Shown piece by piece: positions 1 to 64,000 of a stretch of 64,000 bases of DNA. A model generated the notes under the pieces. The model was not told where the DNA came from and ran no database searches. It worked only from the letters and a program-made list of their open reading frames with translations. The DNA is from Arthrobacter sp. ISL-5 (lineage in GTDB: Bacteria > Actinomycetota > Actinomycetes > Actinomycetales > Micrococcaceae). Every line of letters begins with the position of its first letter. Positions within the stretch are counted from its first letter, which is position 1. A program made the position numbers and the translations under genes. The DNA lies in the NCBI RefSeq assembly GCF_018613835.1, contig NZ_JAGGPM010000023.1:62001-126000 (forward strand), read 5' to 3'.

Positions 1-558
1 AAACTTCATGCACGTGACTGGCGGGGTTTCCGGCTGGCCCCTGTTCCCGGGCTCATCGGCATACTGGGAGTCTGTCTGGTTCTGGCTTGGGCAACGCAGA
101 CGGGTCCTGTGCGCGGGTACGTCGCGTCGAGCCAGTACTTCTTTGAGCGAGACACGAAGGACTCGATCATCTCGTCGGACGAGTACGCGCTGTTGGCCCG
201 TCTGGGATCGGAAGTGCCAAAGGACGCTGTGATCGCCGTAAACCCCTGGAACGGCGGGGCACTGGCGTACGCCTTTGCGGACCGGCAGGTGCTGGAATTC
301 CACATGGGCCAGCGGGAGACTCCGAGCATGCGCGTGGTGGCAGAGTCCCTCGCGGAGGCAGGCACATCGCCCGCGGTGTGCGATGCCGTGCGGGAGACAA
401 AGGTCTCCTACGTACTGGATTTCGGCACCCAGTACCTGTTGAACCATCCTGAGAGCAAGCTCTACCCGGGTCTGCAGAACCTGGAGTCATCCAAGGCCGT
501 TCAACTCGTGGACAGGCAGGGAGACGCCAAGCTGTTCAAGGTAGTGGCCTGCAGCTAA
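1..558 (+). CDS. C-terminal part of a membrane protein (DUF6541-like), truncated by window edge
   Basis: The frame is open from base 1 to a TAA at 556-558, so the start lies upstream of the window. The visible N-terminal end has a hydrophobic stretch (residues about 17-35, containing GILGVCLVLAWA). A soluble tail of about 145 residues follows, with motifs such as SSDEYALLARLG and VNPWNGGALAYAF. This arrangement, a multi-spanning protein with a soluble C-terminus beside polysaccharide genes, resembles DUF6541-type proteins of actinobacterial glycan clusters. The family assignment is inference, because most of the membrane domain is missing. It is followed at once by a strong hairpin terminator and a convergent wecB-like gene. 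Confidence 0.7.
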   Translation, partial: KLHARDWRGFRLAPVPGLIGILGVCLVLAWATQTGPVRGYVASSQYFFERDTKDSIISSDEYALLARLGSEVPKDAVIAVNPWNGGALAYAFADRQVLEFHMGQRETPSMRVVAESLAEAGTSPAVCDAVRETKVSYVLDFGTQYLLNHPESKLYPGLQNLESSKAVQLVDRQGDAKLFKVVACS

Positions 559-584
559 GTCCCGGACCAAGGAAAAGACCAAGG

Positions 585-634
585 AAAAGACCTCCGGCCC
601 GGCAGCTTAACGGCTGCCGGGCCGGAGGTCTTTT
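585..634. terminator. Bidirectional intrinsic terminator
   Basis: A 22-bp perfect inverted repeat (585-606 and 613-634) with a 6-nt loop. The A-run on the left and T-run on the right serve both strands. It separates the convergent membrane-protein gene and the epimerase gene. Confidence 0.9.
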
Positions 635-673
635 TCCCGGGCGTTGGCCAATGCGGTCAAAGCCCGGGCAGGA

Positions 674-1738
674 TCACTTGCCGAATGCCTGAAGCAAGGC
701 AGCCACTGTCCGCTCAGCGGCGTGGCCGTCACCGTAGGGGGTAGCGTCCGTGGCGGCCGGGGCGGGACGCCTTACCGTGTCGGCGAGGATGCTGAGGTCC
801 TTGCTCACGAGCACGTTCCAGCCCAGTTCGACGGTCTCCACCCATTCGGTTTCGGGGCGGATGGTGGTGCAGGGCGTGCGGAGCAGGAAGGCTTCCTTCT
901 GGAGTCCGCCGGAGTCGGTGATGACGCCTGCGCTGTTCCTCACGGCATGGACCAGCTGCGGGTAGGCCAGCGGCGCCGCGACGCGGACCGATCCCTGCTC
1001 CAGATCGAGGCCGTGCTTGGCAGCCAGGCTCACGAGCCGCGGGTGGGCCAGCAGGAACACCGGCTTCTCCAGGCTGGCCAGGGATCCGATGACGGCGGCC
1101 AGGCGCTCCGGGGAGTCGGTGTTGTCGGGCCGGTGAATGGTGCAGACGTAGTATTCGCCCGGTGCCGCATCCACCGGGAGGGGCTGATGGTTGGCGTCGA
1201 GCATGTCGCGGACTTTGAACAGCACGTCCGTCATGACATCGCCCACAAGAACGGTCCGTTCCGCGAGGCCCTCGGTGGCCAGGTGCTTGACGGCCACCTC
1301 GGTGGGCGCGAGCAGGAGGTCGGCGCTGTGGTCGGTCAGGACGCGGTTGTGCTCTTCCGGCATGCGGCGGTTGAAGGAGCGGAGTCCGGCTTCCAGGTGT
1401 GCGACGGGGATGTGCATCTTGATGGCCGCGATGGCAGCGGCCAGGGTGGAGTTCGTGTCGCCGTAAACGAGGACGCAGTCCGGAGCGGACTCTTCCAGGA
1501 TTCCCTCAAGTCCGTGCAGCATCGCACCGGTCTGTGCGCCGTGCTTGCCGGAACCGACCCCGAGGTTGAAGTCGGGTGCGGGGATGCCAAGATCCCGGAA
1601 GAACACATCGCTCATGAGTTCGTCATAGTGCTGGCCGGTGTGGGCGATCAGGTGTTCGGCCTGGCCCTCCATGGCCGCCGCGATGGGCGCAAGTTTTACA
1701 AACTGGGGACGTGCGCCAACGACGCTGAGAATACGCAT
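674..1738 (-). CDS. wecB: UDP-N-acetylglucosamine 2-epimerase (non-hydrolysing)
   Basis: This 354-aa cytosolic enzyme interconverts UDP-GlcNAc and UDP-ManNAc, supplying ManNAc-type precursors for surface glycans. Visible family motifs are GARPQFVK at the N-terminus, HTGQHYDELMS (about 34-44), HLEAGLRS in the middle, and RPETEWVETVELG and DSGGLQKEAFLL in the C-terminal half. Length is normal for the family (about 360-380). The ATG at 1738 is preceded by TAAACT with a 7-nt gap, predicting a leaderless transcript and fixing the start. It sits at the left edge of the polysaccharide island and converges on the preceding gene across a strong terminator. Assignment is firm; the glycan it feeds is unknown. 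Confidence 0.93.
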   Translation of the reverse strand: MRILSVVGARPQFVKLAPIAAAMEGQAEHLIAHTGQHYDELMSDVFFRDLGIPAPDFNLGVGSGKHGAQTGAMLHGLEGILEESAPDCVLVYGDTNSTLAAAIAAIKMHIPVAHLEAGLRSFNRRMPEEHNRVLTDHSADLLLAPTEVAVKHLATEGLAERTVLVGDVMTDVLFKVRDMLDANHQPLPVDAAPGEYYVCTIHRPDNTDSPERLAAVIGSLASLEKPVFLLAHPRLVSLAAKHGLDLEQGSVRVAAPLAYPQLVHAVRNSAGVITDSGGLQKEAFLLRTPCTTIRPETEWVETVELGWNVLVSKDLSILADTVRRPAPAATDATPYGDGHAAERTVAALLQAFGK

Positions 1739-1745
1739 GGGTTCA

Positions 1746-1751
1746 AGTTTA
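1746..1751 (-). promoter_or_regulatory. Predicted -10 element of wecB (leaderless)
   Basis: Minus-strand hexamer TAAACT ends 7 nt before the wecB ATG, so the transcript should begin at or next to the start codon. No convincing -35 is visible. Confidence 0.5.
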
Positions 1752-1849
1752 GAGGCAGGTCGCCCATATTTCCGCCCGGGCAGGACCTCTCGGCTGTGCG
1801 GGCCCGGACCGCCAGGCCTGCCGGCGCGGCCGGGGGGCGGACTCCGCGA

Positions 1850-2980
1850 TCAGGAAACCGTGAACACTCCCGCTTTCGCACGTCGCCGTTCCGCCGCATA
1901 GTGCCTCAGCACTGAGTCGCGCGACAGGACGGCCAGCGGGTTGACGGTGAGAAGGTCACCCAATCTACCGGAATTCCTGTGACGTTCGACGGCGGCGCGC
2001 AGCGCCGGTACATCCTTCGCCGCTGATGCGGCGCGGGCCAGTTCAGCATCCCGGCGGCTCAGCGCGGGCAGTGAGCCGCCGGCAAAGGCGAAGAGGCGGC
2101 CGGAGACGTCCGCCCAATATCGGCGTTCAGTGTCGTCCCACAGAGCCTTCCCGTCGTCATTCGCCGCGCCCGCACCTCTCCGGACCAGAGCACCGATGCC
2201 GTGGACCCGCAGGATCTTCAGCGCCACGGTTCGGCGTTCGGCGGGCGTTGCCTCCTGGAGCCAGCCAGTGACGAGCAACCTCTCAAGCCAGCGGAATTCC
2301 TCCGCCAGCGGGTTGATTGAGCTGGTAACGCGGCCTGATCCGGAATCATCCGTCTGGTGATAAGCGGGGGAGCCATAGGGGTAGCAGACAGCGCCTGAGC
2401 GGAACCAGAGCTTGAGGGTCGTTTCGATGTCTTCACCTGTGCGCAGGCCTTCGGCATACCGGAATCCGATCCTTGAGAGGGCGGAGCGGCGAAGCAGGCC
2501 GTAGGGAACACTCCGGTACGCCAGGCCGTCCTTTAGCGGATCCAATATTTGCGGCTTGGACGGCCGGATGCGGGGAGCAGGAAGGATGGCACCCTCAGGG
2601 GTGCGCAACGGCGCAATGACGGCGGACGCGCTGGTGGACTGCGCAGCTTTCCACCAGGCGGCCAGCGATCCGGGCTCCAGATAGTCATCGGAGTCAAGGA
2701 AGCTGAGGTACGTTGCCGTGCTGTGTTCCAGGGCGAGGTTGCGCGGGCCCGCCGGAGACCTGACGCCGTCGTCGCATCTTAGCCAGGTGACGCCGTCGGA
2801 ACCGGAACCGGACTGCCTCGGGACGTCGGCGTCGCCGAGGTTGTGGAGCACGACGGTCACGCCAAGGCCCACGCCAAGGTCTGCCAGCTCACGCTCCTGG
2901 TCGAGCACGGACCTGACCGCGCGCATGAATGGCCGCTCCAGGTCATGGACCGGAATGACTACTTCGATGCTCTGGCTCAT
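1850..2980 (-). CDS. Family 2 glycosyltransferase (paralogue of the divergent neighbour)
   Basis: 376 aa. It has a GT-A fold N-terminus (EVVIPVHDLERPF at about 6-18), the acceptor/metal motif FLDSDDYLEPGS near residue 93-104, and a conserved RTGEDIETTLKLWF segment near 180. These are typical of GT2 enzymes that use nucleotide sugars on the cytosolic face. The C-terminal 150 residues are helical and unassigned. It is clearly homologous to the divergent gene at 3035: SPAGPRN, SDDYLEPGSLA and TGEDI all have counterparts. ATG at 2980 has a GAGGAG sequence upstream. Donor and acceptor sugars cannot be told from sequence. Confidence 0.85.
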   Translation of the reverse strand: MSQSIEVVIPVHDLERPFMRAVRSVLDQERELADLGVGLGVTVVLHNLGDADVPRQSGSGSDGVTWLRCDDGVRSPAGPRNLALEHSTATYLSFLDSDDYLEPGSLAAWWKAAQSTSASAVIAPLRTPEGAILPAPRIRPSKPQILDPLKDGLAYRSVPYGLLRRSALSRIGFRYAEGLRTGEDIETTLKLWFRSGAVCYPYGSPAYHQTDDSGSGRVTSSINPLAEEFRWLERLLVTGWLQEATPAERRTVALKILRVHGIGALVRRGAGAANDDGKALWDDTERRYWADVSGRLFAFAGGSLPALSRRDAELARAASAAKDVPALRAAVERHRNSGRLGDLLTVNPLAVLSRDSVLRHYAAERRRAKAGVFTVS

Positions 2981-3022
2981 GGGGTGTGCGTGCTCCTCGG
3001 CAAGGTTTCATGGGTCCCGCGA

Positions 3023-3028
3023 TAACCT
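3023..3028 (+). promoter_or_regulatory. Predicted -10 element of the GT2 gene at 3035 (leaderless)
   Basis: TAACCT ends 6 nt before the GTG at 3035. It lies in the 54-bp divergent spacer between the two paralogous GT2 genes. Confidence 0.45.
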
Positions 3029-3034
3029 TACTGG

Positions 3035-4141
3035 GTGGACAACGAATTACAGGACCCTGTGCTGCTCGACCTGGTGATCGCCGTGCACACCCCGGACAGG
3101 CCGGTGGAGCGCGCGGTGGCATCGCTGATCGACGGCGGATTGCCCACAGCTCCCGGCGCGAAGCGGCGCCTGCGGATCAACGTGGTTTGCCATAACACTG
3201 ATGTCGATCCGATCCGTGAGCGGGTGGCACCCGAACACCGCAGCCTGGTCCGTTTTCTGCATTATGCGGACGGCATCAAGAGCCCGGCCGGCCCTTTCAA
3301 TCACGGCATAGCCCAGTCAACAGGCACATGGGTGGCCATCATGGGCAGCGATGATTCCGTGGAGCCCGGGGCGCTTGCGCAGTGGGTGGACGCTGCGGAG
3401 CGCGACCAGGCCGACGTGCTGATAGCGCCCATGGGGCACGCAGGCGGCGGCCCCATCCGCACCCCGGTGGTCAGGCGTGCACACCGCAGCCGGCTTGATC
3501 CGGTAGCCGACCGCCTGACCTACCGGACAGCGCCGCTGGGTCTGCTGCGGCTGTCGCTCGTGCGGCAACTCGGGCTCTCCTTTCCGACCCGCTACGCCAC
3601 CGGCGAGGACCAGTCCTTTTCCGCGAGGCTGTGGTTTTCGGGCGCGAAGATCAGCTACGGCCGCGGCCTGCCGCGGTATCTGGTGCACGCCGACGCTGCC
3701 GTCCGCGTGACCCATACCGCGCGTCCGGTCCGGGAGGATTTGGCCTTCGCAACCGATATGGTCACCTCCGAGTGGTTCGCGGGACTGCCGCAGGCCGCCA
3801 GGGAGGCGATCGTCACGAAGATCATTCGGGTTCATGTCTTCGGGCATGTCCTGCTTCGGGCTGACGCCGGAACTTGGAATTCTGAGGATGCCGCCCAAAT
3901 GGCACAGGAGCTGCGGAAACTGCTGTTCAGGGCACCGCACGCTGCCCGCCCGCTTTCGCTGGCGGACCGAAGACTGCTCGACGCCGTTGCGCGCCAGGAA
4001 GCGGACGTTGCGGTCATGAAGAGGCTGGCTTTGGCCCGGCGGCGGTTTACCAGCCCGCAGACCTGGGTGCCGCGCAGTTTCTCCCACGCCCTGCATCCCG
4101 AGGCGCCGCTGAGGTTCATGAGTGCCTCGGCCCTGGTCTAG
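3035..4141 (+). CDS. Family 2 glycosyltransferase (paralogue of the divergent neighbour)
   Basis: 368 aa, GTG start supported by the TAACCT hexamer 6 nt upstream. GT-A fold motifs are LVIAVHTPDRPVERAV near residue 10-25, IMGSDDSVEPGALAQW near 105-120 and ATGEDQSFSARLWF near 190. It is homologous over its length to the minus-strand gene at 1850-2980, so the pair arose by an inverted duplication or by divergence from a common ancestor. SDD provides the D-x-D-like metal ligand. It probably adds a sugar to the same surface glycan as its paralogue; specificity is unknown. Confidence 0.85.
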   Translation: MDNELQDPVLLDLVIAVHTPDRPVERAVASLIDGGLPTAPGAKRRLRINVVCHNTDVDPIRERVAPEHRSLVRFLHYADGIKSPAGPFNHGIAQSTGTWVAIMGSDDSVEPGALAQWVDAAERDQADVLIAPMGHAGGGPIRTPVVRRAHRSRLDPVADRLTYRTAPLGLLRLSLVRQLGLSFPTRYATGEDQSFSARLWFSGAKISYGRGLPRYLVHADAAVRVTHTARPVREDLAFATDMVTSEWFAGLPQAAREAIVTKIIRVHVFGHVLLRADAGTWNSEDAAQMAQELRKLLFRAPHAARPLSLADRRLLDAVARQEADVAVMKRLALARRRFTSPQTWVPRSFSHALHPEAPLRFMSASALV

Positions 4142-4211
4142 CGCCTCGGGAAGAACCCGGCCGCCCGGCGCCAACGCGTTCCGTAAAGTCTCCGATCCGT
4201 CAAAGGAACAC

Positions 4212-5333
4212 ATGAAGATCCTTGTAGTCGCAACGTGGTACCCCCATGAAGAAAACCCCACCGAGGCGCCCTTCAACGCCGAGCACGTGGAAGCCGTTCG
4301 GGGCCGGGGGCATGACGTTCGCGTGGTCCACGTGCGTCTCGGCACCACGCTCGCCATGCCGCGGCCGGCGTCGGGCTTGTGGGAAGGCACTCCGGTGCGC
4401 CGCGTGGCGGCCGACCCGAAGCGACCGGCCAGCGTGCTGGCTGCATCCCGGACCCTGGCCAAGGAAATGGCCTGGGCGGACGTGGTCCACACAATGGCGT
4501 TTTCCTCGATCCTTGTCACGATGTTCCCCTGGGCTGTACGCACGCTGACGGGCCGGAGCGCGGCCTGGGTGCACACCGAGCACTGGAACGGCGTGGTGAA
4601 CCCGTCGAGTGTTTCACCCGCCTGGGAGAAGCTGTCCCGGGTGCGCGCTGTCCTGCGCCTGCCCCACGTTGTCACCGGCGTCACCGGGCAGCTCACCCGG
4701 GAGATGCAGCGATTCGCGCGGCCGCACGCCGCGATGGTGGTGCCGTGCGTGGTCAAGGCGCGCGGCGCCGTCGTCCCCGCTCCGTTCGGTACGCCGCTCC
4801 GGCTCGCTGCCGTCGGCGGACTCATTGGCCGGAAGCGCCCGCTGGAAGCGGTCCGGACCATTGGCTGGTTGCGCGACCACGGCACGAAGGCGCACCTGAC
4901 CTGGGTGGGTGAAGGTCCGCTGCGCACCGAGTGTGAAGCGCTGATCGCCGAACTCGGGCTTGAAAATCAGGTCACGTTGACCGGCTCGGTGCGGCCCGCG
5001 GATGTTGCCGGCCACCTGTCACGGGCTGATCTGTTCTTTCTGCCGACTGCCCAGGAAAACTTCTTCACCTCGGCTGCCGAGGCGCTGGCGGCAGGACGTG
5101 CCGTGGTGGCCACGCGTGTCGGCGGCTTCAGTGACTATGCCAACGCCACGAACAGCCGGCTGGTTGACGAGGTAACCCCGGAGTCGCTGGGCAGGGCTGT
5201 GCTTGATGCACGGGACGCGTTCAAGGACGTGCCCGCCGAAGACATCGCGGGCCCCGTCCTCGAACGGTTTTCGCCGGAAGCCGTTGGCGAGCTTTTCGAC
5301 CGCGCGTATACGACGGCCCTTGCCCGTGCCTGA
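4212..5333 (+). CDS. Family 4-type (GT-B fold) glycosyltransferase
   Basis: 373 aa from the ATG at 4212, which has AAAGGA just upstream and begins the typical MKILVVATWYPHEENP strand of a GT-B enzyme. A longer frame back to 4122 would overlap the previous gene and adds no conserved sequence. The C-terminal nucleotide-sugar domain shows AVGGLIGRKRPLEAV, TWVGEGPL and the FFLPTAQENFFTSAAEALAAGRAVVAT block, with the Glu pair typical of GT4 enzymes. It is part of the plus-strand glycosyltransferase run. Substrate is unknown. Confidence 0.86.
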   Translation: MKILVVATWYPHEENPTEAPFNAEHVEAVRGRGHDVRVVHVRLGTTLAMPRPASGLWEGTPVRRVAADPKRPASVLAASRTLAKEMAWADVVHTMAFSSILVTMFPWAVRTLTGRSAAWVHTEHWNGVVNPSSVSPAWEKLSRVRAVLRLPHVVTGVTGQLTREMQRFARPHAAMVVPCVVKARGAVVPAPFGTPLRLAAVGGLIGRKRPLEAVRTIGWLRDHGTKAHLTWVGEGPLRTECEALIAELGLENQVTLTGSVRPADVAGHLSRADLFFLPTAQENFFTSAAEALAAGRAVVATRVGGFSDYANATNSRLVDEVTPESLGRAVLDARDAFKDVPAEDIAGPVLERFSPEAVGELFDRAYTTALARA

Positions 5334-5411
5334 AGTCAGGACACCTGAGGTCAGGGCCCCGTTGGTCGGGGCACCTTTGCGAACAATTGCAGGCTCTCTC
5401 GGAGGGGAACA

Positions 5412-6416
5412 GTGAAGTCCGAACCCAAGGTTCTTCAGTTCAATGACTGCGCCTTCGTAGCGCGGAACATGGTCCGCGCCGCAGCCAGGGCGGGCATCGG
5501 CTGGGACTACATGCCGCCGGAGCAGGTGCGTCCGATGACGCCCGCGCCGAAGAACCCGCTGCGGGCCAAGGCCCGGTTCATCCCGTACGTGGCGCGGAGG
5601 GCGGTGAAACTCCGGATGGCCGAGGTCGTCCATGTGCACTACGCGACCAGTGCGCGCCTCCTCCGGGAGCGTGGCATGCCCCGGCGCCCGTATGCCCTGA
5701 CTCTTCACGGAACGGACATCCGGAAGCAATGGGCGGACCCCCAGCTCCACGGCGAAATCCAGCGGGCCGTTGACGGGGCAGCCCACGTGTTCTTCGCAAA
5801 TAATGACACCGCTGAGAACGCCCGCCGGGCCCGCCCGGACGCAGAATTCCTCCCGGCACTCGTTGATGCTGCAGCGCTTCCCGCATGGAACCCCGGAAGC
5901 CAGGCGACCATACTCTTCGTGTCACGGTGGGACGACGACAAGGGAGTGGAGCAGCAACTCGGGCTGGCACGCAGGCTGAGTTCCGCCGTCGGAAACCGGG
6001 CGAAGATACTCGGCCTGAACTGGGGGCCCGGAGCCGAACTGGCAAGGCAGGCGGGTGTGACCCTGCTTGAGCGGATGCCGCAGGACGATTTCCACCGGAT
6101 TATGGCCCAGGCACATGTGGCGGTGGGCCAAGCCACCAACAACTTCGCCACAAGCGAGTTCGAAGCATTGTGCATGGGCGCCCCGCTGGCAGCGCTGGGG
6201 AGCAGGCTTCCGCGGCCCGACGACGGGACGACGCCGCCGGTCCTCGAGGGAAGCGAGGACGACGTGATCGAACAGGTCCTTGCCGCGCTGGAAGATCCCA
6301 TGGCCACATCGGCCCGGCTGGGGGGAGCGGCCTGGTCGCTGCCCAGGTACGACGCAGCGGCGTTCGTGCAGCGGCTGGATTCGCTGTACAAACAGATCGC
6401 GGCCGGCAGGGTCTAG
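5412..6416 (+). CDS. GT-B glycosyltransferase, paralogue of the gene at 8461
   Basis: 334 aa, GTG start with GGAGGGG at 5401-5407. Recognisable segments are PYALTLHGTDIRKQW (about 97-111), RPDAEFLPALVD, FVSRWDDDKGVEQQ (donor-domain entry) and AHVAVGQATNNFATSEFEAL. All of these recur in the protein at 8461-9429, so the two are paralogues. They flank the ABC exporter gene, which is on the opposite strand. Its TAG overlaps the TAG of that exporter gene within a CTAG palindrome (6413-6416), leaving no room for a terminator between them. Confidence 0.82.
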   Translation: MKSEPKVLQFNDCAFVARNMVRAAARAGIGWDYMPPEQVRPMTPAPKNPLRAKARFIPYVARRAVKLRMAEVVHVHYATSARLLRERGMPRRPYALTLHGTDIRKQWADPQLHGEIQRAVDGAAHVFFANNDTAENARRARPDAEFLPALVDAAALPAWNPGSQATILFVSRWDDDKGVEQQLGLARRLSSAVGNRAKILGLNWGPGAELARQAGVTLLERMPQDDFHRIMAQAHVAVGQATNNFATSEFEALCMGAPLAALGSRLPRPDDGTTPPVLEGSEDDVIEQVLAALEDPMATSARLGGAAWSLPRYDAAAFVQRLDSLYKQIAAGRV

Positions 6417-8281
6417 CTGGAGCCCGCTACGGTTCCGTCAGTGTCCCGGCCCGCCGTCGCCGGTCCGGCCGAAACCGAGGCGAGAGGCTCAGAACGCTCG
6501 GGCGTGTGGAGCCCCGCGAGGGCTGCCTGCTGCGCGAAATCAGGGTTGACCGCGACGACTTCGTCGAAGGTGCCCTGCGACACGATGGTGCCTTCCTTCA
6601 TGAAGCAGATCTGGTCGTTGTTGCGGATGGTCGAGAGCCGGTGGGCGACCGAGATGACCGTGATCTCGCCGTGGAGTTCGCTGATGGCCTTCGCCACCGC
6701 AGCTTCGGTGGATGTGTCCAAGGCGCTGGTGGCTTCGTCGAGGACGAGCACCAAGGGGTCCGTGTACAGGGCGCGGGCGATGCCGAGGCGCTGGCGCTGG
6801 CCGCCGGACAGGGCGAGGCCGCGTTCGCCGACGCGTCCGTGGATGCCGCCCTTGCGGGCTTCGATGGTTTCCAGGAGCTGGGCCCGCTGAAGAGCCGTCC
6901 TGACCCGGTCTTCGTCGATGTCGCCGCCCCAGGTGAGTGCGACGTTCTGGGCCACCGATCCGTCAAAGATCGCAACTTCCTGGGGGACGTAGCCAACCCG
7001 CTTGCGCCAATCCGAAAGAACGTCCTCAAGAGGGACGCCATCGAGTGTCATCGTGCCTTTGGAAGGGGTCAGGAGCCCAAGGAAGATGTCGATCAGCGTA
7101 GACTTGCCGGCGCCCGACTGCCCGACCACTCCCACGGAGGAACCAATTGGCAGGCGCAGGTTGATGTCCCGGACGGCGGGAACGCCCGCGCCGGGATACG
7201 TGAACTCAACGTCTTTCAGCTCCAGCATCCGCGGCGCGCCCTTGATGGGCGTCTTGCCCAGCTTTTCGGCGTACTTGCGGAATTCCGCGGCATCGCGGAT
7301 GTCGCGCATGACCGTCTCCGTATAGGGGAGCGTGGACTGCACCAAAGTCAGCTGGGACTGCATTGCGGTGAGGGCAGGAACCATCTTGAATCCGGCCAGG
7401 CCGAAGATGGCCACCGAGGACATCGCAGCCTCAATACCGCCGATCAAATATCCGACCGTGCCGATGAGGAGGAAGCCGCCGATCAGTGCCATGTCGATCA
7501 CGAACTTGGGCACCGAGCCCATGAAGCGGATGTTCGACCTCGACCGGGCCGCACGTTCACGGCTGTGCATGACGATAGCGCCCACTTCGTCCGCCTTGTC
7601 GCGGAGGGTGATTTCCTTAAGCGCACCCAGCATTTCAGCCACCAGCGTGGACATGCGCATTGCGGCGTCACGGTTAACCTTGCCGGCCTCATAGGACTTC
7701 TTGGAAAGCCAGAGGTAGAGGAACGCCGCAATGCCGCCGAGATAGATGACGGTAGCGAGCGCCGTCTGCCAGGAAGCGCCGATCAGGACCACCAGCACCG
7801 AGACGAAGGTCAGGGCCATGGCCGGCAGGGTCACGGCCGGGAAGAGTACGCCCGAGACGGTGTTGGCTATTCCCACGTCGATCATCCGAACCAGTTCCGC
7901 GGTAGAGCGCTTCATGCGTTCGGTCCAGGGGGCACGGATGTAGCTCTGGAACAGGATGGTGCCGATTTCGAGTTCGTAGTCCGCGAACTTGCGGGTTGAG
8001 ACCCACTGCAGCCAGATGTTCAGCACAGACTTGAGGATCATGACCAGTGCGGAGGCGACCAGCAGGAGCAACCCGAAGTCCTGGCTCACGGATCCGAACA
8101 CCGGGAGGTTCATGCTTCCGCCCTTGAGGATCTGGTTCAGCACGAGCGCGAAGACACCGAGTGCTCCGGCATCGAGAAGTGCCAGAACAGCCGACAGGAC
8201 GCCGAAGAGCAGCAGGAACCTTCGTGCATTCGGCGGCAGAAGGGGCAGCAGTTCGCGCAGGGTGCGGCGCAGGTGTCTCAA
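6413..8281 (-). CDS. ABC exporter, fused permease-ATPase, PglK/MsbA-like (glycolipid flippase candidate)
   Basis: 622 aa. The N-terminal half (about 1-330) is a hydrophobic six-helix exporter domain beginning after a basic leader. The C-terminal half is an ATPase with Walker A GQSGAGKST, signature LSGGQRQRLGIARAL, Walker B LVLVLDEATSALD and switch SVAHRLSTI. Half-transporters of this type act as homodimers. In glycan loci, PglK/Wzk members flip lipid-linked oligosaccharides. Location among glycosyltransferases supports that role here, but the substrate is inference. Start is TTG at 8281 with GGAG at 8288-8291; there is no better ATG. It is transcribed against the surrounding glycosyltransferases. 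Confidence 0.88.
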   Translation of the reverse strand: MRHLRRTLRELLPLLPPNARRFLLLFGVLSAVLALLDAGALGVFALVLNQILKGGSMNLPVFGSVSQDFGLLLLVASALVMILKSVLNIWLQWVSTRKFADYELEIGTILFQSYIRAPWTERMKRSTAELVRMIDVGIANTVSGVLFPAVTLPAMALTFVSVLVVLIGASWQTALATVIYLGGIAAFLYLWLSKKSYEAGKVNRDAAMRMSTLVAEMLGALKEITLRDKADEVGAIVMHSRERAARSRSNIRFMGSVPKFVIDMALIGGFLLIGTVGYLIGGIEAAMSSVAIFGLAGFKMVPALTAMQSQLTLVQSTLPYTETVMRDIRDAAEFRKYAEKLGKTPIKGAPRMLELKDVEFTYPGAGVPAVRDINLRLPIGSSVGVVGQSGAGKSTLIDIFLGLLTPSKGTMTLDGVPLEDVLSDWRKRVGYVPQEVAIFDGSVAQNVALTWGGDIDEDRVRTALQRAQLLETIEARKGGIHGRVGERGLALSGGQRQRLGIARALYTDPLVLVLDEATSALDTSTEAAVAKAISELHGEITVISVAHRLSTIRNNDQICFMKEGTIVSQGTFDEVVAVNPDFAQQAALAGLHTPERSEPLASVSAGPATAGRDTDGTVAGSS

Positions 8282-8356
8282 GAATTACTCCAGAACAGCA
8301 AGGGACAGAATCCCTTCCAATACTACGCGTCGCCCTCTGTTGCACTGGCCGCCGCT

Positions 8357-8393
8357 GGCCAGTGCACGGGCAGGCACGGCCCGTGCACTGGCC
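8357..8393. repeat. Strong hairpin in divergent promoter region
   Basis: Perfect 15-bp inverted repeat (8357-8371 and 8379-8393; arm GGCCAGTGCACGGGC) with a 7-nt loop. A further copy of TGCACTGGCC lies at 8341-8350. A smaller hairpin AAGGGA-N5-TCCCTT is at 8300-8316. All lie between the divergent ABC exporter and glycosyltransferase starts. It could be an operator, a 5'UTR structure or a terminator-like insulator. No T-run follows. Confidence 0.6.
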
Positions 8394-8460
8394 GAGGCGC
8401 ACTGCGCGGGTCAGCGGTCGCCGCGAAACTGACGCGTGTCGTGGATGAGATGATGTTGGA

Positions 8461-9429
8461 ATGAGTCAGGGAATTCGGGTGACGCAGCTTTTCGATTGTG
8501 CGGATGTCGGCAAGGTCTTTGTGCGGGAAGGCCGCCGGCAGGGAATGCCGTGGAAAATTATCCAGGGCCCCTGGACCCGTGGCGGAACCAAGGCTGCGTA
8601 TTACCGGTTCCGGCTTGAGCAGGCCCTGGCCTACCCCCGCACCCAGGTCTGGCACGTGAACATGGGCGGCCGCGCCAAGTGGGCGAGGGGATCTTTTGCC
8701 CGCCCCTATGCGCTGACGCTTCATGGAACTGATATCCGCGAGAATTACTGGCAGGACCAGCACCATGCAGTCATGAAGGAAGACATCGATGGCGCGGGCC
8801 ACGTCTGGTACACGACTCCCGATCTGCGGGAGAAGGCGGAGCGCGCCAGGCCGGACGCGGAGTATCTTCCGGCCCCCGTGGACATGGCTGAGCTTCCGGC
8901 ATGGGCTCCGGCACCGAAGCCGCGGGTGTTCTTCCCGTCACGGTGGGATGCCTCCAAAGGCGGAGATGCCCTGCTGCAAACAGCGGCAGAGGTGGTTGCT
9001 GCGGTCGGTTCCGGCGGCGGCGTGGATGTCGTCGGGCTGAACTGGGGAGACCGCGCGGACGAAGCCGCCCGGCTGGGAATCAGGCTCCTTCCGCAAATGC
9101 CAAAGGAGGCGTTCCTCAGGGAGCTGTCCACAGCCCACGTCGCTGTCGGGCAAATCACCGGCGTGCTGGGACTAAGTGAGCTTCAGGCCATGGCTATCGG
9201 AGTCCCAACGGTCTTCGCGGATCACATTGAGGGCTACCCGGCGGACCTGGCGATTATTGACGTGGCACGTTCCGAGGTTGGGCAGGCTGTCAGGGAAGCG
9301 CTGGTTGATCCTCGGGCTATGTCCTCCCGGCTTGGAGGCCCGGCCTATGTCCGGAACAATCATGGTGCGGCGGCCCTTCTGCCGCGGCTGGAAGCCGGAT
9401 ACGCCAAAGCGCTAGGAACCGCAGCATGA
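8461..9429 (+). CDS. GT-B glycosyltransferase, paralogue of the gene at 5412
   Basis: 322 aa. It shares PYALTLHGTDIRENYW, RPDAEYLPAPVD, FPSRWDASKGG, VVGLNWGDRADEA and AHVAVGQITGVLGLSELQAMA with the 5412 protein, showing common descent. Start is the ATG at 8461; the ribosome site is weak. Its stop overlaps the next ATG in an ATGA at 9426-9429, so the three genes 8461-9426-10769 look translationally coupled. It is likely a cytosolic glycan-assembly enzyme, with donor and acceptor unknown. Confidence 0.82.
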   Translation: MSQGIRVTQLFDCADVGKVFVREGRRQGMPWKIIQGPWTRGGTKAAYYRFRLEQALAYPRTQVWHVNMGGRAKWARGSFARPYALTLHGTDIRENYWQDQHHAVMKEDIDGAGHVWYTTPDLREKAERARPDAEYLPAPVDMAELPAWAPAPKPRVFFPSRWDASKGGDALLQTAAEVVAAVGSGGGVDVVGLNWGDRADEAARLGIRLLPQMPKEAFLRELSTAHVAVGQITGVLGLSELQAMAIGVPTVFADHIEGYPADLAIIDVARSEVGQAVREALVDPRAMSSRLGGPAYVRNNHGAAALLPRLEAGYAKALGTAA

Positions 9430-10772
9430 CAAAACCCCACCTTCTATACATAGCATTTGCCTTTCCTCCCAGCACGGCGTCATCTGTATACCGGTGCACG
9501 GCCGTGGCCAACGCCTTTGCCAAAGACGGCTGGGACGTGACCGTCATTACCGTGGACCCCGAAGTCTGGTCGCAGATCTCCGGGGTGGACGAGAAACTTG
9601 CCGCATCAATCGACCCCGGCATCCGCGTCGTCGCCGTTGACGACGGAGGTGCGGAGGAGCCAGCCAAGGGCGACCTGCGTCGGTACTCACGGTTCAGGAT
9701 CGAGGCCCCGTACTTGTGGAAGGAAGCACGCCGCCGCCGAAGCCGCCGAAACTTTCCGGAAGACTTTCACGGCAGCTGGCTGGAGCCCGCTGCTGCGGCC
9801 TCCCGGCAGGTGCATGCCGACAAGCCGGTCGACTTGGTCATGGCCTCCGCCAGCCCTTACGTTGCCTTTGGCGTCGCCCGGGCCCTCGACGGAGTCCCGT
9901 ACGTCATGGACTACCGGGATGCCTGGGCCTTTAACACCATCAGCGGTGCGGAAGATTTCAGCCCGGACAGTTCCTTGGGTCGGCTCGAAGCGCGATACCT
10001 CGCGGATGCCGCCCAGATCTGGTTCGTCAACAGTCAGATCAGGGACGAATACGCCCGGCGGTACCCCGAATCTGCCGACAACATGCGTGTCGTAGCTAAC
10101 GGGTTCGATCCCCAGCCTGGCCACGCCAAGCCGACGGTTGGCGGCACAGACCACCCCCGCTTTGGCTACCTCGGCACCCTTCAATACGTGAATATGCCCC
10201 TGCAGGAATTCCTGGACGGCTGGAGCAGCGCCTTCGAACCCGGGGCGTCGTCGGCGGACGCGGTCTTCCGTGGAAAACTGAGTGCATCCGGAGCCGCCGG
10301 TGCGGACATTCTGCAAATCTTCGGGGCGGCCCGCCAAAATGGCCTCCGGTACGATGGCCCGATCTCCAAACGGGACGTCGCCGGGTTCTACGGCACGCTG
10401 GATGCCCTGGTCCTTCTGCTTTCGACCGGCCAGTACGTCACAGGCGGCAAGACCACGGAGTACCTTGCCACGGGTCTGCCGATCGTTTCGGTCCATGACA
10501 TGGAAAATGCCGCAACTGACCTGCTACGTGACTACCCGCTGTGGTTTCCGGCGAAGGAGCTCACTCCCGAAGGCATCGCGAATGCGCTTCGGGAGTGTGC
10601 CGAAGAACTGAAGGATCCCGACGTCGAACGCTGGGATGCCGCCTGGGCCTACGGTCAGCAATTTCTCCGCAGCACCCTACTTGAGCCCGTGATTTCAGAA
10701 CTCCGCGGGATCGCAGGACTCCCGGCGGCGCAGGCGCTGCCCGCCGCCGACAGCGAAAGGGCTCAGGCATGA
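9426..10772 (+). CDS. GT-B glycosyltransferase
   Basis: 448 aa. The N-terminus HLLYIAFAFPPSTASSVYR and the WDVTVITVD strand match the acceptor domain of GT4-like enzymes. Mid-protein PYVMDYRDAWAF and the later GKTTEYLATGLPIVSV are typical of this subgroup. The last is the GT-B motif that holds the donor nucleotide. The start overlaps the previous stop (ATGA) and its own stop overlaps the next ATG (10769-10772), giving a tight three-gene unit. No signal peptide or membrane segment is obvious. Confidence 0.85.
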   Translation: MTKPHLLYIAFAFPPSTASSVYRCTAVANAFAKDGWDVTVITVDPEVWSQISGVDEKLAASIDPGIRVVAVDDGGAEEPAKGDLRRYSRFRIEAPYLWKEARRRRSRRNFPEDFHGSWLEPAAAASRQVHADKPVDLVMASASPYVAFGVARALDGVPYVMDYRDAWAFNTISGAEDFSPDSSLGRLEARYLADAAQIWFVNSQIRDEYARRYPESADNMRVVANGFDPQPGHAKPTVGGTDHPRFGYLGTLQYVNMPLQEFLDGWSSAFEPGASSADAVFRGKLSASGAAGADILQIFGAARQNGLRYDGPISKRDVAGFYGTLDALVLLLSTGQYVTGGKTTEYLATGLPIVSVHDMENAATDLLRDYPLWFPAKELTPEGIANALRECAEELKDPDVERWDAAWAYGQQFLRSTLLEPVISELRGIAGLPAAQALPAADSERAQA

Positions 10773-11263
10773 CGCGCGAGAACTCGCTTCACATCAGCAT
10801 CCTCGTCGGCCGCAGCGCCCACCCGCAGGCGGTCATCGATGACCTGTGGAATCGTGCCGCTGCCGCCGTGGGGGAAGCCGGCGGCCACATCAGGGGGACC
10901 GCGGTGTACACGCACGACGGCGAGCCTACAGTCATGGCTGCCGATGACCGTGTGAGTGTGGTTGCCCTTCAGAAACCCCGCGCCGGCCGCCTCGCCTCGA
11001 TCGTGTCCGCCTTGGCGTCAAAACCCGGCCCGGTGGGAGTTGTGGCGCGGCTGGTGCGGGACAACCTGGAGTCCCGCCGGCTGGCCCGGACAGTGGCCGG
11101 ACGGACCGATTTGGTGGGCAGCTTCAGCGCGTCCGATGTCGTGGTTGCCGCTGACATCACCGCTGACCGTTCCGTATGGCAGCTGCGGCACAGCACAGGG
11201 GCCGGGCTGGTGCACGGTCCCGTTGCGATGCTGCACGCGCTCAGAAACGCCGCCGGGAGCTGA
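10769..11263 (+). CDS. Unrecognised 164-aa protein coupled to glycosyltransferases
   Basis: I do not recognise this family. The protein starts with a short beta-like stretch (LHISILVGR). It has a central VSVVALQKPRAGRLASIVSAL and a conserved-looking C-terminal block: SDVVVAADITADRSVWQLR and then GAGLVHGPVAMLHALR. No signal peptide, membrane helix or Cys cluster is visible. The ATGA overlap with the upstream glycosyltransferase implies co-translation, so it probably serves the same glycan. It may be a small accessory subunit or a reduced glycosyltransferase-like domain. It converges on the acyltransferase gene with only 28 nt between stops. Confidence 0.75.
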   Translation: MTRENSLHISILVGRSAHPQAVIDDLWNRAAAAVGEAGGHIRGTAVYTHDGEPTVMAADDRVSVVALQKPRAGRLASIVSALASKPGPVGVVARLVRDNLESRRLARTVAGRTDLVGSFSASDVVVAADITADRSVWQLRHSTGAGLVHGPVAMLHALRNAAGS

Positions 11264-11291
11264 CGGCTGCCCGTTTTTCCGACCGGCTGCC

Positions 11292-13418
11292 TCAGGACAG
11301 TTGCCGGTCAACGAACGGCGCTAGTGCCCGCGAATACTCGGCGCTAATGTGCGAGTAGTCCCGGTAGACAATGACAGCGCCGAGCTGCGGATAGCAGAGC
11401 TTCGCATCGCAGAATTCGTTGCGGAGCGGAATGCGGGTGAATCCCGGAGCTTTCAAGTCCGCCGCTGCATGCGTTATCGCCGTTCCCTTGGGGATGGCCT
11501 TATCCACGGTGGTGGCACAGGCGAGCGGATCCCCGCTGTTGGTCGCGAGACAGGTTGGAACGTACTGGCCGTTGGTGCGCGGAACGTCGTCGAAAGCGAC
11601 CACCCGCTTGCCTGAAGCGAGCAATCCCTTCCAAACCGCGGTGAAGCCCTCCACTGCGGGGTCCCTGAGTTCTACGCCGGGCGCCGATTTGTAGGTGTAG
11701 GCCGTCGAATAGGCCGCCGTGAAGATCGTCTTGACCTTCTTATCCGCCGCCAGTTTTTCCTGGAGTTTCTTTCCCCACGACCAGCAGTCGGCCTGGTTTC
11801 GGTCAGTCGCTTCCGAGGGCAGGACGCGCAACGCCGCCGTGAGCGGACACGACCCCTTGGTATACGTCTTAACGTGCCATTTGTGCCGCTCGGCGAGCAC
11901 CTCGATGGCCGGCAGCCAGGCTGTTGCATGGGAATCACCCACGAGGGCCACGGTGGCTGTGGCTTGGCTTTCCTCCACGCCAAAGTCGCAGGAGACCAGA
12001 TCCGTGCCGGAGAAGTCGCCTTGGCAGCCCTTGTACAGGGGTTCCGTATTTTGGCGGGCAACCACCGCCGGAGCTGGATCCGGAACCCCGGCCCCGGTCA
12101 CGGGATCACAGTTGTTGGCGGGGTTGAGCGCCCCCGGGCCATAACAGGGGCTGTTCACCTGCGCAGACTCGCCGTCGCTGCCGGCGAAGGCAAATGACGT
12201 CAGGGCAACGGAGAGCACCAGGGTCATGGCCATCCCGGATGCGGCGAACGAATACGCGCGGCGTGGCGTTGACAGGAAACCGCCAGTGCGCAGCGGGTCT
12301 TCCACCGTGATTTTCGTGAGCCAGGACAGCAGCACCACCAGGGCCAGGAGCAGGCACTTGTCCAGCAGCCCCAATGGCCGTCCCATGACGTAGGGTGCGA
12401 CGATCAGGACCGGCCAGTGCCACAGGTAGAGGGAGTAGGAGATGCCGCCCACGAACGTCATTCCCCGGGATGACAGCCACCACCGCGTGCCGGCCGGTGT
12501 CCCTGTGCCGGACACCATGAGGATCAGCACCGTTCCGCCGACGGGAATGACGGCGGTCCAGCCGGGAAACGGAGTCTCTGCCGTGAACATGAAGGCCGAA
12601 CCAGCGATCAGGCCGATGCCGGCCCAGCCCAGGACGGTGGCGACCCGGCCATCAAGAGTGCGCTCCAGGAAAACCAGGGCCACGAGCGCGCCGGCCGCAA
12701 ACTCCCAGACACGGGCCGGGGTGACGAAGTACGCCATGGACGGAGCGAGCGCCGTGACCGCCATTGAATAGGCCAGGGAGGCTGCCCCGATGACCGCCAG
12801 ACCGCCGATGAGGATCGACCGCGGGGAAGGCGCCGCGGAAGCCGGGCCTTTTGAACCGGCCAGCTTCGGCAGGAAGTAAAGCAGACCGAGCACCAGCAAC
12901 GGCCAAACGACGTAAAACTGCTCCTCCACGGAAAGGGACCAGTAATGCTGGGCGACGGTCGCGTCATTGTGCTGCGCGGAGTAGTCGACAGAGTCGTTGG
13001 CCAACACCCAGTTTTGAACATAGAACGCGCTGGCCGCCAGCTGCCGCGCCGAGACTTCCCACACCGTTGACGGGACCCACAGGAAGACGCCGACCAGCGA
13101 CGCGAACAGGACAAGGAAGGAAGCCGGCAGCAGCCGCCTCACCCGCCTGGCCCAGAACTTCAGCAGGTCGATCGAGGATGTCCGTACGATCTCCCGGTAC
13201 ATGTGGGACGTGATGAGGTATCCCGAGATGACGAAGAAAATGTCCACGCCCACATACCCGCCGCTTAGCTGCTTTGGCCAGAAGTGGTACAGCACGACGG
13301 CTGCCACTGCGATGGCGCGCAAGCCTTGGATCTCCGGGCGGAAGAGGGCCTGAACGGGCCGATGCTTTGCCTCACGGAGTCCTGGAGCCGGGTCATTCAC
13401 GAGATTAGTTAAGGACAC
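11292..13418 (-). CDS. OafA/YrhL-type membrane acyltransferase with C-terminal SGNH domain
   Basis: 708 aa from GTG at 13418, chosen because TAAAAT lies 8 nt upstream (leaderless). The N-terminal acyltransferase-3 domain (about 1-380) begins RPEIQGLRAIAVAAVVLYHFWP and shows GGYVGVDIFFVISGYLI. It is followed by many hydrophobic helices. The periplasmic C-terminal portion (about 440-708) has the SGNH motif VALVGDSHATAW and a terminal DYSHISAEYSR holding the expected Asp-His. Such proteins transfer acyl groups, often acetyl, from inside the cell to extracellular polysaccharide. In this island it likely decorates the local polymer. A GTG at 13400 is an alternative start. Confidence 0.88.
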   Translation of the reverse strand: MSLTNLVNDPAPGLREAKHRPVQALFRPEIQGLRAIAVAAVVLYHFWPKQLSGGYVGVDIFFVISGYLITSHMYREIVRTSSIDLLKFWARRVRRLLPASFLVLFASLVGVFLWVPSTVWEVSARQLAASAFYVQNWVLANDSVDYSAQHNDATVAQHYWSLSVEEQFYVVWPLLVLGLLYFLPKLAGSKGPASAAPSPRSILIGGLAVIGAASLAYSMAVTALAPSMAYFVTPARVWEFAAGALVALVFLERTLDGRVATVLGWAGIGLIAGSAFMFTAETPFPGWTAVIPVGGTVLILMVSGTGTPAGTRWWLSSRGMTFVGGISYSLYLWHWPVLIVAPYVMGRPLGLLDKCLLLALVVLLSWLTKITVEDPLRTGGFLSTPRRAYSFAASGMAMTLVLSVALTSFAFAGSDGESAQVNSPCYGPGALNPANNCDPVTGAGVPDPAPAVVARQNTEPLYKGCQGDFSGTDLVSCDFGVEESQATATVALVGDSHATAWLPAIEVLAERHKWHVKTYTKGSCPLTAALRVLPSEATDRNQADCWSWGKKLQEKLAADKKVKTIFTAAYSTAYTYKSAPGVELRDPAVEGFTAVWKGLLASGKRVVAFDDVPRTNGQYVPTCLATNSGDPLACATTVDKAIPKGTAITHAAADLKAPGFTRIPLRNEFCDAKLCYPQLGAVIVYRDYSHISAEYSRALAPFVDRQLS

Positions 13419-13426
13419 AACAGGCA

Positions 13427-13432
13427 ATTTTA
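13427..13432 (-). promoter_or_regulatory. Predicted -10 element of the OafA-type acyltransferase gene
   Basis: Minus-strand TAAAAT ends 8 nt before the GTG at 13418, consistent with a leaderless mRNA. Confidence 0.45.
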
Positions 13433-13588
13433 CCGTTGAATGCGCCAGGGGCCGGGGCGGTGCCCAGGGAGCGCCGGTCGTGCGGCCGCCTCCGGCTGCG
13501 CTCCACGGTCCAAGCTCCACCGTCCAAAACGTCCGCGCGCCCGGCTCCGGGTACCCGACGCCTGCATGCCCTATGGAATACTTGACGG

Positions 13589-14254
13589 GTGAGTCGAACC
13601 TGGATAGTCATACCCATGTACAACGAAGCGTCTGTCGTCGGTACCGTCATTGAGGGGCTGAGGAAAGAATTCCCCAACGTTGTGTGTGTCGACGACGGCA
13701 GCACCGACGGCTCCCAGGACGTCGCCAGGGAAGCAGGCGCCGTCGTCGTTCAGCATCCGGTTAATCTGGGGCAGGGTGCCGCGCTCCAGACGGGCATCGA
13801 GTATTCGCTGCAGGACCCGGAACTGGATTGCATCATCACTTTTGACGCCGACGGCCAGCACCGCGTCGTGGACGCCCGCGCCATGGCGGACCGCATCCTG
13901 TCGGGCGAAGCCGACGTCGTTCTCGGATCCCGCTTCCTCGATGACCGGACCAAGCTGTCCCCGATGAAACGGCTGGTACTCCGTACGGCCGCCGTGCAGT
14001 CGCGCCTTGCCACCGGCATGGCCCTGACGGACGCGCACAACGGACTCCGGGCCTTCAGCCCCGGGGTTGCCAAGGGCATCAACCTGCAGCAGAACCGGAT
14101 GGCGCACGCCTCCGAACTCATTCACCAGCTTGCGGAAATGAATCCCCGCTGGGTCGAGCAGCCGGTCGAAATCGTCTACACCGACTATTCCAAGTCCAAA
14201 GGCCAGTCCCTGCTGAACTCGGTCAATATCGTTGCTGATCTCTTTTTTAGGTGA
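13589..14254 (+). CDS. Family 2 glycosyltransferase, DPM1/polyprenyl-phosphate sugar synthase-like
   Basis: 221 aa, GTG start. Motifs are TWIVIPMYNEASVVGTVI (about 4-21), VCVDDGSTDGSQ (D-x-D-like), NLGQGAALQTGIEY, ITFDADGQH and GSRFLD. Enzymes of this short form make polyprenyl-phosphate sugars, or prime glycans, at the membrane. No C-terminal membrane helices are present. The next gene encodes a small DUF2304 membrane protein, a frequent partner of these GT2 enzymes in actinobacterial loci (established co-occurrence as I recall it). The two may therefore act together. Confidence 0.85.
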   Translation: MSRTWIVIPMYNEASVVGTVIEGLRKEFPNVVCVDDGSTDGSQDVAREAGAVVVQHPVNLGQGAALQTGIEYSLQDPELDCIITFDADGQHRVVDARAMADRILSGEADVVLGSRFLDDRTKLSPMKRLVLRTAAVQSRLATGMALTDAHNGLRAFSPGVAKGINLQQNRMAHASELIHQLAEMNPRWVEQPVEIVYTDYSKSKGQSLLNSVNIVADLFFR

Positions 14255-14258
14255 AATT

Positions 14259-14669
14259 GTGCAAATTATTGTCCAGATAGTTCTCGTCCTGGCCGTCGTC
14301 ATTATGTCGCTGGCGCTGATGCGCGGCGGTTCCAATGCGCGGCATCTTGCCATCCGGCGCATCATGCTGGTCCTGTTCGCCTGCGTGGCCGCGTTTTCGA
14401 TCTTCTTCCCCGAACTTCTGACCCGTGTGGCCCATCTCATGGGCATCGGCAGAGGGACGGATTTGGTTCTCTACGGCCTCGTGGTGAGCTTCCTGGTGTT
14501 CATGGCGACGACGTACCAGCGCTTCCGCCACATGGAAGCGACATTGACCAAGCTGTCCCGGAGGATCGCCCTTGACGAGGTGGCACTGCCGGGCCGCCGG
14601 GAGGAACCGCAGGGCGGCGAGCCACAGCTCGAACGGCGGCTGACCCCGCCGGCCCATGGCGGGCAATGA
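14259..14669 (+). CDS. DUF2304-type small membrane protein
   Basis: 136 aa from the GTG at 14259, four bases after the preceding stop. An upstream in-frame ATG at 14232 would overlap the previous gene and is the alternative. Three hydrophobic segments are visible: about 2-18, 35-55 and 70-87. A short charged coiled-coil-like tail (RFRHMEATLTKLSRRI) and a Pro/Gly-rich end follow. This matches DUF2304 proteins, which are found beside DPM1-like GT2 enzymes. Function is not established. Its stop overlaps the next ATG (14666). Confidence 0.78.
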   Translation: MQIIVQIVLVLAVVIMSLALMRGGSNARHLAIRRIMLVLFACVAAFSIFFPELLTRVAHLMGIGRGTDLVLYGLVVSFLVFMATTYQRFRHMEATLTKLSRRIALDEVALPGRREEPQGGEPQLERRLTPPAHGGQ

Positions 14670-15763
14670 CGGCTGTTCAGGGCGCGGCGCCGCAGGCAGA
14701 CGTCCGCCATACTGAACGCCCCCGGCAACGGGACTTCGGCCTGGACATCCTCCGGATTGTCAGCATCTGTGGAGTCGTAGCCATCCACGTTTTCGGACAT
14801 CTGGTGGGACGGGCGCCCCGGGACAGCCGGACGTGGTGGATCGCCGTGACGTTCGACATCGCCTGGATCTGGGTGGTGCCGGTCTTCGTGATGATTTCCG
14901 GGGCGCTCATCCTTGGCTCCCGGCAACTCGCCGACCCCGGGCTGTTCTACCGCCGGCGGGCCGTCAGGCTCGTTCCTGCGCTGATCGCCTGGAACCTCAT
15001 CTACCTGATCGGGGTGAGACTGTGGATGCGCGGCGAGGACCTCACCGTGACGCGTGTCCTGCAGCTGCTCGTGGACGGATCGGTGTTCACCCAGCTCTAT
15101 TTCCTGTGGCTGATCGCCGGGCTGTACGCCGTGGCACCAGTGCTGGCCGCATTCCTGCGCGGCGGAAGCAGGCGCAGGGCCGTTGCCGCTGCCGCAACGT
15201 TTCTGGCAGCAGCACTGATCGTCTACATGATCCCGGGAATCCTCAGCCTCTTTGGCGTCTCCCGTCCCATTCAGCTCAACGTTTTTACCCAGTGGATGCC
15301 GTATGTGGGGTACTTCCTCGCGGGCTACGCCCTGAAGAATGTTCGGCTGGCCGGCTGGAAATTGCTGCTCACAGGTGCCGCGACTGTCGGCCTCCTGGCA
15401 GCCGCCATCTGGCGATACGGGCACAGGGGATTGGTGCCGCTGCTGGATGCTGCTTTTCCGGTCTCCTACCTGGGGTTGCAGGTTGCGCTGGCCGCCATCG
15501 GCGTCTTCGTGGTGACGCTCTCCCTGTGTGACGGCCTCAAGCTGGAACGGGCGGGCAAAGCGACCATTGCATTGTCCAACGCGACCTTCGGTGTCTTCCT
15601 GGTCCACCTCGTCATTTTTGAAGCAATCCGGCTGACTGTTCCGGCTGTGTCTGCCGGAACTTCGCTGGTCGCCGTCGCCGGTGCCTATGCCGTGACGCTG
15701 GCCGGCAGTTTTGCGGTTTCGCTGGCGGCCAACCGCGTTCCGCTGCTGAGGAACATTTTCTAG
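14666..15763 (+). CDS. Acyltransferase family 3 membrane protein
   Basis: 365 aa. After a 25-residue polar leader, the segment FGLDILRIVSICGVVAIHVFGHLV carries the family's conserved His. About ten hydrophobic helices follow, with FVMISGALILG (the family's S-G motif) near 75. The family transfers acetyl or other acyl groups to sugars or lipids at the membrane. Unlike the acyltransferase at 11292, this one has no SGNH domain, so the two could work on different steps. ATGA overlap with the DUF2304 gene makes a coupled trio with the GT2 gene at 13589. Confidence 0.85.
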   Translation: MTAVQGAAPQADVRHTERPRQRDFGLDILRIVSICGVVAIHVFGHLVGRAPRDSRTWWIAVTFDIAWIWVVPVFVMISGALILGSRQLADPGLFYRRRAVRLVPALIAWNLIYLIGVRLWMRGEDLTVTRVLQLLVDGSVFTQLYFLWLIAGLYAVAPVLAAFLRGGSRRRAVAAAATFLAAALIVYMIPGILSLFGVSRPIQLNVFTQWMPYVGYFLAGYALKNVRLAGWKLLLTGAATVGLLAAAIWRYGHRGLVPLLDAAFPVSYLGLQVALAAIGVFVVTLSLCDGLKLERAGKATIALSNATFGVFLVHLVIFEAIRLTVPAVSAGTSLVAVAGAYAVTLAGSFAVSLAANRVPLLRNIF

Positions 15764-15841
15764 CCGGATCAACACGCGGTTGGCGCCGTCGGGGCGTCGC
15801 GGGGTGGCGTGTGCCGGACGGAACGCGAGGTGGGCGTCTGG

Positions 15842-15847
15842 GATAAT
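15842..15847 (+). promoter_or_regulatory. Predicted -10 element of the glycosyltransferase gene at 15855
   Basis: GATAAT ends 7 nt before the ATG at 15855, giving a likely leaderless transcript. It argues against the longer frame that opens at 15780. Confidence 0.5.
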
Positions 15848-15854
15848 GGGTCAT

Positions 15855-16997
15855 ATGACTGAGCTCCCCTCGTTGCTGATCCTGACCTTTTCGCCCATAC
15901 GTTCGGATCCAAGGGTCCTCAAGCAGGTTGAGCTGTTCAAAGGCAAGTACCGCGTTACCACGTGTGGCTATGGTGAAGCCCCTGAGGGGGTCGATGGCCA
16001 CTTTGCACTGCCCGGCGACTCCCGCGGCTGGCCCTCGGACAAGCTGGGACTTGTCGCCCGGCGCTATCCCCGCGTCTACAACGGGCTGACAGCCGTTCAG
16101 GCAGCGCGGAAGGTGCTGCCGCGCGGCGAATTCGACGTCATCCTGGCGAACGACCTGAACACGCTGCCGCTTGCATTTGAACTTCAGCCGAGGCTCGGCG
16201 TCCATGCGGACCTCCACGAATTTGCGCCCCGCGAGAAAGAGGACGACCTCAAGTGGCGGCTGTTCGTTGCGCCGTTCATGCGCTGGCTCTGCCGCCGCTA
16301 CCTGCCTTTGGCTGAATCGGTCACCACTGTGTCCCAGGGCATCGCGGAGGAATACACCAAGGATTACGGCGTTGCCGCGGGCGTTGTCACCAACGCGGCA
16401 CCCTACTCCGAACGGGACGTGCGTCCGGTCGGCACGCCGGTACGGCTGATCCACAGCGCAGCCGGGCAACGCTACCGGAAGCTGGAAAACTTCATCGAAG
16501 CAATGCGGGACGCGCCGGACTGGCTCACGCTGGACATGATCGTCATGCCGAACGAGCCCGATTACGTGGCTGAACTGAAGGAGAAGGCGGCATCCGTACC
16601 GGCCATCCGGTTCCGCGATCCGGTTCCGTACGCCCGGCTGGTGGCAACCCTGAGCGAATACGACGTCTCGCTGGTGTTCCTTCCGCCGACCAACTTCAAC
16701 CTGAAGAATGCCCTGCCCAATAAGTTCTTCGAGGCCGTCCAGGCCCGGATCGGCCTCATCGTAGGCCCGTCGCCGGCGATGGTTTCACTTGTTGAGCAGT
16801 ATGGATTGGGCGCCGTGACGCCCGATTTCTCCGCTGACTCGCTGCGGGCGACGCTGCACGGCCTTACGGCCGACAAGATTGCGGAGTGGAAAAAGGCGGC
16901 AGACGCTGCAGCCAGGCCGCTCTCTGCCGAATCCCAGGTGCTGGCCTGGCAGAAGGCCGTGGATGACATTGCGGGTCCCCGGCACGCACGAGCCTAG
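15855..16997 (+). CDS. Glycosyltransferase, GT-B fold
   Basis: 380 aa from ATG 15855 (an ATG at 15846 is possible). It starts LLILTFSPIRSDPRVLKQVE and includes DVILANDLNTLPLA near 95, DLHEFAPREKEDDLKW, and GTPVRLIHSAAGQRYRKLENFIEA at the entry to the donor domain. LPNKFFEAVQARIGLIVGPS then fills the donor site. The NK-FE-AR pattern is typical of GT4-like enzymes. It is the last gene of the glycan island and ends in a strong terminator shared with the convergent lysozyme gene. Confidence 0.84.
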   Translation: MTELPSLLILTFSPIRSDPRVLKQVELFKGKYRVTTCGYGEAPEGVDGHFALPGDSRGWPSDKLGLVARRYPRVYNGLTAVQAARKVLPRGEFDVILANDLNTLPLAFELQPRLGVHADLHEFAPREKEDDLKWRLFVAPFMRWLCRRYLPLAESVTTVSQGIAEEYTKDYGVAAGVVTNAAPYSERDVRPVGTPVRLIHSAAGQRYRKLENFIEAMRDAPDWLTLDMIVMPNEPDYVAELKEKAASVPAIRFRDPVPYARLVATLSEYDVSLVFLPPTNFNLKNALPNKFFEAVQARIGLIVGPSPAMVSLVEQYGLGAVTPDFSADSLRATLHGLTADKIAEWKKAADAAARPLSAESQVLAWQKAVDDIAGPRHARA

Positions 16998-17020
16998 AAC
17001 GGCACGCTGGCCGGCCTGAC

Positions 17021-17055
17021 AAGAAGGCGGCTCCCCATGGGGGAGCCGCCTTCTT
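17021..17055. terminator. Bidirectional intrinsic terminator
   Basis: A 16-bp perfect stem (17021-17036 and 17040-17055) with a 3-nt nominal loop, AAGAAGG on one side and CCTTCTT on the other. It separates the convergent glycosyltransferase and GH25 genes. Confidence 0.88.
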
Positions 17056-17069
17056 TGTGCCTCAGGCGC

Positions 17070-20000
17070 CTAGCCCGCAGCGGACGAGAACGAAACGAGC
17101 GGCGCGGAACCGACGGTGCCCGCCGTCGAAACCGGGCCCCACTTGCTTCCGGCAGCGATGGGGTAGTAGCGCAACTGCCCCGTGGTCTGCAGGGCCAGCA
17201 CACCCTTGCTGGCGGCGCCGGCGAATCCTGCGGTGGCGGAGAACTGCCGGAAGGACTGCCACCCGCTGCCGACAATCTTCCTTGCTTCCGGGACAAAGCT
17301 GCCTGTCCCGGTGGAGCGGTAGAGCTTCATCGAGCCCGAGGAGGCAACGGCCAGGAGGTCCTGGTTTCCGTCAGTATCGAAGTCCACCATGGCCAGCTTC
17401 AGTCCGCCCCAGCCGCTGCCGATCCGCACCGGCCCGCTGAGCGCGGCCCCGGACGCGTTGGCCCAGAAGTTGAGCACTCCGTCGCTGCCATAGGCCACCA
17501 AGCCGGGGTACCTGCTGCCGGTGACCCATTTGCCGGCGATCACTGTGGACTGGGAGAAGCCCGCCGTGGCGGCAGTCACCGGTCCCGTGAACCCGCCCGA
17601 CGCCGATCCCAGGTATGCGGATATCGCGCCGGTGGCCTTTTGGGCGAGGACGTCAGGGACACCGTCGCTGTTCCAGTCCACAACGCTCAGGGACTTCATC
17701 CCGGACCAGCCGACACCGATCTGGTACGCGCCGGTGATCACGGAGGAACCGGCCGGATGGTTCCAGAGCCTTCCGGAGGCGTCAACGGAAAGCACGTCCG
17801 CAGTGCTGGTGACCGGCCGCTCGGACACAAGGCGGGCGCTTCCGGAGATCAGGGTGTTGGCCCATCCCGGCGTCAGCACCGACTTCTGGCCAAAGGCGCC
17901 CTGATTCAGCGGGTAGTAGCTCAGCGTTCCTGCGCTGTCGCGCGCCAATATTCCGTTCGAGGACGGTGCCGCGAATCCCTTGGCCGGACTGATGCTGGTC
18001 ATCGCGTTCCATCCGTTGCCGATGACCTTCCGGGGTTCCGCGATGAAGGTTCCCGTGCCGTTGGAGCGGAAGAGCGTCATGTGTCCGAGGTAGTCAACGG
18101 CGGCCACGTCCTGGTTGCCGTCTCCGTCCGCGTCCGTCATGGAGACGTGCATCCGGGTGAATCCCGACCCGATGCCGGCGGCAGGGCCAAGGGCGCCTCC
18201 GGAGGTGTTCGCGTGGAACTGGAGCGAGCCGTCTGCCCGGCGGACTACGAGGCCCGGATATTTGGAGGCCTTCAGCCAGGGGCCGAAGGTGATGTCGGCC
18301 CCCGAGAGTCCGGAGGCGAGAACGCTGGGTGCGGCGAAGCCGCCGGCTGACAGTCCGGACCGGATGCTGAGGGCCCCCGTGGTGCTGAGGGTCGCCAGAT
18401 CCTGGATGCCGTCAGCGTTCCAGTCGGTAACGTGAACGGAAGCGACGCCGGTATAGCCGTCGCCGATCTTGGTTGCGGCTCCGAGGGAGCCCGCGCCCGT
18501 GGAGTGGCGGAAGAGGCCGCCGGCGGCATCGATGGTCACGACGTCCGAGGCTGCCGTGATCGAAGGAGTCGGCTGGGTGGGCGGGGGAGCAACGGTGACG
18601 TTGATGGTCTCGCCGCCGGCGATGAGGTAGCCGTTCCAGCCGACGCCGATCGGGGCTGCCGCGCCGAATGTCGAGTTGCCGGGCACCGGGTAATACGTCA
18701 GCTGCCCGTCGCCCTTGCGTGCCATGAGGCCGCCTGTTCCTGGCCCCTTGAAGTTGGTCGTGACGGTCACGCTGGTCATCACGTTCCAGCCGCTTCCTAC
18801 CGTCGGCCGCCCCTCGGAAACGAATGACCCGCTGCCGCCGGAACGGTAGAGCCGGAGCGCCCCGGCGGGGTCCTGGGCGAGGATGTCCTGGTGGCCGTCG
18901 CCGTCAAAGTCGATCATGGTCAGGTTCAGCCCGGCCCAGCCGTTGCCTATGGCCGTCCCCGAGCTAACCCCTGAACCGGAAGTATTGCGCCACAGCCGGA
19001 GCGCGCCGGAATCGTCACGCGTGATGATCTGCGGGAAATAGCTGCTGCTGAGCCAGTAGCCGACCGTGAGCTGGTAGTTGGCCCAACCCGCCGCTGCCAG
19101 CACGGGGCCGGCGGAAAATCCCCCGGCCGAGATACCGAGATACACGTTGACGCGGCCCGAGGTCCATTGGGCGACGAGGTCCAGGACGCCGTCGGCGTTC
19201 CAGTCGATGGCGTTGATGGAACGCAGTCCGGTCCAGCCCTGTCCGATCTGGCGCCGCGTACCGAACGTCCCGGAACCGGTCGCAGGATAGTCCCAGAGGA
19301 TGCCGGAAGCGTCGGCCGCCACCACGTCACCCAGGGACCTTATCGATGGTGTGGGGATGGCACCGTCGGCCTGGGACGCAAACTTCCACAGGGTGTCCAG
19401 GGTCCCGTTCCAGGCGTTCGAGTCGCCGGCGAAGGGGCCGGTGCTGCTGTACTGCCACACGCTGTATGTTCCCCAGCCGTTGGGCATGGACCCCACGTAA
19501 CGCGAATATGAGGCCAGGTGCAGGGGCTGCCGGCTGAAGGCGCCGGAGTTTCCGGTGCACTGGGTCCACCAGTCGGTGGTTGTGTAGATCATGGGAAGGC
19601 GGCCGGTCCTGGCCAGGACGCGGTTGGAGAAGGCCGCGATCCAGTTGACCATCGCCGCCTGGCTCATGTTGTAGCACGTGTTACCCAGTGACGGGTAGGG
19701 GTTGTACTCAATGTCCAGAAGCGGGGGCATGGTCTTCCCGTCGCCGGTCCACCCGCCGCCGTTGTTGACGAAGTAATCGGCTTGGACTGACGCCGCCGAA
19801 ACGTTCGGGAGGGCGAAGTGGTACGCCCCGCGAATCATGCCCACGCCTTCCGCGCCGCCGTACTGGGATCCGAAGAGCGGGTTTCGGTACGTCGTTCCCT
19901 CCGTAGCCTTCACGTAGGCAAACCTGGCGCCCATGTTGTACTGCGTCGTCCAGTTGACCGCGGACTGGTGGCTGCTGACGTCCAGCCCCTGGATGCCGGG

Positions 20001-20459
20001 CGCCATCCACGTGTTGGCGGCCTCTGTGGAGATGGCATTCAGGGACGATGCCTCCGACTGCTTGGCGAACGTCGTGGCGCGATCCTTCGCGCCCTGGCCC
20101 ATGTACGCGCCGTCTTTTCCGATTTCGGCGCGAAGTGCCTCCATGTCGATCTGCCCGGTGGGCTCTTGCCCGGGGGCCGCAGTCCGAGTCGCCGCGCCCG
20201 TCGTCTCCGGGCCCGGTGCGTTCGGGGACGGGGCGGGTTCCGATGTCGGGGCAGGGGCGGTTGAAGGAGCGGGGCTCGCCGGGGGAGCAGGGGCGTCAGG
20301 GGTTCCGGAGCCAGCGGGGGCCGTCGCGGTTGCGTGGGCGGGAAGGCCGCCGCCCACACACAGCATCGTGGACAGGATTGCGGAAGCCCCCACAAGGCCC
20401 AGCCGTCTTATGCTCAACGCCGTGACTGCGGAGCGACTGCTATTCGAGGAACGTTCCAT
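17070..20459 (-). CDS. Secreted GH25 lysozyme-like protein with three FG-GAP/VCBS-like repeat blocks
   Basis: 1129 aa from ATG at 20459, with GGAG nearby. Residues 1-43 look like a signal peptide ending in AHA. A Pro/Ala/Ser/Thr-rich linker follows (about 44-105). The GH25 muramidase domain (about 155-355) shows GLDVSSHQ and LLDIEYNPY, the expected acidic residues, plus YVKATEGTT and GAYHFA. The remaining about 770 residues are three related blocks of about 240 residues, starting near 360, 620 and 890. Each contains repeats such as DWNADGVLDLVA, DFDGDGHQDILA and DFDTDGNQDLLA, typical of Ca-binding beta-propeller units. Predicted role: exported cell-wall hydrolase that binds glycan through its repeats. 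It may act on self wall or on competitors. Confidence 0.9.
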   Translation of the reverse strand: MERSSNSSRSAVTALSIRRLGLVGASAILSTMLCVGGGLPAHATATAPAGSGTPDAPAPPASPAPSTAPAPTSEPAPSPNAPGPETTGAATRTAAPGQEPTGQIDMEALRAEIGKDGAYMGQGAKDRATTFAKQSEASSLNAISTEAANTWMAPGIQGLDVSSHQSAVNWTTQYNMGARFAYVKATEGTTYRNPLFGSQYGGAEGVGMIRGAYHFALPNVSAASVQADYFVNNGGGWTGDGKTMPPLLDIEYNPYPSLGNTCYNMSQAAMVNWIAAFSNRVLARTGRLPMIYTTTDWWTQCTGNSGAFSRQPLHLASYSRYVGSMPNGWGTYSVWQYSSTGPFAGDSNAWNGTLDTLWKFASQADGAIPTPSIRSLGDVVAADASGILWDYPATGSGTFGTRRQIGQGWTGLRSINAIDWNADGVLDLVAQWTSGRVNVYLGISAGGFSAGPVLAAAGWANYQLTVGYWLSSSYFPQIITRDDSGALRLWRNTSGSGVSSGTAIGNGWAGLNLTMIDFDGDGHQDILAQDPAGALRLYRSGGSGSFVSEGRPTVGSGWNVMTSVTVTTNFKGPGTGGLMARKGDGQLTYYPVPGNSTFGAAAPIGVGWNGYLIAGGETINVTVAPPPTQPTPSITAASDVVTIDAAGGLFRHSTGAGSLGAATKIGDGYTGVASVHVTDWNADGIQDLATLSTTGALSIRSGLSAGGFAAPSVLASGLSGADITFGPWLKASKYPGLVVRRADGSLQFHANTSGGALGPAAGIGSGFTRMHVSMTDADGDGNQDVAAVDYLGHMTLFRSNGTGTFIAEPRKVIGNGWNAMTSISPAKGFAAPSSNGILARDSAGTLSYYPLNQGAFGQKSVLTPGWANTLISGSARLVSERPVTSTADVLSVDASGRLWNHPAGSSVITGAYQIGVGWSGMKSLSVVDWNSDGVPDVLAQKATGAISAYLGSASGGFTGPVTAATAGFSQSTVIAGKWVTGSRYPGLVAYGSDGVLNFWANASGAALSGPVRIGSGWGGLKLAMVDFDTDGNQDLLAVASSGSMKLYRSTGTGSFVPEARKIVGSGWQSFRQFSATAGFAGAASKGVLALQTTGQLRYYPIAAGSKWGPVSTAGTVGSAPLVSFSSAAG

Positions 20460-20697
20460 GTAGTACTCCGTAGCCTTGAGCTGCTGGCATAAAACGGCCT
20501 CATGGCTGACTTTCCTCGCCGTATTGAGACCCGCATCAAACCTGCGGCGATGTAGCGGGCTCATCCTAACACCGGACGAATTGATGTGACTAATGTGGCT
20601 CCTGTGACCAGCGGGGGCATTGAGCTTCCCGGTTGGGTTTGCATAGACCTCTTCGCAACAACCGGGCGGGCAGGCATTGGCGGCCCTCGTCTGGACC

Positions 20698-20703
20698 TAG
20701 ACT
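20698..20703 (+). promoter_or_regulatory. Predicted -10 element of galE (leaderless)
   Basis: TAGACT ends 7 nt before the ATG at 20711. TTGGCG at 20677-20682 could be a -35 with a short 15-nt spacer. Confidence 0.5.
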
Positions 20704-20710
20704 TGTGGCC

Positions 20711-21730
20711 ATGAAGGTTTTGGTCACCGGGGGCGCCGGCTACATCGGATCACACACTGCGCTTTGTCTTCTTGAGGACGGGCATGAGGTTGTTGTACTG
20801 GACAACCTCATGAATTCGAGCGTCGAGGCGGTGCGTCGGGTTGAGGAGCTCACCGGCAAGAAAGTGGATTTCCGGGAGGGGGACCTGCTGGACGCGGACG
20901 CCGTCGACCAGGTGTTCGCCGAAGGCGGTTTCGACGCCGTCATCCACTTTGCCGGCCTCAAGGCGGTGGGGGAGTCGGTCGAAAAGCCCCTGTGGTACTA
21001 CAAGAACAACGTCGTCGGCACGCTGAACCTGTTGGAGAGCATGGAGAAGGCGGCCGTGCGCCGGCTGGTATTCAGTTCGTCCGCCACGGTTTACGGTGTG
21101 TCGGAGCATGTTCCCCTGATCGAAAAGTCGCCCCTGGACGCGACCAATCCCTACGGGCGGACCAAGGAGCAGATCGAGGACATCCTCTCTGACCTGAGCG
21201 CCGCCGATCCCCGGTGGAGCATCGCGTTGCTGCGGTACTTCAATCCGGTGGGTGCGCACGAATCCGGCCGCATCGGTGAAGACCCCCGCGGCATACCCAA
21301 CAACCTGCTGCCGTTCGTGGCCCAGGTGGCCGTGGGCCGCCGGGAGAAGGTCAGGGTCTTCGGCAACGACTATCCCACGCCCGACGGCACCGGGGTGCGG
21401 GACTACATCCACGTCATGGACCTCGCGGCTGGCCACCTGGCCGCGCTGCGGTACCTGGCGACCAAGACCGGCGCCTTCCGCTGGAACCTCGGCACCGGGC
21501 GCGGCTCGTCCGTGCTGGAAGTCATCGATGCCTTCGGCGCCGCTGCGGGCCACCCGATTCCGTACGAGTTCGCGCCGCGGCGGCCCGGCGATGCGGCCGT
21601 GAGCTACGCCGATGCCTCGGCCGCCCTGGCCGAACTGGGCTGGTCGGCGCGCCGGAACCTGGCACAGATGTGCGAGGACCACTGGCGCTGGCAGAGCTCT
21701 AACCCCTTCGGCTACTCAGAACAAGGCTGA
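20711..21730 (+). CDS. galE: UDP-glucose 4-epimerase
   Basis: 339 aa. Interconverts UDP-glucose and UDP-galactose, feeding galactose into glycans and galactose catabolism. Visible motifs are KVLVTGGAGYIGSHT (NAD-binding), the SSSATVYG serine, NPYGRTKEQIED (catalytic Y-x3-K), LRYFNPVGAHESG and NLGTGRGSSVLEV. Length is normal. Start ATG 20711 is supported by a TAGACT 7 nt upstream; the frame back to 20633 adds nothing conserved. It stands alone between the lysozyme-like gene (divergent) and the pilus locus. Confidence 0.95.
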   Translation: MKVLVTGGAGYIGSHTALCLLEDGHEVVVLDNLMNSSVEAVRRVEELTGKKVDFREGDLLDADAVDQVFAEGGFDAVIHFAGLKAVGESVEKPLWYYKNNVVGTLNLLESMEKAAVRRLVFSSSATVYGVSEHVPLIEKSPLDATNPYGRTKEQIEDILSDLSAADPRWSIALLRYFNPVGAHESGRIGEDPRGIPNNLLPFVAQVAVGRREKVRVFGNDYPTPDGTGVRDYIHVMDLAAGHLAALRYLATKTGAFRWNLGTGRGSSVLEVIDAFGAAAGHPIPYEFAPRRPGDAAVSYADASAALAELGWSARRNLAQMCEDHWRWQSSNPFGYSEQG

Positions 21731-21882
21731 CTGCGGGACCTGCGGGTCCACCGACGCAACTCCGCCCGGGGCCCCACTTATCCACAACTTGTCCGGCATG
21801 ACTATGCCCATGGGGTGCCATCCCTTAGCTTTAACCCAATTGCACTGCCTCCGCCGGGGGCGGCAGTCGTATTGGGGAATAC

Positions 21883-23106
21883 ATGGATGCTGTACGGATA
21901 GTCGAGGATGAAGTCCGTGAGCTAATTCGTCGCCGGGGTCTTGATCCGCTGCGGCAGGCCGGCGAGGTCAGGCGGCTCGTGGACGCGGCCGTGAGTGACT
22001 ATGACGAGCGCGCCCTCATGGGGCCGCTTCCCCCTATCGGTCCGCTGGAACCTGCCCGCAGGTTCGTCTTCGACGCCGTGGCCGGCTTCGGCGCCCTCCA
22101 GCCGTTTTTGGACGATCCGGATATCGAGGAAATCTGGATCAACGCTCCCACGGAAATCTACGTGGCCCGGAGCGGCGAATCCGAGTTGACGTCCCTCAGC
22201 CTCACCGACCAGCAGATCCGGGATTTGGTTGAGCGCATGCTGAAAAGTTCCGGCCGGCGCCTGGACATGTCCTCGCCCTTCGTGGATGCCGCCCTGCCGG
22301 ACGGGTCACGGCTCCATGTGGTCATACCGGACGTCACCAGGCGCCATTGGGCCATCAACATCCGCAAGTTCGTCGTCAAGGCCAGCCGCCTGGAGCACCT
22401 CGTTGAACTGGGCACCCTGACTCCCCAGTCGGCACGGTTTCTCGGAGCCGCGGTGGCCAGCGGGCTCAACATCCTTGTATCCGGAGCCACCCAGGCGGGT
22501 AAGACCACAATGCTCAACTGCCTGGCGGCCAGCATCGGCAGCCGCGAGCGCGTGATCACGGTCGAGGAAATCTTTGAGCTCCAGTTTCCGTTGCGCGACG
22601 TCGTCGGGCTGCAGTGCAGGCAGCCCAACCTGGAGGGGGAGGGTGAAATCCCGCTGCGGCGGTTGGTCAAGGAAGCCCTCCGGATGCGGCCCGACCGCCT
22701 CGTAGTGGGAGAAGTACGGGAGGCCGAGAGCCTCGACATGCTCATCGCCCTGAATTCCGGCCTTCCGGGCATGTGCACGGTGCATGCCAATTCCGCGCAT
22801 GACGCCGTGACCAAGATCTGCACTCTTCCCCTGCTCGCCGGAGACAACATATCGAGCGCTTTTGTTGTCCCGACCGTGGCCTCGTGCATTGACCTCGTGG
22901 TCCACTGCAGCCGCCAGGCCAATGGCCGCCGGCAAGTGACAGAGATCCTGTCGCTGGGCAGAAGGGTCGAGAACGGCATTATCGAGTCGTCCATGATCTT
23001 CTCGATGATCGACGGCCAGCTGCAGCTGAAAGCCAACTCGATGCCCGCGGCGGAGAAATTCGCGAAGGCGGGTTACGACGTCGCCGCCCTCCTGGAGCCG
23101 CGCTGA
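21883..23106 (+). CDS. cpaF: Tad/Flp pilus assembly ATPase (CpaF/TadA)
   Basis: 407 aa secretion ATPase that powers pilin assembly at the inner face of the membrane as a hexamer. The N-terminal domain (about 1-120) contains the DPDIEEIWIN segment. The ATPase core has Walker A GATQAGKTT, a Walker-B-like MRPDRLVVGEVREAE and the histidine box GMCTVHANSAHDA. It heads a compact locus of seven co-directional genes (21.9-26.7 kb). Its stop overlaps the next start (TGATG at 23104-23108). GGGGA lies upstream of the ATG. Confidence 0.93.
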   Translation: MDAVRIVEDEVRELIRRRGLDPLRQAGEVRRLVDAAVSDYDERALMGPLPPIGPLEPARRFVFDAVAGFGALQPFLDDPDIEEIWINAPTEIYVARSGESELTSLSLTDQQIRDLVERMLKSSGRRLDMSSPFVDAALPDGSRLHVVIPDVTRRHWAINIRKFVVKASRLEHLVELGTLTPQSARFLGAAVASGLNILVSGATQAGKTTMLNCLAASIGSRERVITVEEIFELQFPLRDVVGLQCRQPNLEGEGEIPLRRLVKEALRMRPDRLVVGEVREAESLDMLIALNSGLPGMCTVHANSAHDAVTKICTLPLLAGDNISSAFVVPTVASCIDLVVHCSRQANGRRQVTEILSLGRRVENGIIESSMIFSMIDGQLQLKANSMPAAEKFAKAGYDVAALLEPR

Positions 23107-23960
23107 TGGCGCCGCTGCTGGGTGTGCTGGCGGGGGCCGGGCTCTTCCTGATCTGGTGGTCGGCATGGGAAGAGCCTGATCGCGTGAAGAAGCAGCCCGG
23201 TACCGGCCGCCTGCAGGACCTGCTCCTTGCCGCCGGCGTCGAGAAGGTTACCGGGGCCGGCCTCGTCGGGAGCTGCCTTGGCCTTGGCGCCTTTGCCATG
23301 CTCGTGTTTTTCGCCGTGAGCAAGTCCTGGCCGATTTCGTTCTGTTTCGGACTGTTTGGAGCGTGGCTGCCGGTTGTGGTCGTGAAATGGAGGGCCAAGA
23401 GGCGCACTTCCGTTCTTCGGCGGCTCTGGCCTGACGTCGTTGATCACCTCAGGTCCGCCATCAGGGCCGGGTTGTCGCTCCCGGAGGCACTTATTCAGCT
23501 GGGTGACAAGGGGCCGGAGGAACTGCGCCACGTGTTTCGGGACTTCGGCTCCGACTATCGCTCGGGCGGGCAGTTCGACGCATCCCTCAACAGGCTCAAG
23601 GAGCGCCTTGCCGACCCGGTCGCCGACCGGATTATCGAGGCACTGAGACTCACCAGGGAAGTGGGAGGCTCTGATCTCGGCAAGCTCCTCGGAACGCTGG
23701 CGGAATTCCTCAGGGAGAGTGCCCGGACCCGGAGCGAACTGGAGGCAAGGCAGTCGTGGACCGTCAACGCGGCCCGCCTCGCTGTTGCCGCCCCTTGGCT
23801 CGTCATGGTGCTGCTGGCGAGCCGGCCGGAAGCTGTCACTGCCTACAACACGCCCATGGGGGCCGCGGTGCTGCTCGGAGGGCTTGTGGTTTCCTTGGTC
23901 TGCTACTCCGTCATGCTTCGGATAGGGGCCCTGCCTGAAGAAGAGAGAGTGCTGCGATGA
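23106..23960 (+). CDS. tadB: Tad pilus inner-membrane platform protein (TadB-like)
   Basis: 284 aa with the type II secretion F-domain. Two hydrophobic segments lie near the N-terminus (about 3-18 and 52-85) and two near the C-terminus (about 218-238 and 255-275). Between them is a cytosolic helical region containing VVDHLRSAIRAGLSLPEAL and SLNRLKERLADPVADRIIEAL. The domain forms the platform contacted by CpaF. Gene order CpaF-TadB-TadC and the overlapping stop/start codons on both sides support the call. Confidence 0.88.
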   Translation: MAPLLGVLAGAGLFLIWWSAWEEPDRVKKQPGTGRLQDLLLAAGVEKVTGAGLVGSCLGLGAFAMLVFFAVSKSWPISFCFGLFGAWLPVVVVKWRAKRRTSVLRRLWPDVVDHLRSAIRAGLSLPEALIQLGDKGPEELRHVFRDFGSDYRSGGQFDASLNRLKERLADPVADRIIEALRLTREVGGSDLGKLLGTLAEFLRESARTRSELEARQSWTVNAARLAVAAPWLVMVLLASRPEAVTAYNTPMGAAVLLGGLVVSLVCYSVMLRIGALPEEERVLR

Positions 23961-24898
23961 CAACGGTCCCGGCAGCTGCGATCGTGTGCGGCATCGTGCT
24001 CGGGGCCGGACTCTGGCTCCTCGTCGTCCGGCTCCCATTCATGCGGTCCATAAGCTTTGCAGAACGGATTGAACCGCAGCTGCGATCCCAGAACATCGAA
24101 TCCAGGCTCCTTCGGACACTGGACCACACCATCACGCCGTTTGGTCCGCTCGAACGCATTCTCCGCCCGCTCATCAAAGACGCCACCGCTAAGCTGGGCA
24201 AATTCAACCTCGGCTCGTCAGCGCTTACCCGCCGGCTCGCGCAGGCGGGCATCAGCAGGCCACCCGTGAACTTCCGGGCAGAGCAGCTACTCTGGGCCGT
24301 TTCAGGCTTCGTCGCCACGGTGGGGCTTATCGTTCTGGGCGCCCTTGCCGGGAGGTTCAGTCCGGTCCTGGCGGTCATTGCTGCGGCCGGAAGCGCAGTG
24401 GGCGGTTTCCTCTTCCGGGACTACTGGCTCGGTGTGCAGATCCGGAAGCGGCAGGAACGGATGATGGCGGAGTTTCCGAGCCTCGCCGAGATGATGGCGC
24501 TCGCCGTGAGTGCCGGGGAAAGCGCCACCGGCGCCCTGGACCGGGTGTGCAGGAGCGCACGCGGTGAGCTGTCAAAAGAATTCGGTGCGGTCCTCGCCGA
24601 AACGAGGGCAGGCAAGCCCCTCGTGGAAGCGTTGCAGGAGTTCTCGGCCCGGACCGACCTGGGACCGCTCGTCCGGTTCGTCGACGGCATCATTGTGGCA
24701 GTGGAGCGGGGCACGCCCCTCGCGGAGGTCCTGAGGGCGCAGGCCCAGGACGTCCGAGACAGTGCGAAACGCGACCTGATGGAGTCAGCCGGAAAGAAGG
24801 AAATCGCGATGATGGTCCCCCTCGTATTCGGTGTCCTGCCGCTGACGGTTGTCTTCGCCGTGTTCCCTGGGCTGGCGGCCCTCAGCCTGAATCTTTGA
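23957..24898 (+). CDS. tadC: Tad pilus inner-membrane platform protein (TadC-like)
   Basis: 313 aa, second type II secretion F-domain protein. Membrane segments lie at about 5-25, 110-125, 130-150 and 285-310. The cytosolic part has FPSLAEMMALAVSAGESATGALDRV, the pattern seen in TadC, and ends with PLVFGVLPLTVVFAVFP. The ATG overlaps the TadB stop (ATGA at 23957-23960). It pairs with TadB as the platform heterodimer. Assignment as TadC rather than TadB rests mainly on order. Confidence 0.87.
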   Translation: MTTVPAAAIVCGIVLGAGLWLLVVRLPFMRSISFAERIEPQLRSQNIESRLLRTLDHTITPFGPLERILRPLIKDATAKLGKFNLGSSALTRRLAQAGISRPPVNFRAEQLLWAVSGFVATVGLIVLGALAGRFSPVLAVIAAAGSAVGGFLFRDYWLGVQIRKRQERMMAEFPSLAEMMALAVSAGESATGALDRVCRSARGELSKEFGAVLAETRAGKPLVEALQEFSARTDLGPLVRFVDGIIVAVERGTPLAEVLRAQAQDVRDSAKRDLMESAGKKEIAMMVPLVFGVLPLTVVFAVFPGLAALSLNL

Positions 24899-24982
24899 CC
24901 TTCTGCCTCGCCTCGGCCAAGCCTCTACACCAGACCGGAATTCCGGTGACCAGCAATCAGTCCTCAGAGAAAAGGGAAGTAC

Positions 24983-25231
24983 ATGAGATTCATGGCCAGG
25001 CACGGAATAGCAATCGCCAACGTCCTTATGGCGCTCACCCGGAGCCCCTCGGCGCCGACTCGGCCGGCGCATCCCAAAGTTACGGGTCCTGATCACCCGG
25101 AGCGGGGCGACGTTCCAGGTTGGGTCATGATCACCCTCATGTCTGCCGTGCTTGTTGCTGCATTGCTGGCGCTCGCGGGCCCGGCGCTTGAGGCCATGTT
25201 CAACCAGGCAATGGACACGGTCGGAAAATAG
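24983..25231 (+). CDS. Small Flp-type pilin candidate, divergent processing site
   Basis: 82 aa, ATG 24983 with AAAAGGGA upstream. A 40-residue polar leader ends ERG. A single hydrophobic segment follows (WVMITLMSAVLVAALLALAGPAL, about 47-69), then a short tail AMFNQAMDTVGK. This resembles an Flp pilin: leader, Gly before the cleavage point, and an N-terminal helix, at the position in the locus where the pilin gene usually sits. It lacks the Glu five residues after the Gly that prepilin peptidases and assembly normally need; the sequence there is DVPGW. It could be a minor or unusual pilin. Confidence 0.6.
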   Translation: MRFMARHGIAIANVLMALTRSPSAPTRPAHPKVTGPDHPERGDVPGWVMITLMSAVLVAALLALAGPALEAMFNQAMDTVGK

Positions 25232-25234
25232 GCG

Positions 25235-25642
25235 GTGACAGGGATGGCCGGGGACCCGTCCGCGGACGCTTCCGAGGGCGAGCGCGGTTCTGCCGTGGTC
25301 GACTTTGTACTCGTGGGCGGGCTGCTCACGATGTTCTTCCTCGCCATCATCCAGCTTGCCCTCGTACTGCACATCCGGAACACCCTGATCGATGCCGCAG
25401 CCTCGGGCGCGCGGTACGGGACGCTGGCTGACCGCAGTGCCGAGGATGCGCGCCGGCGGACGGGCGAACTGATCGGAACAGCCCTCAGCACCGACTTCGC
25501 GCGGGACATCCAGACACGCGAAGTCACCTTCCAAGGCCTCCGGACGTTGGAAGTGACCGTCAGGGCCCCGATGCCGGTGATCGGCCTCATCGGCCCCCGC
25601 GACATGCTGGAGGTCAAAGGCCATGCAGCCCTCAGCGATTAA
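25235..25642 (+). CDS. tadE: TadE-like pseudopilin
   Basis: 135 aa, GTG start three bases after the previous stop. It has an N-terminal acidic leader EGERG, then SAVVDFVLVGGLLTMFFLAIIQLALVL, a single hydrophobic helix starting right after the Gly as in TadE pseudopilins. A soluble tail follows with the family's ARYGTLAD and a LEVTVRAPMPVIG strand. An acidic residue (Asp) occupies the +5 position. TadE proteins are processed and become minor parts of the pilus machinery. The gene overlaps the next by 20 nt. Confidence 0.82.
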   Translation: MTGMAGDPSADASEGERGSAVVDFVLVGGLLTMFFLAIIQLALVLHIRNTLIDAAASGARYGTLADRSAEDARRRTGELIGTALSTDFARDIQTREVTFQGLRTLEVTVRAPMPVIGLIGPRDMLEVKGHAALSD

Positions 25643-26231
25643 GCCCTCCCGGCCGGGGACAAGGCGCAAGGTCGCCGGCGATCAGCCGTGGCCATGGCAC
25701 GTGGCCCTTTTGCTCACACATCGCTTCATGGAAGCGCTGTGTCTTGACGGCCGGGAACCAAACCGCGACGGAAACGCAACCGGGAACTGGGCTGGCGGAC
25801 CCTCCCTGCCGGCCGCCTCCCGCCAGCGGGGGAGCGCTGTCGTGGAGTTCACCTTCCTGGGGCTGCTCCTGATGGTTCCGGTGGTGTACTTCATCATCAC
25901 CATCGGCCAGATCCAGGGCGGCTCGTTCGCCGTCGTCGGCGCAGCGGACCAGGCCGCGAAGGTTTTTGTGGCCCAGCGCGACGAACCGTCGGGCCGCGCA
26001 GCAGCAGAACAGGCCGCCATCCTGGCCGTGGCCGACCACGGGCATCCTGCCGAAAACGCCCGCGTTGACGTCAGCTGTGACCCCGGCGACTGCATGGCGG
26101 CGGGCTCCGCGGTCACCGTGACCGTTCATCTGAGTGTGCCGCTTCCCTTCGTGCCCTTCAGCGACGCCTTTCGCCTCAACGCCAGCCAGCTGAACGCCTC
26201 AGCGACCCAGATGGTGGGCAAGTTCCGGTGA
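25623..26231 (+). CDS. TadE/TadF-like pseudopilin with long leader
   Basis: 202 aa from ATG 25623, preceded by GGAGG at a good distance and overlapping the upstream gene. The leader is unusually long (about 68 residues, Arg/Pro-rich) before RQRG/SAVVEFTFLGLLLMVPVVYFIITIG. There, Glu at +5 and the hydrophobic helix fit a pseudopilin. The tail contains two cysteines (SCDPGDC) that could form a disulfide outside the cell. A shorter form starting inside the leader is possible. Stop overlaps the next GTG. Confidence 0.8.
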   Translation: MQPSAIKPSRPGTRRKVAGDQPWPWHVALLLTHRFMEALCLDGREPNRDGNATGNWAGGPSLPAASRQRGSAVVEFTFLGLLLMVPVVYFIITIGQIQGGSFAVVGAADQAAKVFVAQRDEPSGRAAAEQAAILAVADHGHPAENARVDVSCDPGDCMAAGSAVTVTVHLSVPLPFVPFSDAFRLNASQLNASATQMVGKFR

Positions 26232-26707
26232 CCTTCGACCTGACGCGCCGGGCGCCCGGCGGAGGAGACGCAACCGGAGGCGAGGACGGGCAGATGGCTG
26301 TGCTCATTATCGGATACGTCATGCTGGCCCTCTTGGTCAGCACGGTGGTGATGGCGGCATCCAGCCTGTACATCGAGCACAAGAAACTCCTGTCCCTGGC
26401 CGACGGCGCGTCCGTGGCTGCCGCCGACAGCTACACACTGGGACAGGTGGAGACAAAGGGCGGAACGCCTTCGGCCGTCCTGAGCGGGGAACGCATCAGG
26501 AGCGTCGCAGGCGATTACCTCACCCGGAACGGGGCGTTCGGGCGTTTTGAGGGGCTGGCCGTCACTGCCGCAACCGGAACACCTGACGGGTCCACCGCCG
26601 TCGTGGTTCTCAGCGCCGCTGTCCACCCGCCGGTGGTGAACTTCCTCGTGCCGGACGGCATTCGGATCGAGGCGGCGTCCACCGCCAGGTCGCGGCTGAC
26701 ACGCTAG
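26228..26707 (+). CDS. TadG-like pilus-assembly protein
   Basis: 159 aa, GTG start overlapping the previous stop (GTGA). After a Gly/Asp-rich leader comes EDGQMAVLIIGYVMLALLVSTVVMA, one membrane helix, then HKKLLSLADGASVAAADSY. This is the pattern of the N-terminal part of TadG-like and helicase/secretion-neighbourhood proteins. The C-terminal 80 residues look beta-rich, and the larger von Willebrand-type region of full-length TadG is absent. It is the last gene of the Tad locus in the window. No prepilin peptidase (TadV) or TadZ gene is nearby. Confidence 0.78.
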   Translation: MTFDLTRRAPGGGDATGGEDGQMAVLIIGYVMLALLVSTVVMAASSLYIEHKKLLSLADGASVAAADSYTLGQVETKGGTPSAVLSGERIRSVAGDYLTRNGAFGRFEGLAVTAATGTPDGSTAVVVLSAAVHPPVVNFLVPDGIRIEAASTARSRLTR

Positions 26708-26798
26708 ACCAGCCGCCGCCCGCGCCAAGGCTCCAGCCCATGCCGCCCGCCCGTGATGCCGCCCATCCCGCCCGTGCGGCGGGAGGAGGCAGATAGCG

Positions 26799-26804
26799 TA
26801 GGCT
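26799..26804 (+). promoter_or_regulatory. Predicted -10 element of prfB
   Basis: TAGGCT ends 9 nt before the ATG at 26814, consistent with a leaderless or near-leaderless transcript. Confidence 0.4.
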
Positions 26805-26813
26805 TTAATAACC

Positions 26814-27929
26814 ATGGCCCAAATAGATTTTTCCGCAGAAATCCGCGCATTGCGCGCCACCTACACCTCCATTGAGAACGTGACCAATGTCGAGGCGCTG
26901 AAGGAAGACATCGCAGAACTGAGCGAGCGCGCCGGCGAGCCGAACCTGTGGGACGACCCCGCAGCTGCCCAGGTGATCACCTCCCGCCTGTCCCACCGGC
27001 AGTCCGAGCTTGAACGGCTGAACACGATCGTGTCCCGCATCGACGACCTCGAGGTGCTCGTTGAACTTGGCCAGGACGAGGACGACGCCGACTCCATGGG
27101 CGAGGCCGCAGCCGAACTCGAATCGATCCGAAAGTCGCTCAAGGAACTCGAGGTCGTCACGCTTCTTGCCGGCGAATACGACGAGCGGGAAGCCGTAGTC
27201 ACCATCCGATCGGGTGCCGGCGGCGTCGACGCTGCCGACTTCGCGGAAATGCTCCTGCGCATGTACCTGCGCTGGGCCGAGCGCCACGGATACGCCACAA
27301 CCGTCATGGACACGTCGTACGCGGAGGAGGCCGGGCTCAAGTCCGCCACCTTCGAAGTCAACGCGCCCTACGCCTTCGGCACGCTGAGCGTCGAGGCCGG
27401 AACGCACCGGCTGGTGAGGATCAGCCCCTTTGACAACCAGGGCCGCAGGCAGACCTCTTTCGCCGCCGTCGAAGTCATTCCGCTCATCGAACAGACGGAC
27501 TCCATCGACATCCCGGACAACGAAATCCGGGTGGACGTCTTCAGGTCCTCGGGCCCCGGCGGCCAGTCGGTCAACACCACGGACTCCGCTGTCCGGCTGA
27601 CCCACATCCCCACGGGCACGGTGGTGTCCATGCAGAACGAAAAGTCTCAGCTGCAGAACCGCGCCGCCGCCATGCGCGTGCTGCAGTCCCGCCTGCTGCT
27701 CCTCAAGAAGGAGCAGGAGGACGCCGAGAAGAAGGCCTTCGCCGGTGATGTCAAAGCGTCCTGGGGCGACCAGATGCGCTCCTACGTCCTGAACCCCTAC
27801 CAGATGGTCAAGGACCTCCGCACCGAGCACGAAGTGGGCAACACGTCCGCGGTGTTCGACGGCGCGATCGACGACTTCATCGAAGCCGGCATCCGCTGGC
27901 GCACGGATAACCGCAACGCCGAGAAGTAG
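26814..27929 (+). CDS. prfB: Peptide chain release factor 2
   Basis: 371 aa, continuous frame. Recognises UGA/UAA stop codons on the ribosome and triggers peptide release. Diagnostic features are the SPF tripeptide that reads the stop codon ([12 protein letters not shown]) and the catalytic loop [13 protein letters not shown]. The N-terminal helical domain (about 1-110) is complete. There is no programmed +1 frameshift near the start, unlike in E. coli; actinobacterial prfB genes are commonly uninterrupted. It lies upstream of ftsEX and smpB, an order common in Actinobacteria. Confidence 0.96.
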
Positions 27930-28116
27930 GAACCTGCGGCGCTGATCGGCCAGGCTTTGGGCTCCAATCATGCGACACGCCCCGCTGACTCCCCGGTGAG
28001 GGCCGCCGCCCGTGCGTATAGTCGAGGGGCCGGAGCTCTCCTTCCCCCAAGAGAAAGCCCCCGCACCGGTTGCAGACCCTGCCCACAAAGCCGCGTCCTG
28101 CAGGGTATATAGGGTC

Positions 28117-28917
28117 ATGATCCGTTTCGAAAATGTCACCAAGGTCTACGACCAGAACGCCCGGCCTGCGCTGGACTCGGTCAGCCTTGAAATCGACCGT
28201 GGTGAATTCGCCTTCCTCGTCGGCGCGTCAGGCTCAGGCAAGTCAACGTTTCTGCGCCTGGTGCTCAAGGAAGACCGCGCCACCTCCGGCATTGTCTACG
28301 TCGCGGGCCAAAACGTCGCCAATATCTCCAGCTGGCGGGTGCCGAGGCTCCGCCGGGGGATCGGCGTCGTGTTCCAGGACTTCCGCCTGCTTCCGCAGAA
28401 GAACGTCTTCGCGAACGTCGCGTTCGCCATGCAGGTCATCGGCAAGAGCCGCAGCGTCATTCGGGACACCGTCCCCGAAGTCCTCAAGACCGTTGGCCTC
28501 GAAGGCAAGGAGCGGCGCATGCCGCACGAACTTTCCGGCGGCGAGCAGCAGCGCGTGGCCATCGCCCGCGCAGTGGTCAACCGGCCCGGCATCCTGCTCG
28601 CGGACGAGCCCACCGGCAACCTGGACCCCACCACCTCCATGGGCATCATGGGCGTCCTGGACAAGATCAACCAGAACGGCACCACGGTGGTCATGGCCAC
28701 CCACGACGACGACATCGTGAACGAAATGCGCAAACGCGTGGTGGAACTCAAGAACGGTAAGGTCATCCGCGACGAAGCCCGGGCCCTGTACACGTCGATG
28801 ATTCCCGTCGTGGGACAGTCTCGAAGACTCAAGGATGCCAGCGGACGGGACGACGCCGCGGATACCAACCCGCCCCAGCCGGACCGCTCCCCGCGTTCAG
28901 GGGAGGACCAGCTGTGA
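28117..28917 (+). CDS. ftsE: Cell division ATP-binding protein FtsE
   Basis: 266 aa from ATG 28117; the frame back to 28012 is non-conserved and would cover the promoter-like TATAGT at 28017-28022. Motifs are Walker [10 protein letters not shown], the Q-loop VFQDFRLL, signature [14 protein letters not shown], Walker [13 protein letters not shown] and switch His in MATHDDD. FtsE pairs with FtsX to control septal peptidoglycan hydrolases. The 35-residue Asp/Pro/Arg-rich C-terminal tail exceeds the core ATPase. It overlaps ftsX by a GTGA. Confidence 0.95.
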
Positions 28918-29828
28918 GGCTCCAGTTCATCCTCGGCGAGATCGGCAGCGGCCTGCGCCGGAACCTCTCCATGGTGGTTTCCGTCATCCTGGTCACCTTC
29001 GTTTCACTGACCTTCGTGGGCGCCGCCGGAATGCTCCAGCTGCAGATCAACCAAATGAAGGGCTACTGGTACGACAAAGTCCAGGTGGCCATCTTCCTCT
29101 GCGGTGACGGCTCGACGGCGGCCGGCTGCGCCACGGGACCAGTCACGCCGGAGCAGCAGGAGAACCTGCGGACCCTGCTCGAATCACCGGCGGTTTCCCA
29201 ATACATCAACGACTTCCAGTTCGAATCCAAGGAAGATGCGTACAAGCACTTCAAGGAGCAGTTCTCGAACTCGCCCATCGTCGACTCCGTCACCCCCGAC
29301 CAGCTTCCCGCGTCGTTCCGGATCAACATGAAGGACCCGGAAAAGTACCAGATCATCAGCGAGACGTTCGCCTCGCAGCCCGGCGTGGAGACGGTCATTG
29401 ATCAGCGGCAGGTCCTGGAGCGGCTGTTTTCCGTAATGAACGCGGCGTCGCTGGTGGCGGTGAGTATCGCCGGAGTGATGACGGTCTGCGCCATCCTGCT
29501 CATCGCCACCACCATCCGGCTCTCGGCGTTCAGCAGACGGCGCGAGACGGGAATCATGAGGCTCGTGGGCGCCTCAAAGATCGTGATCCAGCTGCCGTTC
29601 ATCCTTGAAGGCGTGATTGCCGCCGTGATCGGGGCAGCCTTGGCGTCGGGGACACTGTGGGCCGTGGCCCATTTCTTCCTCGGCGAATTCATGTCCAAGC
29701 AGTATCCGGATACGGCCTTTATTTCTCCCGCGCAGACGCTGCTCCTGGCTCCCGCCCTTATCGGCCTGGGTGTTGTCCTGGCGGGTACTTCATCTCTTCT
29801 GACACTCCGCCGATACTTGAGGGTGTAA
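28914..29828 (+). CDS. ftsX: Cell division membrane protein FtsX
   Basis: 304 aa, GTG start overlapping the ftsE stop. The first membrane helix is about 22-45 ([17 protein letters not shown]). An extracellular domain of about 130 residues, with two cysteines (FLCGDG, AGCATG), precedes three more helices, about 175-200, 225-250 and 275-295. [19 protein letters not shown] is typical of FtsX. FtsX transmits ATPase state to extracellular wall hydrolases; the coiled-coil M23 peptidase encoded next is the obvious candidate partner. Confidence 0.94.
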
Positions 29829-29832
29829 GTCC

Positions 29833-30090
29833 ATGCACGAACAAATGCTCGAAAACTGGGCAAAACCTGCGCATGTACAGGGGGCAAGCCGGTCAGAATT
29901 GGCTGAAAAGCTCGGCATGAGCAAACAGTCAGCCTTGGGAGAAATTCAAATGACAAATTCAGGGGACCAGATACCGGCCGCCAGAGGGAATTTCCTCGCC
30001 CGAAGCAGCTTCATTGCCATCGCCCCCGCGGCATTGCTCTGGAGCCTCCTCGCGGTGCTCACTGTCGAACCGAAGGAATGCCCATGCTGA
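29833..30090 (+). other. Doubtful 85-codon ORF with MarR-like helix-turn-helix remnant, between ftsX and the M23 gene
   Basis: The open frame contains SRSELAEKLGMSKQSA, which reads like the DNA-binding helix pair of a MarR-type regulator. Nothing else of such a domain is present and the frame ends in a hydrophobic stretch. Base composition in the first half is less GC-rich than neighbouring genes. The tail overlaps the start of the peptidase gene. It may be a decayed gene fragment or simply a leader region; I do not count it as a functional gene. Confidence 0.25.
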
Positions 30091-31472
30091 CGAAGACCGC
30101 CCGGCCCCCGCGAACCGGCCCGGTGGGACGCCAAAGCAGGATCATCAGTGCCGCCCTCGCAATGATGTTGGCGGCTAGCCTGGGCGCCTCGGCTCCGGCA
30201 GCCTTCGCTGACGATCTCGAAGACCAGCAGGCCGCGCTCAAGGCTGAGGCGGCTCGCGTCCAGCAGTCGCTGGAATTCGTGGACGCAAGAATCTCCAAGG
30301 TAGCCGCGGACCTGGTTGTCTTCCGCGGCCAGCTCCCGGCTGCGCAGCAGGCATTGCTTGAGGCGCAGGGCCGCGTGGCCAGCGCCGTGAAAGAGGTGGA
30401 AGCACTCGCCGCCCGGGTTGATCTTGCCCAGCAGAGCAAGGCCAAGATCACCCAGCAGCTGGATACGGACAAGCAGAAGATCGCCAGCACCAAGAAGCTC
30501 ATTGGCCAGATTGCCACGCAGGCCTACAAGTCCGGCGGAGTGCCGTCGAATCTGACGCTCTTCTTCGGCTCCAACAACACGGGCAGTCTCACGGACACCA
30601 TGGACCTGGCAGACCAGGCCATGCGCAGCCAGAACTCGGCGATGGATAAGCTGTCGCAGCAGAACGCCACCAACGTGAACTCGCAGGCCCGCCTCGAGGC
30701 GGTCGAAGCGGAGATCAAGGACCTCAAGGCCAAGGCCGATGCCGCGCTGGCCAAGGAGAAGGCGGCCCGGGACGAGGCAGCTGCCAAGAAGGCCAAGGTG
30801 GACAAGCTGATCGCCGATACCGCCCGGCTCAACAGGGAACTGGAAGCCGCAAGGCCGGGAATCCAGAAGAAGCTCGCGACGGTCAAGGCCCGGCAGGACG
30901 CCGTCGCGGCCGACATCGTCGAACGCGACCGGAAGCTGCGTGAAGCCTGGGAGGCGGAGCAGCGCCGTCTGGCGGCCATTGCCGCGGCAGCGGCCAAGGC
31001 AAAGGGCGAGGCTCCGAAGCCCTACGCTCCGGTGACCGGTCCGCCGTCGGCCTTCGGACTCCGCCACCCGTTCTCCGACGGCGTGCCCATCACGTCCGGA
31101 TTCGGCTGGCGGGCAACACCGCCGGGAACCGTCGACTTCTACGGCTCCGGCGGGTACATGCACACCGGCATTGACTTTGGCGCCGCCTGCGGCACGCCGG
31201 TCTATGCGCCGGCAGCGGGCACCGTCTTCTCGGCCGGCTGGGCGGACGACGGCGGCGGCAATAACGTCAAGATCTCCCACGGCGTGGTCCAGGGGAACTC
31301 GCTGACCACGATCTTCTACCACAACAGCAGCGTCACCGTCTCGCCGGGCCAGCACGTCAGCCAGGGCCAGCTCATCGCCTACTCCGGCACCACCGGAAAC
31401 TCCACGGGCTGCCACTCGCACTTCGAGACCTGGCTCAACGGAGAAGCGGTGGACCCGATGCGCTTGCTGTGA
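30084..31472 (+). CDS. Secreted coiled-coil M23 peptidase (candidate FtsEX effector)
   Basis: 462 aa from ATG 30084, which has AAGGA six bases upstream; the ATG at 30078 overlaps that site. A signal peptide (about 1-47) ends AFA/DD. A long charged coiled-coil follows (about 48-310, heptad-rich with Lys/Glu/Ala). The C-terminal LytM/M23 domain (about 330-462) has the zinc ligands in YMHTGIDFG and GCHSHFETW. The architecture matches EnvC/PcsB-like wall hydrolases or their regulators. Here both metal motifs are intact, so catalysis (peptide cross-link cleavage) is likely. Its position downstream of ftsEX suggests control by that complex. Confidence 0.9.
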   Translation: MLTKTARPPRTGPVGRQSRIISAALAMMLAASLGASAPAAFADDLEDQQAALKAEAARVQQSLEFVDARISKVAADLVVFRGQLPAAQQALLEAQGRVASAVKEVEALAARVDLAQQSKAKITQQLDTDKQKIASTKKLIGQIATQAYKSGGVPSNLTLFFGSNNTGSLTDTMDLADQAMRSQNSAMDKLSQQNATNVNSQARLEAVEAEIKDLKAKADAALAKEKAARDEAAAKKAKVDKLIADTARLNRELEAARPGIQKKLATVKARQDAVAADIVERDRKLREAWEAEQRRLAAIAAAAAKAKGEAPKPYAPVTGPPSAFGLRHPFSDGVPITSGFGWRATPPGTVDFYGSGGYMHTGIDFGAACGTPVYAPAAGTVFSAGWADDGGGNNVKISHGVVQGNSLTTIFYHNSSVTVSPGQHVSQGQLIAYSGTTGNSTGCHSHFETWLNGEAVDPMRLL

Positions 31473-31510
31473 GGCGCGCGTCAGCTGTGAATGAAGTGTC
31501 CGCGGCGCAG

Positions 31511-31539
31511 AGATGCAGGCGCATCCGTGCCCTGCATCT
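31511..31539. repeat. Hairpin between M23 gene and smpB
   Basis: Inverted repeat AGATGCAGG (31511-31519) and CCTGCATCT (31531-31539) with an 11-nt loop, 39 bp after the peptidase stop. It could terminate that transcript or overlap the smpB promoter. Confidence 0.5.
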
Positions 31540-31546
31540 ACTGCCG

Positions 31547-31552
31547 TAGACT
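31547..31552 (+). promoter_or_regulatory. Predicted -10 element of smpB
   Basis: TAGACT, placing the transcript start near 31559 and leaving a leader of about 55 nt that contains the 31563-31583 palindrome. The -35 is not clear. Confidence 0.4.
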
Positions 31553-31562
31553 TGTATGACCT

Positions 31563-31583
31563 TGTTCCGAAGCCTTCGGAACA
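31563..31583. repeat. Perfect 21-nt palindrome in the smpB leader
   Basis: TGTTCCGAAG-C-CTTCGGAACA, symmetrical over ten bases on each side of a central C. It lies just downstream of the predicted start of transcription. A protein-binding operator or an RNA hairpin is possible. It does not match an operator I can name. Confidence 0.6.
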
Positions 31584-31613
31584 GCCAAATTTTGAGATCT
31601 GAGGAGTTCCACC

Positions 31614-32084
31614 GTGCCCAAAGAAAGTGGCCGTAAGGTAGTGGCCACCAACCGGAAGGCCCGGCACGACTACCATGTCCTGGACACGTACGAGGCCGGC
31701 ATCGCCCTCATGGGCACCGAGGTGAAATCCCTCCGCGAGGGGCACGCCTCCATGGTTGATGGCTTCTGCACGTTCTACAACGACGAACTCTGGATGGAAG
31801 GGATCCACATTCCCGAGTACAACCAGGGAAGCTGGACCAACCATGCCGCACGGCGGCGCCGCAAACTGCTGCTGCACCGCGAGGAGCTCATCAAGATCTC
31901 CCATAAGATCCGCGAGTCCGGCTTTACGATTGTGCCCCTGCAGCTGTACTTCCTGGACGGCCGGGCCAAGGTGGAGATCGGGGTTGCCCGGGGCAAGAAG
32001 GAGTACGACAAGCGCCAGACGCTCCGGGAACAGCAGGACAAGCGCGAGGCGCTCCGGGTCATGCGGGAACGCAACCGCCGCTAG
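31614..32084 (+). CDS. smpB: SsrA-binding protein
   Basis: 156 aa, GTG start with GAGGAG upstream. Binds tmRNA and delivers it to stalled ribosomes for trans-translation. Characteristic parts are the N-terminal ATNRKARHDYHVLDTYEAG, the GTEVKSLREGHASMVDGF beta-barrel segment, HIPEYNQGSW, and the basic C-terminal tail with KKEYDKRQTLREQQDKRE that mimics mRNA in the decoding site. Its gene is followed 92 nt later by the tmRNA gene itself. Confidence 0.96.
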   Translation: MPKESGRKVVATNRKARHDYHVLDTYEAGIALMGTEVKSLREGHASMVDGFCTFYNDELWMEGIHIPEYNQGSWTNHAARRRRKLLLHREELIKISHKIRESGFTIVPLQLYFLDGRAKVEIGVARGKKEYDKRQTLREQQDKREALRVMRERNRR

Positions 32085-32176
32085 GAATGATTCGCCCTGC
32101 GGATGCGTTATGATAGGTAGTCCGGCAGGGATCTGGTACTTGTACCGCTGGCCCTACCGGCTTGGTAACAAAATAC

Positions 32177-32542
32177 GGGGATGATCGGTTTCGACGATGT
32201 TAGTCGCGACAGGTGAAGCGGGCCGAGGATGCAGAATTATCTCGTAAACGCTGTCTGCAAACCAATAAGTGCCGAATCTAAGCGCACTGACTTCGCTCTT
32301 GCTGCCTAAGCAGTAAGACAGTCCGTCAGCCCGAGGTTGCTATCGCCCCGGATCCTGGCGTCATTTAGATAGCCACTGCTGTTTGCCCCCGTCATCGGGG
32401 CAACCGGGACTCTTAGATGACTGGGCCCGGATCAGCCGCCTGTTTGCAGGACGGCTGGGGCCGAGAAACTCCGACGCAAACTGCGCCCGGAGAAGCCCTG
32501 ACAACACGACATCGGACGGGGGTTCAATTCCCCCCATCTCCA
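32177..32542 (+). ncRNA. ssrA: Transfer-messenger RNA (ssrA)
   Basis: The 5' end GGGGATG pairs with CATCTCC at 32535-32541 to form the acceptor stem. The T-arm GGGTTCAATTCCCCC is at 32519-32533. The tag reading frame is at 32271-32306 with stop TAA at 32307-32309. It reads A-E-S-K-R-T-D-F-A-L-A-A, ending in the degradation signal ALAA. The base after the discriminator A is C followed by GG, so the terminal CCA is not encoded and must be added. TATGAT at 32109-32114 is a possible -10. It works with the adjacent SmpB to rescue stalled ribosomes. Confidence 0.95.
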
Positions 32543-32558
32543 CGGTTACTACCAAGAG

Positions 32559-32590
32559 GCTAGCGCCCGGACCCAGGTCCGGGCGCTAGC
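32559..32590 (+). terminator. Intrinsic terminator of ssrA
   Basis: Perfect 15-bp inverted repeat (32559-32573 and 32576-32590) followed by TGTTTAACTG, 17 nt after the tmRNA 3' end. Confidence 0.85.
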
Positions 32591-32728
32591 TGTTTAACTG
32601 CACTAGTTGTTTAATTGGCCCCTGTTCACCTACGGCGTAGCGCACACGGGACTAGCGCGGGCGCCGCCGGAGTTGTTTCAGATAGCACTCAATCCTCAGC
32701 ACGTATTTCAGGCCAAGGGAGGCGCGCC

Positions 32729-33712
32729 ATGTCCACGGCGCCTGCAAGCTCATCCGATCCAGTCGGCGACGACGGACCGCTGGATGCCTACTCGGAGACG
32801 GTGATCAGGGTGGCCCGGACGGTCACACCGCACGTCGCAGCCATCGAGATGACCGGAAACCGGCGGAACGGCAGATTCCGCGTCGGTGCCGGGTCTGCCG
32901 TGCTCTTCACGGAGGACGGATACCTGCTCACCAACGCGCATGTGGTGGCCGGGACGCAGAAGGGCCGGGCGGTCTTTGCCGACGGCTCCGGAACGGACCT
33001 TGAAGTGGTGGGAGCGGATCCGTTGTCGGACCTTGCCGTGATCCGGGGCCGGGCGCCGCATGTGCCTCCGGCGGAATTCGGTGATGCGGAATCCCTCCGC
33101 GTGGGTCAGCTGGTCATCGCGGTCGGCAATCCCCTCGGACTCGCCGGCTCGGTGACGGCCGGCGTCGTCAGCGGACTGGGCCGGGCCATTCCCGTGTGGG
33201 CAGGCCGCAACCGCAGGGTGATCGAGGACGTCATCCAGACGGACGCGGCCCTGAACGCCGGAAGTTCGGGAGGTGCGCTGGCCGATGCCCGCAGCCGGAT
33301 CGTGGGGATCAACACCGCAGTGGCCGGAGCAGGCTTGGGACTGGCCGTGCCCATCAACACCACTTCCCGGCGCATCATCTCCGCTCTCCTGGCTGACGGC
33401 CGCGTGCGGCGGGCCTATCTGGGTGTGGTCAGCACGCCCATCCGGCTGGGTGCAAGCGTCGTGGTCCGCACCGGGCAGCGCGAAGGGCTGCGCGTCGTTG
33501 AAGTCCTGTCGGGTTCACCCGCAGAGCAGGCAGGCCTGCGGGCCGGCGACGTGTTGCTCCGGGCAGGCTCCCGGCCGGTCAGCAACGCCGAAAGCCTGCA
33601 GAAACTCCTCTTCGCGGAGGCTATCGGGGTGCCCATGACCATTGCGATACTCCGTGACGGGCGCGAACAGGAAATTGTGGCCGTGCCCGGAGAAATGGCG
33701 GATGGCAGCTAG
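32729..33712 (+). CDS. HtrA/Deg-like trypsin-fold serine protease with PDZ domain
   Basis: 327 aa from ATG 32729, with AAGGGAGG upstream. The protease domain (about 25-215) has the catalytic His in LLTNAHVVAG, Asp in PLSDLAVIRG and Ser in NAGSSGGAL. The PDZ domain (about 225-315) includes GSPAEQAGLRAGDVLL. Deg proteases degrade or refold damaged proteins under stress. Unlike most actinobacterial HtrA proteins, this one shows no signal peptide or transmembrane helix, so it may be cytosolic or loosely membrane-associated. A terminator follows. Confidence 0.9.
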   Translation: MSTAPASSSDPVGDDGPLDAYSETVIRVARTVTPHVAAIEMTGNRRNGRFRVGAGSAVLFTEDGYLLTNAHVVAGTQKGRAVFADGSGTDLEVVGADPLSDLAVIRGRAPHVPPAEFGDAESLRVGQLVIAVGNPLGLAGSVTAGVVSGLGRAIPVWAGRNRRVIEDVIQTDAALNAGSSGGALADARSRIVGINTAVAGAGLGLAVPINTTSRRIISALLADGRVRRAYLGVVSTPIRLGASVVVRTGQREGLRVVEVLSGSPAEQAGLRAGDVLLRAGSRPVSNAESLQKLLFAEAIGVPMTIAILRDGREQEIVAVPGEMADGS

Positions 33713-33722
33713 CGTCCACAAG

Positions 33723-33751
33723 AAAGCGGGGCCGGATTCCGGCCCCGCTTT
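33723..33751. terminator. Bidirectional intrinsic terminator
   Basis: 13-bp inverted repeat AAAGCGGGGCCGG (33723-33735) and its complement (33739-33751), with A and T flanks, between the convergent protease gene and the small basic protein gene. Confidence 0.85.
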
Positions 33752-33775
33752 CCTATTTTCGACCTGATCCTGCAG

Positions 33776-33910
33776 TCAGCGCTTCTTCAGATGGGCGACC
33801 GGGTCCGGGGCGCCTTCGATGGGTCCCTTGGCCTTCTTGTCCGCCCGTTTTTGCTTGATGGTTTTGCCCGCTTTTTTCTGCTGCTGCTGGTGCGGTGTCT
33901 TGTCCGGCAT
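33776..33910 (-). CDS. Small highly basic conserved-type protein, 44 aa
   Basis: ATG 33910 is preceded by GAGGGAG. The product starts MPDKTPHQQQQKKAGKTIKQ, continues with a run of Lys/Arg/Ala (KRADKKAKG) and ends DPVAHLKKR. Lys and Arg make up about a third of it. Similar short Lys-rich proteins are widespread in Actinobacteria with no known function; nucleic-acid binding is a guess from charge. Good ribosome site, start and terminator placement make it likely real. Confidence 0.7.
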   Translation of the reverse strand: MPDKTPHQQQQKKAGKTIKQKRADKKAKGPIEGAPDPVAHLKKR

Positions 33911-34010
33911 GGCGCGCTCCCTCGTATGGAGGGGTACGAGAGTGCCCCTCCATACGTAAATTACGCCTGTTTCAGGCCAAATGTAACTGCGGGGTGGGGG
34001 AGCTTCCGAC

Positions 34011-34373
34011 TCATGCGGAGACGTCGGCGATGCCCACGAAACGGGTGCCCACGCCGTCGAACTCGCTCCGTACGAACCCCGGCGCCGGGGGCGGGATCTC
34101 GGCCGGGCTGTGATGCGCGCAGCTGACATAGGTGAAGTCAGGCCACCATTTCTTGGGCCTGGCCGCCTCCGAATAGCCGCAGACGTCGCACGTCAAATGC
34201 ACCCAGACGGGCCGCTTGCCCGTCCGGTTGGCGCGGGACTGCAGCAGCCACTGCGGCGGGTTGTCCAGGAATTCGCCCAGCTCGGCCTCCGACAGCCACT
34301 TGGGTATGCCGTGGCGCTGGGCCATTTCCAGGGGTACATCAAGGGCAATTGCCGCATCGCGTCTGCTAATCAT
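34011..34373 (-). CDS. Hypothetical protein with Cys/His putative zinc site
   Basis: 120 aa from ATG 34373 (a GTG just before is possible); TATCGT lies 8 nt upstream. The N-terminal half has a short helix-turn-helix-like stretch (ISRRDAAIALDVPLEMA, and IPKWLSEAELGEFL). The central part has CDVCGYSE, then 20 residues later CAHH, a likely zinc-ribbon-type site. I do not recognise a named family. No membrane segment. Function unknown; a small regulatory or adaptor protein would fit. Confidence 0.7.
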   Translation of the reverse strand: MISRRDAAIALDVPLEMAQRHGIPKWLSEAELGEFLDNPPQWLLQSRANRTGKRPVWVHLTCDVCGYSEAARPKKWWPDFTYVSCAHHSPAEIPPPAPGFVRSEFDGVGTRFVGIADVSA

Positions 34374-34501
34374 CACAGTCCACGATACGGTAAGGCTCGG
34401 CCGCTGCCGGCCGGAGTGCCGTCCCGCCGGCGGGGTTAGGGCAGCGGACGTACGACGGCGGTGCTACCGCCGCCTCGGAAGGCGGCCACGGTTCCGGCGG
34501 C

Positions 34502-34867
34502 CTACCCGCCGCTAAGCGCGATCCCGGCAGCCGCAGCCGCCACGCCGGTCAGGAGATTGGCACAGATGTTGAGCACGGCGGCCAGATAGCGCTGCTCGCT
34601 GACAAGGCGCACGGTGGCCGTGGTCCAGGAACTGAAGGTGGTCAGGCCGCCTGCTAGCCCGGTGGCCAGCGCTGCATGCCATTCCGGCCCGAACCGGCTG
34701 CTGAGGCCGATGGACAGCCCGATGACCAGGCATCCGGCGACATTGACCAGCAAGGTGGCCCAGGGCCAGTGGCGCCGCGGAGTCGAGCGGCCGGCCAACA
34801 GAGCGTCCACCCCAAACCGGATGAGGGCTCCGGCCATGCCGAACAGGCCCACCAGGACCGCGGTCAC
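34502..34867 (-). CDS. crcB2: Fluoride channel CrcB/FluC, second subunit
   Basis: 121 aa from GTG 34867, which overlaps the stop of the upstream crcB in a GTGA. Four membrane helices are visible. Family motifs are GMAGALIRFG (helix 1), NVAGCLVIGLSIG (helix 2) and GLAGGLTTFSSWTTA, the break in helix 3 that lines the pore. FluC proteins are dual-topology dimers that expel fluoride. Two adjacent genes suggest an obligate heterodimer of oppositely oriented subunits. No fluoride riboswitch is visible upstream. Confidence 0.9.
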   Translation of the reverse strand: MTAVLVGLFGMAGALIRFGVDALLAGRSTPRRHWPWATLLVNVAGCLVIGLSIGLSSRFGPEWHAALATGLAGGLTTFSSWTTATVRLVSEQRYLAAVLNICANLLTGVAAAAAGIALSGG

Positions 34868-35334
34868 GGGCGGCCCCCAGGCAGACCGTCCAGCACCTTG
34901 CCGAGCCGCCAGCCGGCTGCGGCGGCGCCCAGGCCGAGCACGACGGAGAGGCACAGGTACGCAACCCACACGCCGTGGAATCCCTCCCTGGCCAGCCGGT
35001 CCACGGAAAGGACGAGTGCCGAGAAGGTGGTGAACGATCCGAGCACGCCGGGGCCGATGGCGGCACGGAGCCAGAATGCGGTGTGGGGCCGAGCGATCCA
35101 GATGGTGGTGAGCGCGCCCAGGACGAAGCTACCGGCAACGTTGATGCCCAGCGTGGTCCACGGCACGGACCCCTCTGGCTCGGGGAACAGCAGGACCAGC
35201 GCGTACCGCAGCTCCGTCCCCACCAGCCCGCCCGCGGCCACCGCCGCCCAGACCCGCCACCCGTGGCCGGCGGCTGTTTTCCGGGCGGATGCGCCGTCAC
35301 CGGCGGCGCGCTTTAGCCGGGGGCTGGATTTCAC
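34864..35334 (-). CDS. crcB1: Fluoride channel CrcB/FluC, first subunit
   Basis: 156 aa from GTG 35334; a longer frame to 35433 would overlap the mntR-like gene and has an Arg-rich, unconserved start. After about 30 polar residues come four helices with GGLVGTELRYAL, NVAGSFVLGAL and GVLGSFTTFSALVLS. TTFS matches the fluoride-pore motif. Its stop overlaps the second crcB start, implying coupled synthesis in a fixed ratio. The true start is uncertain. Confidence 0.88.
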   Translation of the reverse strand: MKSSPRLKRAAGDGASARKTAAGHGWRVWAAVAAGGLVGTELRYALVLLFPEPEGSVPWTTLGINVAGSFVLGALTTIWIARPHTAFWLRAAIGPGVLGSFTTFSALVLSVDRLAREGFHGVWVAYLCLSVVLGLGAAAAGWRLGKVLDGLPGGRP

Positions 35335-35381
35335 CGGCAAACCGCCGTCGCGCGGAGACCATTCACTGAGAGGCCGTTCAC

Positions 35382-36095
35382 TCAGAGCCCGGCCATCCGG
35401 CAGCCGGCATGCGCGGAGTCGCTGTGCACCCACAGGGCGGACGCGACCTCGTCCGCGAGGTCGAACTCCCGGCTCGCCCCGGCGGAACTGATGCGCACCA
35501 CGAGGGCGCCGCCGAACGGCTTGCGGCCCCTGACCTCAACGGCGGCGTCCAGGTCGATCCTTTCGGCGGAAAGGTAGCGGAGCAGTTCCGGATTTTCATC
35601 GCTGATCCGGGTGATCCTGCCGGTGTGCCCGTCGTCGAGTTCACTCATGCGGTGGGCAGAGGGCATTTGCACCGTGCCGTCCGCGGAGGGAATGGGATCA
35701 CCATGCGGGTCCCTGGTCGGGTTTCCCAGCCGGGCCGCCATCCGTTCGATGAAGGTGTCCGAGACCGCGTGCTCCAGCTGCTCGGCTTCATCGTGGACTT
35801 CATCCCAGCTGTAGCCGAGGTCCTGGACGAGGTAGGTTTCAATGAGGCGATGCCGGCGGACCATGGACAGGGCAAGCCGGACGCCCTGCGCCGTCAGGGT
35901 GATGGCGCTGTACGGCTTGTGCAGGACCAGGCCCTGGTCCTTGAGCTTGCGCACCATCTCGGAGACCGAGGAGTTGGCCACGCCAAGGCGCTGTGCCAGT
36001 TGGGTGGACGTAATGGGCTTGTCCTGCCACTCCGTGAAGGAATAGATGACCTTGACGTAGTCCTCGATCGAGGAGGATGGCGTGCTGGTCTTCAC
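35382..36095 (-). CDS. mntR: DtxR/MntR-family metal-dependent repressor, manganese-type metal site
   Basis: 237 aa from GTG 36095, supported by TAGGCT 7 nt upstream. The winged helix-turn-helix (about 1-72) includes TSTQLAQRLGVANSSVSEMVRKL. The dimerisation/metal domain (about 73-140) includes MVRRHRLIETYL and HDEAEQLEHAVSD. The C-terminal 75 residues fit an SH3/FeoA-like domain. Aligned by eye to DtxR, the primary-site Met and Cys are Asp12 and Glu105, with Glu108 and His109 kept. This is the manganese-selective (MntR) ligand set, so manganese rather than iron sensing is inferred. No metal transporter gene adjoins it. Confidence 0.87.
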   Translation of the reverse strand: MKTSTPSSSIEDYVKVIYSFTEWQDKPITSTQLAQRLGVANSSVSEMVRKLKDQGLVLHKPYSAITLTAQGVRLALSMVRRHRLIETYLVQDLGYSWDEVHDEAEQLEHAVSDTFIERMAARLGNPTRDPHGDPIPSADGTVQMPSAHRMSELDDGHTGRITRISDENPELLRYLSAERIDLDAAVEVRGRKPFGGALVVRISSAGASREFDLADEVASALWVHSDSAHAGCRMAGL

Positions 36096-36102
36096 GGATC
36101 CA

Positions 36103-36108
36103 AGCCTA
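36103..36108 (-). promoter_or_regulatory. Predicted -10 element of the mntR-like gene (leaderless)
   Basis: Minus-strand TAGGCT ends 7 nt before the GTG at 36095. It overlaps the 3' spacer of the methyltransferase gene, only about 20 bp from that gene's stop. Confidence 0.5.
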
Positions 36109-36126
36109 CCCGGTGCGGGTGCGGCA

Positions 36127-36885
36127 TCATGCCTTCGCTGCCCGCCATGTCTGGGTGAGGTAGGGCAGGAGCAGCAGCTCGCCGTCTGCATGTCCCAGGT
36201 GTTCGTGGAGGTACCAGTCGAGATTGCCGGTGACCTTGGCGCGGGTGGCTTCGTTGGCCCCGAGGTAGTAGCTGCGCGACTTGACCAGCTCGAGGATGTC
36301 GCCCGGGGTGACGGGATCTTCCCAGCGGGTCAGGTGGCCTTCCAGCCCCGTGAATTCCGGGCCTATCCGGGGGCGGAAGTCGGGCTTGTGGACATCCCCT
36401 GCGTGCATGATGCGGGAGAGCCGGTGGACCCATGGCACGGAGGTGTCCAGCTGGTTCCAGATCAGGCCGAGCACGCCGCGCGGTTTCAGGATCCGCGCGA
36501 TCTCGGCGCTGGCCAGCAGGGGATCGCACCAGTGCCACGCCTGCGCCACTGTGACGACGTCGAAGGCCGCGGCGGGCAGCCCGGTGTCCTCCGCGGTACC
36601 TTCCAGCGCCTCCACCATCGGGTAGGCGATGCGGAGCTGATCAAGCATGTCCGGCGAGGGGTCCACGGCGCTGACAGCGAGGCCGCGTTCCACGAGGAGA
36701 GCGGTGTACTTGCCGGTGCCGGCGCCCAGATCCGCGGCCGTGCCGGCGCCGGCGGGGATGAGCCAGCCCGCGGAATCAGCGGGGTAGCCGGGACGGACCC
36801 GGTGGTAGTGCTCGCCGCCGTCCTGGAAGCTTTCCCCGAGCTCCTGCCGCCGCCCGTGATCGAGTTTGGGACCACCCCGTGCCAC
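36127..36885 (-). CDS. Class I SAM-dependent methyltransferase
   Basis: 252 aa, GTG start with GGAGA upstream. The SAM-binding motif I ADLGAGTGKYTALLVERG lies at about residues 52-69, then VSAVDPSPDMLDQL (motif II) and FDVVTVAQAWHW (post-motif). The family is the Methyltransf_11-like group acting on small molecules. N-terminal SFQDGGEHYHRVRPGYP is common in this subgroup. The substrate cannot be told. It is transcribed toward the mntR-like gene. Confidence 0.86.
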   Translation of the reverse strand: MARGGPKLDHGRRQELGESFQDGGEHYHRVRPGYPADSAGWLIPAGAGTAADLGAGTGKYTALLVERGLAVSAVDPSPDMLDQLRIAYPMVEALEGTAEDTGLPAAAFDVVTVAQAWHWCDPLLASAEIARILKPRGVLGLIWNQLDTSVPWVHRLSRIMHAGDVHKPDFRPRIGPEFTGLEGHLTRWEDPVTPGDILELVKSRSYYLGANEATRAKVTGNLDWYLHEHLGHADGELLLLPYLTQTWRAAKA

Positions 36886-36961
36886 GCGCAGTCTCCTTAG
36901 GCCATGCCGAAAATTTACCCTTCGAATTTACCGCATGGAGCTGGCCGCCGCATTGCCGTCG

Positions 36962-38371
36962 TCAGTCCTGGGCGCACGGGGCCGCACCAGCGGTGCCCGG
37001 CGTATTGGGCGCCCAGTCAGGGTAGGTGCGGGTGTCGTTGGCCGGAACCCAGCGTCCGGAATCCACCACGTAGTCCCAGCCGAGGCCGGTCCGGCGGAGC
37101 TCCTCGATGCCGGCCAGCAGGCGCTGGGCATCCTCGAGCCTGGAACCCACGCCGAAGCTTGCGCGCAGGGACCCGGACGGGAGGCCGAGGCGCTTGAGGA
37201 GCGGGTGGGCACAGAAGCGGCCGTCACGGAGTCCCACGCCGTGCTCGGCCGACAGATAGGCCGCCACCAGGCCGGCGTCGTAACCGGCCACGGAGAAGTT
37301 GACGACGCCGATCGTGTCCGTGTCCGGGTTGGTGTCGGAGAAAATCTGGTGGACGGTGACGCCGTCGATCCTCTGCAGCCCCTCGACGAGGAAGGACCGG
37401 ATGGCGGCCTCATGCGCGTGCCAGCGCTCCTGGTCCAGCGCCGCAACCACCTGGGTTGCCCGGGCGAGCGTGGCCGCGCCCAGGACGTTGGGGGAGCCGC
37501 CCTCATGGCGGGCGGGGCCGGTGGCCCAGCTGACGCCGTCGAGCCTGGCCTCGCTGACGGCGCCGCCGCCCGCGAGGTGGGGCGTGCCGGCGTCGAGCCA
37601 GTCCGGCCGCCCGATCAGCACGCCGGCGCCGAACGGCGCGTAGAGCTTGTGGCCCGAGAAGGCGAGGTAGTCGACGTCGTCCGCGGCGATGTTGATCCGG
37701 CGGTGCGGCGCGAGCTGCGCGGCATCCACAGCGATCCTGGCACCGAATTCGTGGGCCAGCGCGGCGAGGCGGCGGATGGGCAGGATTTCACCGGTGACGT
37801 TGGACGCGCCGGTGACGGCGAGGAGGCTGACGTCGCCGTGCTCCAGCTCGGCGCGCAGGGTTGCGATGGTGCCTTCAATCGTTTCAGAGGCCACGACGCT
37901 GCGGTGCGGCACGCCCTGCCACGGCAGCAGGTTGGCGTGGTGCTCGATGTCGAGGTACAGGACCTCGCCGGTGTGGTGGTGGTCCACCACGGGCAGGCAG
38001 CCGGCCAGCAGGTTCAGGGAATCGGTGGTGTTCCGGGTGAAGATCACCGAGTCATCCGCGCGGCCGCCGACGAATTCCCGGACGATGTTCCTGGCATTCT
38101 CGTAGACGGAGGTGCTGATCTGCGAGGCGTAGCCGGCGCCGCGGTGCACGCTGGCGTAGTAGGGCAGGATCTCGTTGAGATAGGCCGACACAACAGACAG
38201 CGCCGGTGCGGACGCTCCGTAGTCAAGGTTGGCGTAGCGGACGTGTCCGCCCTGGATCAGCGGCGCCTGGATCTCGGCGCCGGTGACCGCAGCCAGGGGA
38301 CGGCCGGCAGCGGCCACGCGGTCGTCAAGCAGTCCGGTGCCGGCGGTGGAAGGGAAGATTGCAGTCGTCAT
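36962..38371 (-). CDS. Class V PLP aminotransferase / cysteine desulfurase-like enzyme under SAM-riboswitch control
   Basis: 469 aa from ATG 38371. Fold-type I PLP enzyme: YANLDYGASAPAL near the N-terminus, HHANLLPW, AVDAAQLAPHRRI (Asp that holds the cofactor) and AFSGHKLYAPFGAG with the PLP lysine. The C-terminal domain includes RASFGVGSRLEDAQRLL. It resembles SufS/Csd-type desulfurases and related lyases; the catalytic Cys loop is not obvious. The leader carries a SAM-binding riboswitch, which points to a role in sulfur-amino-acid or methyl metabolism. It ends in a Pro/Ala-rich tail. Exact reaction unknown. Confidence 0.85.
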   Translation of the reverse strand: MTTAIFPSTAGTGLLDDRVAAAGRPLAAVTGAEIQAPLIQGGHVRYANLDYGASAPALSVVSAYLNEILPYYASVHRGAGYASQISTSVYENARNIVREFVGGRADDSVIFTRNTTDSLNLLAGCLPVVDHHHTGEVLYLDIEHHANLLPWQGVPHRSVVASETIEGTIATLRAELEHGDVSLLAVTGASNVTGEILPIRRLAALAHEFGARIAVDAAQLAPHRRINIAADDVDYLAFSGHKLYAPFGAGVLIGRPDWLDAGTPHLAGGGAVSEARLDGVSWATGPARHEGGSPNVLGAATLARATQVVAALDQERWHAHEAAIRSFLVEGLQRIDGVTVHQIFSDTNPDTDTIGVVNFSVAGYDAGLVAAYLSAEHGVGLRDGRFCAHPLLKRLGLPSGSLRASFGVGSRLEDAQRLLAGIEELRRTGLGWDYVVDSGRWVPANDTRTYPDWAPNTPGTAGAAPCAQD

Positions 38372-38404
38372 GGGACCTCGCTCTGAAAGGACCCCTTCTG
38401 ACGG

Positions 38405-38520
38405 GGATCCGCGCTTGCCGGGTCCGTTCCGGACCGGCCTGGTCGTCACCCGGGGCACCCCACCGCGAATGGAGGGTTGCCGGCCAGCAAACCGGGGTTT
38501 AGCGCTGGCACTCGTGACCT
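38405..38520 (-). ncRNA. SAM-binding riboswitch, SAM-IV-like
   Basis: On the minus strand the leader begins AGGTCACGAGTGCCAGCG, then CCCCGGTTTGCTGGCCGGCA, ACCCTCC, GGTGGGGTGCCCCGGGTGA and CGACC. These are the conserved pieces of the SAM-I/SAM-IV aptamers. GGTC at the 5' end pairs with GACC at 38441-38444 (P1). The downstream CGGCAAGCGCGG (about 38409-38420) resembles the extra pseudoknot region of SAM-IV, the actinobacterial form. TAGGCT at 38527-38532 is the probable -10. High SAM should lower expression of the aminotransferase gene. Confidence 0.8.
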
Positions 38521-38526
38521 GTTACG

Positions 38527-38532
38527 AGCCTA
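38527..38532 (-). promoter_or_regulatory. Predicted -10 element for the riboswitch transcript
   Basis: Minus-strand TAGGCT places the transcript start near 38519, the first base of the aptamer P1 stem. Confidence 0.5.
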
Positions 38533-38619
38533 GGACATCCCGGCGGGGGATGAAAAAGGCGGACGCGAATATTAAGCCGTTTGTTACGGGGGAGTTGAAT
38601 CGCCCGGATTGCCGAATAA

Positions 38620-38659
38620 ACGACGGCGGACGCCTCCTGAGGGGGGCGCCCGCCGTCGT
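38620..38659 (-). terminator. Intrinsic terminator after hisN
   Basis: A 15-bp stem with one mismatch (38620-38634 and 38645-38659; core GACGGCGG). On the minus strand it is followed by TTTATT, 31 nt after the hisN stop. It insulates hisN from the riboswitch transcript. Confidence 0.75.
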
Positions 38660-38690
38660 AATATTTTTTGGGAAAGGATCGGGAAGTGGC

Positions 38691-39503
38691 CTAGAGCAAA
38701 TCATCCAGCTGCGGATTGAGGCGCTTGAGGACCTCCGAATGCAGGATGGAGTTCGTGGCCAGGGCGTTGCCGCCGAACGGGCCGTCGGTTCCCTCCAGCG
38801 AGGTGAAGCGGCCGCCCGCCTCCGTGACGATCGGGACCAAGGCAGCCATGTCGTAGAGGTTCAGTTCCGGCTCGCAGGCGATGTCGACTGCGCCTTCGGC
38901 CACCAGGCAGTAGGACCAGAAATCACCGAAGGCCCGGGTCCGCCACACATCCTCGGTAAGGCCCAGGAACTCGTCCAGGTTTCCCCGCTCCTTCCAGCCG
39001 CCGAGGCTGGAATAGGACAGCGAGGCATCCGACAGCTTGGAGACGTTAGAGACCTTGAGCCGGGTGGCGGCGGCAAGCGAACGGCCCATGTAGGCGCCCG
39101 CTCCCTTGGCAGCCCACCAGCGCTTGCCGAGTGCCGGCGCGCTGACCAGGCCCACTACGGGCTCGCCCTCATCGACGAGGGCGATCAGCGTGGCCCAGAC
39201 GGGAACCCCTCGGACGAAGTTCTTGGTCCCGTCGATCGGGTCGATGATCCAGCGCCGGGAGCCGTGGCCGGAACTGCCGAACTCCTCGCCGAGGACGGCA
39301 TCGCGGGGGCGGGAACGGGACAGTTGGCCGCGGATGGACTCCTCGGCGGCCTTGTCGGCATCCGTGACCGGCGTCAGATCTGGCTTGGTTTCGATCTGAA
39401 GGTCAAGCGCCTTGAACCGGCTCATGGTCTGGTCATCCACGGAATCCGCCAGCACATGGGCAAGTCTCAGGTCATCGTTGTAGCTCGAAGCGGGTTGGGT
39501 CAT
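38691..39503 (-). CDS. hisN: Inositol-monophosphatase-family histidinol-phosphatase
   Basis: 270 aa. Mg-dependent phosphatase fold with EEFGSSG (metal ligand Glu), [16 protein letters not shown] (the family core) and [16 protein letters not shown] at the second metal site. In Actinobacteria this family member is HisN, the histidinol-phosphate phosphatase of histidine synthesis. Its proximity to aroA and rsgA-like genes is common in that group. An inositol phosphatase activity cannot be excluded. TAGTTT lies 6 nt before the ATG (leaderless). The hydrophilic sequence indicates a cytosolic enzyme. Confidence 0.86.
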
Positions 39504-39509
39504 GGTTCC

Positions 39510-39515
39510 AAACTA
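39510..39515 (-). promoter_or_regulatory. Predicted -10 element of hisN (leaderless)
   Basis: Minus-strand TAGTTT ends 6 nt before the ATG at 39503. It lies in the 66-bp gap after rsgA, so hisN can be expressed independently. Confidence 0.45.
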
Positions 39516-39569
39516 CCGTCAAAGGCCCGGCCGGGCGGGGATGTCTGCCCGCGTGAGGCGCCGCGAAGC

Positions 39570-40685
39570 CTAGCTGACGCTGCCCAGTTCCTTTGTTTCC
39601 TGGGCTTCCATGCGGGGATCGGTGCCCAGCAGGCGGCGCAGCGACGCGAGCCGGGCGGCTCCGGAGGGGCCAGCGTGGCCGCCCGCAACCCACGCGTCCA
39701 CGCCGCAGTTGACGGCGGTGGCATCGTGTTTGCAGCCGCGTTCGCAGGCCTCGGTGCCAGGCGCCAGGTCGGGGAACGAATGGAGGATCCGGTCCGGGTC
39801 AACGTGTGCCAGGCCGAAGGAGCGGATGCCGGGGGTGTCGATGATCCAGCTTCCTGAGGGGGCATCGGCCAGCTTGAGTGCCAGGGCAGACGACGACGTG
39901 TGCCGGCCGCGCCCCGTGACGGCGTTAACGCCGCCGGTGGCCCGTTCTGCCCCGGTCAGGGCGTTGACCATGGTGGACTTGCCGACGCCGGAGTGGCCCA
40001 GCATCACCGTGACTTTGCCGTCCAGGTGGGCGCGGAGCTGCGAGACCGCCTCAAGATCGAGCCGGGCGGACAGGCCGTCGTCGGACCGGGCATCGATGCC
40101 CGACGCCGCCGAGTCGGCCGTGCGGCTAATGATGACGGGAAAGTCGAGGTGCCGGTAGTTGTCGAGCAGCTCTGCAGGGTCCTTGACGTCCGCCTTGGTG
40201 ACGAGCAGCAGCGGCTCGATGCCGGCGTCGTACGCCGCCACGAGGGCGCGGTCAATGAAGCCGGTGCGCGGTTCCGGGTTGGCGGCAGCCACGACCACCA
40301 CGAGCTGGTCCGCGTTGGCCACCACCGCGCGTTCGATCGGGTCGGTGTCGTCGGCGCTGCGGCGCAGGAGCGTTTTCCGGTCCTGGATCTTCACGAGGCG
40401 GGCGAGCGTGTCCGGCTCGCCGGACACGTCGCCCACGAGGGACACGAAGTCGCCGGCCACCACAGGGTTGCGGCGGAGTTCGCGGGCCCGGGCGGCGATG
40501 ACCGTCCGTTCATCGCCGGAGTCCTCGCCCACCACGGCCGTGTAGCGCCCGCGGTCAACGGTGATGATGCGCCCGGTGACGGCGTCCTCATAGGCGGGCC
40601 GGTCCTTGGTGCGGGGCCGCGTCCCCTTCTTGTTGGGGCGGATCCGAACATCGGACTCGTCCCAGGAGTCAGTGCTGCGTGCCAC
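39570..40685 (-). CDS. rsgA: Ribosome small-subunit-dependent GTPase A
   Basis: 371 aa from GTG 40685, within the last codons of aroA. Circularly permuted GTPase order is visible: G4 TKADVKDP first (about 180), then G1 GHSGVGKST (about 235), then G3 DTPGIRSFG. An N-terminal OB-fold (about 30-115) and a C-terminal zinc site (CERGCKH, then NCGV) complete the family layout. RsgA helps final maturation of the 30S subunit. The N-terminal 30 residues are Arg/Lys-rich. It overlaps aroA by 17 nt, suggesting coupling. Confidence 0.94.
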
Positions 40686-42063
40686 CGGGGATCCCTGCGC
40701 CGTTCCTATGGGCAGGGGCGCTGCCCTGCGCGAGCATGTCCGCCCACAGCTGCGGGAAGTCCGGCATGGTCTTTGCCGTCGTGGCAATGTCCTGCACTTC
40801 GATGCCGTGCACGGCCAGGCCCAGGATCGCACCCGCCGTGGCCATCCGGTGGTCCGCGTAGCTGTACACGACCCCGGCATGGAGGGGTGCGGGCCGGATG
40901 ATGAGTCCGTCGGGTGTTTCTTCGGCGTCGCCGCCGAGCCGGTTGATTTCAGTGACCAGCGCTGCGAGCCTGTCCGTTTCGTGACCGCGCAGGTGGGCGA
41001 TGCCGCTCAGGCGCGAGGGCCCGGTGGCCAGCGCGCAGAGCGCGGCGACGGTGGGAGCGAGCTCGCTGGTTTCCGCGAAGTCGGCGCCCTTGATCTCACT
41101 GCCGCCGGTGACCGTGAGCGTTCCGGCCTCCAGCGTCACAGTTGCCCCCATGTCGCTGAGAATGCTCCGCCAGAGATCGCCCACCTGGGTGGTGTGTTCG
41201 GGCCAGTCCGGTATCCGGACGGTACCGCGCGACGCGAGGGCGGCGGCCAGGAAGGGCCCGGCGTTGGAGAGATCCTGCTCAATCCTCTGATCGAAGGCGC
41301 GGATTGCCCCCGGGCTGACTATCCAGTGGTTCGGCGTGGAGTCGTCCACGGAGACGCCGACTCCGCGCAGCACGGCCACAGTCATGTTGATGTGGTCCAG
41401 GCTCGGCACGGCGCTTCCGGCATGCTCGAGGTGCAGGCCATCCGTGAACCGTGCCCCGACGAGCAGCAGGGCCGAGACGAACTGGGAGGACGCGCTTGCA
41501 TCAATGACGAGGTGTCCGCCGCGGACCTCTCCCGTGCCGGCAACCCGGAACGGCAGGGAGGCCGGCATTCCGCCGGATTCACCGCTGACGGCGACGCCGA
41601 GCGCAACCAGGGCTTCGATGATGGTTCCCATCGGCCGTGCCCGGGCGTGGGGATCGCCGTCGAAAACGGTGGTACCGCTCCGCAGGGCCGCCAGCGGCGG
41701 GACGAAGCGCATGACCGTGCCGGCCAGTCCGCAGTCGATTGCCGCTTCCTGACCGCCCGAATGCGGCGGGATGGGTGTTACCTCGAGGTCCGGGCCGAAA
41801 GCACCGTCGCCCGGCACCTCGCGGACTTCTGCGCCGAGTTGGCGCAGCGCTCCGATCATCAGGGCGGAATCACGGGAATGCAGCGGCGCCCGCAGGCGGC
41901 ACGGGCCGTCGGCCAGGGCAGCGAGCACGAGATACCTGTTGGTCAGGGATTTCGAACCGGGAACGCGGACAGTCGCGTCCACGGGGTGGTCCGCAAACGG
42001 CGCGGGCCAATTCGGCGTGGCGCCGGTGTTTTCGACGGGCACGCCCGTGATGGATCCTGTCAT
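40669..42063 (-). CDS. aroA: 3-phosphoshikimate 1-carboxyvinyltransferase (EPSP synthase)
   Basis: 464 aa. Sixth step of the shikimate pathway: PEP plus shikimate-3-phosphate gives EPSP. Motifs are [19 protein letters not shown] near residue 35-55, [32 protein letters not shown], and near the end [16 protein letters not shown], the second signature. Two inverse alpha/beta domains fit the length. The N-terminal about 25 residues before [11 protein letters not shown] are longer than in many relatives. The G-x-A-G-T arrangement (GLAGT) differs slightly from the common GNAGT. It is cotranscribed with rsgA. Confidence 0.94.
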
Positions 42064-42069
42064 TCCTGC

Positions 42070-42618
42070 TTATGCCCCCACTGCGTGGTCAACGGCCTTG
42101 CGGACTGCCTTATCCGCCTTGTGGAGCTTCTTGCCCGTGGTCTTGCGGACATCCGCCGTCAGGTGGCTTGCCGTCTTCCGGGCGTCGGCGGCGAGATGCT
42201 CCGCGCGCCAAGCCAGGCTAGGCTTGCCGGCCGTGTCCACCGAGGCCAACAGCACGCCGCCGGTCAGCGTGACGTTCTTCAGCAGCTGGGTGCGGCGGGC
42301 GTCCCTGCCTTCCTTGCTGCTGATGTCGGCGCTGCGCCATTCCACGTAAGCGTTCAGCGCCGAGATGACGGCCAGGAGGGTCGCCGAAAACCGAGCGAAC
42401 TTGCCGCAGGCGAAGAGGACGCCCGCTCCCACCTGTGTTCCGCCGATGAGCCGGGCCAGGACCTTCTCGTCGGCCTGAAAGGGGAGGGTCTCAGCGGCGC
42501 GGCGCAGGAGGGGGGACAACTGCTCCACAGTGTCGTCCGCATTCCTGAGCTTGTCCACGCCGGCTAGGACGAAACTTGAGGCCAGCATCGGCCGGGCGAG
42601 AAAACGGACAAAGGACAT
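42070..42618 (-). CDS. DoxX-family membrane protein
   Basis: 182 aa from ATG 42618 with a strong AGGAGGAAATT upstream. Four hydrophobic helices, about 5-22, 52-75, 78-92 and 105-120, include RPMLASSFVLAGVDKLRN, the DoxX signature, and IGGTQVGAGVLFACGK. The C-terminal 60 residues are Lys/Ala/His-rich and helical (KTASHLTADVRKTTGKKL), unusual for the family. DoxX proteins of Actinobacteria have been linked to thiol/oxidative stress. The divergent sigH-rsrA pair fits that, but the link here is only by position. Confidence 0.82.
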   Translation of the reverse strand: MSFVRFLARPMLASSFVLAGVDKLRNADDTVEQLSPLLRRAAETLPFQADEKVLARLIGGTQVGAGVLFACGKFARFSATLLAVISALNAYVEWRSADISSKEGRDARRTQLLKNVTLTGGVLLASVDTAGKPSLAWRAEHLAADARKTASHLTADVRKTTGKKLHKADKAVRKAVDHAVGA

Positions 42619-43104
42619 GAATTTCCTCCTGGATGGACGAGCCACGGTTTCTGCGGCGGAGTCGGTTCTAGTCTTGCACTTTTGCGGAATATTTGCCTGC
42701 CGCACGTCGTTGTCGAGTACAGGCCCGGAACAGCCTTTCGGGCATTGTCCGGGGTGGTTGCCGGGATTGAATCGTGACCGGGGCGTTGCCCGGGCCGGCC
42801 TATCGCAGTTCCATGCAGGCGGCTGGCCCGCGCGGGCAGCGCCGTGCCGGACACACGAATGCTTGATACGAGCTTGATACGCGGGAACAGTCCTGCTGCG
42901 CGGGACTAGTGGAGTGGAGATGGAGCTTTGACTTTGGTGAAAGATGCTGTGGGGCTGCGAAGTCCTTCCTGGATGGGCCCCTTTGAGGCGGCGGAGATCA
43001 AAGTGCCGGCGTTTGACGTGCTGCGGGCAGTATCCGCCGGAGCGGCGTCTGGCGCCGGAGGCGACTCAGTGCCGGTTCCGCGGATCACAGTAGACTTGAA
43101 CGCA
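42619..43104. other. Intergenic region between DoxX gene and sigH
   Basis: 486 bp holding the divergent promoters. Near sigH I see TAGACT at 43091-43096. No RNA gene or repeat was recognised. A frame running into sigH opens at 42928 but looks non-conserved. A GGGAAC at about 42882 may be the -35 of a SigH-type promoter, but no matching GTT -10 was found. Confidence 0.5.
43091..43096 (+). promoter_or_regulatory. Predicted -10 element of sigH (leaderless)
   Basis: TAGACT ends 8 nt before the ATG at 43105. It favours that start over the upstream frame. Confidence 0.45.
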
Positions 43105-43836
43105 ATGAGCACCGTGGATCCGGCCCTAGAGGCCACACAGGAGGACGGCGCCGGAGACGGCGTCCAGGTCATCAGTACGTCGCAGGCCCCCGAGGCGGTC
43201 GAGGAAATCGACGTCGCATCCGAGAGCCCTGAAGCCCGGCGGATCCGTTTTGAGCGCGACGCGATGCAATACGTTGACCAGCTGTATTCGGCGGCCATGC
43301 GGATGGCCAGGAACCCTGCGGACGCCGAGGACCTGGTCCAGGAGGCCTACACCAAGGCGTTTTCGGCGTTTCACCAGTACAAGCCGGGTACAAATCTGAA
43401 GGCCTGGCTGTACAGGATCCTGACAAATACGTACATCAACCTCTACCGGAAGCGGCAGCGCGAGCCGCTGCAGTCGAATTCGGACACCATCGAGGACTGG
43501 CAGCTCGCCCGGGCTGAATCGCACACCTCCAGCGGGCTCCGCTCAGCTGAGGCGGAGGCGCTGGACCACCTGCCTGATTCGGACGTCAAGCGGGCGCTGC
43601 AGGCCATCCCGGAGGAGTTCCGGCTCGCTGTCTACTTCGCCGACGTCGAGGGCTTTGCGTACAAAGAAATTTCAGACATCATGAACACCCCCATCGGCAC
43701 TGTCATGTCCCGGTTGCACCGGGGCCGAAAGATGCTGCGGGACATGTTGGCGGATTACGCCGCCGAACGGGGATTCAAAGCTGCTCCGGACACGAAGGCA
43801 GCAGCGGAAAGCAACAATCAGGAGAACAGGAAATGA
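43105..43836 (+). CDS. sigH: ECF RNA polymerase sigma factor, SigH/SigR type
   Basis: 243 aa from ATG 43105. Sigma-2 (about 60-125) contains [20 protein letters not shown] and [19 protein letters not shown]. Sigma-4 (about 160-215) contains [38 protein letters not shown] and HRGRKML. These closely match mycobacterial SigH and Streptomyces SigR, which turn on thioredoxin and thiol-repair genes during oxidative and heat stress. The next gene encodes the cognate zinc anti-sigma factor, overlapping by an ATGA. Released from it on oxidation, SigH should autoregulate. Confidence 0.93.
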
Positions 43837-44093
43837 GCGACTGCCAGGGATTGGGCGATTGCGACGACGCCCGGATGCAACGCATCTACGAGTATCTAGA
43901 CGGAGCGCTGACCCGCAGTGACCTTGCGGAAATCAAGCATCACCTGGACGAGTGTCCGGAATGCACCGAACAGTACGATCTCGAGTGCGTCATCCGGAAC
44001 ATGGTGAAGCGGTCCTGCACCGAAGCCGCGCCGGAGAACCTGAAGAACGCGATCCTAGACAGGATCCACAACATCAGGCCCGTGGACGCCTGA
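43833..44093 (+). CDS. rsrA: Redox-sensing zinc anti-sigma factor, RsrA type
   Basis: 86 aa. His37, Cys41 and Cys44 (HHLDECPEC) form the ZAS H-x3-C-x2-C motif. Cys10 is at the position of the fourth ligand/redox Cys of RsrA, and Cys4 is extra. The N-terminal [20 protein letters not shown] helix binds the sigma factor. Under oxidation the motif should release zinc and form a disulfide, freeing SigH. Two more Cys (52 and 61) lie downstream. It overlaps sigH by an ATGA and is followed by a strong terminator. Confidence 0.93.
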
Positions 44094-44102
44094 GGCCAGG
44101 CT

Positions 44103-44162
44103 GAAGCTTAAACGAAAGGCCCCCGCAACCAACAGGTTCCGGGGGCCTTTCGTTTAAGCTTC
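44103..44162. terminator. Long bidirectional terminator
   Basis: A 23-bp perfect inverted repeat (44103-44125 and 44140-44162) with a 14-nt apical region that itself can pair (AACC/GGTT). It lies between the convergent rsrA and bL37 genes. Confidence 0.9.
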
Positions 44163-44177
44163 GGTTCTAGCCGTGGC

Positions 44178-44252
44178 TTAGGTGTTGGGGCGCTTCCCGT
44201 GGTTAGCGCCGCCACGCTTACGGTCACGGCGTTTACGTGCACGCTTGCTCAT
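44178..44252 (-). CDS. Ribosomal protein bL37, 24 aa
   Basis: The minus strand encodes a 24-residue peptide beginning MSKRARKRRDRKRGG and ending ANHGKRPNT. It matches the small 50S protein bL37 described from mycobacterial ribosome structures (MAKRGRKKRDRK-type start, ANHGKRPN end). The ATG at 44252 has AAGGAGG at 44260-44266, an ideal ribosome site. It is too short for ordinary gene finders. It lies next to the sigH-rsrA terminator, on the opposite strand. Confidence 0.88.
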   Translation of the reverse strand: MSKRARKRRDRKRGGANHGKRPNT

Positions 44253-44448
44253 AGCTGGCCTCCTTAATATCGGTACTCGAAAGAGCTGCCCTCAAGTCTC
44301 CCACATCGGTGGACGGGCCGCGAACCGGCTTCCGGTGCGCGGAACTGCCGGCGGATGTTCCCGCCGGCGTACCCGTTGACGGGGTGGTGGGCACCGGGGT
44401 TGGGTGATCGGCGGGGGCTGGTCCGTAGGAGACCCAGATGACGTTCAC
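44233..44448 (-). other. Doubtful 71-codon ORF overlapping the bL37 start
   Basis: This frame follows padR through an ATGA at 44445-44448, which suggests coupling. It encodes a Pro/Thr/Ser-rich peptide (HPTPVPTTPSTGTPAGTS) with no recognised domain. It ends 20 bases inside the bL37 gene. It might be a short product of the operon or a random frame. Kept only because of the coupling geometry. Confidence 0.25.
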
Positions 44449-45065
44449 GGCTCCGCCTTCAAGGAATTCCTGATCGAAATGCGTGCCTGGTCAAGCACCG
44501 TCCGCACGGTTTCCAGCGTGACGGGCGTAAGGGGGCGCGTGCTGGCCTGCGCCCGAAGTTCCACCCGCAGGTCATCCCGGAATGCCTGGAGCAGCATCTC
44601 CGCCTCCTTGAGCACGCGGTGTCCCTCCGGGGACGACCGGGCAGCGGAGCCGGTGAAGTCAGCTGACCTGGCAGCGGAGCGGGCAGCTTCTGCGGTGGCG
44701 GCCAGATCGGCGCGCAGGCCCCGCATGTTGCTGCGGATGTCGGCCCGCAACGCGTCTGCCAGCCGCCGGACGGACGCGGCGATGTCGTTCTCCACGCTCG
44801 CGAGTTCATCACGCCGGCTGTTCAGCTCGGCCAGGCCTGCCGCCGTGATGCGGTAGTTGGTGCGCCGGCCCTCCGCTTCCGTGGCAACGAGCCCCTCTTC
44901 CTCCAGTTTCCCGAGCCTCGGATAGATCGTGCCGGCGCTGGGGGAGTAGGTGCCGCCGAACCTTTCGCTCAGGGCCTTGATGAGTTCGTACCCGTGCTTG
45001 GGCCCGGATTCCAGGAGTGCGAGGAGGTACAGGCGCAGTGCGCCGTGGGCAAAGACCGGGGGCAT
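44445..45065 (-). CDS. PadR-family transcriptional regulator
   Basis: 206 aa. The N-terminal winged helix has ALRLYLLALLESGPKHGYELIKALSERF and GTIYPRLGKLEEEGLV, the PadR signature. The remaining 110 residues are long helices rich in Ala/Arg/Glu that should form the dimer. It follows the DUF4097 gene with a TGATG overlap (45063-45067), a common actinobacterial pairing. It is probably the repressor that binds the CGATATATCG sites upstream of that operon. Confidence 0.9.
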   Translation of the reverse strand: MPPVFAHGALRLYLLALLESGPKHGYELIKALSERFGGTYSPSAGTIYPRLGKLEEEGLVATEAEGRRTNYRITAAGLAELNSRRDELASVENDIAASVRRLADALRADIRSNMRGLRADLAATAEAARSAARSADFTGSAARSSPEGHRVLKEAEMLLQAFRDDLRVELRAQASTRPLTPVTLETVRTVLDQARISIRNSLKAEP

Positions 45066-45892
45066 CAGAGCGACGTTTCTGCGTCGGCGGTAGCCTGGCC
45101 GTGGAAGATGGAGGTCTTGCCGGACACCGAGTTGGTCCGCACTAGCATCAGCTTGGCATCCGGGCCTGCAATTGTCTGCAGCTTGCCGCCTGGCTGCATG
45201 TACTTCTGGTCATCGATCACCACGGCACCGCTGGCGGATTTGGCCACGATGTCCACGCCCACGTCGTGGGGGAGCCTGATGGTCAGGTCGCCGGACACCG
45301 AGTTGGCCCCGAAATCGTGGGTGAAGTCCTGAAGGTCGAAGCTCATGTCGCCGCTGACGGTGTTGGCGCGGATGTTGCTGAAGCGGCCCGACGCCGTGAC
45401 TTCGCCGGAGACGCTTTTCGCCGTCAGGACCCCCCGGTGGTTCCGGGCGATCACTTCTCCGCTGACGGTGTTCACATGGAGGTCACCTGACGTGCCGTCC
45501 GACATGACGGAGCCGGACACGGTGTTGAGTTTGGTGTGGCCGCTGATGCCGGACACAAGTCCGTCGCCGCTGACGGTGCCGGCTTCAACCTCGACGCCGG
45601 CTGGCACCGCGATGCTGATGACCACGGAATTGTTGCTGTTGTTGTTGACGGACCCCATCAGGTTCTTGAACCAGCCCTGCGGGCCGTGCAGCTGGTGCCG
45701 GACCTCAAGGCGTCCATCGGCGACAGTAACAGCCAGGGGGTCACCGTGGACCTCGGAGACCTCGATGCGCGCCACGTCCTCGTCGTGGGTGACGATGTCA
45801 AAGCGGCCGCGGACGATGCCGAGCTTCAGCGACGAGACGCCGTCGACGTCGATGGTTTGGGGGCCGGTGACGGTCCACGAGTTCTCTGCCAT
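45065..45892 (-). CDS. DUF4097 beta-repeat protein
   Basis: 275 aa, with no signal peptide. Its body consists of short beta-strand repeats with Gly-Asp and Val-Ser-Gly turns (HTKLNTVSGSV, DLHVNTVSGEV, LTAKSVSGEV, IRANTVSGDM, FGANSVSGDL). This predicts a parallel beta-solenoid, the DUF4097 type. Such proteins sit next to PadR-like regulators or liaI-like stress genes; no biochemical role is known to me. It is expressed from the palindromic region immediately upstream and coupled to padR by TGATG. Confidence 0.88.
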   Translation of the reverse strand: MAENSWTVTGPQTIDVDGVSSLKLGIVRGRFDIVTHDEDVARIEVSEVHGDPLAVTVADGRLEVRHQLHGPQGWFKNLMGSVNNNSNNSVVISIAVPAGVEVEAGTVSGDGLVSGISGHTKLNTVSGSVMSDGTSGDLHVNTVSGEVIARNHRGVLTAKSVSGEVTASGRFSNIRANTVSGDMSFDLQDFTHDFGANSVSGDLTIRLPHDVGVDIVAKSASGAVVIDDQKYMQPGGKLQTIAGPDAKLMLVRTNSVSGKTSIFHGQATADAETSL

Positions 45893-45902
45893 GATTCCTC
45901 CG

Positions 45903-45968
45903 CTTGCGATATATCGTGACTGTTGAGATCACGATATATCGCAAGCCGCGGAAGATCAAGATATATCG
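45903..45968. promoter_or_regulatory. Array of PadR-type operators
   Basis: CGATATATCG occurs as two perfect 10-bp palindromes (45907-45916 and 45932-45941), embedded in 17-bp inverted arms (45903-45919 and 45929-45945). A third near-copy, AGATATATCG, is at 45959-45968. Starts are 25 and 27 bp apart, about 2.5 helical turns. They lie 11-76 bp upstream of the DUF4097 start. By position they are operators for the adjacent PadR. Confidence 0.82.
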
Positions 45969-45981
45969 CGAGTAGTTTCGC

Positions 45982-46581
45982 CTACTCGGGTGTGTCCATC
46001 CCCAGCCACTGGAACCAGCCGCGGTGCAGGACGAGCCACGCCATGAGTCCGTAGCCCGCCTGGCCCGGCGTGCCGCCGTTGGCCGCAAGGTCCTGGCGCC
46101 ATTGCTCATGGCTGACCAGCGGCGAAAAGGTGTCCACATAGAGGTGCTTGCGCCGCGTGGTGACGTCGGCGAAGGCCGTGTTCAGTTCCTCCAGCCGGCG
46201 GTTCTGCACCGGGTCCAGGGTGGGCGGCGGCCCTACGACGAAGACTTCGAGCCGCCTCTGGGTGGCGGAGTCGAGGATGTTGGCCAGATTGAGCCTGCTC
46301 CGGGCCGTGGACAGCCCGAACTCAATGTCCCGCCCTGACAGCCCGATGACCAGGCGGTTCTCGTAATTGTCGCTGAACCGCCGGCCCGTTTCCTCAAGCC
46401 ACCGCGCTGCGAGGCCCTCGGTGCCTTCCTGGGGGCAGGGAAGGGCGTAGCTTTCAACCGTCATGCCGTCCTGCGGAGTGCGGGCCAGCACGCGGCCCAG
46501 CCAGCCCAGGGCCCGGGGGTCCCCGAGTCCGGCCAGCAGCTCATCTCCAACAGCTGCAATGCGCAGCTTCCTGTCTTCCAC
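45982..46581 (-). CDS. SGNH/GDSL-like protein with expected catalytic residues missing
   Basis: 199 aa, GTG start. The N-terminal RIAAVGDELLAGLGDPRALG aligns with block I of GDSL hydrolases, but the nucleophile Ser position is Glu14 (GDEL). The NRLVIGLSGRDIEFGLS segment occupies the block II/III region. The C-terminal catalytic D-x2-H is replaced by a NGGTPGQAGYGL stretch. The fold is probably kept without esterase activity, or with altered chemistry. No signal peptide. It lies upstream of the DUF4097-padR operon on the same strand. Confidence 0.8.
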   Translation of the reverse strand: MEDRKLRIAAVGDELLAGLGDPRALGWLGRVLARTPQDGMTVESYALPCPQEGTEGLAARWLEETGRRFSDNYENRLVIGLSGRDIEFGLSTARSRLNLANILDSATQRRLEVFVVGPPPTLDPVQNRRLEELNTAFADVTTRRKHLYVDTFSPLVSHEQWRQDLAANGGTPGQAGYGLMAWLVLHRGWFQWLGMDTPE

Positions 46582-46705
46582 TACTACCTCTTCACCTATT
46601 TGGAGGGCGCGACCCGCATACGGACCAATTCCGCACGGCGGCGCAAATCCGCAGCCTGCGCCGGCACCATGCCTGTGTCCATTAACTCACGCCGATTAAA
46701 CAGAA

Positions 46706-46745
46706 CTGCCCGGCTGGAACGGTATGTCACCGTCCGGCCGGGCAG
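46706..46745. terminator. Hairpin terminator after kgd
   Basis: CTGCCCGGC (46706-46714) pairs with GCCGGGCAG (46737-46745), and the inner bases also pair partly. On the minus strand TTCTGTTTAAT follows, just beyond the kgd stop. Confidence 0.7.
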
Positions 46746-46753
46746 CTGCACTG

Positions 46754-49700
46754 CTACTTACGCGCGAATGCCTGCTTCAGAAGTGCATCCTGCTCGGCAG
46801 CGTGGCGCTTCATGGAGCCGGCAGCGGTTGATGCCGACGCCGGGCGGGAGACCAGGCGAACGTGGCGGTCCAGCGCCGCCGGGAGGTTCAGGCCCATGAA
46901 CGGCCACGGACCCTGGTTCGCGGGCTCGTCCTGCGCCCACACCACTTCGGCGTTGGGGTACTTGGCCAGCTCGGCTGTGATGTCCTCCTGGGGCAGCGGG
47001 TACAGCTGCTCCACGCGGACGATCGCCGTCGTCTTGTCGCCCGTCTTCTGCCGCGTGGACAGAAGGTCGTAGTACAGGCGTCCCGAAACCAGGAGAACGC
47101 GTTCGACGGCGTCCGCCGGCAGCTGCTCATGGTCGCCGATGACGGGCCTGAAGCCGCCGGTGGTGAAGTCCTCCACGGACGAAGCGGCGGCCTTGAGGCG
47201 CAGCAGCTGCTTCGGCGTGAAGATGATCAGCGGCTTGCGCGGACGGCTGTAAGCCTGGCGGCGCAGGAGGTGGAAGTGCGATGCCGCCGTGGTGGGGTTG
47301 GCCACGACCATGTTTTCCTCGGCACACAGCTGCAGGAAGCGTTCGATGCGGGCCGAGGAGTGGTCGGGTCCCTGGCCCTCGTAGCCGTGCGGCAGCATCA
47401 GCACGAGAGACGAACGCTGGCCCCACTTCTGCTCCGCGGACGAGATGAACTCATCGATGATGGTCTGCGCGCCGTTGACGAAGTCGCCGAACTGCGCCTC
47501 CCACAGCACGAGGGCATCCGGACGCTCCACCGAGTAGCCGTATTCGAAGCCCATGGCCGCGTATTCGGACAGCAGGGAGTCGTAGATCCACAGCTTGGCC
47601 TGGTCTTCGGAGAGGTGGGCCAGGGGGGTCCACTCATTGCCCGTGGCGCGGTCGTGGAAGACTGCGTGGCGCTGCACGAACGTGCCGCGGCGGGAGTCCT
47701 GGCCGGCGAGCCGGACGGGGACGCCCTCCATAACGAGCGAGCCGAAGGCCGCAAGTTCGCCGAAGCCCCAGTCGATGCCGCCCTCGCGGGACATCTGTTC
47801 ACGCTTCTCCAGCAGCTGCTTGAGCTTGGCGTGCACGGTGAAGCCCTCCGGAATGTCCAGATGGGCCTTGCCGAGGCGGGCCAGGGTGTCCGTCGAAATT
47901 GCGGTGGACGCCGGAGCGTTCGTGCCGGAATCCGACTGCTGTGCCTGGGGCCGCTCGATGTCGGAGACAGCCGCAGAGTCGGCGGTGATGATCGGGATGG
48001 GCGAGGTCTGTGCCGCATGCGTTTCGGCGAAGACCCGCTCGAGGCGTTCCTGGTAGTCGCGGAGCAGCTGCTCTGCTTCTTCCTCGGTGATGTCGCCGCG
48101 GCCGATCAGCGATTCGGTGTAGAGCTTGCGGACGGAGCGCTTGGCCTCGATGAGGTTGTACATGAGCGGCTGCGTCATCGAGGGGTCATCACCCTCGTTG
48201 TGGCCGCGGCGCCGGTAGCAGACCATGTCGATGACGACGTCCTTGTGGAACTTCTGCCGGAACTCGTAGGCGAGCTGGCCGATGCGGACCACTGCTTCCG
48301 GATCGTCGCCGTTCACGTGGAACACCGGAGCCTGGATCATCTTGGCGACGTCCGTGGAGTAGGTGGACGAACGCGAAGAGGACGGGGCCGTGGTGAACCC
48401 GACCTGGTTGTTGACCACGACGTGGATGGTTCCGCCCGTGCGGTAGCCCCGCAACTGGGAAAGGTTAAGCGTTTCGGCCACCACACCCTGGCCGGCGAAC
48501 GCTGCGTCACCGTGCACCATGATGGGCAGCACGGGGAAGGCCTCGCCCTGGTCCAGGCGGTCCTGTTTGGCACGCACGATGCCCTCCAGCACGGAGTCCA
48601 CGGCCTCAAGGTGCGACGGGTTGGCAGCCAGGTAGACCTTGGTCTCCTTGCCGCTGTCCGACGTGAACGTGCCCTCGGTTCCCAGGTGGTACTTGACGTC
48701 GCCGGAACCCTGCACCGAGCGGGGATCCTGGGTGCCCTCGAACTCGCGGAAGACCTGCGCATAGGTCTTGCCGGCGATGTTGGTGAGGACGTTGAGCCGG
48801 CCGCGGTGGGCCATGCCGATGGCAACCTCGTCCAGTCCGTCGTCGGCCGCATCGGAGATGATGGCGTCAAGCAGCGGAATCAGGGACTCGCCGCCCTCAA
48901 GGGAGAAGCGCTTCTGGCCGACGAACTTGGTCTGCAGGAACGTCTCGAAGGCCTCTGCGGCGTTGAGCTTGGAGACGATGCGCAGCTGCTCTTCACGGCT
49001 CGGCTTGGAGTACGGGTGCTCCAGCTGGTCCTGGAACCACTTGCGCTCGGAAGGCTCCTGGATGTGCATGTACTCGATGCCCGTGGTGCGGCAGTAGGCG
49101 TCGCGGAGCACGCCGAGGATGTCGCGGAATGCCAGCTGCGATTTGCCGCCGAAGCCGCCCGTGGGCCATTCACGGTCCAGGTCCCACAGCGTGAGGCCGT
49201 AGGTCAGGACGTCGAGGTCGGGGTGCTTGCGCTGGACGTACTCGAGCGGATCGGTGTCCGCCATGAGGTGGCCGCGGACGCGGTAGGAGTGGATCAGCTG
49301 CTGGATCCGGGCAACCTTGTTGATCTGGTCGGACGGGTCCACCTGGAGGTCCGGGCTCCAGCGCACCGGCTCGTAGGGGATGCGCAGGGATTCGAAGATC
49401 TCGTCGTAGAAGTCCTGGGCGCCCAGCAGGAGCTGGTGGACCAGCTTGAGGAACTCGCCGCTGCCTGCACCCTGGATGACGCGGTGGTCATACGTGGACG
49501 TCAGCGTCAGCACCTTGCTGATGGCGTTGTGCGCGATGATCTTCTCGCTGGCACCCTGGAATTCCGCGGGGTAGTCCAGTGCGCCGACGCCGATGATGGC
49601 AGCCTGGCCCTTGGACAGGCGGGGAACAGAGTGGACCGTGCCGATGCCGCCCGGGTTGGTCAGGGACACGGTGGTGCCGGCGTGGTCGTCCGCCGTCAGC

Positions 49701-50575
49701 TTGCCGGAGCGGGCCCGCTTGATGAGGTCCTCGTAGGTGTGCCAGAACTCGGAGAAGTTGAGCGTTTCCGCTTTCTTGATGTTCGGGACCATGAGCAGGC
49801 GCGTGCCATCCGGCTTCGGCATGTCGATTGCGATGCCGAAATTGACGTGGGCGGGCTGGACGGCGACAGGTTTGCCGTCCACCTCGTCGTAGTACACGTT
49901 CATGGACGGGAACTGGGACAGTGCCCGGATGACGGCGTAGCCGATCAGGTGGGTGAACGAGACCTTGCCGCCGCGTGCACGGGCGAGGTTGGAGTTGATG
50001 ACAACGCGGTTGTCGATCAGGAGCTTCGCCGGAATGGCCCGGACGCTTGTGGCGGTCGGCACCTCGAGGCTGGTGACCATGTTCGAGGCGATGGCCTTGG
50101 CCGGTCCGCGGAGGACGGAGACAACATCTTCCTCGGGGGCGGTGGGCGCCTTGACGTTCTTCGGAAGCTGGGCCGGAATGGGCTGGGCGCCGGTGCCCGC
50201 CTCGGTCTTCTTCGCGCCGTCGCGGGCCACCGTTGCGGGGGCCTTCTTGGCGGGAGCGGCAGGTGCGGCGGCCGGCGACGTTGCCGGCGGTGCCGCAGGT
50301 GCCTGGCCCGCGGGAGGAGCAGCAGCCGGGGCCTTGGCAGGCACCGGCGGAGTAACGACGGGCATCTCGCGCGTGGCCGGATTGGCCGTCACGGACGTCA
50401 CACTCGGAACCCCGTTGGAAGTTGGGCCGCTACCACTGTCAAAAGATTCGAACAGGGGCCACCATTTGGCATCGACCGTATTCTTGTCCTGCTGGTAACG
50501 CTCGTACAGTTCGTCAACGAGCCACTCGTTTCCGCCAAATTCCTCTGGTAGACGGTGGCTAGGCTGCTCTGGCAC
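46754..50575 (-). CDS. kgd: Multifunctional 2-oxoglutarate dehydrogenase / decarboxylase (E2-E1 fusion)
   Basis: 1273 aa from GTG 50575. The order is: a short N-terminal segment (FGGNEWLVDELYERYQQD), an Ala/Pro/Lys-rich linker (about 55-150), an acyltransferase domain (about 165-400, catalytic TSTYDHRVIQGAG), then the thiamine-diphosphate E1 domains. The E1 part shows IGMAHRGRLNVLTN, HGDAAFAGQGVVAETL, CYRRRGHNEGDDPS and MLPHGYEGQGPDHSS. There is no lipoyl domain, as in mycobacterial Kgd/CgOdhA, which work with separate E2p and Lpd. It feeds the TCA cycle with succinyl-CoA. TTGGCA and TAGACT at 50705-50710 and 50680-50685 form a possible promoter. Confidence 0.95.
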   Translation of the reverse strand: MPEQPSHRLPEEFGGNEWLVDELYERYQQDKNTVDAKWWPLFESFDSGSGPTSNGVPSVTSVTANPATREMPVVTPPVPAKAPAAAPPAGQAPAAPPATSPAAAPAAPAKKAPATVARDGAKKTEAGTGAQPIPAQLPKNVKAPTAPEEDVVSVLRGPAKAIASNMVTSLEVPTATSVRAIPAKLLIDNRVVINSNLARARGGKVSFTHLIGYAVIRALSQFPSMNVYYDEVDGKPVAVQPAHVNFGIAIDMPKPDGTRLLMVPNIKKAETLNFSEFWHTYEDLIKRARSGKLTADDHAGTTVSLTNPGGIGTVHSVPRLSKGQAAIIGVGALDYPAEFQGASEKIIAHNAISKVLTLTSTYDHRVIQGAGSGEFLKLVHQLLLGAQDFYDEIFESLRIPYEPVRWSPDLQVDPSDQINKVARIQQLIHSYRVRGHLMADTDPLEYVQRKHPDLDVLTYGLTLWDLDREWPTGGFGGKSQLAFRDILGVLRDAYCRTTGIEYMHIQEPSERKWFQDQLEHPYSKPSREEQLRIVSKLNAAEAFETFLQTKFVGQKRFSLEGGESLIPLLDAIISDAADDGLDEVAIGMAHRGRLNVLTNIAGKTYAQVFREFEGTQDPRSVQGSGDVKYHLGTEGTFTSDSGKETKVYLAANPSHLEAVDSVLEGIVRAKQDRLDQGEAFPVLPIMVHGDAAFAGQGVVAETLNLSQLRGYRTGGTIHVVVNNQVGFTTAPSSSRSSTYSTDVAKMIQAPVFHVNGDDPEAVVRIGQLAYEFRQKFHKDVVIDMVCYRRRGHNEGDDPSMTQPLMYNLIEAKRSVRKLYTESLIGRGDITEEEAEQLLRDYQERLERVFAETHAAQTSPIPIITADSAAVSDIERPQAQQSDSGTNAPASTAISTDTLARLGKAHLDIPEGFTVHAKLKQLLEKREQMSREGGIDWGFGELAAFGSLVMEGVPVRLAGQDSRRGTFVQRHAVFHDRATGNEWTPLAHLSEDQAKLWIYDSLLSEYAAMGFEYGYSVERPDALVLWEAQFGDFVNGAQTIIDEFISSAEQKWGQRSSLVLMLPHGYEGQGPDHSSARIERFLQLCAEENMVVANPTTAASHFHLLRRQAYSRPRKPLIIFTPKQLLRLKAAASSVEDFTTGGFRPVIGDHEQLPADAVERVLLVSGRLYYDLLSTRQKTGDKTTAIVRVEQLYPLPQEDITAELAKYPNAEVVWAQDEPANQGPWPFMGLNLPAALDRHVRLVSRPASASTAAGSMKRHAAEQDALLKQAFARK

Positions 50576-51196
50576 TTGAAATACGCCTCTTCCATGAGTT
50601 TGAATTCCCTCTGGTCGCCAAGGTGCCACGGCACAACAATCGAACCAGTTTCTGTGTCCTATGAACCCAGACCTCTGCCAGTCTAGTGACCGTTCCGGCT
50701 TAACTGCCAATAAGGGTGACTCAAATCATGTACTGGCCGAATTGTGGCTTGAGAGTGGCCTAAATCCGGGGGCCGCAGGACTTTTCCGATAGCCATGAAC
50801 GCGGCTTCGGGCGCGCTGTCAATGACCTCTGGCACCGGGCTGCGGGTCTGGGAGGGCGGGGTGTTTCAGCAGCCGCCCCAACGATGCCAGGGGCGGGGGT
50901 GTCCGGGGCGCAAGGCGCACCACCGGGGGGCACCGCTGCTCCTGTAGACTGCAATTCTTATGGACAGTAAATCTAGGTGCCGGCCTGGGGGCTGTCAGCC
51001 GAGCAGAATCAGCGCCGCACAGCCCACCCGCAGAGCCGGCAATCCCCGTTCACGTTCCCGCCAATGTCCGCCGCTTCACCTCGCCGGGACCTCCCGGGAC
51101 ACTGTCCAGGCCCCGGCCGACCATCCTCCGCCTGGCAGTTTCACCGGCATTGTCTCTCTCGCCAGCGGGCCCCGCACTACATCGGCAGGCCGCTAA
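50576..51196. other. Intergenic region upstream of kgd and the CNNM/CBS pair
   Basis: 621 bp, unusually large for the window. On the minus side I see a TAGACT with a TTGGCA 19 bp further upstream, leaving a kgd leader of about 100 nt. On the plus side nothing convincing precedes 51197. No RNA gene, repeat or conserved small ORF was recognised. Several short frames exist but lack a ribosome site or known motif. Confidence 0.5.
50680..50710 (-). promoter_or_regulatory. Predicted kgd promoter
   Basis: Minus-strand -35-like TTGGCA (50705-50710) and -10 TAGACT (50680-50685), with a long 19-nt spacer. The transcript would start about 98 nt before the GTG. Confidence 0.4.
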
Positions 51197-52696
51197 ATGG
51201 AGTGGCTTCTTCTCGCCGCCGGGTTCCTGCTGATCTTCGGCACCGGCTTTTTTGTCGCCGTCGAATTCTCCCTTATAGCGCTCGACCAGCCCACAGTGCA
51301 GCGCGCCGTGGATGACGGCGACACCGCCGCAGTTCCGCTGCTCAAGTGCCTCAAATCCCTCTCCACCCAGCTCTCCAGCTGCCAGCTCGGCATCACCATG
51401 ACAACCCTGCTGACCGGCTATGTCATGGAACCGTCGGTGGGGGCGCTGCTGGAGGCGCCACTGGCCCTGATCGGCCTCCCGGAGGCGATGGCCGGATCTG
51501 TCTCCCTGGTGCTCGCCATGGTGATCGCCACCCTGCTCTCCATGCTCCTCGGCGAGCTGGTTCCCAAGAACATGGCGATCGCCCTGTCGTTCCGCATCGG
51601 CCGCGCCGTGGCGCGGCCGCAGCTGATGTTCACCGCCGTCTTCAAGCCGGCCATCATCCTGCTCAATGGTTTTTCGAACAAGGTGCTCAATGTCTTCGGG
51701 CTCGAAGCAAAGGAAGAGATCTCCGGAGCGCGGACGCCCGCCGAGCTTGCGTCCTTGGTGCGCAGGTCAGCAGCCATGGGAACCCTGGACCCGGGAACCG
51801 CAAACTTCATCGCCCGGACCCTGAACTTCTCGGGCCGCACGGCTGCCGATGTGATGACCCCCCGCATCCGGGTCGAGACCATCGACGCAGACCAGCCTGT
51901 GTCCGACATCCTCGACGCCGCCCGACGCACCGGATACTCCCGTTTCCCCGTGATCGGCGACTCCACTGACGACATCCGCGGGCTGGTGCACGTGAAGAAG
52001 GCCATTGCCGTGCCATCGAAGCGGCGGTCCAAGCTGGAGGCGGGCGCCATCATGACCGATGTCCTCCGGGTGCCGGAAACCATCCACCTCGATGCCCTGC
52101 TGGCCGAACTTCGGGAAGGCAACATGCAGCTCGCCGTGGTGCTGGACGAATACGGCGGAACCGCCGGGATCGCCACGCTCGAGGACCTCGTCGAGGAAAT
52201 CGTGGGCGAAGTGGCCGACGAACACGACAAGGTCCGGCCCGGCCTGCTGCAGAGTGCCTCGGGCGACTGGTATTTCCCGGGCTTGCTGCGGCCGGATGAA
52301 CTGTCCGAACAGATTCCGGGACTCAGCGTCCCGGACGAAGCGGCCTACGAAACGGTGGGCGGCTACGTCATGAGCGAGCTTGGGCGCATCGCGTCCGTGG
52401 GGGACACCGTCATGGTTGGCGGCGGAACCCTGAGCGTCACCAGGATGGACGGACGCCGCATCGACCGGATCTGCTTCAAGCCGGACCGCGAACCCGGCGA
52501 CGGCTCCGCAGGGGAGTCCCCCGCAGAGAAGTCCTCTGCCAGGAACGGCTCTGCCAGCAATGACTCCGCTAGCAATGGCTCTGCCAGGAACGGCTCCGCC
52601 AAGACCGGTTCCTCCCGGAAGGGGTCCGCACGGAAGGGTCCGTCCAGGAACGCTTCGTCCAGGAACACTTCGGCCACGAACGGCGGCACGGCATGA
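51197..52696 (+). CDS. CNNM/CBS-domain membrane protein (HlyC/CorC family) with long low-complexity tail
   Basis: 499 aa. The N-terminal DUF21/CNNM domain (about 1-180) has four hydrophobic segments (LLLAAGFLLIFGTGFFVAVEF first). A CBS pair follows (about 205-340, ADVMTPRIRVETIDADQ and VVLDEYGGTAGIATLEDLVEEIVGE), then a CorC/HlyC domain (about 345-430). The last 60 residues are degenerate repeats of N-G-S-A-x and K-G-S-x, basic and Ser-rich. Family members are implicated in magnesium/cobalt handling or membrane protection. It overlaps the next homologue by an ATGA. Confidence 0.9.
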   Translation: MEWLLLAAGFLLIFGTGFFVAVEFSLIALDQPTVQRAVDDGDTAAVPLLKCLKSLSTQLSSCQLGITMTTLLTGYVMEPSVGALLEAPLALIGLPEAMAGSVSLVLAMVIATLLSMLLGELVPKNMAIALSFRIGRAVARPQLMFTAVFKPAIILLNGFSNKVLNVFGLEAKEEISGARTPAELASLVRRSAAMGTLDPGTANFIARTLNFSGRTAADVMTPRIRVETIDADQPVSDILDAARRTGYSRFPVIGDSTDDIRGLVHVKKAIAVPSKRRSKLEAGAIMTDVLRVPETIHLDALLAELREGNMQLAVVLDEYGGTAGIATLEDLVEEIVGEVADEHDKVRPGLLQSASGDWYFPGLLRPDELSEQIPGLSVPDEAAYETVGGYVMSELGRIASVGDTVMVGGGTLSVTRMDGRRIDRICFKPDREPGDGSAGESPAEKSSARNGSASNDSASNGSARNGSAKTGSSRKGSARKGPSRNASSRNTSATNGGTA

Positions 52697-53763
52697 GTGA
52701 CTGGGTTGGACTTCTCTGGCTGGTGCTGCTGCTGGTCGGCAACGCCTTCTTCGTCGCCGCCGAGTTCGCGGTCATGTCCGCACGTCGAAGCCAGATCGAG
52801 CCGCTGGCTGACGCCGGCTCCCTGCGCGCCCAAACCACCCTGCGGGCCATGGAGAACGTGTCGTTGATGCTGGCCTGCGCACAGCTGGGCATCACGGTCT
52901 GCTCCCTGTTGATCCTGCTGGTGGCGGAACCGGCAATCCACCACCTGCTGGCCGTTCCCCTGGCTGCACTCGGAGTGCCCATGGAAATTGCCGACGTCGC
53001 CGCGTTCGGCGTTGCGCTGATGGTGGTCACGTTCCTTCACGTGACTTTCGGGGAGATGGTGCCGAAGAATATTTCCGTTTCGGTCGCGGACAAGGCCGCC
53101 CTGCTCCTGGCTCCGCCCCTGATGTTCGTCGCGCGCATCGTGAACCCGGTGATCGGTGCGCTGAACTGGTCGGCAAACCACATCCTCAAGCTGATGCGGA
53201 TCGAGCCGAAGGCTGAGGTCAACTCCTCTTTCACCCTGGAGGAAGTCCAGTCCATCGTGCAAGAATCCACCCGGCACGGCCTGGTGGATGATGATGCGGG
53301 GCTCATCACGGGCGCGCTCGAGTTCTCGGAACACACGGCCGCCGATGTCATGGTCCCGCTGGACAAGCTGGTCATGATGAAGCCCTCCACCACGCCGCTG
53401 GAGTTTGAAAAGGCCGTGAGCCGTACCGGGTTCTCCCGGTTCCCGATGGTGGACGACGACGGCATGCTCGCCGGCTACCTGCACATCAAGGACGTGCTGT
53501 CGATTCCCGAATCGGGCTATCAGCATCCGATTGCCGAAAGCCGGATCCGGTCGCTGGCCAACCTTTCGCGCGGCGACGAGATAGAGAATGCGATGTCCGT
53601 CATGCAGCGTACCGGTTCCCACCTGGCGCGCGTGATCGGACCCCATGGCCAGACAGAGGGCGTGCTGTTCCTTGAGGACGTGATCGAGCAGCTGGTGGGC
53701 GAGATCCGCGACGCAACGCAGGCCAAGGGGATACGCCGGCTGGGCGAGCCCGACGGCGACTAG
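52693..53763 (+). CDS. CNNM/CBS-domain membrane protein, short form
   Basis: 356 aa. The CNNM domain (about 1-195) contains LLLVGNAFFVAAEFAVM and VTFLHVTFGEMVPKNI. The CBS pair (about 215-345) contains ADVMVPLDKLVMM and GRT-free repeats ending LFLEDVIEQLVGE. It stops there, without the CorC/HlyC module seen in the upstream paralogue. The ATGA overlap suggests both subunits are made together and may form a heterodimer. No Mg-transport gene is adjacent. Confidence 0.9.
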   Translation: MSDWVGLLWLVLLLVGNAFFVAAEFAVMSARRSQIEPLADAGSLRAQTTLRAMENVSLMLACAQLGITVCSLLILLVAEPAIHHLLAVPLAALGVPMEIADVAAFGVALMVVTFLHVTFGEMVPKNISVSVADKAALLLAPPLMFVARIVNPVIGALNWSANHILKLMRIEPKAEVNSSFTLEEVQSIVQESTRHGLVDDDAGLITGALEFSEHTAADVMVPLDKLVMMKPSTTPLEFEKAVSRTGFSRFPMVDDDGMLAGYLHIKDVLSIPESGYQHPIAESRIRSLANLSRGDEIENAMSVMQRTGSHLARVIGPHGQTEGVLFLEDVIEQLVGEIRDATQAKGIRRLGEPDGD

Positions 53764-53780
53764 CAGGGCGCGCTGACGCG

Positions 53781-53809
53781 GCGGCCGGGGGACAGGCGTC
53801 CCCGGCCGC
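53781..53809 (+). terminator. Hairpin after the CNNM/CBS genes
   Basis: GCGGCCGGGG (53781-53790) pairs with CCCCGGCCGC (53800-53809), followed by TGCCAATTTCT; 17 nt after the stop. Confidence 0.65.
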
Positions 53810-53818
53810 TGCCAATTT

Positions 53819-53843
53819 CTAAATAGGAATCATTCCTATTTAG
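53819..53843. promoter_or_regulatory. Zur-like operator
   Basis: A 25-nt near-perfect palindrome, CTAAATAGGAAT-C-ATTCCTATTTAG, 61 bp before znuA. Its AATCATT core matches the pattern of actinobacterial Zur boxes, and a fur/zur-type gene lies at the end of the locus. Confidence 0.78.
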
Positions 53844-53904
53844 CGGTACACTCGGTAGGGTTGTTGATCCCGAAAATGCCATTCCCAGAACTGAGGTTTC
53901 CTCC

Positions 53905-54873
53905 GTGCGCATCACCGTCCGTACTTCCATCACCGCCGCCCTTGCGGGTCTCGGCCTACTGCTCACGGCCTGCGGAACGACGTCGGAAGCCTCCGCACCG
54001 ACTGCAAGCAACCGCATCCCCGTGGTCACCTCGACCAATGTGTACGGCGAAATCGTTGAGTCCATCGGCGGCAACAAGGTCAATGTCACCGCCATCATTT
54101 CCCGGACCAGCCAGGACCCCCACTCCTATGAGGCCACCGCCCAGGACAGGCTGGCCATTTCCAAGGCCAAGCTGGTGCTCGAAAACGGCGGCGGCTACGA
54201 CGACTTCATCCACACGATGGCCGACGACAACAACATCCCGCATGACAGCATCATCAGCGCCGTGGAAGTATCAGGGCTGGACCCCGCAGCTGACAGCACA
54301 CCTTCCGCGACGGCGGAAAGCGGCCATGACCATGACCACGGCGCATTCAACGAACACGTCTGGTACAGCCCGCAGGCCATGTCCCGCCTTGCCGACGCCG
54401 TGGCCGTGAAACTGGGAACGATCGACCCCGGTTCGGCTGCTGAGTTCACGGCAAATGCCGCTTCCTTCAAGTCGGGACTGACGGAACTCGAAGGAAAGCT
54501 CGCCGCCATCAAAAAGGCCCGTGGCGGGTCCCGCGTCGCCGTAACTGAACCCGTGCCGCTCTACCTGCTCGAAGCTGCCGGCCTCGAGAACCGCACCCCG
54601 GCCGCGTACACCGCCGCCATCGAAGAGGGCACCGACGTTTCGCCGGCTGTCCTGAAGGCTGCCACGGCGCTGGCAGCCTCGCCGGACACCAAATTGCTGG
54701 CCTACAACGAGCAGACGGACGGCCCGCAGACCGAGGCGCTCAAGAATGCGGCCACTGCCGCGGGTACCCCCGTCGTGAATTTCAGCGAGACTTTGCCTGA
54801 CGGCAAGACGTACCTGCAGTGGATGGCGGACAATGTGGGGAACATCAGCAAAGCCCTGGAGGGCAAGAATTGA
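53905..54873 (+). CDS. znuA: Zinc ABC transporter substrate-binding lipoprotein
   Basis: 322 aa, GTG start. The N-terminal lipobox LTAC (Cys about 25) marks an exported, lipid-anchored protein. Binding-site features are SRTSQDPHSYEATAQD, a His-rich loop GHDHDHGAFNEHVWYS, and VTEPVPLYLLEAAGL. The usual third His ligand in that last region is replaced by Glu (TEP), a known variant. It captures Zn(II) outside the membrane for ZnuBC. The operator and gene order support zinc over manganese. Confidence 0.88.
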   Translation: MRITVRTSITAALAGLGLLLTACGTTSEASAPTASNRIPVVTSTNVYGEIVESIGGNKVNVTAIISRTSQDPHSYEATAQDRLAISKAKLVLENGGGYDDFIHTMADDNNIPHDSIISAVEVSGLDPAADSTPSATAESGHDHDHGAFNEHVWYSPQAMSRLADAVAVKLGTIDPGSAAEFTANAASFKSGLTELEGKLAAIKKARGGSRVAVTEPVPLYLLEAAGLENRTPAAYTAAIEEGTDVSPAVLKAATALAASPDTKLLAYNEQTDGPQTEALKNAATAAGTPVVNFSETLPDGKTYLQWMADNVGNISKALEGKN

Positions 54874-55685
54874 CCCCAGTCATTAGCCTCCGCAAAGCAT
54901 CCCTCAAGTTTGGCAAGCGGGCGCTCTGGGAAGACCTGGACCTGGACATTAAGCCCGGGGAATTCTTTGCGGTCCTTGGGCCCAATGGCAGCGGCAAGAC
55001 CAGCTTCCTCAAGGTGCTTTTGGGCCTGCAGGAACTGCACTCCGGAAACGCAACCCTCGGGGGCCACCCCGTGGAACGGGGCAGCCGGATGATCGGCTAC
55101 ATCCCCCAGCAGAAGCCCTTCCTCCCGGATACCCCCATGCGGGCCCGGGACCTTGTGGGGCTCGGCGTTGACGGCCACCGCTGGGGCGTCCGGGTGCGGA
55201 ACGCAAAGGCCAACCGCAGGATTGACGAGCTGCTGGACCTTGTAGGGGCAAGTGACTATGCCAAGGTGCCCGTAGGGCAGCTGTCGGGCGGGGAGCAGCA
55301 AAGGCTGCGCATCGCACAGGCGCTGGCGACGGACCCCCAGGTGCTGCTCTGTGACGAGCCGCTGCTGTCGCTGGACCTGCACCACCAGCAGGCGGTCAGC
55401 GCCCTCATCAACAAGCAATGCCACGAGCAAAAGAGCGCCGTGGTCTTCGTGACCCATGAAATCAATCCGATTATCGACTACGTGGACAGGGTCCTCTACC
55501 TGGCCGGAGGCCGGTTCAGCGTGGGCACCCCGCACGAGGTCATGACCACCGACGTCCTGTCCGAGCTTTACGACAGCCACGTGGAAGTGATCCACGCGAA
55601 CGGCAGGATCGTCGTCGTCGGACTCCCTGACGCCACCACCCACCATCACGACGAGGCGCATGCTGCCGCGGGGGAGGGTCTCTGA
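54870..55685 (+). CDS. znuC: Zinc ABC transporter ATP-binding protein
   Basis: 271 aa from TTG 54870, which overlaps the znuA stop and has GGAGGG at 54858-54863. Walker A GPNGSGKTS, Q-loop YIPQQKPFL, signature [15 protein letters not shown], Walker B VLLCDEPLLSLD and switch His in VTHEINP. The C-terminal THHHDEAH is His-rich, perhaps a zinc-sensing or shuttling tail. Its stop overlaps the znuB start (TGATG). Confidence 0.9.
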   Translation: MTPVISLRKASLKFGKRALWEDLDLDIKPGEFFAVLGPNGSGKTSFLKVLLGLQELHSGNATLGGHPVERGSRMIGYIPQQKPFLPDTPMRARDLVGLGVDGHRWGVRVRNAKANRRIDELLDLVGASDYAKVPVGQLSGGEQQRLRIAQALATDPQVLLCDEPLLSLDLHHQQAVSALINKQCHEQKSAVVFVTHEINPIIDYVDRVLYLAGGRFSVGTPHEVMTTDVLSELYDSHVEVIHANGRIVVVGLPDATTHHHDEAHAAAGEGL

Positions 55686-56560
55686 TGGACCCGGAAGGCA
55701 TCCTGCAGTCGGTGTTCAACTTTGAAAACTACGGTGAACTGCTGGTCCTGGTGCAGAACTCGCTCTGGGCCGGAGCCGTGCTCGGCCTGCTCGGCGGCCT
55801 GGTGGGGACGTTCGTGATGAAGCGCGACCTGGCCTTTGCCGTCCACGGCATCTCCGAACTTTCGTTTGCCGGGGCGGCCTTCGCGCTCCTCATCGGGGCC
55901 GACGTCGTGTTCGGTTCGCTGATCGGTTCTGTGGCCGCCGCGCTCCTGCTGGGCCTCATGGGAGTGCGGGCCAGGGACAAGAACTCCATCATCGGCGTGA
56001 TCATGCCGTTCGGCCTGGGCCTCGGCATCCTGTTCCTGTCACTCTATGAAGGCCGCGCGGCCAACAAGTTCGGCCTGCTGACCGGGCAGATCGTCTCGGT
56101 GGACACGGTCCAGCTGCAGGTTCTGGCCGGCACCGCCGTGGTGGTCATGGCTGCGCTTTGCGCCATCTGGCGGCCGCTGAGCTTCGCAAGCGTCGATCCC
56201 GAACTCGCCGAGGCGCGCGGCGTCCCGGTGCGGTCGCTGGCGCTGGCCTTCATGGTGCTTCTGGGCGTCAGCGTGGCCCTGTCGATCCAGATTGTCGGCG
56301 CGCTGCTTGTCCTTGCCCTGCTGATCACCCCTGCCGCGGCCGCCCTGAGGGTGACGTCGTCGCCCCGCCTGGTGGTGCTCCTGAGCGTGGTGTTCGCCGT
56401 GGCCGCAACAGTGGGCGGCATTCTCCTGGCGCTCGGCGGGCGCATCCCCATCAGCCCCTACGTAACCACGCTGTCCTTCCTGATCTACGTGGCGTGCAGG
56501 GTGATCGGAAGCATCCGTGCGAAGCGCGGACTCAACGGCAGGGTTATGCGGACTGCTTAG
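55685..56560 (+). CDS. znuB: Zinc ABC transporter permease
   Basis: 291 aa with about eight membrane segments. VFVMKR-like and LLGGLVGTFVMKRDLAFAVHGISELSFAG match the ABC-3 permease family that handles Zn, Mn or Fe. Later IVGALLVLALLITPAAAALRVTSSPRL is the cytosolic loop that contacts the ATPase. It ends overlapping the 3' end of the convergent zur gene by 17 nt. Confidence 0.9.
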   Translation: MDPEGILQSVFNFENYGELLVLVQNSLWAGAVLGLLGGLVGTFVMKRDLAFAVHGISELSFAGAAFALLIGADVVFGSLIGSVAAALLLGLMGVRARDKNSIIGVIMPFGLGLGILFLSLYEGRAANKFGLLTGQIVSVDTVQLQVLAGTAVVVMAALCAIWRPLSFASVDPELAEARGVPVRSLALAFMVLLGVSVALSIQIVGALLVLALLITPAAAALRVTSSPRLVVLLSVVFAVAATVGGILLALGGRIPISPYVTTLSFLIYVACRVIGSIRAKRGLNGRVMRTA

Positions 56561-57056
56561 TGCCCGACTGAGTGCTGCCTGACGGCGCGCCGGACGCTGT
56601 GCCCGCCTTACGCGCCGAGCAGTCGGGGCACAGGCCGTAAATCTCCACGGTATGCGCCACTTCGGTGAAGCCGTGCTCCTGCGCGGTCCGCGCGGCCCAG
56701 GTTTCGACGGCGGGGGCTTCCACCTCCACCGCCTTGCCGCAGTTCCGGCACAGCAGGTGGTGATGGTGCACCGTCACCGCGCACCGGCGGTAGACGGCCT
56801 CGCCTTCGCCGTTCCGCAGCACGTCCACCAGCCCCTCATCAGCCAGTGACTGCAGGATCCGGTAGGCCGTAGCCAGGGAGACAGACACTCCTTTGTTTTG
56901 GAGTATCCGGTACAGCTCCTGGGTGCTGACGAAGTCATCAAGGTCGTCAAGTGCGGCGCTCACGGCCAGCCGCTGCTTGGTGACACGCTGCTCTTTGCCG
57001 CCAGCTGCCGCCGAAGGGGTCAGCTGCCTGCCGTCAGCGCTGGCGCCGTGTGGCAT
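56544..57056 (-). CDS. zur: Fur-family zinc uptake regulator
   Basis: 170 aa from ATG 57056 (TTG 57089 also possible). The winged helix includes RVTKQRLAVSAAL and STQELYRILQNKGVSVSLATAYRILQSLADEG. VTVHHHHLLCRNCGKAVEVEAP and YGLCPDCSARKAG contain the His cluster and two C-x2-C structural zinc pairs. Located beside znuABC and an operator-like palindrome, it is best read as Zur. It should repress znuA when zinc is ample. The C-terminal tail is Gly/Ser/Thr-rich. Confidence 0.88.
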   Translation of the reverse strand: MPHGASADGRQLTPSAAAGGKEQRVTKQRLAVSAALDDLDDFVSTQELYRILQNKGVSVSLATAYRILQSLADEGLVDVLRNGEGEAVYRRCAVTVHHHHLLCRNCGKAVEVEAPAVETWAARTAQEHGFTEVAHTVEIYGLCPDCSARKAGTASGAPSGSTQSGTKQSA

Positions 57057-57139
57057 GAATGGACTCGCTTCGCTAAGGGATATTGGCAATGTACAAGATT
57101 ACCAGCCGGAGCTCCGTGGACACTGCTCGGGGGGATCCC

Positions 57140-57145
57140 TAGGCT
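57140..57145 (+). promoter_or_regulatory. Predicted -10 element of the metallo-beta-lactamase-fold gene
   Basis: TAGGCT ends 6 nt before the ATG at 57152; leaderless transcript predicted. Confidence 0.45.
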
Positions 57146-57151
57146 GGCGAC

Positions 57152-57808
57152 ATGAAGCTGACAAAATTCACGCACGCGTGCGTCCGGCTGGAACAGGACG
57201 GGCGGGTCCTGGTGCTGGATCCCGGGACGTTCTCCGAGTCCGCCGAAGCGCTCGACGGTGCGCACGCAGTCCTCATCACGCACGAGCACCCGGACCACAT
57301 CGATGTGGCGGCCGTGGCGTCGGCGCTGGAAGGCAATGCGGAGCTGCAGCTCTTCGCGCCGGAGGGCGTGGCGCAGAACCTGCGCACGGAAGCGCCCGGC
57401 GCCGAGTCCCGGGTGCATGCCGTGAAGCCGGGAACGTCCTTCGACGCCGCCGGTTTCTCCATCCGGAGCTTCGGCGGCCAGCACGCACTGATCCACCCCC
57501 AAGTCCCGGTGGTGGCCAACATCGGCTACCTCGTGGACGAAAACGTGTACCACCCCGGCGACTCGTTCATCATTCCTGACGGCATCAGCGTGCGTACCCT
57601 GCTGGTGCCGGTCCACGCGCCCTGGAACAAGGTGAGCGAGGTGGTGGACTTTGTCATCGGGGTCCGCGCGCCGCGGGCATTCCCTATCCACGACGGACTG
57701 CTCAACGGTACGGGCCTGGACCTGGTGGAGGGCCACGTCAAGAGGTTGGGTGCCAGGTACGGCACCGAGTTCGTCCACCTCTCCAGCCGTGAATCCGTGG
57801 ACGTCTAA
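57152..57808 (+). CDS. Metallo-beta-lactamase-fold hydrolase
   Basis: 218 aa. The metal-binding H-x-H-x-D-H motif is [11 protein letters not shown] (about 47-57); further ligands lie in [11 protein letters not shown] and FPIHDGLLN. The fold and the early [13 protein letters not shown] match the UlaG/L-ascorbate-lactonase-like branch. Probably a cytosolic hydrolase of an ester or lactone; substrate unknown. Its TAA overlaps the Cds1-like stop on the other strand. TAGGCT lies 6 nt upstream of the ATG (leaderless). Confidence 0.85.
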
Positions 57809-58887
57809 GTGTTCCAGGCGCCGGTCTTGAAGAACGCGCTGATGGTGTCCTCATGCGGCTCAGGATCCAGTCCCTGCGCGGCCAGCCACGCAGGGTTGTA
57901 GTAGCTGCCCGCGTAGCGGTCGCCGCCGTCGCACATCAGTGATACGACGCTGCCCCGCTGCCCGTCGGCGACCATCTGCGCAATCAGCTGCCAGACGCCC
58001 CAGAGGTTGGTGCCCGTGGACGGCCCGGCATGAAGGTCCGCCAGGGAGTGGAGGTGCCGCATCGCGGCGACGGAGGCGGCATCCGGCACCTGGATCATGT
58101 GGTCGATCACGGCGGGCACGAAGCTGGGCTCCATGCGCGGCCGGCCAATTCCCTCGATCCGGGAGGGAAGGCCGGTGCTGAAGCCGGCCGAACCGCTGCG
58201 CCAGCCCGGATAGAAAGCTGAATTCTCCGGATCCACCACGGCCAGCGATGTGTCATGGCGGTGATAGCGGAGGTACCGTCCGATCGTGGCGCTCGTCCCG
58301 CCGGTCCCCGCGCCCACCACGATCCACCGCGGAACCGGGTGCTCCTCGAGCGCCAGCTGCTGGAAGATGGACTCGGCGATGTTGTTGTTTCCGCGCCAGT
58401 CCGTGGCGCGCTCGGCGTAGGTGAACTGGTCCATGTAGTGGCCGTTGCTCGTGGCTGCCACTTCCGCGGCGGCCGCGTAGACCTCCGAAGCGTGGTCCAC
58501 GAGCAGGCAGGCGCCGCCGAACTGTTCGATCAGCGCAATCTTTTCCGGGCTGGTGGTGCGCGTCATCACCGCGATGAACGGCAGGCCCAGCAGCTGCGCG
58601 AAGTAGGCCTCGGACACCGCCGTGCTGCCGCTGGACGCCTCCACGATCGTGGTGCCCTCCGTGATCCAGCCGTTCACCAGGCCAAACAGGAACAGGGAGC
58701 GGGCCAGCCGGTGCTTCAGGCTTCCCGAGCGGTGCGTGGATTCGTCCTTGAGGTAGAGCTGGACGCCCCAGTGCTCCGGCAGCGGCACGGAATACAGGTG
58801 GGTGTCAGCCGAACGGTTGTTTTCCGCATTGATCTTCCGGACGGCGTCGTCGGCCCATGCCCGGTTCCTGTTGCCTGCACTGTTCAC
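57805..58887 (-). CDS. Cds1-like PLP enzyme, L-cysteine desulfhydrase/cysteine synthase family
   Basis: 360 aa, GTG start with TAGGCT 6 nt upstream (leaderless). Fold-type II PLP signatures are [16 protein letters not shown] (PLP Lys), [32 protein letters not shown] (phosphate loop) and LMCDGGDRY. It resembles mycobacterial Cds1, which turns L-cysteine into H2S, pyruvate and ammonia, more than typical CysK. H2S release or cysteine turnover is therefore likely, although synthase activity cannot be ruled out from sequence. Divergent from a sulfurtransferase gene. Confidence 0.82.
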
Positions 58888-58893
58888 CGAATC

Positions 58894-58899
58894 AGCCTA
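58894..58899 (-). promoter_or_regulatory. Predicted -10 element of the cds1-like gene (leaderless)
   Basis: Minus-strand TAGGCT ends 6 nt before the GTG at 58887. Confidence 0.45.
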
Positions 58900-59049
58900 C
58901 CGGTGCAGGGGCCCCGGAATTGGACTTGCCCCGAGTCAAGGTGCCCGGCGCTAGAGGTGCCCCCGCGCTAGAGTTGGAAGGAGCCAGAGCCGCCCGCAGC
59001 CAGAGTTGGACGGGCCGGCGGCGGTCTATCCAAGCCAAAGGAGATTTTG

Positions 59050-59889
59050 ATGGGTACCCTCATGGACGTGTCCGCGCTCAACGCCCGGATGGCCTCCGGA
59101 CAGCGCACCGTTCTGCTGGATGTCCGCTGGGCGCTGGGAGACCCCGACGGCCGCGCCCACTACCTCAGGGAACACATTCCGGGAGCGGTGTACGTGGACC
59201 TTCCCACCGAGCTGGCGGAACCTGCGGAGCCTGCCCGGGGGAGGCATCCGTTGCCGCCGGCCGAAAAGCTGCAGGGGGCCGCACGGCGCTGGGGCGTCTG
59301 CGAGGGCGACACCGTGGTCGCCTACGACGATGCCGGCAGCACGTCGGCCGCCCGCCTGTGGTGGATGCTCCGGAACGCCGGCTTCGGCACTGCGTACCTG
59401 CTCGACGGCGGCCTGCCCGCCTGGCGCCGGGCCGGGTTCCCGCTCAGGGGCGGCCTCGAGCAGGCGGCCCCGGGCGACGTGACGCTCACCGGGGGAGGCA
59501 TGCCGGTGATCGACGCCGCGGAAGCCGCCGGATGGGCGGCACGCGGTGTGCTGCTGGACGCGCGGGCCGGCGAGCGGTACCGCGGCGAGATAGAGCCGGT
59601 TGACCCGCGGGCCGGCCACATCCCCGGGGCTGTCAGCGCTCCCACCACCGGGAACCTTGACGACGTCGGCCGCTTCCTGCCGACCGAGGAACTCCGGGTC
59701 CGCTTCGCTCGCCTTGGAGTCGACGCAGCGACGCCGACGGCGGTGTACTGCGGCAGCGGCGTTACGGCCGCCCATGAGATCGCGGCACTGGAAATCGCCG
59801 GCTTCTCCGCGGCGCTCTTCCCTGGATCCTTCTCCGAGTGGTCCAACGATGCGTCCCGGCCGGTGGCGACGGGTCCGGAACCCGGGTGA
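59050..59889 (+). CDS. Two-domain rhodanese-type sulfurtransferase
   Basis: 279 aa from ATG 59050 (TTG 59047 precedes it). The first domain (about 1-130) has LLDVRWALGDPDGR, AVYVDLPTEL and VAYDDAG. The second (about 150-270) has the active-site Cys in VYCGSGVTAAHE. CGSG resembles the 3-mercaptopyruvate sulfurtransferase loop. The enzyme would move sulfane sulfur to thiols or cyanide. Next to a cysteine-desulfhydrase-like gene it suggests a small sulfur-handling pair. No leader peptide. Confidence 0.87.
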   Translation: MGTLMDVSALNARMASGQRTVLLDVRWALGDPDGRAHYLREHIPGAVYVDLPTELAEPAEPARGRHPLPPAEKLQGAARRWGVCEGDTVVAYDDAGSTSAARLWWMLRNAGFGTAYLLDGGLPAWRRAGFPLRGGLEQAAPGDVTLTGGGMPVIDAAEAAGWAARGVLLDARAGERYRGEIEPVDPRAGHIPGAVSAPTTGNLDDVGRFLPTEELRVRFARLGVDAATPTAVYCGSGVTAAHEIAALEIAGFSAALFPGSFSEWSNDASRPVATGPEPG

Positions 59890-59962
59890 CTCGTGCGGCA
59901 ACGCCACTTCGGGAACGTTCCGGCCGGCATGGCCCGGCTGGCCCTGATCCGGCTGCGCGGGG

Positions 59963-59968
59963 TAGCGT
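59963..59968 (+). promoter_or_regulatory. Predicted -10 element of the alcohol dehydrogenase gene
   Basis: TAGCGT ends 6 nt before the ATG at 59975 (leaderless). Confidence 0.4.
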
Positions 59969-59974
59969 CGACGT

Positions 59975-61153
59975 ATGACTCCTGGACGCCCCGTACCGCC
60001 GCCGCTTGCCCTGAAGATCTCCCTGGATGAAGGCGCTGCCGAACAGGCGGCCGCAGAAACCGCAGGCCCGAGGGAGGGGCTCCTGGCTGCCGCCCGCGGG
60101 GCGGTCTCCAGCACGGGCGGCCTGGTGCCGCTGACAGTGGCCCGGCGGGCGCCCAAGGCCGATGACGTTGAAATTGCCATTGAGTTCTGCGGCCTGTGCC
60201 ACTCGGACGTGCATGCCACCCGGGGGGAGTGGGGCTCCCAGAACTACCCGCTGGTGCCGGGACACGAGATCGTTGGCCGGGTCAGCCGGGTGGGGTCCGA
60301 CGTCGGCGATTTTTCGCCGGGGGACCTGGTGGGCGTGGGGTGCCTCGTGGACTCGTGCCGCGAGTGCGAGAGCTGCCTGGACGGTATGGAGCAGTACTGC
60401 GAGCGAGGCATGACGGGAACCTACGGCGCGAAGGACGCCCGCAACGGCGATTCCATCACCCAGGGCGGCTACGCGACGTCCGTCGTGGTGGACCGCCGCT
60501 ATGTGCTGCGCGTGCCGGAAAACCTGGACCCCGCGGCGGCCGCTCCGCTGCTCTGCGCGGGCATCACCACGTTCTCGCCGCTCCGCCACTTCGGCGTTGA
60601 GGAAGGCGACGTGGTCGGCGTCGTCGGACTTGGCGGGCTGGGCCACATGGCCGTCAAGCTGGCCAAGGCCATGGGTGCGAGGGTGGTGGTCTTCACCACC
60701 TCGGAGTCCAAGGTTTCAGCCGCGCTGGAACTGGGGGCCGACGACGTCGTCCTCTCCCGCGACGACGCCGCGATGGCGGCGGCGAACCGCAGCATCGACC
60801 TGATCATCGACACCGTGGCGGCCCCGCACGACCTCAACCCGTTCTTCCGGACGCTGCGCCGGGACGGGGCGCTGTTCCAGCTGGGGCTGCCCTCCGACGC
60901 CATGCCGCCGGTCAACCCCGGTGCGCTGATCCGGCGGCGCATCGCGTACGCAGGTTCCCTGATCGGCGGCATCGCGGAGACCCAGGAGATGCTGGACTTC
61001 TGCGCCGAGCACGGCGTGGTGTCGGAGATCGAGATTGTCGGAGCGGAGCAGCTGAACGACGCGTATGACCGGATGGTCGCCGGCGACGTCAAGTATCGTT
61101 TCGTCCTGGACGTATCCACCCTGCAGGCACCGGCGGAAAGGGCAGACGCATGA
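59975..61153 (+). CDS. Zinc-dependent NAD(P) alcohol dehydrogenase (MDR family, CAD/YahK-like)
   Basis: 392 aa. Catalytic zinc ligands are in CGLCHSDVH and PGHEIVG; the structural-zinc loop is CRECESCLDGMEQYC. GVVGLGGLGHMAVKLA is the NAD(P) fold. The spacing matches cinnamyl-alcohol-type dehydrogenases that reduce aldehydes. It is about 40 residues longer than usual at the N-terminus. The leader (EGAAEQAAAETAGPRE) is Ala/Glu-rich, and a TAGCGT 6 nt before the ATG supports this long start. Overlaps the HIT gene by an ATGA. Confidence 0.88.
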   Translation: MTPGRPVPPPLALKISLDEGAAEQAAAETAGPREGLLAAARGAVSSTGGLVPLTVARRAPKADDVEIAIEFCGLCHSDVHATRGEWGSQNYPLVPGHEIVGRVSRVGSDVGDFSPGDLVGVGCLVDSCRECESCLDGMEQYCERGMTGTYGAKDARNGDSITQGGYATSVVVDRRYVLRVPENLDPAAAAPLLCAGITTFSPLRHFGVEEGDVVGVVGLGGLGHMAVKLAKAMGARVVVFTTSESKVSAALELGADDVVLSRDDAAMAAANRSIDLIIDTVAAPHDLNPFFRTLRRDGALFQLGLPSDAMPPVNPGALIRRRIAYAGSLIGGIAETQEMLDFCAEHGVVSEIEIVGAEQLNDAYDRMVAGDVKYRFVLDVSTLQAPAERADA

Positions 61154-61578
61154 GCACGCTGTTCACCAAGATTCTCAACGGGGACATCCCCGGCCGGTTC
61201 GTCTGGCGCGAGCCGGACGTTTCCGCGTTCCTGACCATGGGGCCGCTGGCCGACGGTCACACGCTCGTGGTGCCCACCGAGGAAGTGGACCGGTGGACGG
61301 ACGCCGCGCCGGAAACGCTGGCCCGGGTCATGGAAGTGGCGCGCCGCATCGGCGCCGTGCAGGTGGACGTTTTCGGTGCCGCCCGGGCAGGCCTCATCGT
61401 GGCCGGGTACGAGATCAACCACATGCACGTCCACGTGTGGCCCTCCAACAGCATGGCCGATTTCGACTTCGCGTCCGCGGAGCACAACCCGGACCCGGCA
61501 CTGCTGGACGCGAACGCCGAAAAGCTCCGCGCCGGACTCCGCGGCGCCGGCTACGGGGAATTCGTGCCCGAGGCGTAG
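61150..61578 (+). CDS. HIT-family nucleotide hydrolase/transferase
   Basis: 142 aa. The histidine triad HMHVHVWP is near residue 93-100, with LFTKILNGDIPGRFVW at the N-terminus, typical of the HINT/HIT group. These act on aminoacyl- or sulfo-adenylates or dinucleotides. The ATGA overlap with the dehydrogenase gene suggests coexpression, though no functional link is obvious. The stop is close to a hairpin shared with hrpA. Confidence 0.9.
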   Translation: MSTLFTKILNGDIPGRFVWREPDVSAFLTMGPLADGHTLVVPTEEVDRWTDAAPETLARVMEVARRIGAVQVDVFGAARAGLIVAGYEINHMHVHVWPSNSMADFDFASAEHNPDPALLDANAEKLRAGLRGAGYGEFVPEA

Positions 61579-61614
61579 GCGCTGGCGGCCTGAGGGGCTA
61601 GGCCGCCAGCGCCT
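61577..61614. terminator. Convergent hairpin overlapping the hrpA 3' end
   Basis: 15-bp inverted repeat (61577-61591 and 61600-61614; arm AGGCGCTGGCGGCCT). The right arm codes for the last residues of HrpA, which ends KALAA. Confidence 0.8.
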
Positions 61615-64000
61615 TGTTCAGCACGGCACGGATCCGTTTCTCGGAGACGGAGTAGGCGGTGCCCAGTTCGACGGCGAACAGGCTCACCCTCAGTTCTTCG
61701 ATCATCCACCGGACCTGGGTGAGTTCCGCCCCGGCGCGGCGCCCGGGAAGCAGGGCTGACACGGCGTCGTCGTATTCATCTTCCAGCCGCTGCACAGCGG
61801 CCATATGGAGCGCATCGCGCTGGACGTTTCCGGGCAGCTTTTCGAGCCTCTTCTCAATGGCGGCGAGGTAGCGGGGCAGCTGGCTCAGCTGCGCATAACC
61901 GGTCCGGGCGACAAATCCGGGGAACACGAGCTGCTCGAGCTCGCTGCGGACGTCGTTGAGCGCGCTGATGAGCGCCAGGCTGGTGGTGCCCTTCAGCTGC
62001 TTTTCGATCCGCCGGGTGCTGGCCAGGATGCGTTCCACCACCGCGGTGACACTGAAGACGGTGTCGATCAGCTCGGCGCGGACCTGCTCGTACAGGGCGT
62101 CGAAGGATGCCCTGTCCCACGGGAGTTCCTGGGGCGTGAGCTTATCCACTGCCGCGAGGGCGCAGTCGGCAATCAGGGCCGACACCGATCCGTGCGGGTT
62201 CTGGCTGAAGGTCAGTTTCTCCGTGTTGTTCAGGTGCTCCAGGACGTAGCGGTCCGGCGACGGCACCCGCAAGGCGAGGAGGCGGATGACGCCGCCGCGC
62301 ATGGCCTCCTGCTGCTCGGACGCGGACTGGAAGACCCGCAGGGCCACGGTCTTCCCTTCGTCCACGAGTCCGGGGTAGCCGGTTACTGTGTGGCCCTTGA
62401 CCGTGACGCTGACTTCGCGCTGCACTGTGCCGAATGACCACTCGGCCAGGCCGGACTGTTCGGCGAATCCGGTCGGTGCAGGCGGCCGCCCGTCCTGCCC
62501 GGCGGCCTGCGGCGAGCCCTTCTTCGAGGCCCGCGGCGCGGCAGTGGCGGGCGTGGCTCCCAGGGATTCCGCGATGGCACGCCGCGTGGCAGGTGCAAGT
62601 CTTTCCTGGAGGGTGTCCAGGTCCTTGCCTTCGTCCAGCACCTTGCCGCGGCTGTCAACCACCTTGAAACTGACGCGGAGGTGGGGCGGAATCGCGTCCC
62701 AGTTCCAGGAACCGGGCGGAACGATGTGCCCGCGGATCCGCCGCAGCACCAGCTCGAGGGACGGCTCAAGGTCATCCTCGGCCGGATCGAAATCGGCCTC
62801 CAGCGCAGCCACCGCCTGCCTGGCGACGTCCGGGGCCGGCACGAAGTTCTTGCGGATCTGCTTCGGCAGCGACTTGATGAGCGCGGTGACCAGCTCCACC
62901 CGCTGGCCGGGGATCAGCCAGCGGAACGCGGCGTCATCGAGCTGGTTGAGGAACAGGACGGGCACCTCGGCAGTGACGCCGTCCGAGGGGTTCGGCGGCG
63001 ATCCCGGTGCCACAGGGTGGAACTCGTAGGTCAGGGGCAGCTCGAAGCCCTTGTGCAGCCAGGTTTTCGGATAGGCGGATTCGTCGAGGGCGTCGGCGTC
63101 GTCGCTCAAAAGCAGCGACTGGTCGAAGTCCAGCAGCGCCGGGTCCTGCTGCCGGGCTTCCTTCCACCACTTGTCGAAGTGCCGCTCCGAAACGACGTCC
63201 TTGCCCACCCTGGCGTCGTAGAACTCGAAGAGGGTTTCGTCGTCCACGAGCAGGTCGCGCCGGCGCATCCTCGCTTCGAGTTCCTCCACTTCGTGCAGGA
63301 GCGCACGGTTGCGGTGGAAGAATTTGTGGTGGGTTTTCCAGTCGCCTCCGACCAGCGCATGCCGGATGAAGAGCTCCCGGGCCAGGACGGGATCGACTCT
63401 GCCGTAATTAATGCGCCGCTGCGCGATGATGGGCACGCCGTAGAGCGTGACCTTCTCATAGGCCATGACCGAGCCCATTTTGGTGGACCAGTGCGGTTCA
63501 CTGTAGCTGCGCTTGACGAGGTGCGGTGCCACCTGTTCCGCCCAGGCCGGCTCGAACTTCGCGGCAACCCGGGCCCACAGCCGGCTGGTCTCCACGAGTT
63601 CCGCGGCCATGACGAACGTGGGCGACTTCTTGAACAGCGCCGAGCCGGGGAAGACGGCGAAGCGGGTGCCGCGGGCTCCGGCGTATTCCCGCTTGCGTTC
63701 GTCGAGGATGCCGATGTGGCTCAGGAGCCCGGACAAAAGGCTGATGTGGACGCCCTCGTGGTTGCCCACCGGGTCCGCCTGCCGCTTGTTGTCCAGGCTG
63801 ATGCCGAGCGGGCGGGCAAGCTGCCGGAGCTGCGCGAACAGGTCCTGCCATTCGCGGACCCTGAGGTAATTGATGAACTCGTTCCGGCAGAGCCTGCGGA
63901 ACTGCGTGGACGAGAGTTCCTGCTGCTTTTCCTGGATGTAGTTCCAGAGGTTCAGGAAGCCGGTGAAGTCCGAGTTCTCATCGCGGAAGCGGGCGTGCTT
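61598..64000 (-). CDS. hrpA: ATP-dependent RNA helicase HrpA, C-terminal part, truncated by window edge
   Basis: The frame is open to base 64000, giving about 800 residues of a protein usually near 1300; the DEAH helicase core is outside the window. The visible part has the HrpA-specific regions: NEFINYLRVREWQDLFAQLRQLA, GNHEGVHISLLSGLLSHIG, EYAGARGTRFAVFPGSALF, and the DUF3418 region to the end (PLTYEFHPVAPG, LRVSFKVVDSRGKVLDEG). HrpA works in RNA and ribosome-rescue transactions. It ends in a shared hairpin with the convergent HIT gene. Confidence 0.92.
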   Translation of the reverse strand, partial: KHARFRDENSDFTGFLNLWNYIQEKQQELSSTQFRRLCRNEFINYLRVREWQDLFAQLRQLARPLGISLDNKRQADPVGNHEGVHISLLSGLLSHIGILDERKREYAGARGTRFAVFPGSALFKKSPTFVMAAELVETSRLWARVAAKFEPAWAEQVAPHLVKRSYSEPHWSTKMGSVMAYEKVTLYGVPIIAQRRINYGRVDPVLARELFIRHALVGGDWKTHHKFFHRNRALLHEVEELEARMRRRDLLVDDETLFEFYDARVGKDVVSERHFDKWWKEARQQDPALLDFDQSLLLSDDADALDESAYPKTWLHKGFELPLTYEFHPVAPGSPPNPSDGVTAEVPVLFLNQLDDAAFRWLIPGQRVELVTALIKSLPKQIRKNFVPAPDVARQAVAALEADFDPAEDDLEPSLELVLRRIRGHIVPPGSWNWDAIPPHLRVSFKVVDSRGKVLDEGKDLDTLQERLAPATRRAIAESLGATPATAAPRASKKGSPQAAGQDGRPPAPTGFAEQSGLAEWSFGTVQREVSVTVKGHTVTGYPGLVDEGKTVALRVFQSASEQQEAMRGGVIRLLALRVPSPDRYVLEHLNNTEKLTFSQNPHGSVSALIADCALAAVDKLTPQELPWDRASFDALYEQVRAELIDTVFSVTAVVERILASTRRIEKQLKGTTSLALISALNDVRSELEQLVFPGFVARTGYAQLSQLPRYLAAIEKRLEKLPGNVQRDALHMAAVQRLEDEYDDAVSALLPGRRAGAELTQVRWMIEELRVSLFAVELGTAYSVSEKRIRAVLNKALAA

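Follow-up and report, generated by a model that had tools for sequence, protein, structure and literature searches.

We identified a SAM-IV riboswitch aptamer directly before the gene of P0001, a SufS-like protein encoded on the minus strand of a 64,000-nucleotide stretch of Arthrobacter sp. ISL-5 DNA, which was analysed as a whole and is referred to here as the window. In the reading that we favour, to which we give a probability of roughly 0.55, SAM-IV represses a dedicated SufS-like cysteine desulfurase that feeds homocysteine (methionine) synthesis, and does so in the genus through a translational switch. When S-adenosylmethionine (SAM) is plentiful, SAM-IV would repress the P0001 gene; the enzyme would free the sulfur of cysteine for MetX and MetZ to build homocysteine, this sulfur probably passing via the rhodanese encoded before MetZ. 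The computed basis of this reading is the aptamer, its conserved link to the gene, the intact active site, the set of SAM-IV elements in the genome and the co-occurrence with MetZ; SAM binding, the direction of control, the substrate and the sulfur acceptor are what we infer. A SAM-repressed desulfurase for homocysteine would explain regulation, context and active site together, with acceptor and substrate as its weak points. If the reading is right, cysteine sulfur reaches methionine via a SAM-controlled desulfurase, which would explain the presence of a SAM riboswitch on a desulfurase gene. An actinobacterial desulfurase group that is distinct from the genome's SufS and reaches no cut-off among the NCBIfam models listed would also gain a role open to testing. 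The features at the locus are as follows (positions in the window).

38527–38532, minus strand: −10-like hexamer TAGGCT, 7 nt upstream of the aptamer
38406–38519, minus strand: SAM-IV aptamer (RF00634; 117 bits by cmscan)
38465–38470, minus strand: PK-2 strand AUUCGC in the P3 loop, complementary (with one G-U) to GCGGAU at 38412–38407
38407–38412, minus strand: PK-2 3′ strand GCGGAU, assigned from sequence, whose GGAU doubles as the first part of anti-sequestor arm A
38404–38410, minus strand: putative anti-sequestor arm A, GGAUCCC, predicted to pair with arm B
38389–38395, minus strand: putative shared arm B, GGGGUCC, predicted partner of A in the ON state and of Shine-Dalgarno block C in the OFF state
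38371–38379, minus strand: Shine-Dalgarno block C, GAGGUCCCA, which extends into the start codon and is predicted to pair with B
36962–38371, minus strand: P0001, predicted SufS-like type II cysteine desulfurase of 469 residues, with Cys387, Lys242, His144/His145 and a C-terminal extension containing Cys466
36127–36885, minus strand: SAM-dependent methyltransferase (Pfam PF08241), directly downstream of P0001
35382–36191, minus strand: MntR/DtxR-type metal regulator on the far side of the methyltransferase, present at 60 of 62 Micrococcaceae-like loci

The aptamer is real and belongs to a known riboswitch type. A cmscan search matched Rfam SAM-IV (RF00634) at 38519–38406 on the minus strand (117 bits, E = 5.6e-21, gathering score 38), and the match is full length (model positions 1–116) with the stems of the model. 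The preliminary description of this DNA had proposed a SAM-IV-like riboswitch, a proposal that this Infernal-type check confirms at 117 versus 38 bits, and it had also placed the element correctly with respect to position, strand and target gene. Its further details hold as well: P1 is GGTC/GACC according to both the sequence and the covariance-model alignment, the pseudoknot-like downstream sequence contains a PK-2 strand (inside CGGCAAGCGCGG), and a −10-like hexamer, TAGGCT, is present at 38532–38527. PK-2 joins a loop strand with the aptamer 3′ end, according to the accessible text of a cryo-EM study (PMC6890682). Of 38 leaders from the window's family, 37 have a TANNNT motif that ends 7–8 nt upstream of the aptamer, against an expected background of about 1%. 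Between 38300 and 38700, a generic sigma-70 scan found no full or consensus promoter, and no terminator-like site was found in the same interval, which includes the gap between aptamer and gene. The only other above-cut-off Rfam match in the whole window is a tmRNA gene (32177–32545, plus strand, 155 bits). The aptamer shows no differences from the RF00634 model, and what we describe here from sequence is the expression platform of the genus.

On the basis of predicted pairing and modelled folding, the genus leader is most likely a translational OFF switch. SAM binding would stabilise PK-2, which would take up the GCGGAU strand; with GCGGAU held in PK-2, the GGAUCCC/GGGGUCC hairpin would be broken, and the freed GGGGUCC would pair with GAGGUCCC to hide the ribosome site (OFF). 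Without SAM, the GGAUCCC/GGGGUCC hairpin would form and leave the ribosome site open (ON). In this proposed mechanism for a SAM-IV switch, the pseudoknot strand would itself be the switching strand. Across 34 distinct genus leaders (L039–L041, from other genera, were excluded and two identical genus leaders are represented once; L, G and f numbers denote loci, genomes and family codes, respectively), A can pair with B in 236 of 238 cells, arm B being the segment chosen for its best match to A, and B can pair with C in 210 of 238. The positions A5, B3 and C7 covary, reading C-G-C in 14 leaders, U-A-U in 15 and mixed combinations in the other five; these states track few lineages and thus represent few independent events.

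Folding calculations, in which the model comprises a short segment and no aptamer or PK-2 energy, gave a mean Shine-Dalgarno opening energy that increased from 2.20 to 5.01 kcal/mol over the 34 leaders when the PK-2 strand was barred, versus a change from 4.15 to 3.85 kcal/mol for shuffled linkers under the same barring. The change was positive in all 34 leaders and at least 0.5 in 32. Among single leaders, 18 of the 34 had five or fewer of 100 shuffles matching the real change; the masked state alone was seldom unusual, and a large share of the contrast reflects a real free state that is more open than the shuffled ones. Three leaders (L015, L016 and L020) showed no rise in the pairing probability of the Shine-Dalgarno site.

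Transcription attenuation could instead work the switch, with the translational pairing as a secondary effect. The accessible part of PMC8269248 describes a premature transcription unit at S. clavuligerus CRV15_21540, which encodes a class V PLP enzyme behind a SAM-IV leader, and premature ends in that leader, as far as this account goes, suggest that other lineages may use attenuation; Rho-dependent ends are conceivable here. Given that no terminator-like site was found between aptamer and gene in the window, and that the pairing and mean energies of the genus favour Shine-Dalgarno masking, we regard attenuation as the doubtful option for this leader.

The translational switch would act on a gene whose start is likely to be the ATG at 38371, 4 nt behind GAGG, with the end at 36962; an alternative, longer open frame begins with a GTG at 38458, which is an unlikely start because it lies inside the aptamer. 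P0001 matches Pfam Aminotran_5 (PF00266), and this match together with the SufS-like alignment agrees with its earlier description as a class V, desulfurase-like PLP protein. It scores 270.8 bits against the SufS model TIGR01979, below the curated cut-off of 475.1, and is also under the CsdA cut-off; against the EgtE model TIGR04343 it reaches 48 bits (cut-off 400), and none of the 18 NCBIfam models listed for P0001 is above its own cut-off. The separate SufS of the same genome, encoded on another contig, scores 549.9 bits.

The preliminary description also stated that the protein has no clear catalytic Cys, which is wrong given the motif alignment and the conservation of Cys387: RDGRFCAHP in P0001 aligns on RxGHHCAxP, the Cys motif of solved desulfurase chains, and Cys387, the PLP lysine and both histidines of EHH each occur in all 98 aligned sequences (79 from the order, 18 named ones and that of the window), with the E of EHH varying in five. 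Its statement that the reaction is unknown leaned on the absent Cys and is undercut, as the Lys, EHH His and Cys of type II desulfurases are all there. By these sequence criteria (PLP Lys, EHH His and Cys), P0001 is a predicted type II cysteine desulfurase in the broad sense. The predicted structure (pLDDT 83.7) has a SufS-like fold, and the 50 PDB matches listed all carry the names of cysteine desulfurases or selenocysteine lyase/CsdB (TM 0.79–0.86, target length); among the matches listed, the closest solved relatives by both sequence and fold are cysteine desulfurases, SufS included. P0001 has the fold, PLP Lys, EHH histidines and catalytic Cys in common with SufS and CsdA, and is unlike them in falling below their cut-offs, in its G[RK]FCAH motif (97 of 98 aligned sequences, versus GHHCA in solved relatives) and in a C-terminal extension. 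This extension runs for about 40 residues past residue 427, the last residue matched in the solved-chain alignments, and includes Y434 (91/98), W441 (90/98), R448 (92/98) and the near-terminal Cys466 (67/98). The idea that the C-terminal Cys is tied to the rhodanese found no support: among the tails inspected, those of f14 and f17 lack this Cys, while the rhodanese is present in most genomes of these two families. In G030, a genome of the same genus, the gene matches in two pieces and is perhaps a broken or misassembled copy.

The position of SAM-IV upstream of the gene is conserved. We searched 297 genomes of the order, found the enzyme in 86 (E ≤ 1e-70) and fetched 80 loci (79 outside the genus and one genus locus), which were scanned with a covariance model that was built on 27 SAM-IV sequences, some from the scanned genomes, and whose computed structure omits P1. 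SAM-IV lies directly upstream on the same strand at 74 of these 80 loci by this model (71 counted by script and three, L138–L140, added manually, as their protein alignments ran over the aptamer). A search for the aptamer motif recovered only 64 of 80, and the model counts were therefore adopted. With seven genus genomes included by coordinates, SAM-IV is upstream in 80 of the 86 enzyme-bearing genomes; the remaining six are five f19 genomes and that of L134 (G169), a distant long-branch match, and Rfam searches of these six loci found no SAM-IV either. Within the genus, 29 loci were fetched besides the window's own and 19 were submitted to Rfam, all 19 of which have RF00634 upstream, as do all 18 of the named Nocardia, Rhodococcus, Prescottella, Gordonia, Frankia and Jiangella loci.

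The window's genome contains three SAM-IV elements—before the P0001 gene, metX and rhodanese–metZ—a set that suggests homocysteine synthesis. The tie to sulfur/methyl metabolism made in the preliminary description was right and can be narrowed to homocysteine/methionine synthesis. SAM-IV also precedes an O-acetylhomoserine sulfhydrylase gene in M. avium, as described in the accessible portion of PMC3774663. In 20 rhodanese upstream regions fetched from other genomes, SAM-IV precedes rhodanese–metZ in nine, which are the nine of nine further window-family genomes with metZ, and SAM-I (S-box) does so in three (L284–L286; families f13 and f14). No SAM riboswitch was found in the other eight regions (three f17, three f15, one f7 and G204, a genome of the same genus in which, at the cut-offs used, both metZ and the desulfurase are missing). 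The occurrence of SAM-I and SAM-IV before one operon argues for SAM control of rhodanese–metZ itself. At 18 of 19 f8 loci, the fetched stretch shows rhodanese–metZ in divergent orientation to the desulfurase, and in all 13 f13 genomes the rhodanese is divergent from the desulfurase on the same contig, within about 2–11 kb; as f8 and f13 lie next to each other in the tree, this gene order may be one event. Neighbourhood clustering on raw open frames was set aside because it mixed real genes with antisense frames, and the rhodanese lead was redone with real proteins.

MetZ (searched with a 257-residue piece at E ≤ 1e-70, a cut-off chosen after a 24-genome trial) is present in 80 of 80 genomes with a SAM-IV desulfurase versus 55 of 217 others in the order, for which the Fisher values ignore relatedness and are not readable as probabilities. 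The rhodanese is present in 75 of the 80, the other five lacking it, versus 54 of the 217. Neither MetZ nor rhodanese was found, at the cut-offs used, in the f19 genomes that carry enzyme homologs without SAM-IV (L148–L152), in which the role of the enzyme may differ. Against a strict pathway stand the 55 genomes with MetZ and no SAM-IV desulfurase, as well as the MetY and MetB-type enzymes that the window's genome also encodes.

We tentatively propose a persulfide relay for the transfer of sulfur, in which P0001 would take sulfur from cysteine and pass it from Cys387 or the Cys466 tail to the rhodanese, and MetZ would make homocysteine, bypassing cystathionine. If this proposal is true, there is a further sulfur route to homocysteine besides free sulfide and thiocarboxylate carriers, and SAM-I and SAM-IV were recruited separately to relay genes. 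We saw no link between desulfurase, rhodanese and MetZ in the open-access literature searched. Wolinella synthesizes methionine with a protein thiocarboxylate, obtaining homocysteine from protein-bound sulfur. Both that system and the one proposed for P0001 would draw on protein-bound sulfur, the donor proposed here being a desulfurase–rhodanese persulfide. The protein-thiocarboxylate methionine pathway is named in the accessible text of PMC5764234. In Rhodococcus IGTS8 on dibenzothiophene, MetY increased and MetZ held steady, and two proteins of rhodanese type, one of which may be the metZ-linked rhodanese, decreased (PMC8557817, accessible part); as far as this source goes, the changes do not speak for rhodanese–MetZ as the starvation route there.

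Three other roles can be considered for the enzyme. P0001 could be a C–S lyase or desulfurase for organic sulfur that acts on the product of a flavin monooxygenase instead of supplying MetZ, and monooxygenases adjoining SAM-IV (at L129, L099 and the window's rhodanese–metZ) leave room for such a role. A second SAM-IV lies directly downstream of the desulfurase at L128 (6666–6775) and L129 (6748–6858), with luciferase-type monooxygenases behind it at both (genes read in L129 only); the L129 genes encode two NtaA/DmoA-like FMN monooxygenases, one above and one below the cut-off. L099 has a divergent monooxygenase gene with its own SAM-IV (best model TIGR04027, below cut-off), and an NtaA/DmoA gene is divergent from rhodanese–metZ in the window's genome; the difference between G[RK]FCAH and the GHHCA of solved relatives would also fit. 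However, the monooxygenases are known from the few loci read, whereas MetZ accompanies the SAM-IV desulfurase in 80 of 80 genomes, and we consider the organic sulfur role improbable. Still less probable is a second desulfurase for Fe-S clusters (a SufS/CsdA role) under SAM control, for example for radical-SAM or sulfite reductase enzymes. The closest solved relatives among the matches listed, SufS and other cysteine desulfurases, are compatible with it, but the genome has its own SufS on another contig (550 versus 271 bits, P0001 being under the SufS cut-off), the annotated neighbours are a methyltransferase, an MntR-type regulator and hisN, and the two further SAM-IV elements of the genome precede metX and rhodanese–metZ. 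A class V enzyme other than a desulfurase (an epimerase, aminotransferase or EgtE-like lyase) would suit the generic PF00266 match and is very unlikely in view of Cys387 in 98 of 98 sequences and an EgtE score of 48 bits against a cut-off of 400.

Streptomyces genes for a desulfurase or class V enzyme have already been published with SAM-IV in front of them, as the accessible parts of two accounts make clear: S. lividans SLIV_26975, a cysteine desulfurase with a SAM-IV leader, was placed under thiamine metabolism (PMC8079986), and the second case is the S. clavuligerus CRV15_21540 described above (PMC8269248). Both genes resemble that of P0001 in riboswitch class and gene kind, a likeness drawn from their descriptions, and the accessible text of the two accounts names neither MetZ nor the rhodanese. 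What this analysis adds is the group of desulfurases, the SAM-IV partners that go with it and the proposed three-strand switch, the aptamer itself being of a known class; that P0001 supplies sulfur for methionine is what we infer from the present analysis.

Downstream of P0001, the methyltransferase gene possibly shares its transcript. All 62 Micrococcaceae-like loci in the named set have this gene behind the desulfurase; of the 80 loci from the order, the four of the window's family were the only ones in which it was found. Two records titled Sporosarcina and Acidobacteria (L229 and L243) contain a Micrococcaceae gene block with a desulfurase that is 73% identical, and are likely to be mislabelled or mixed assemblies. 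In Nocardia carnea (L255, 2604–2693, minus strand), a SAM-I riboswitch adjoins the SAM-IV of the desulfurase and is divergent from it.
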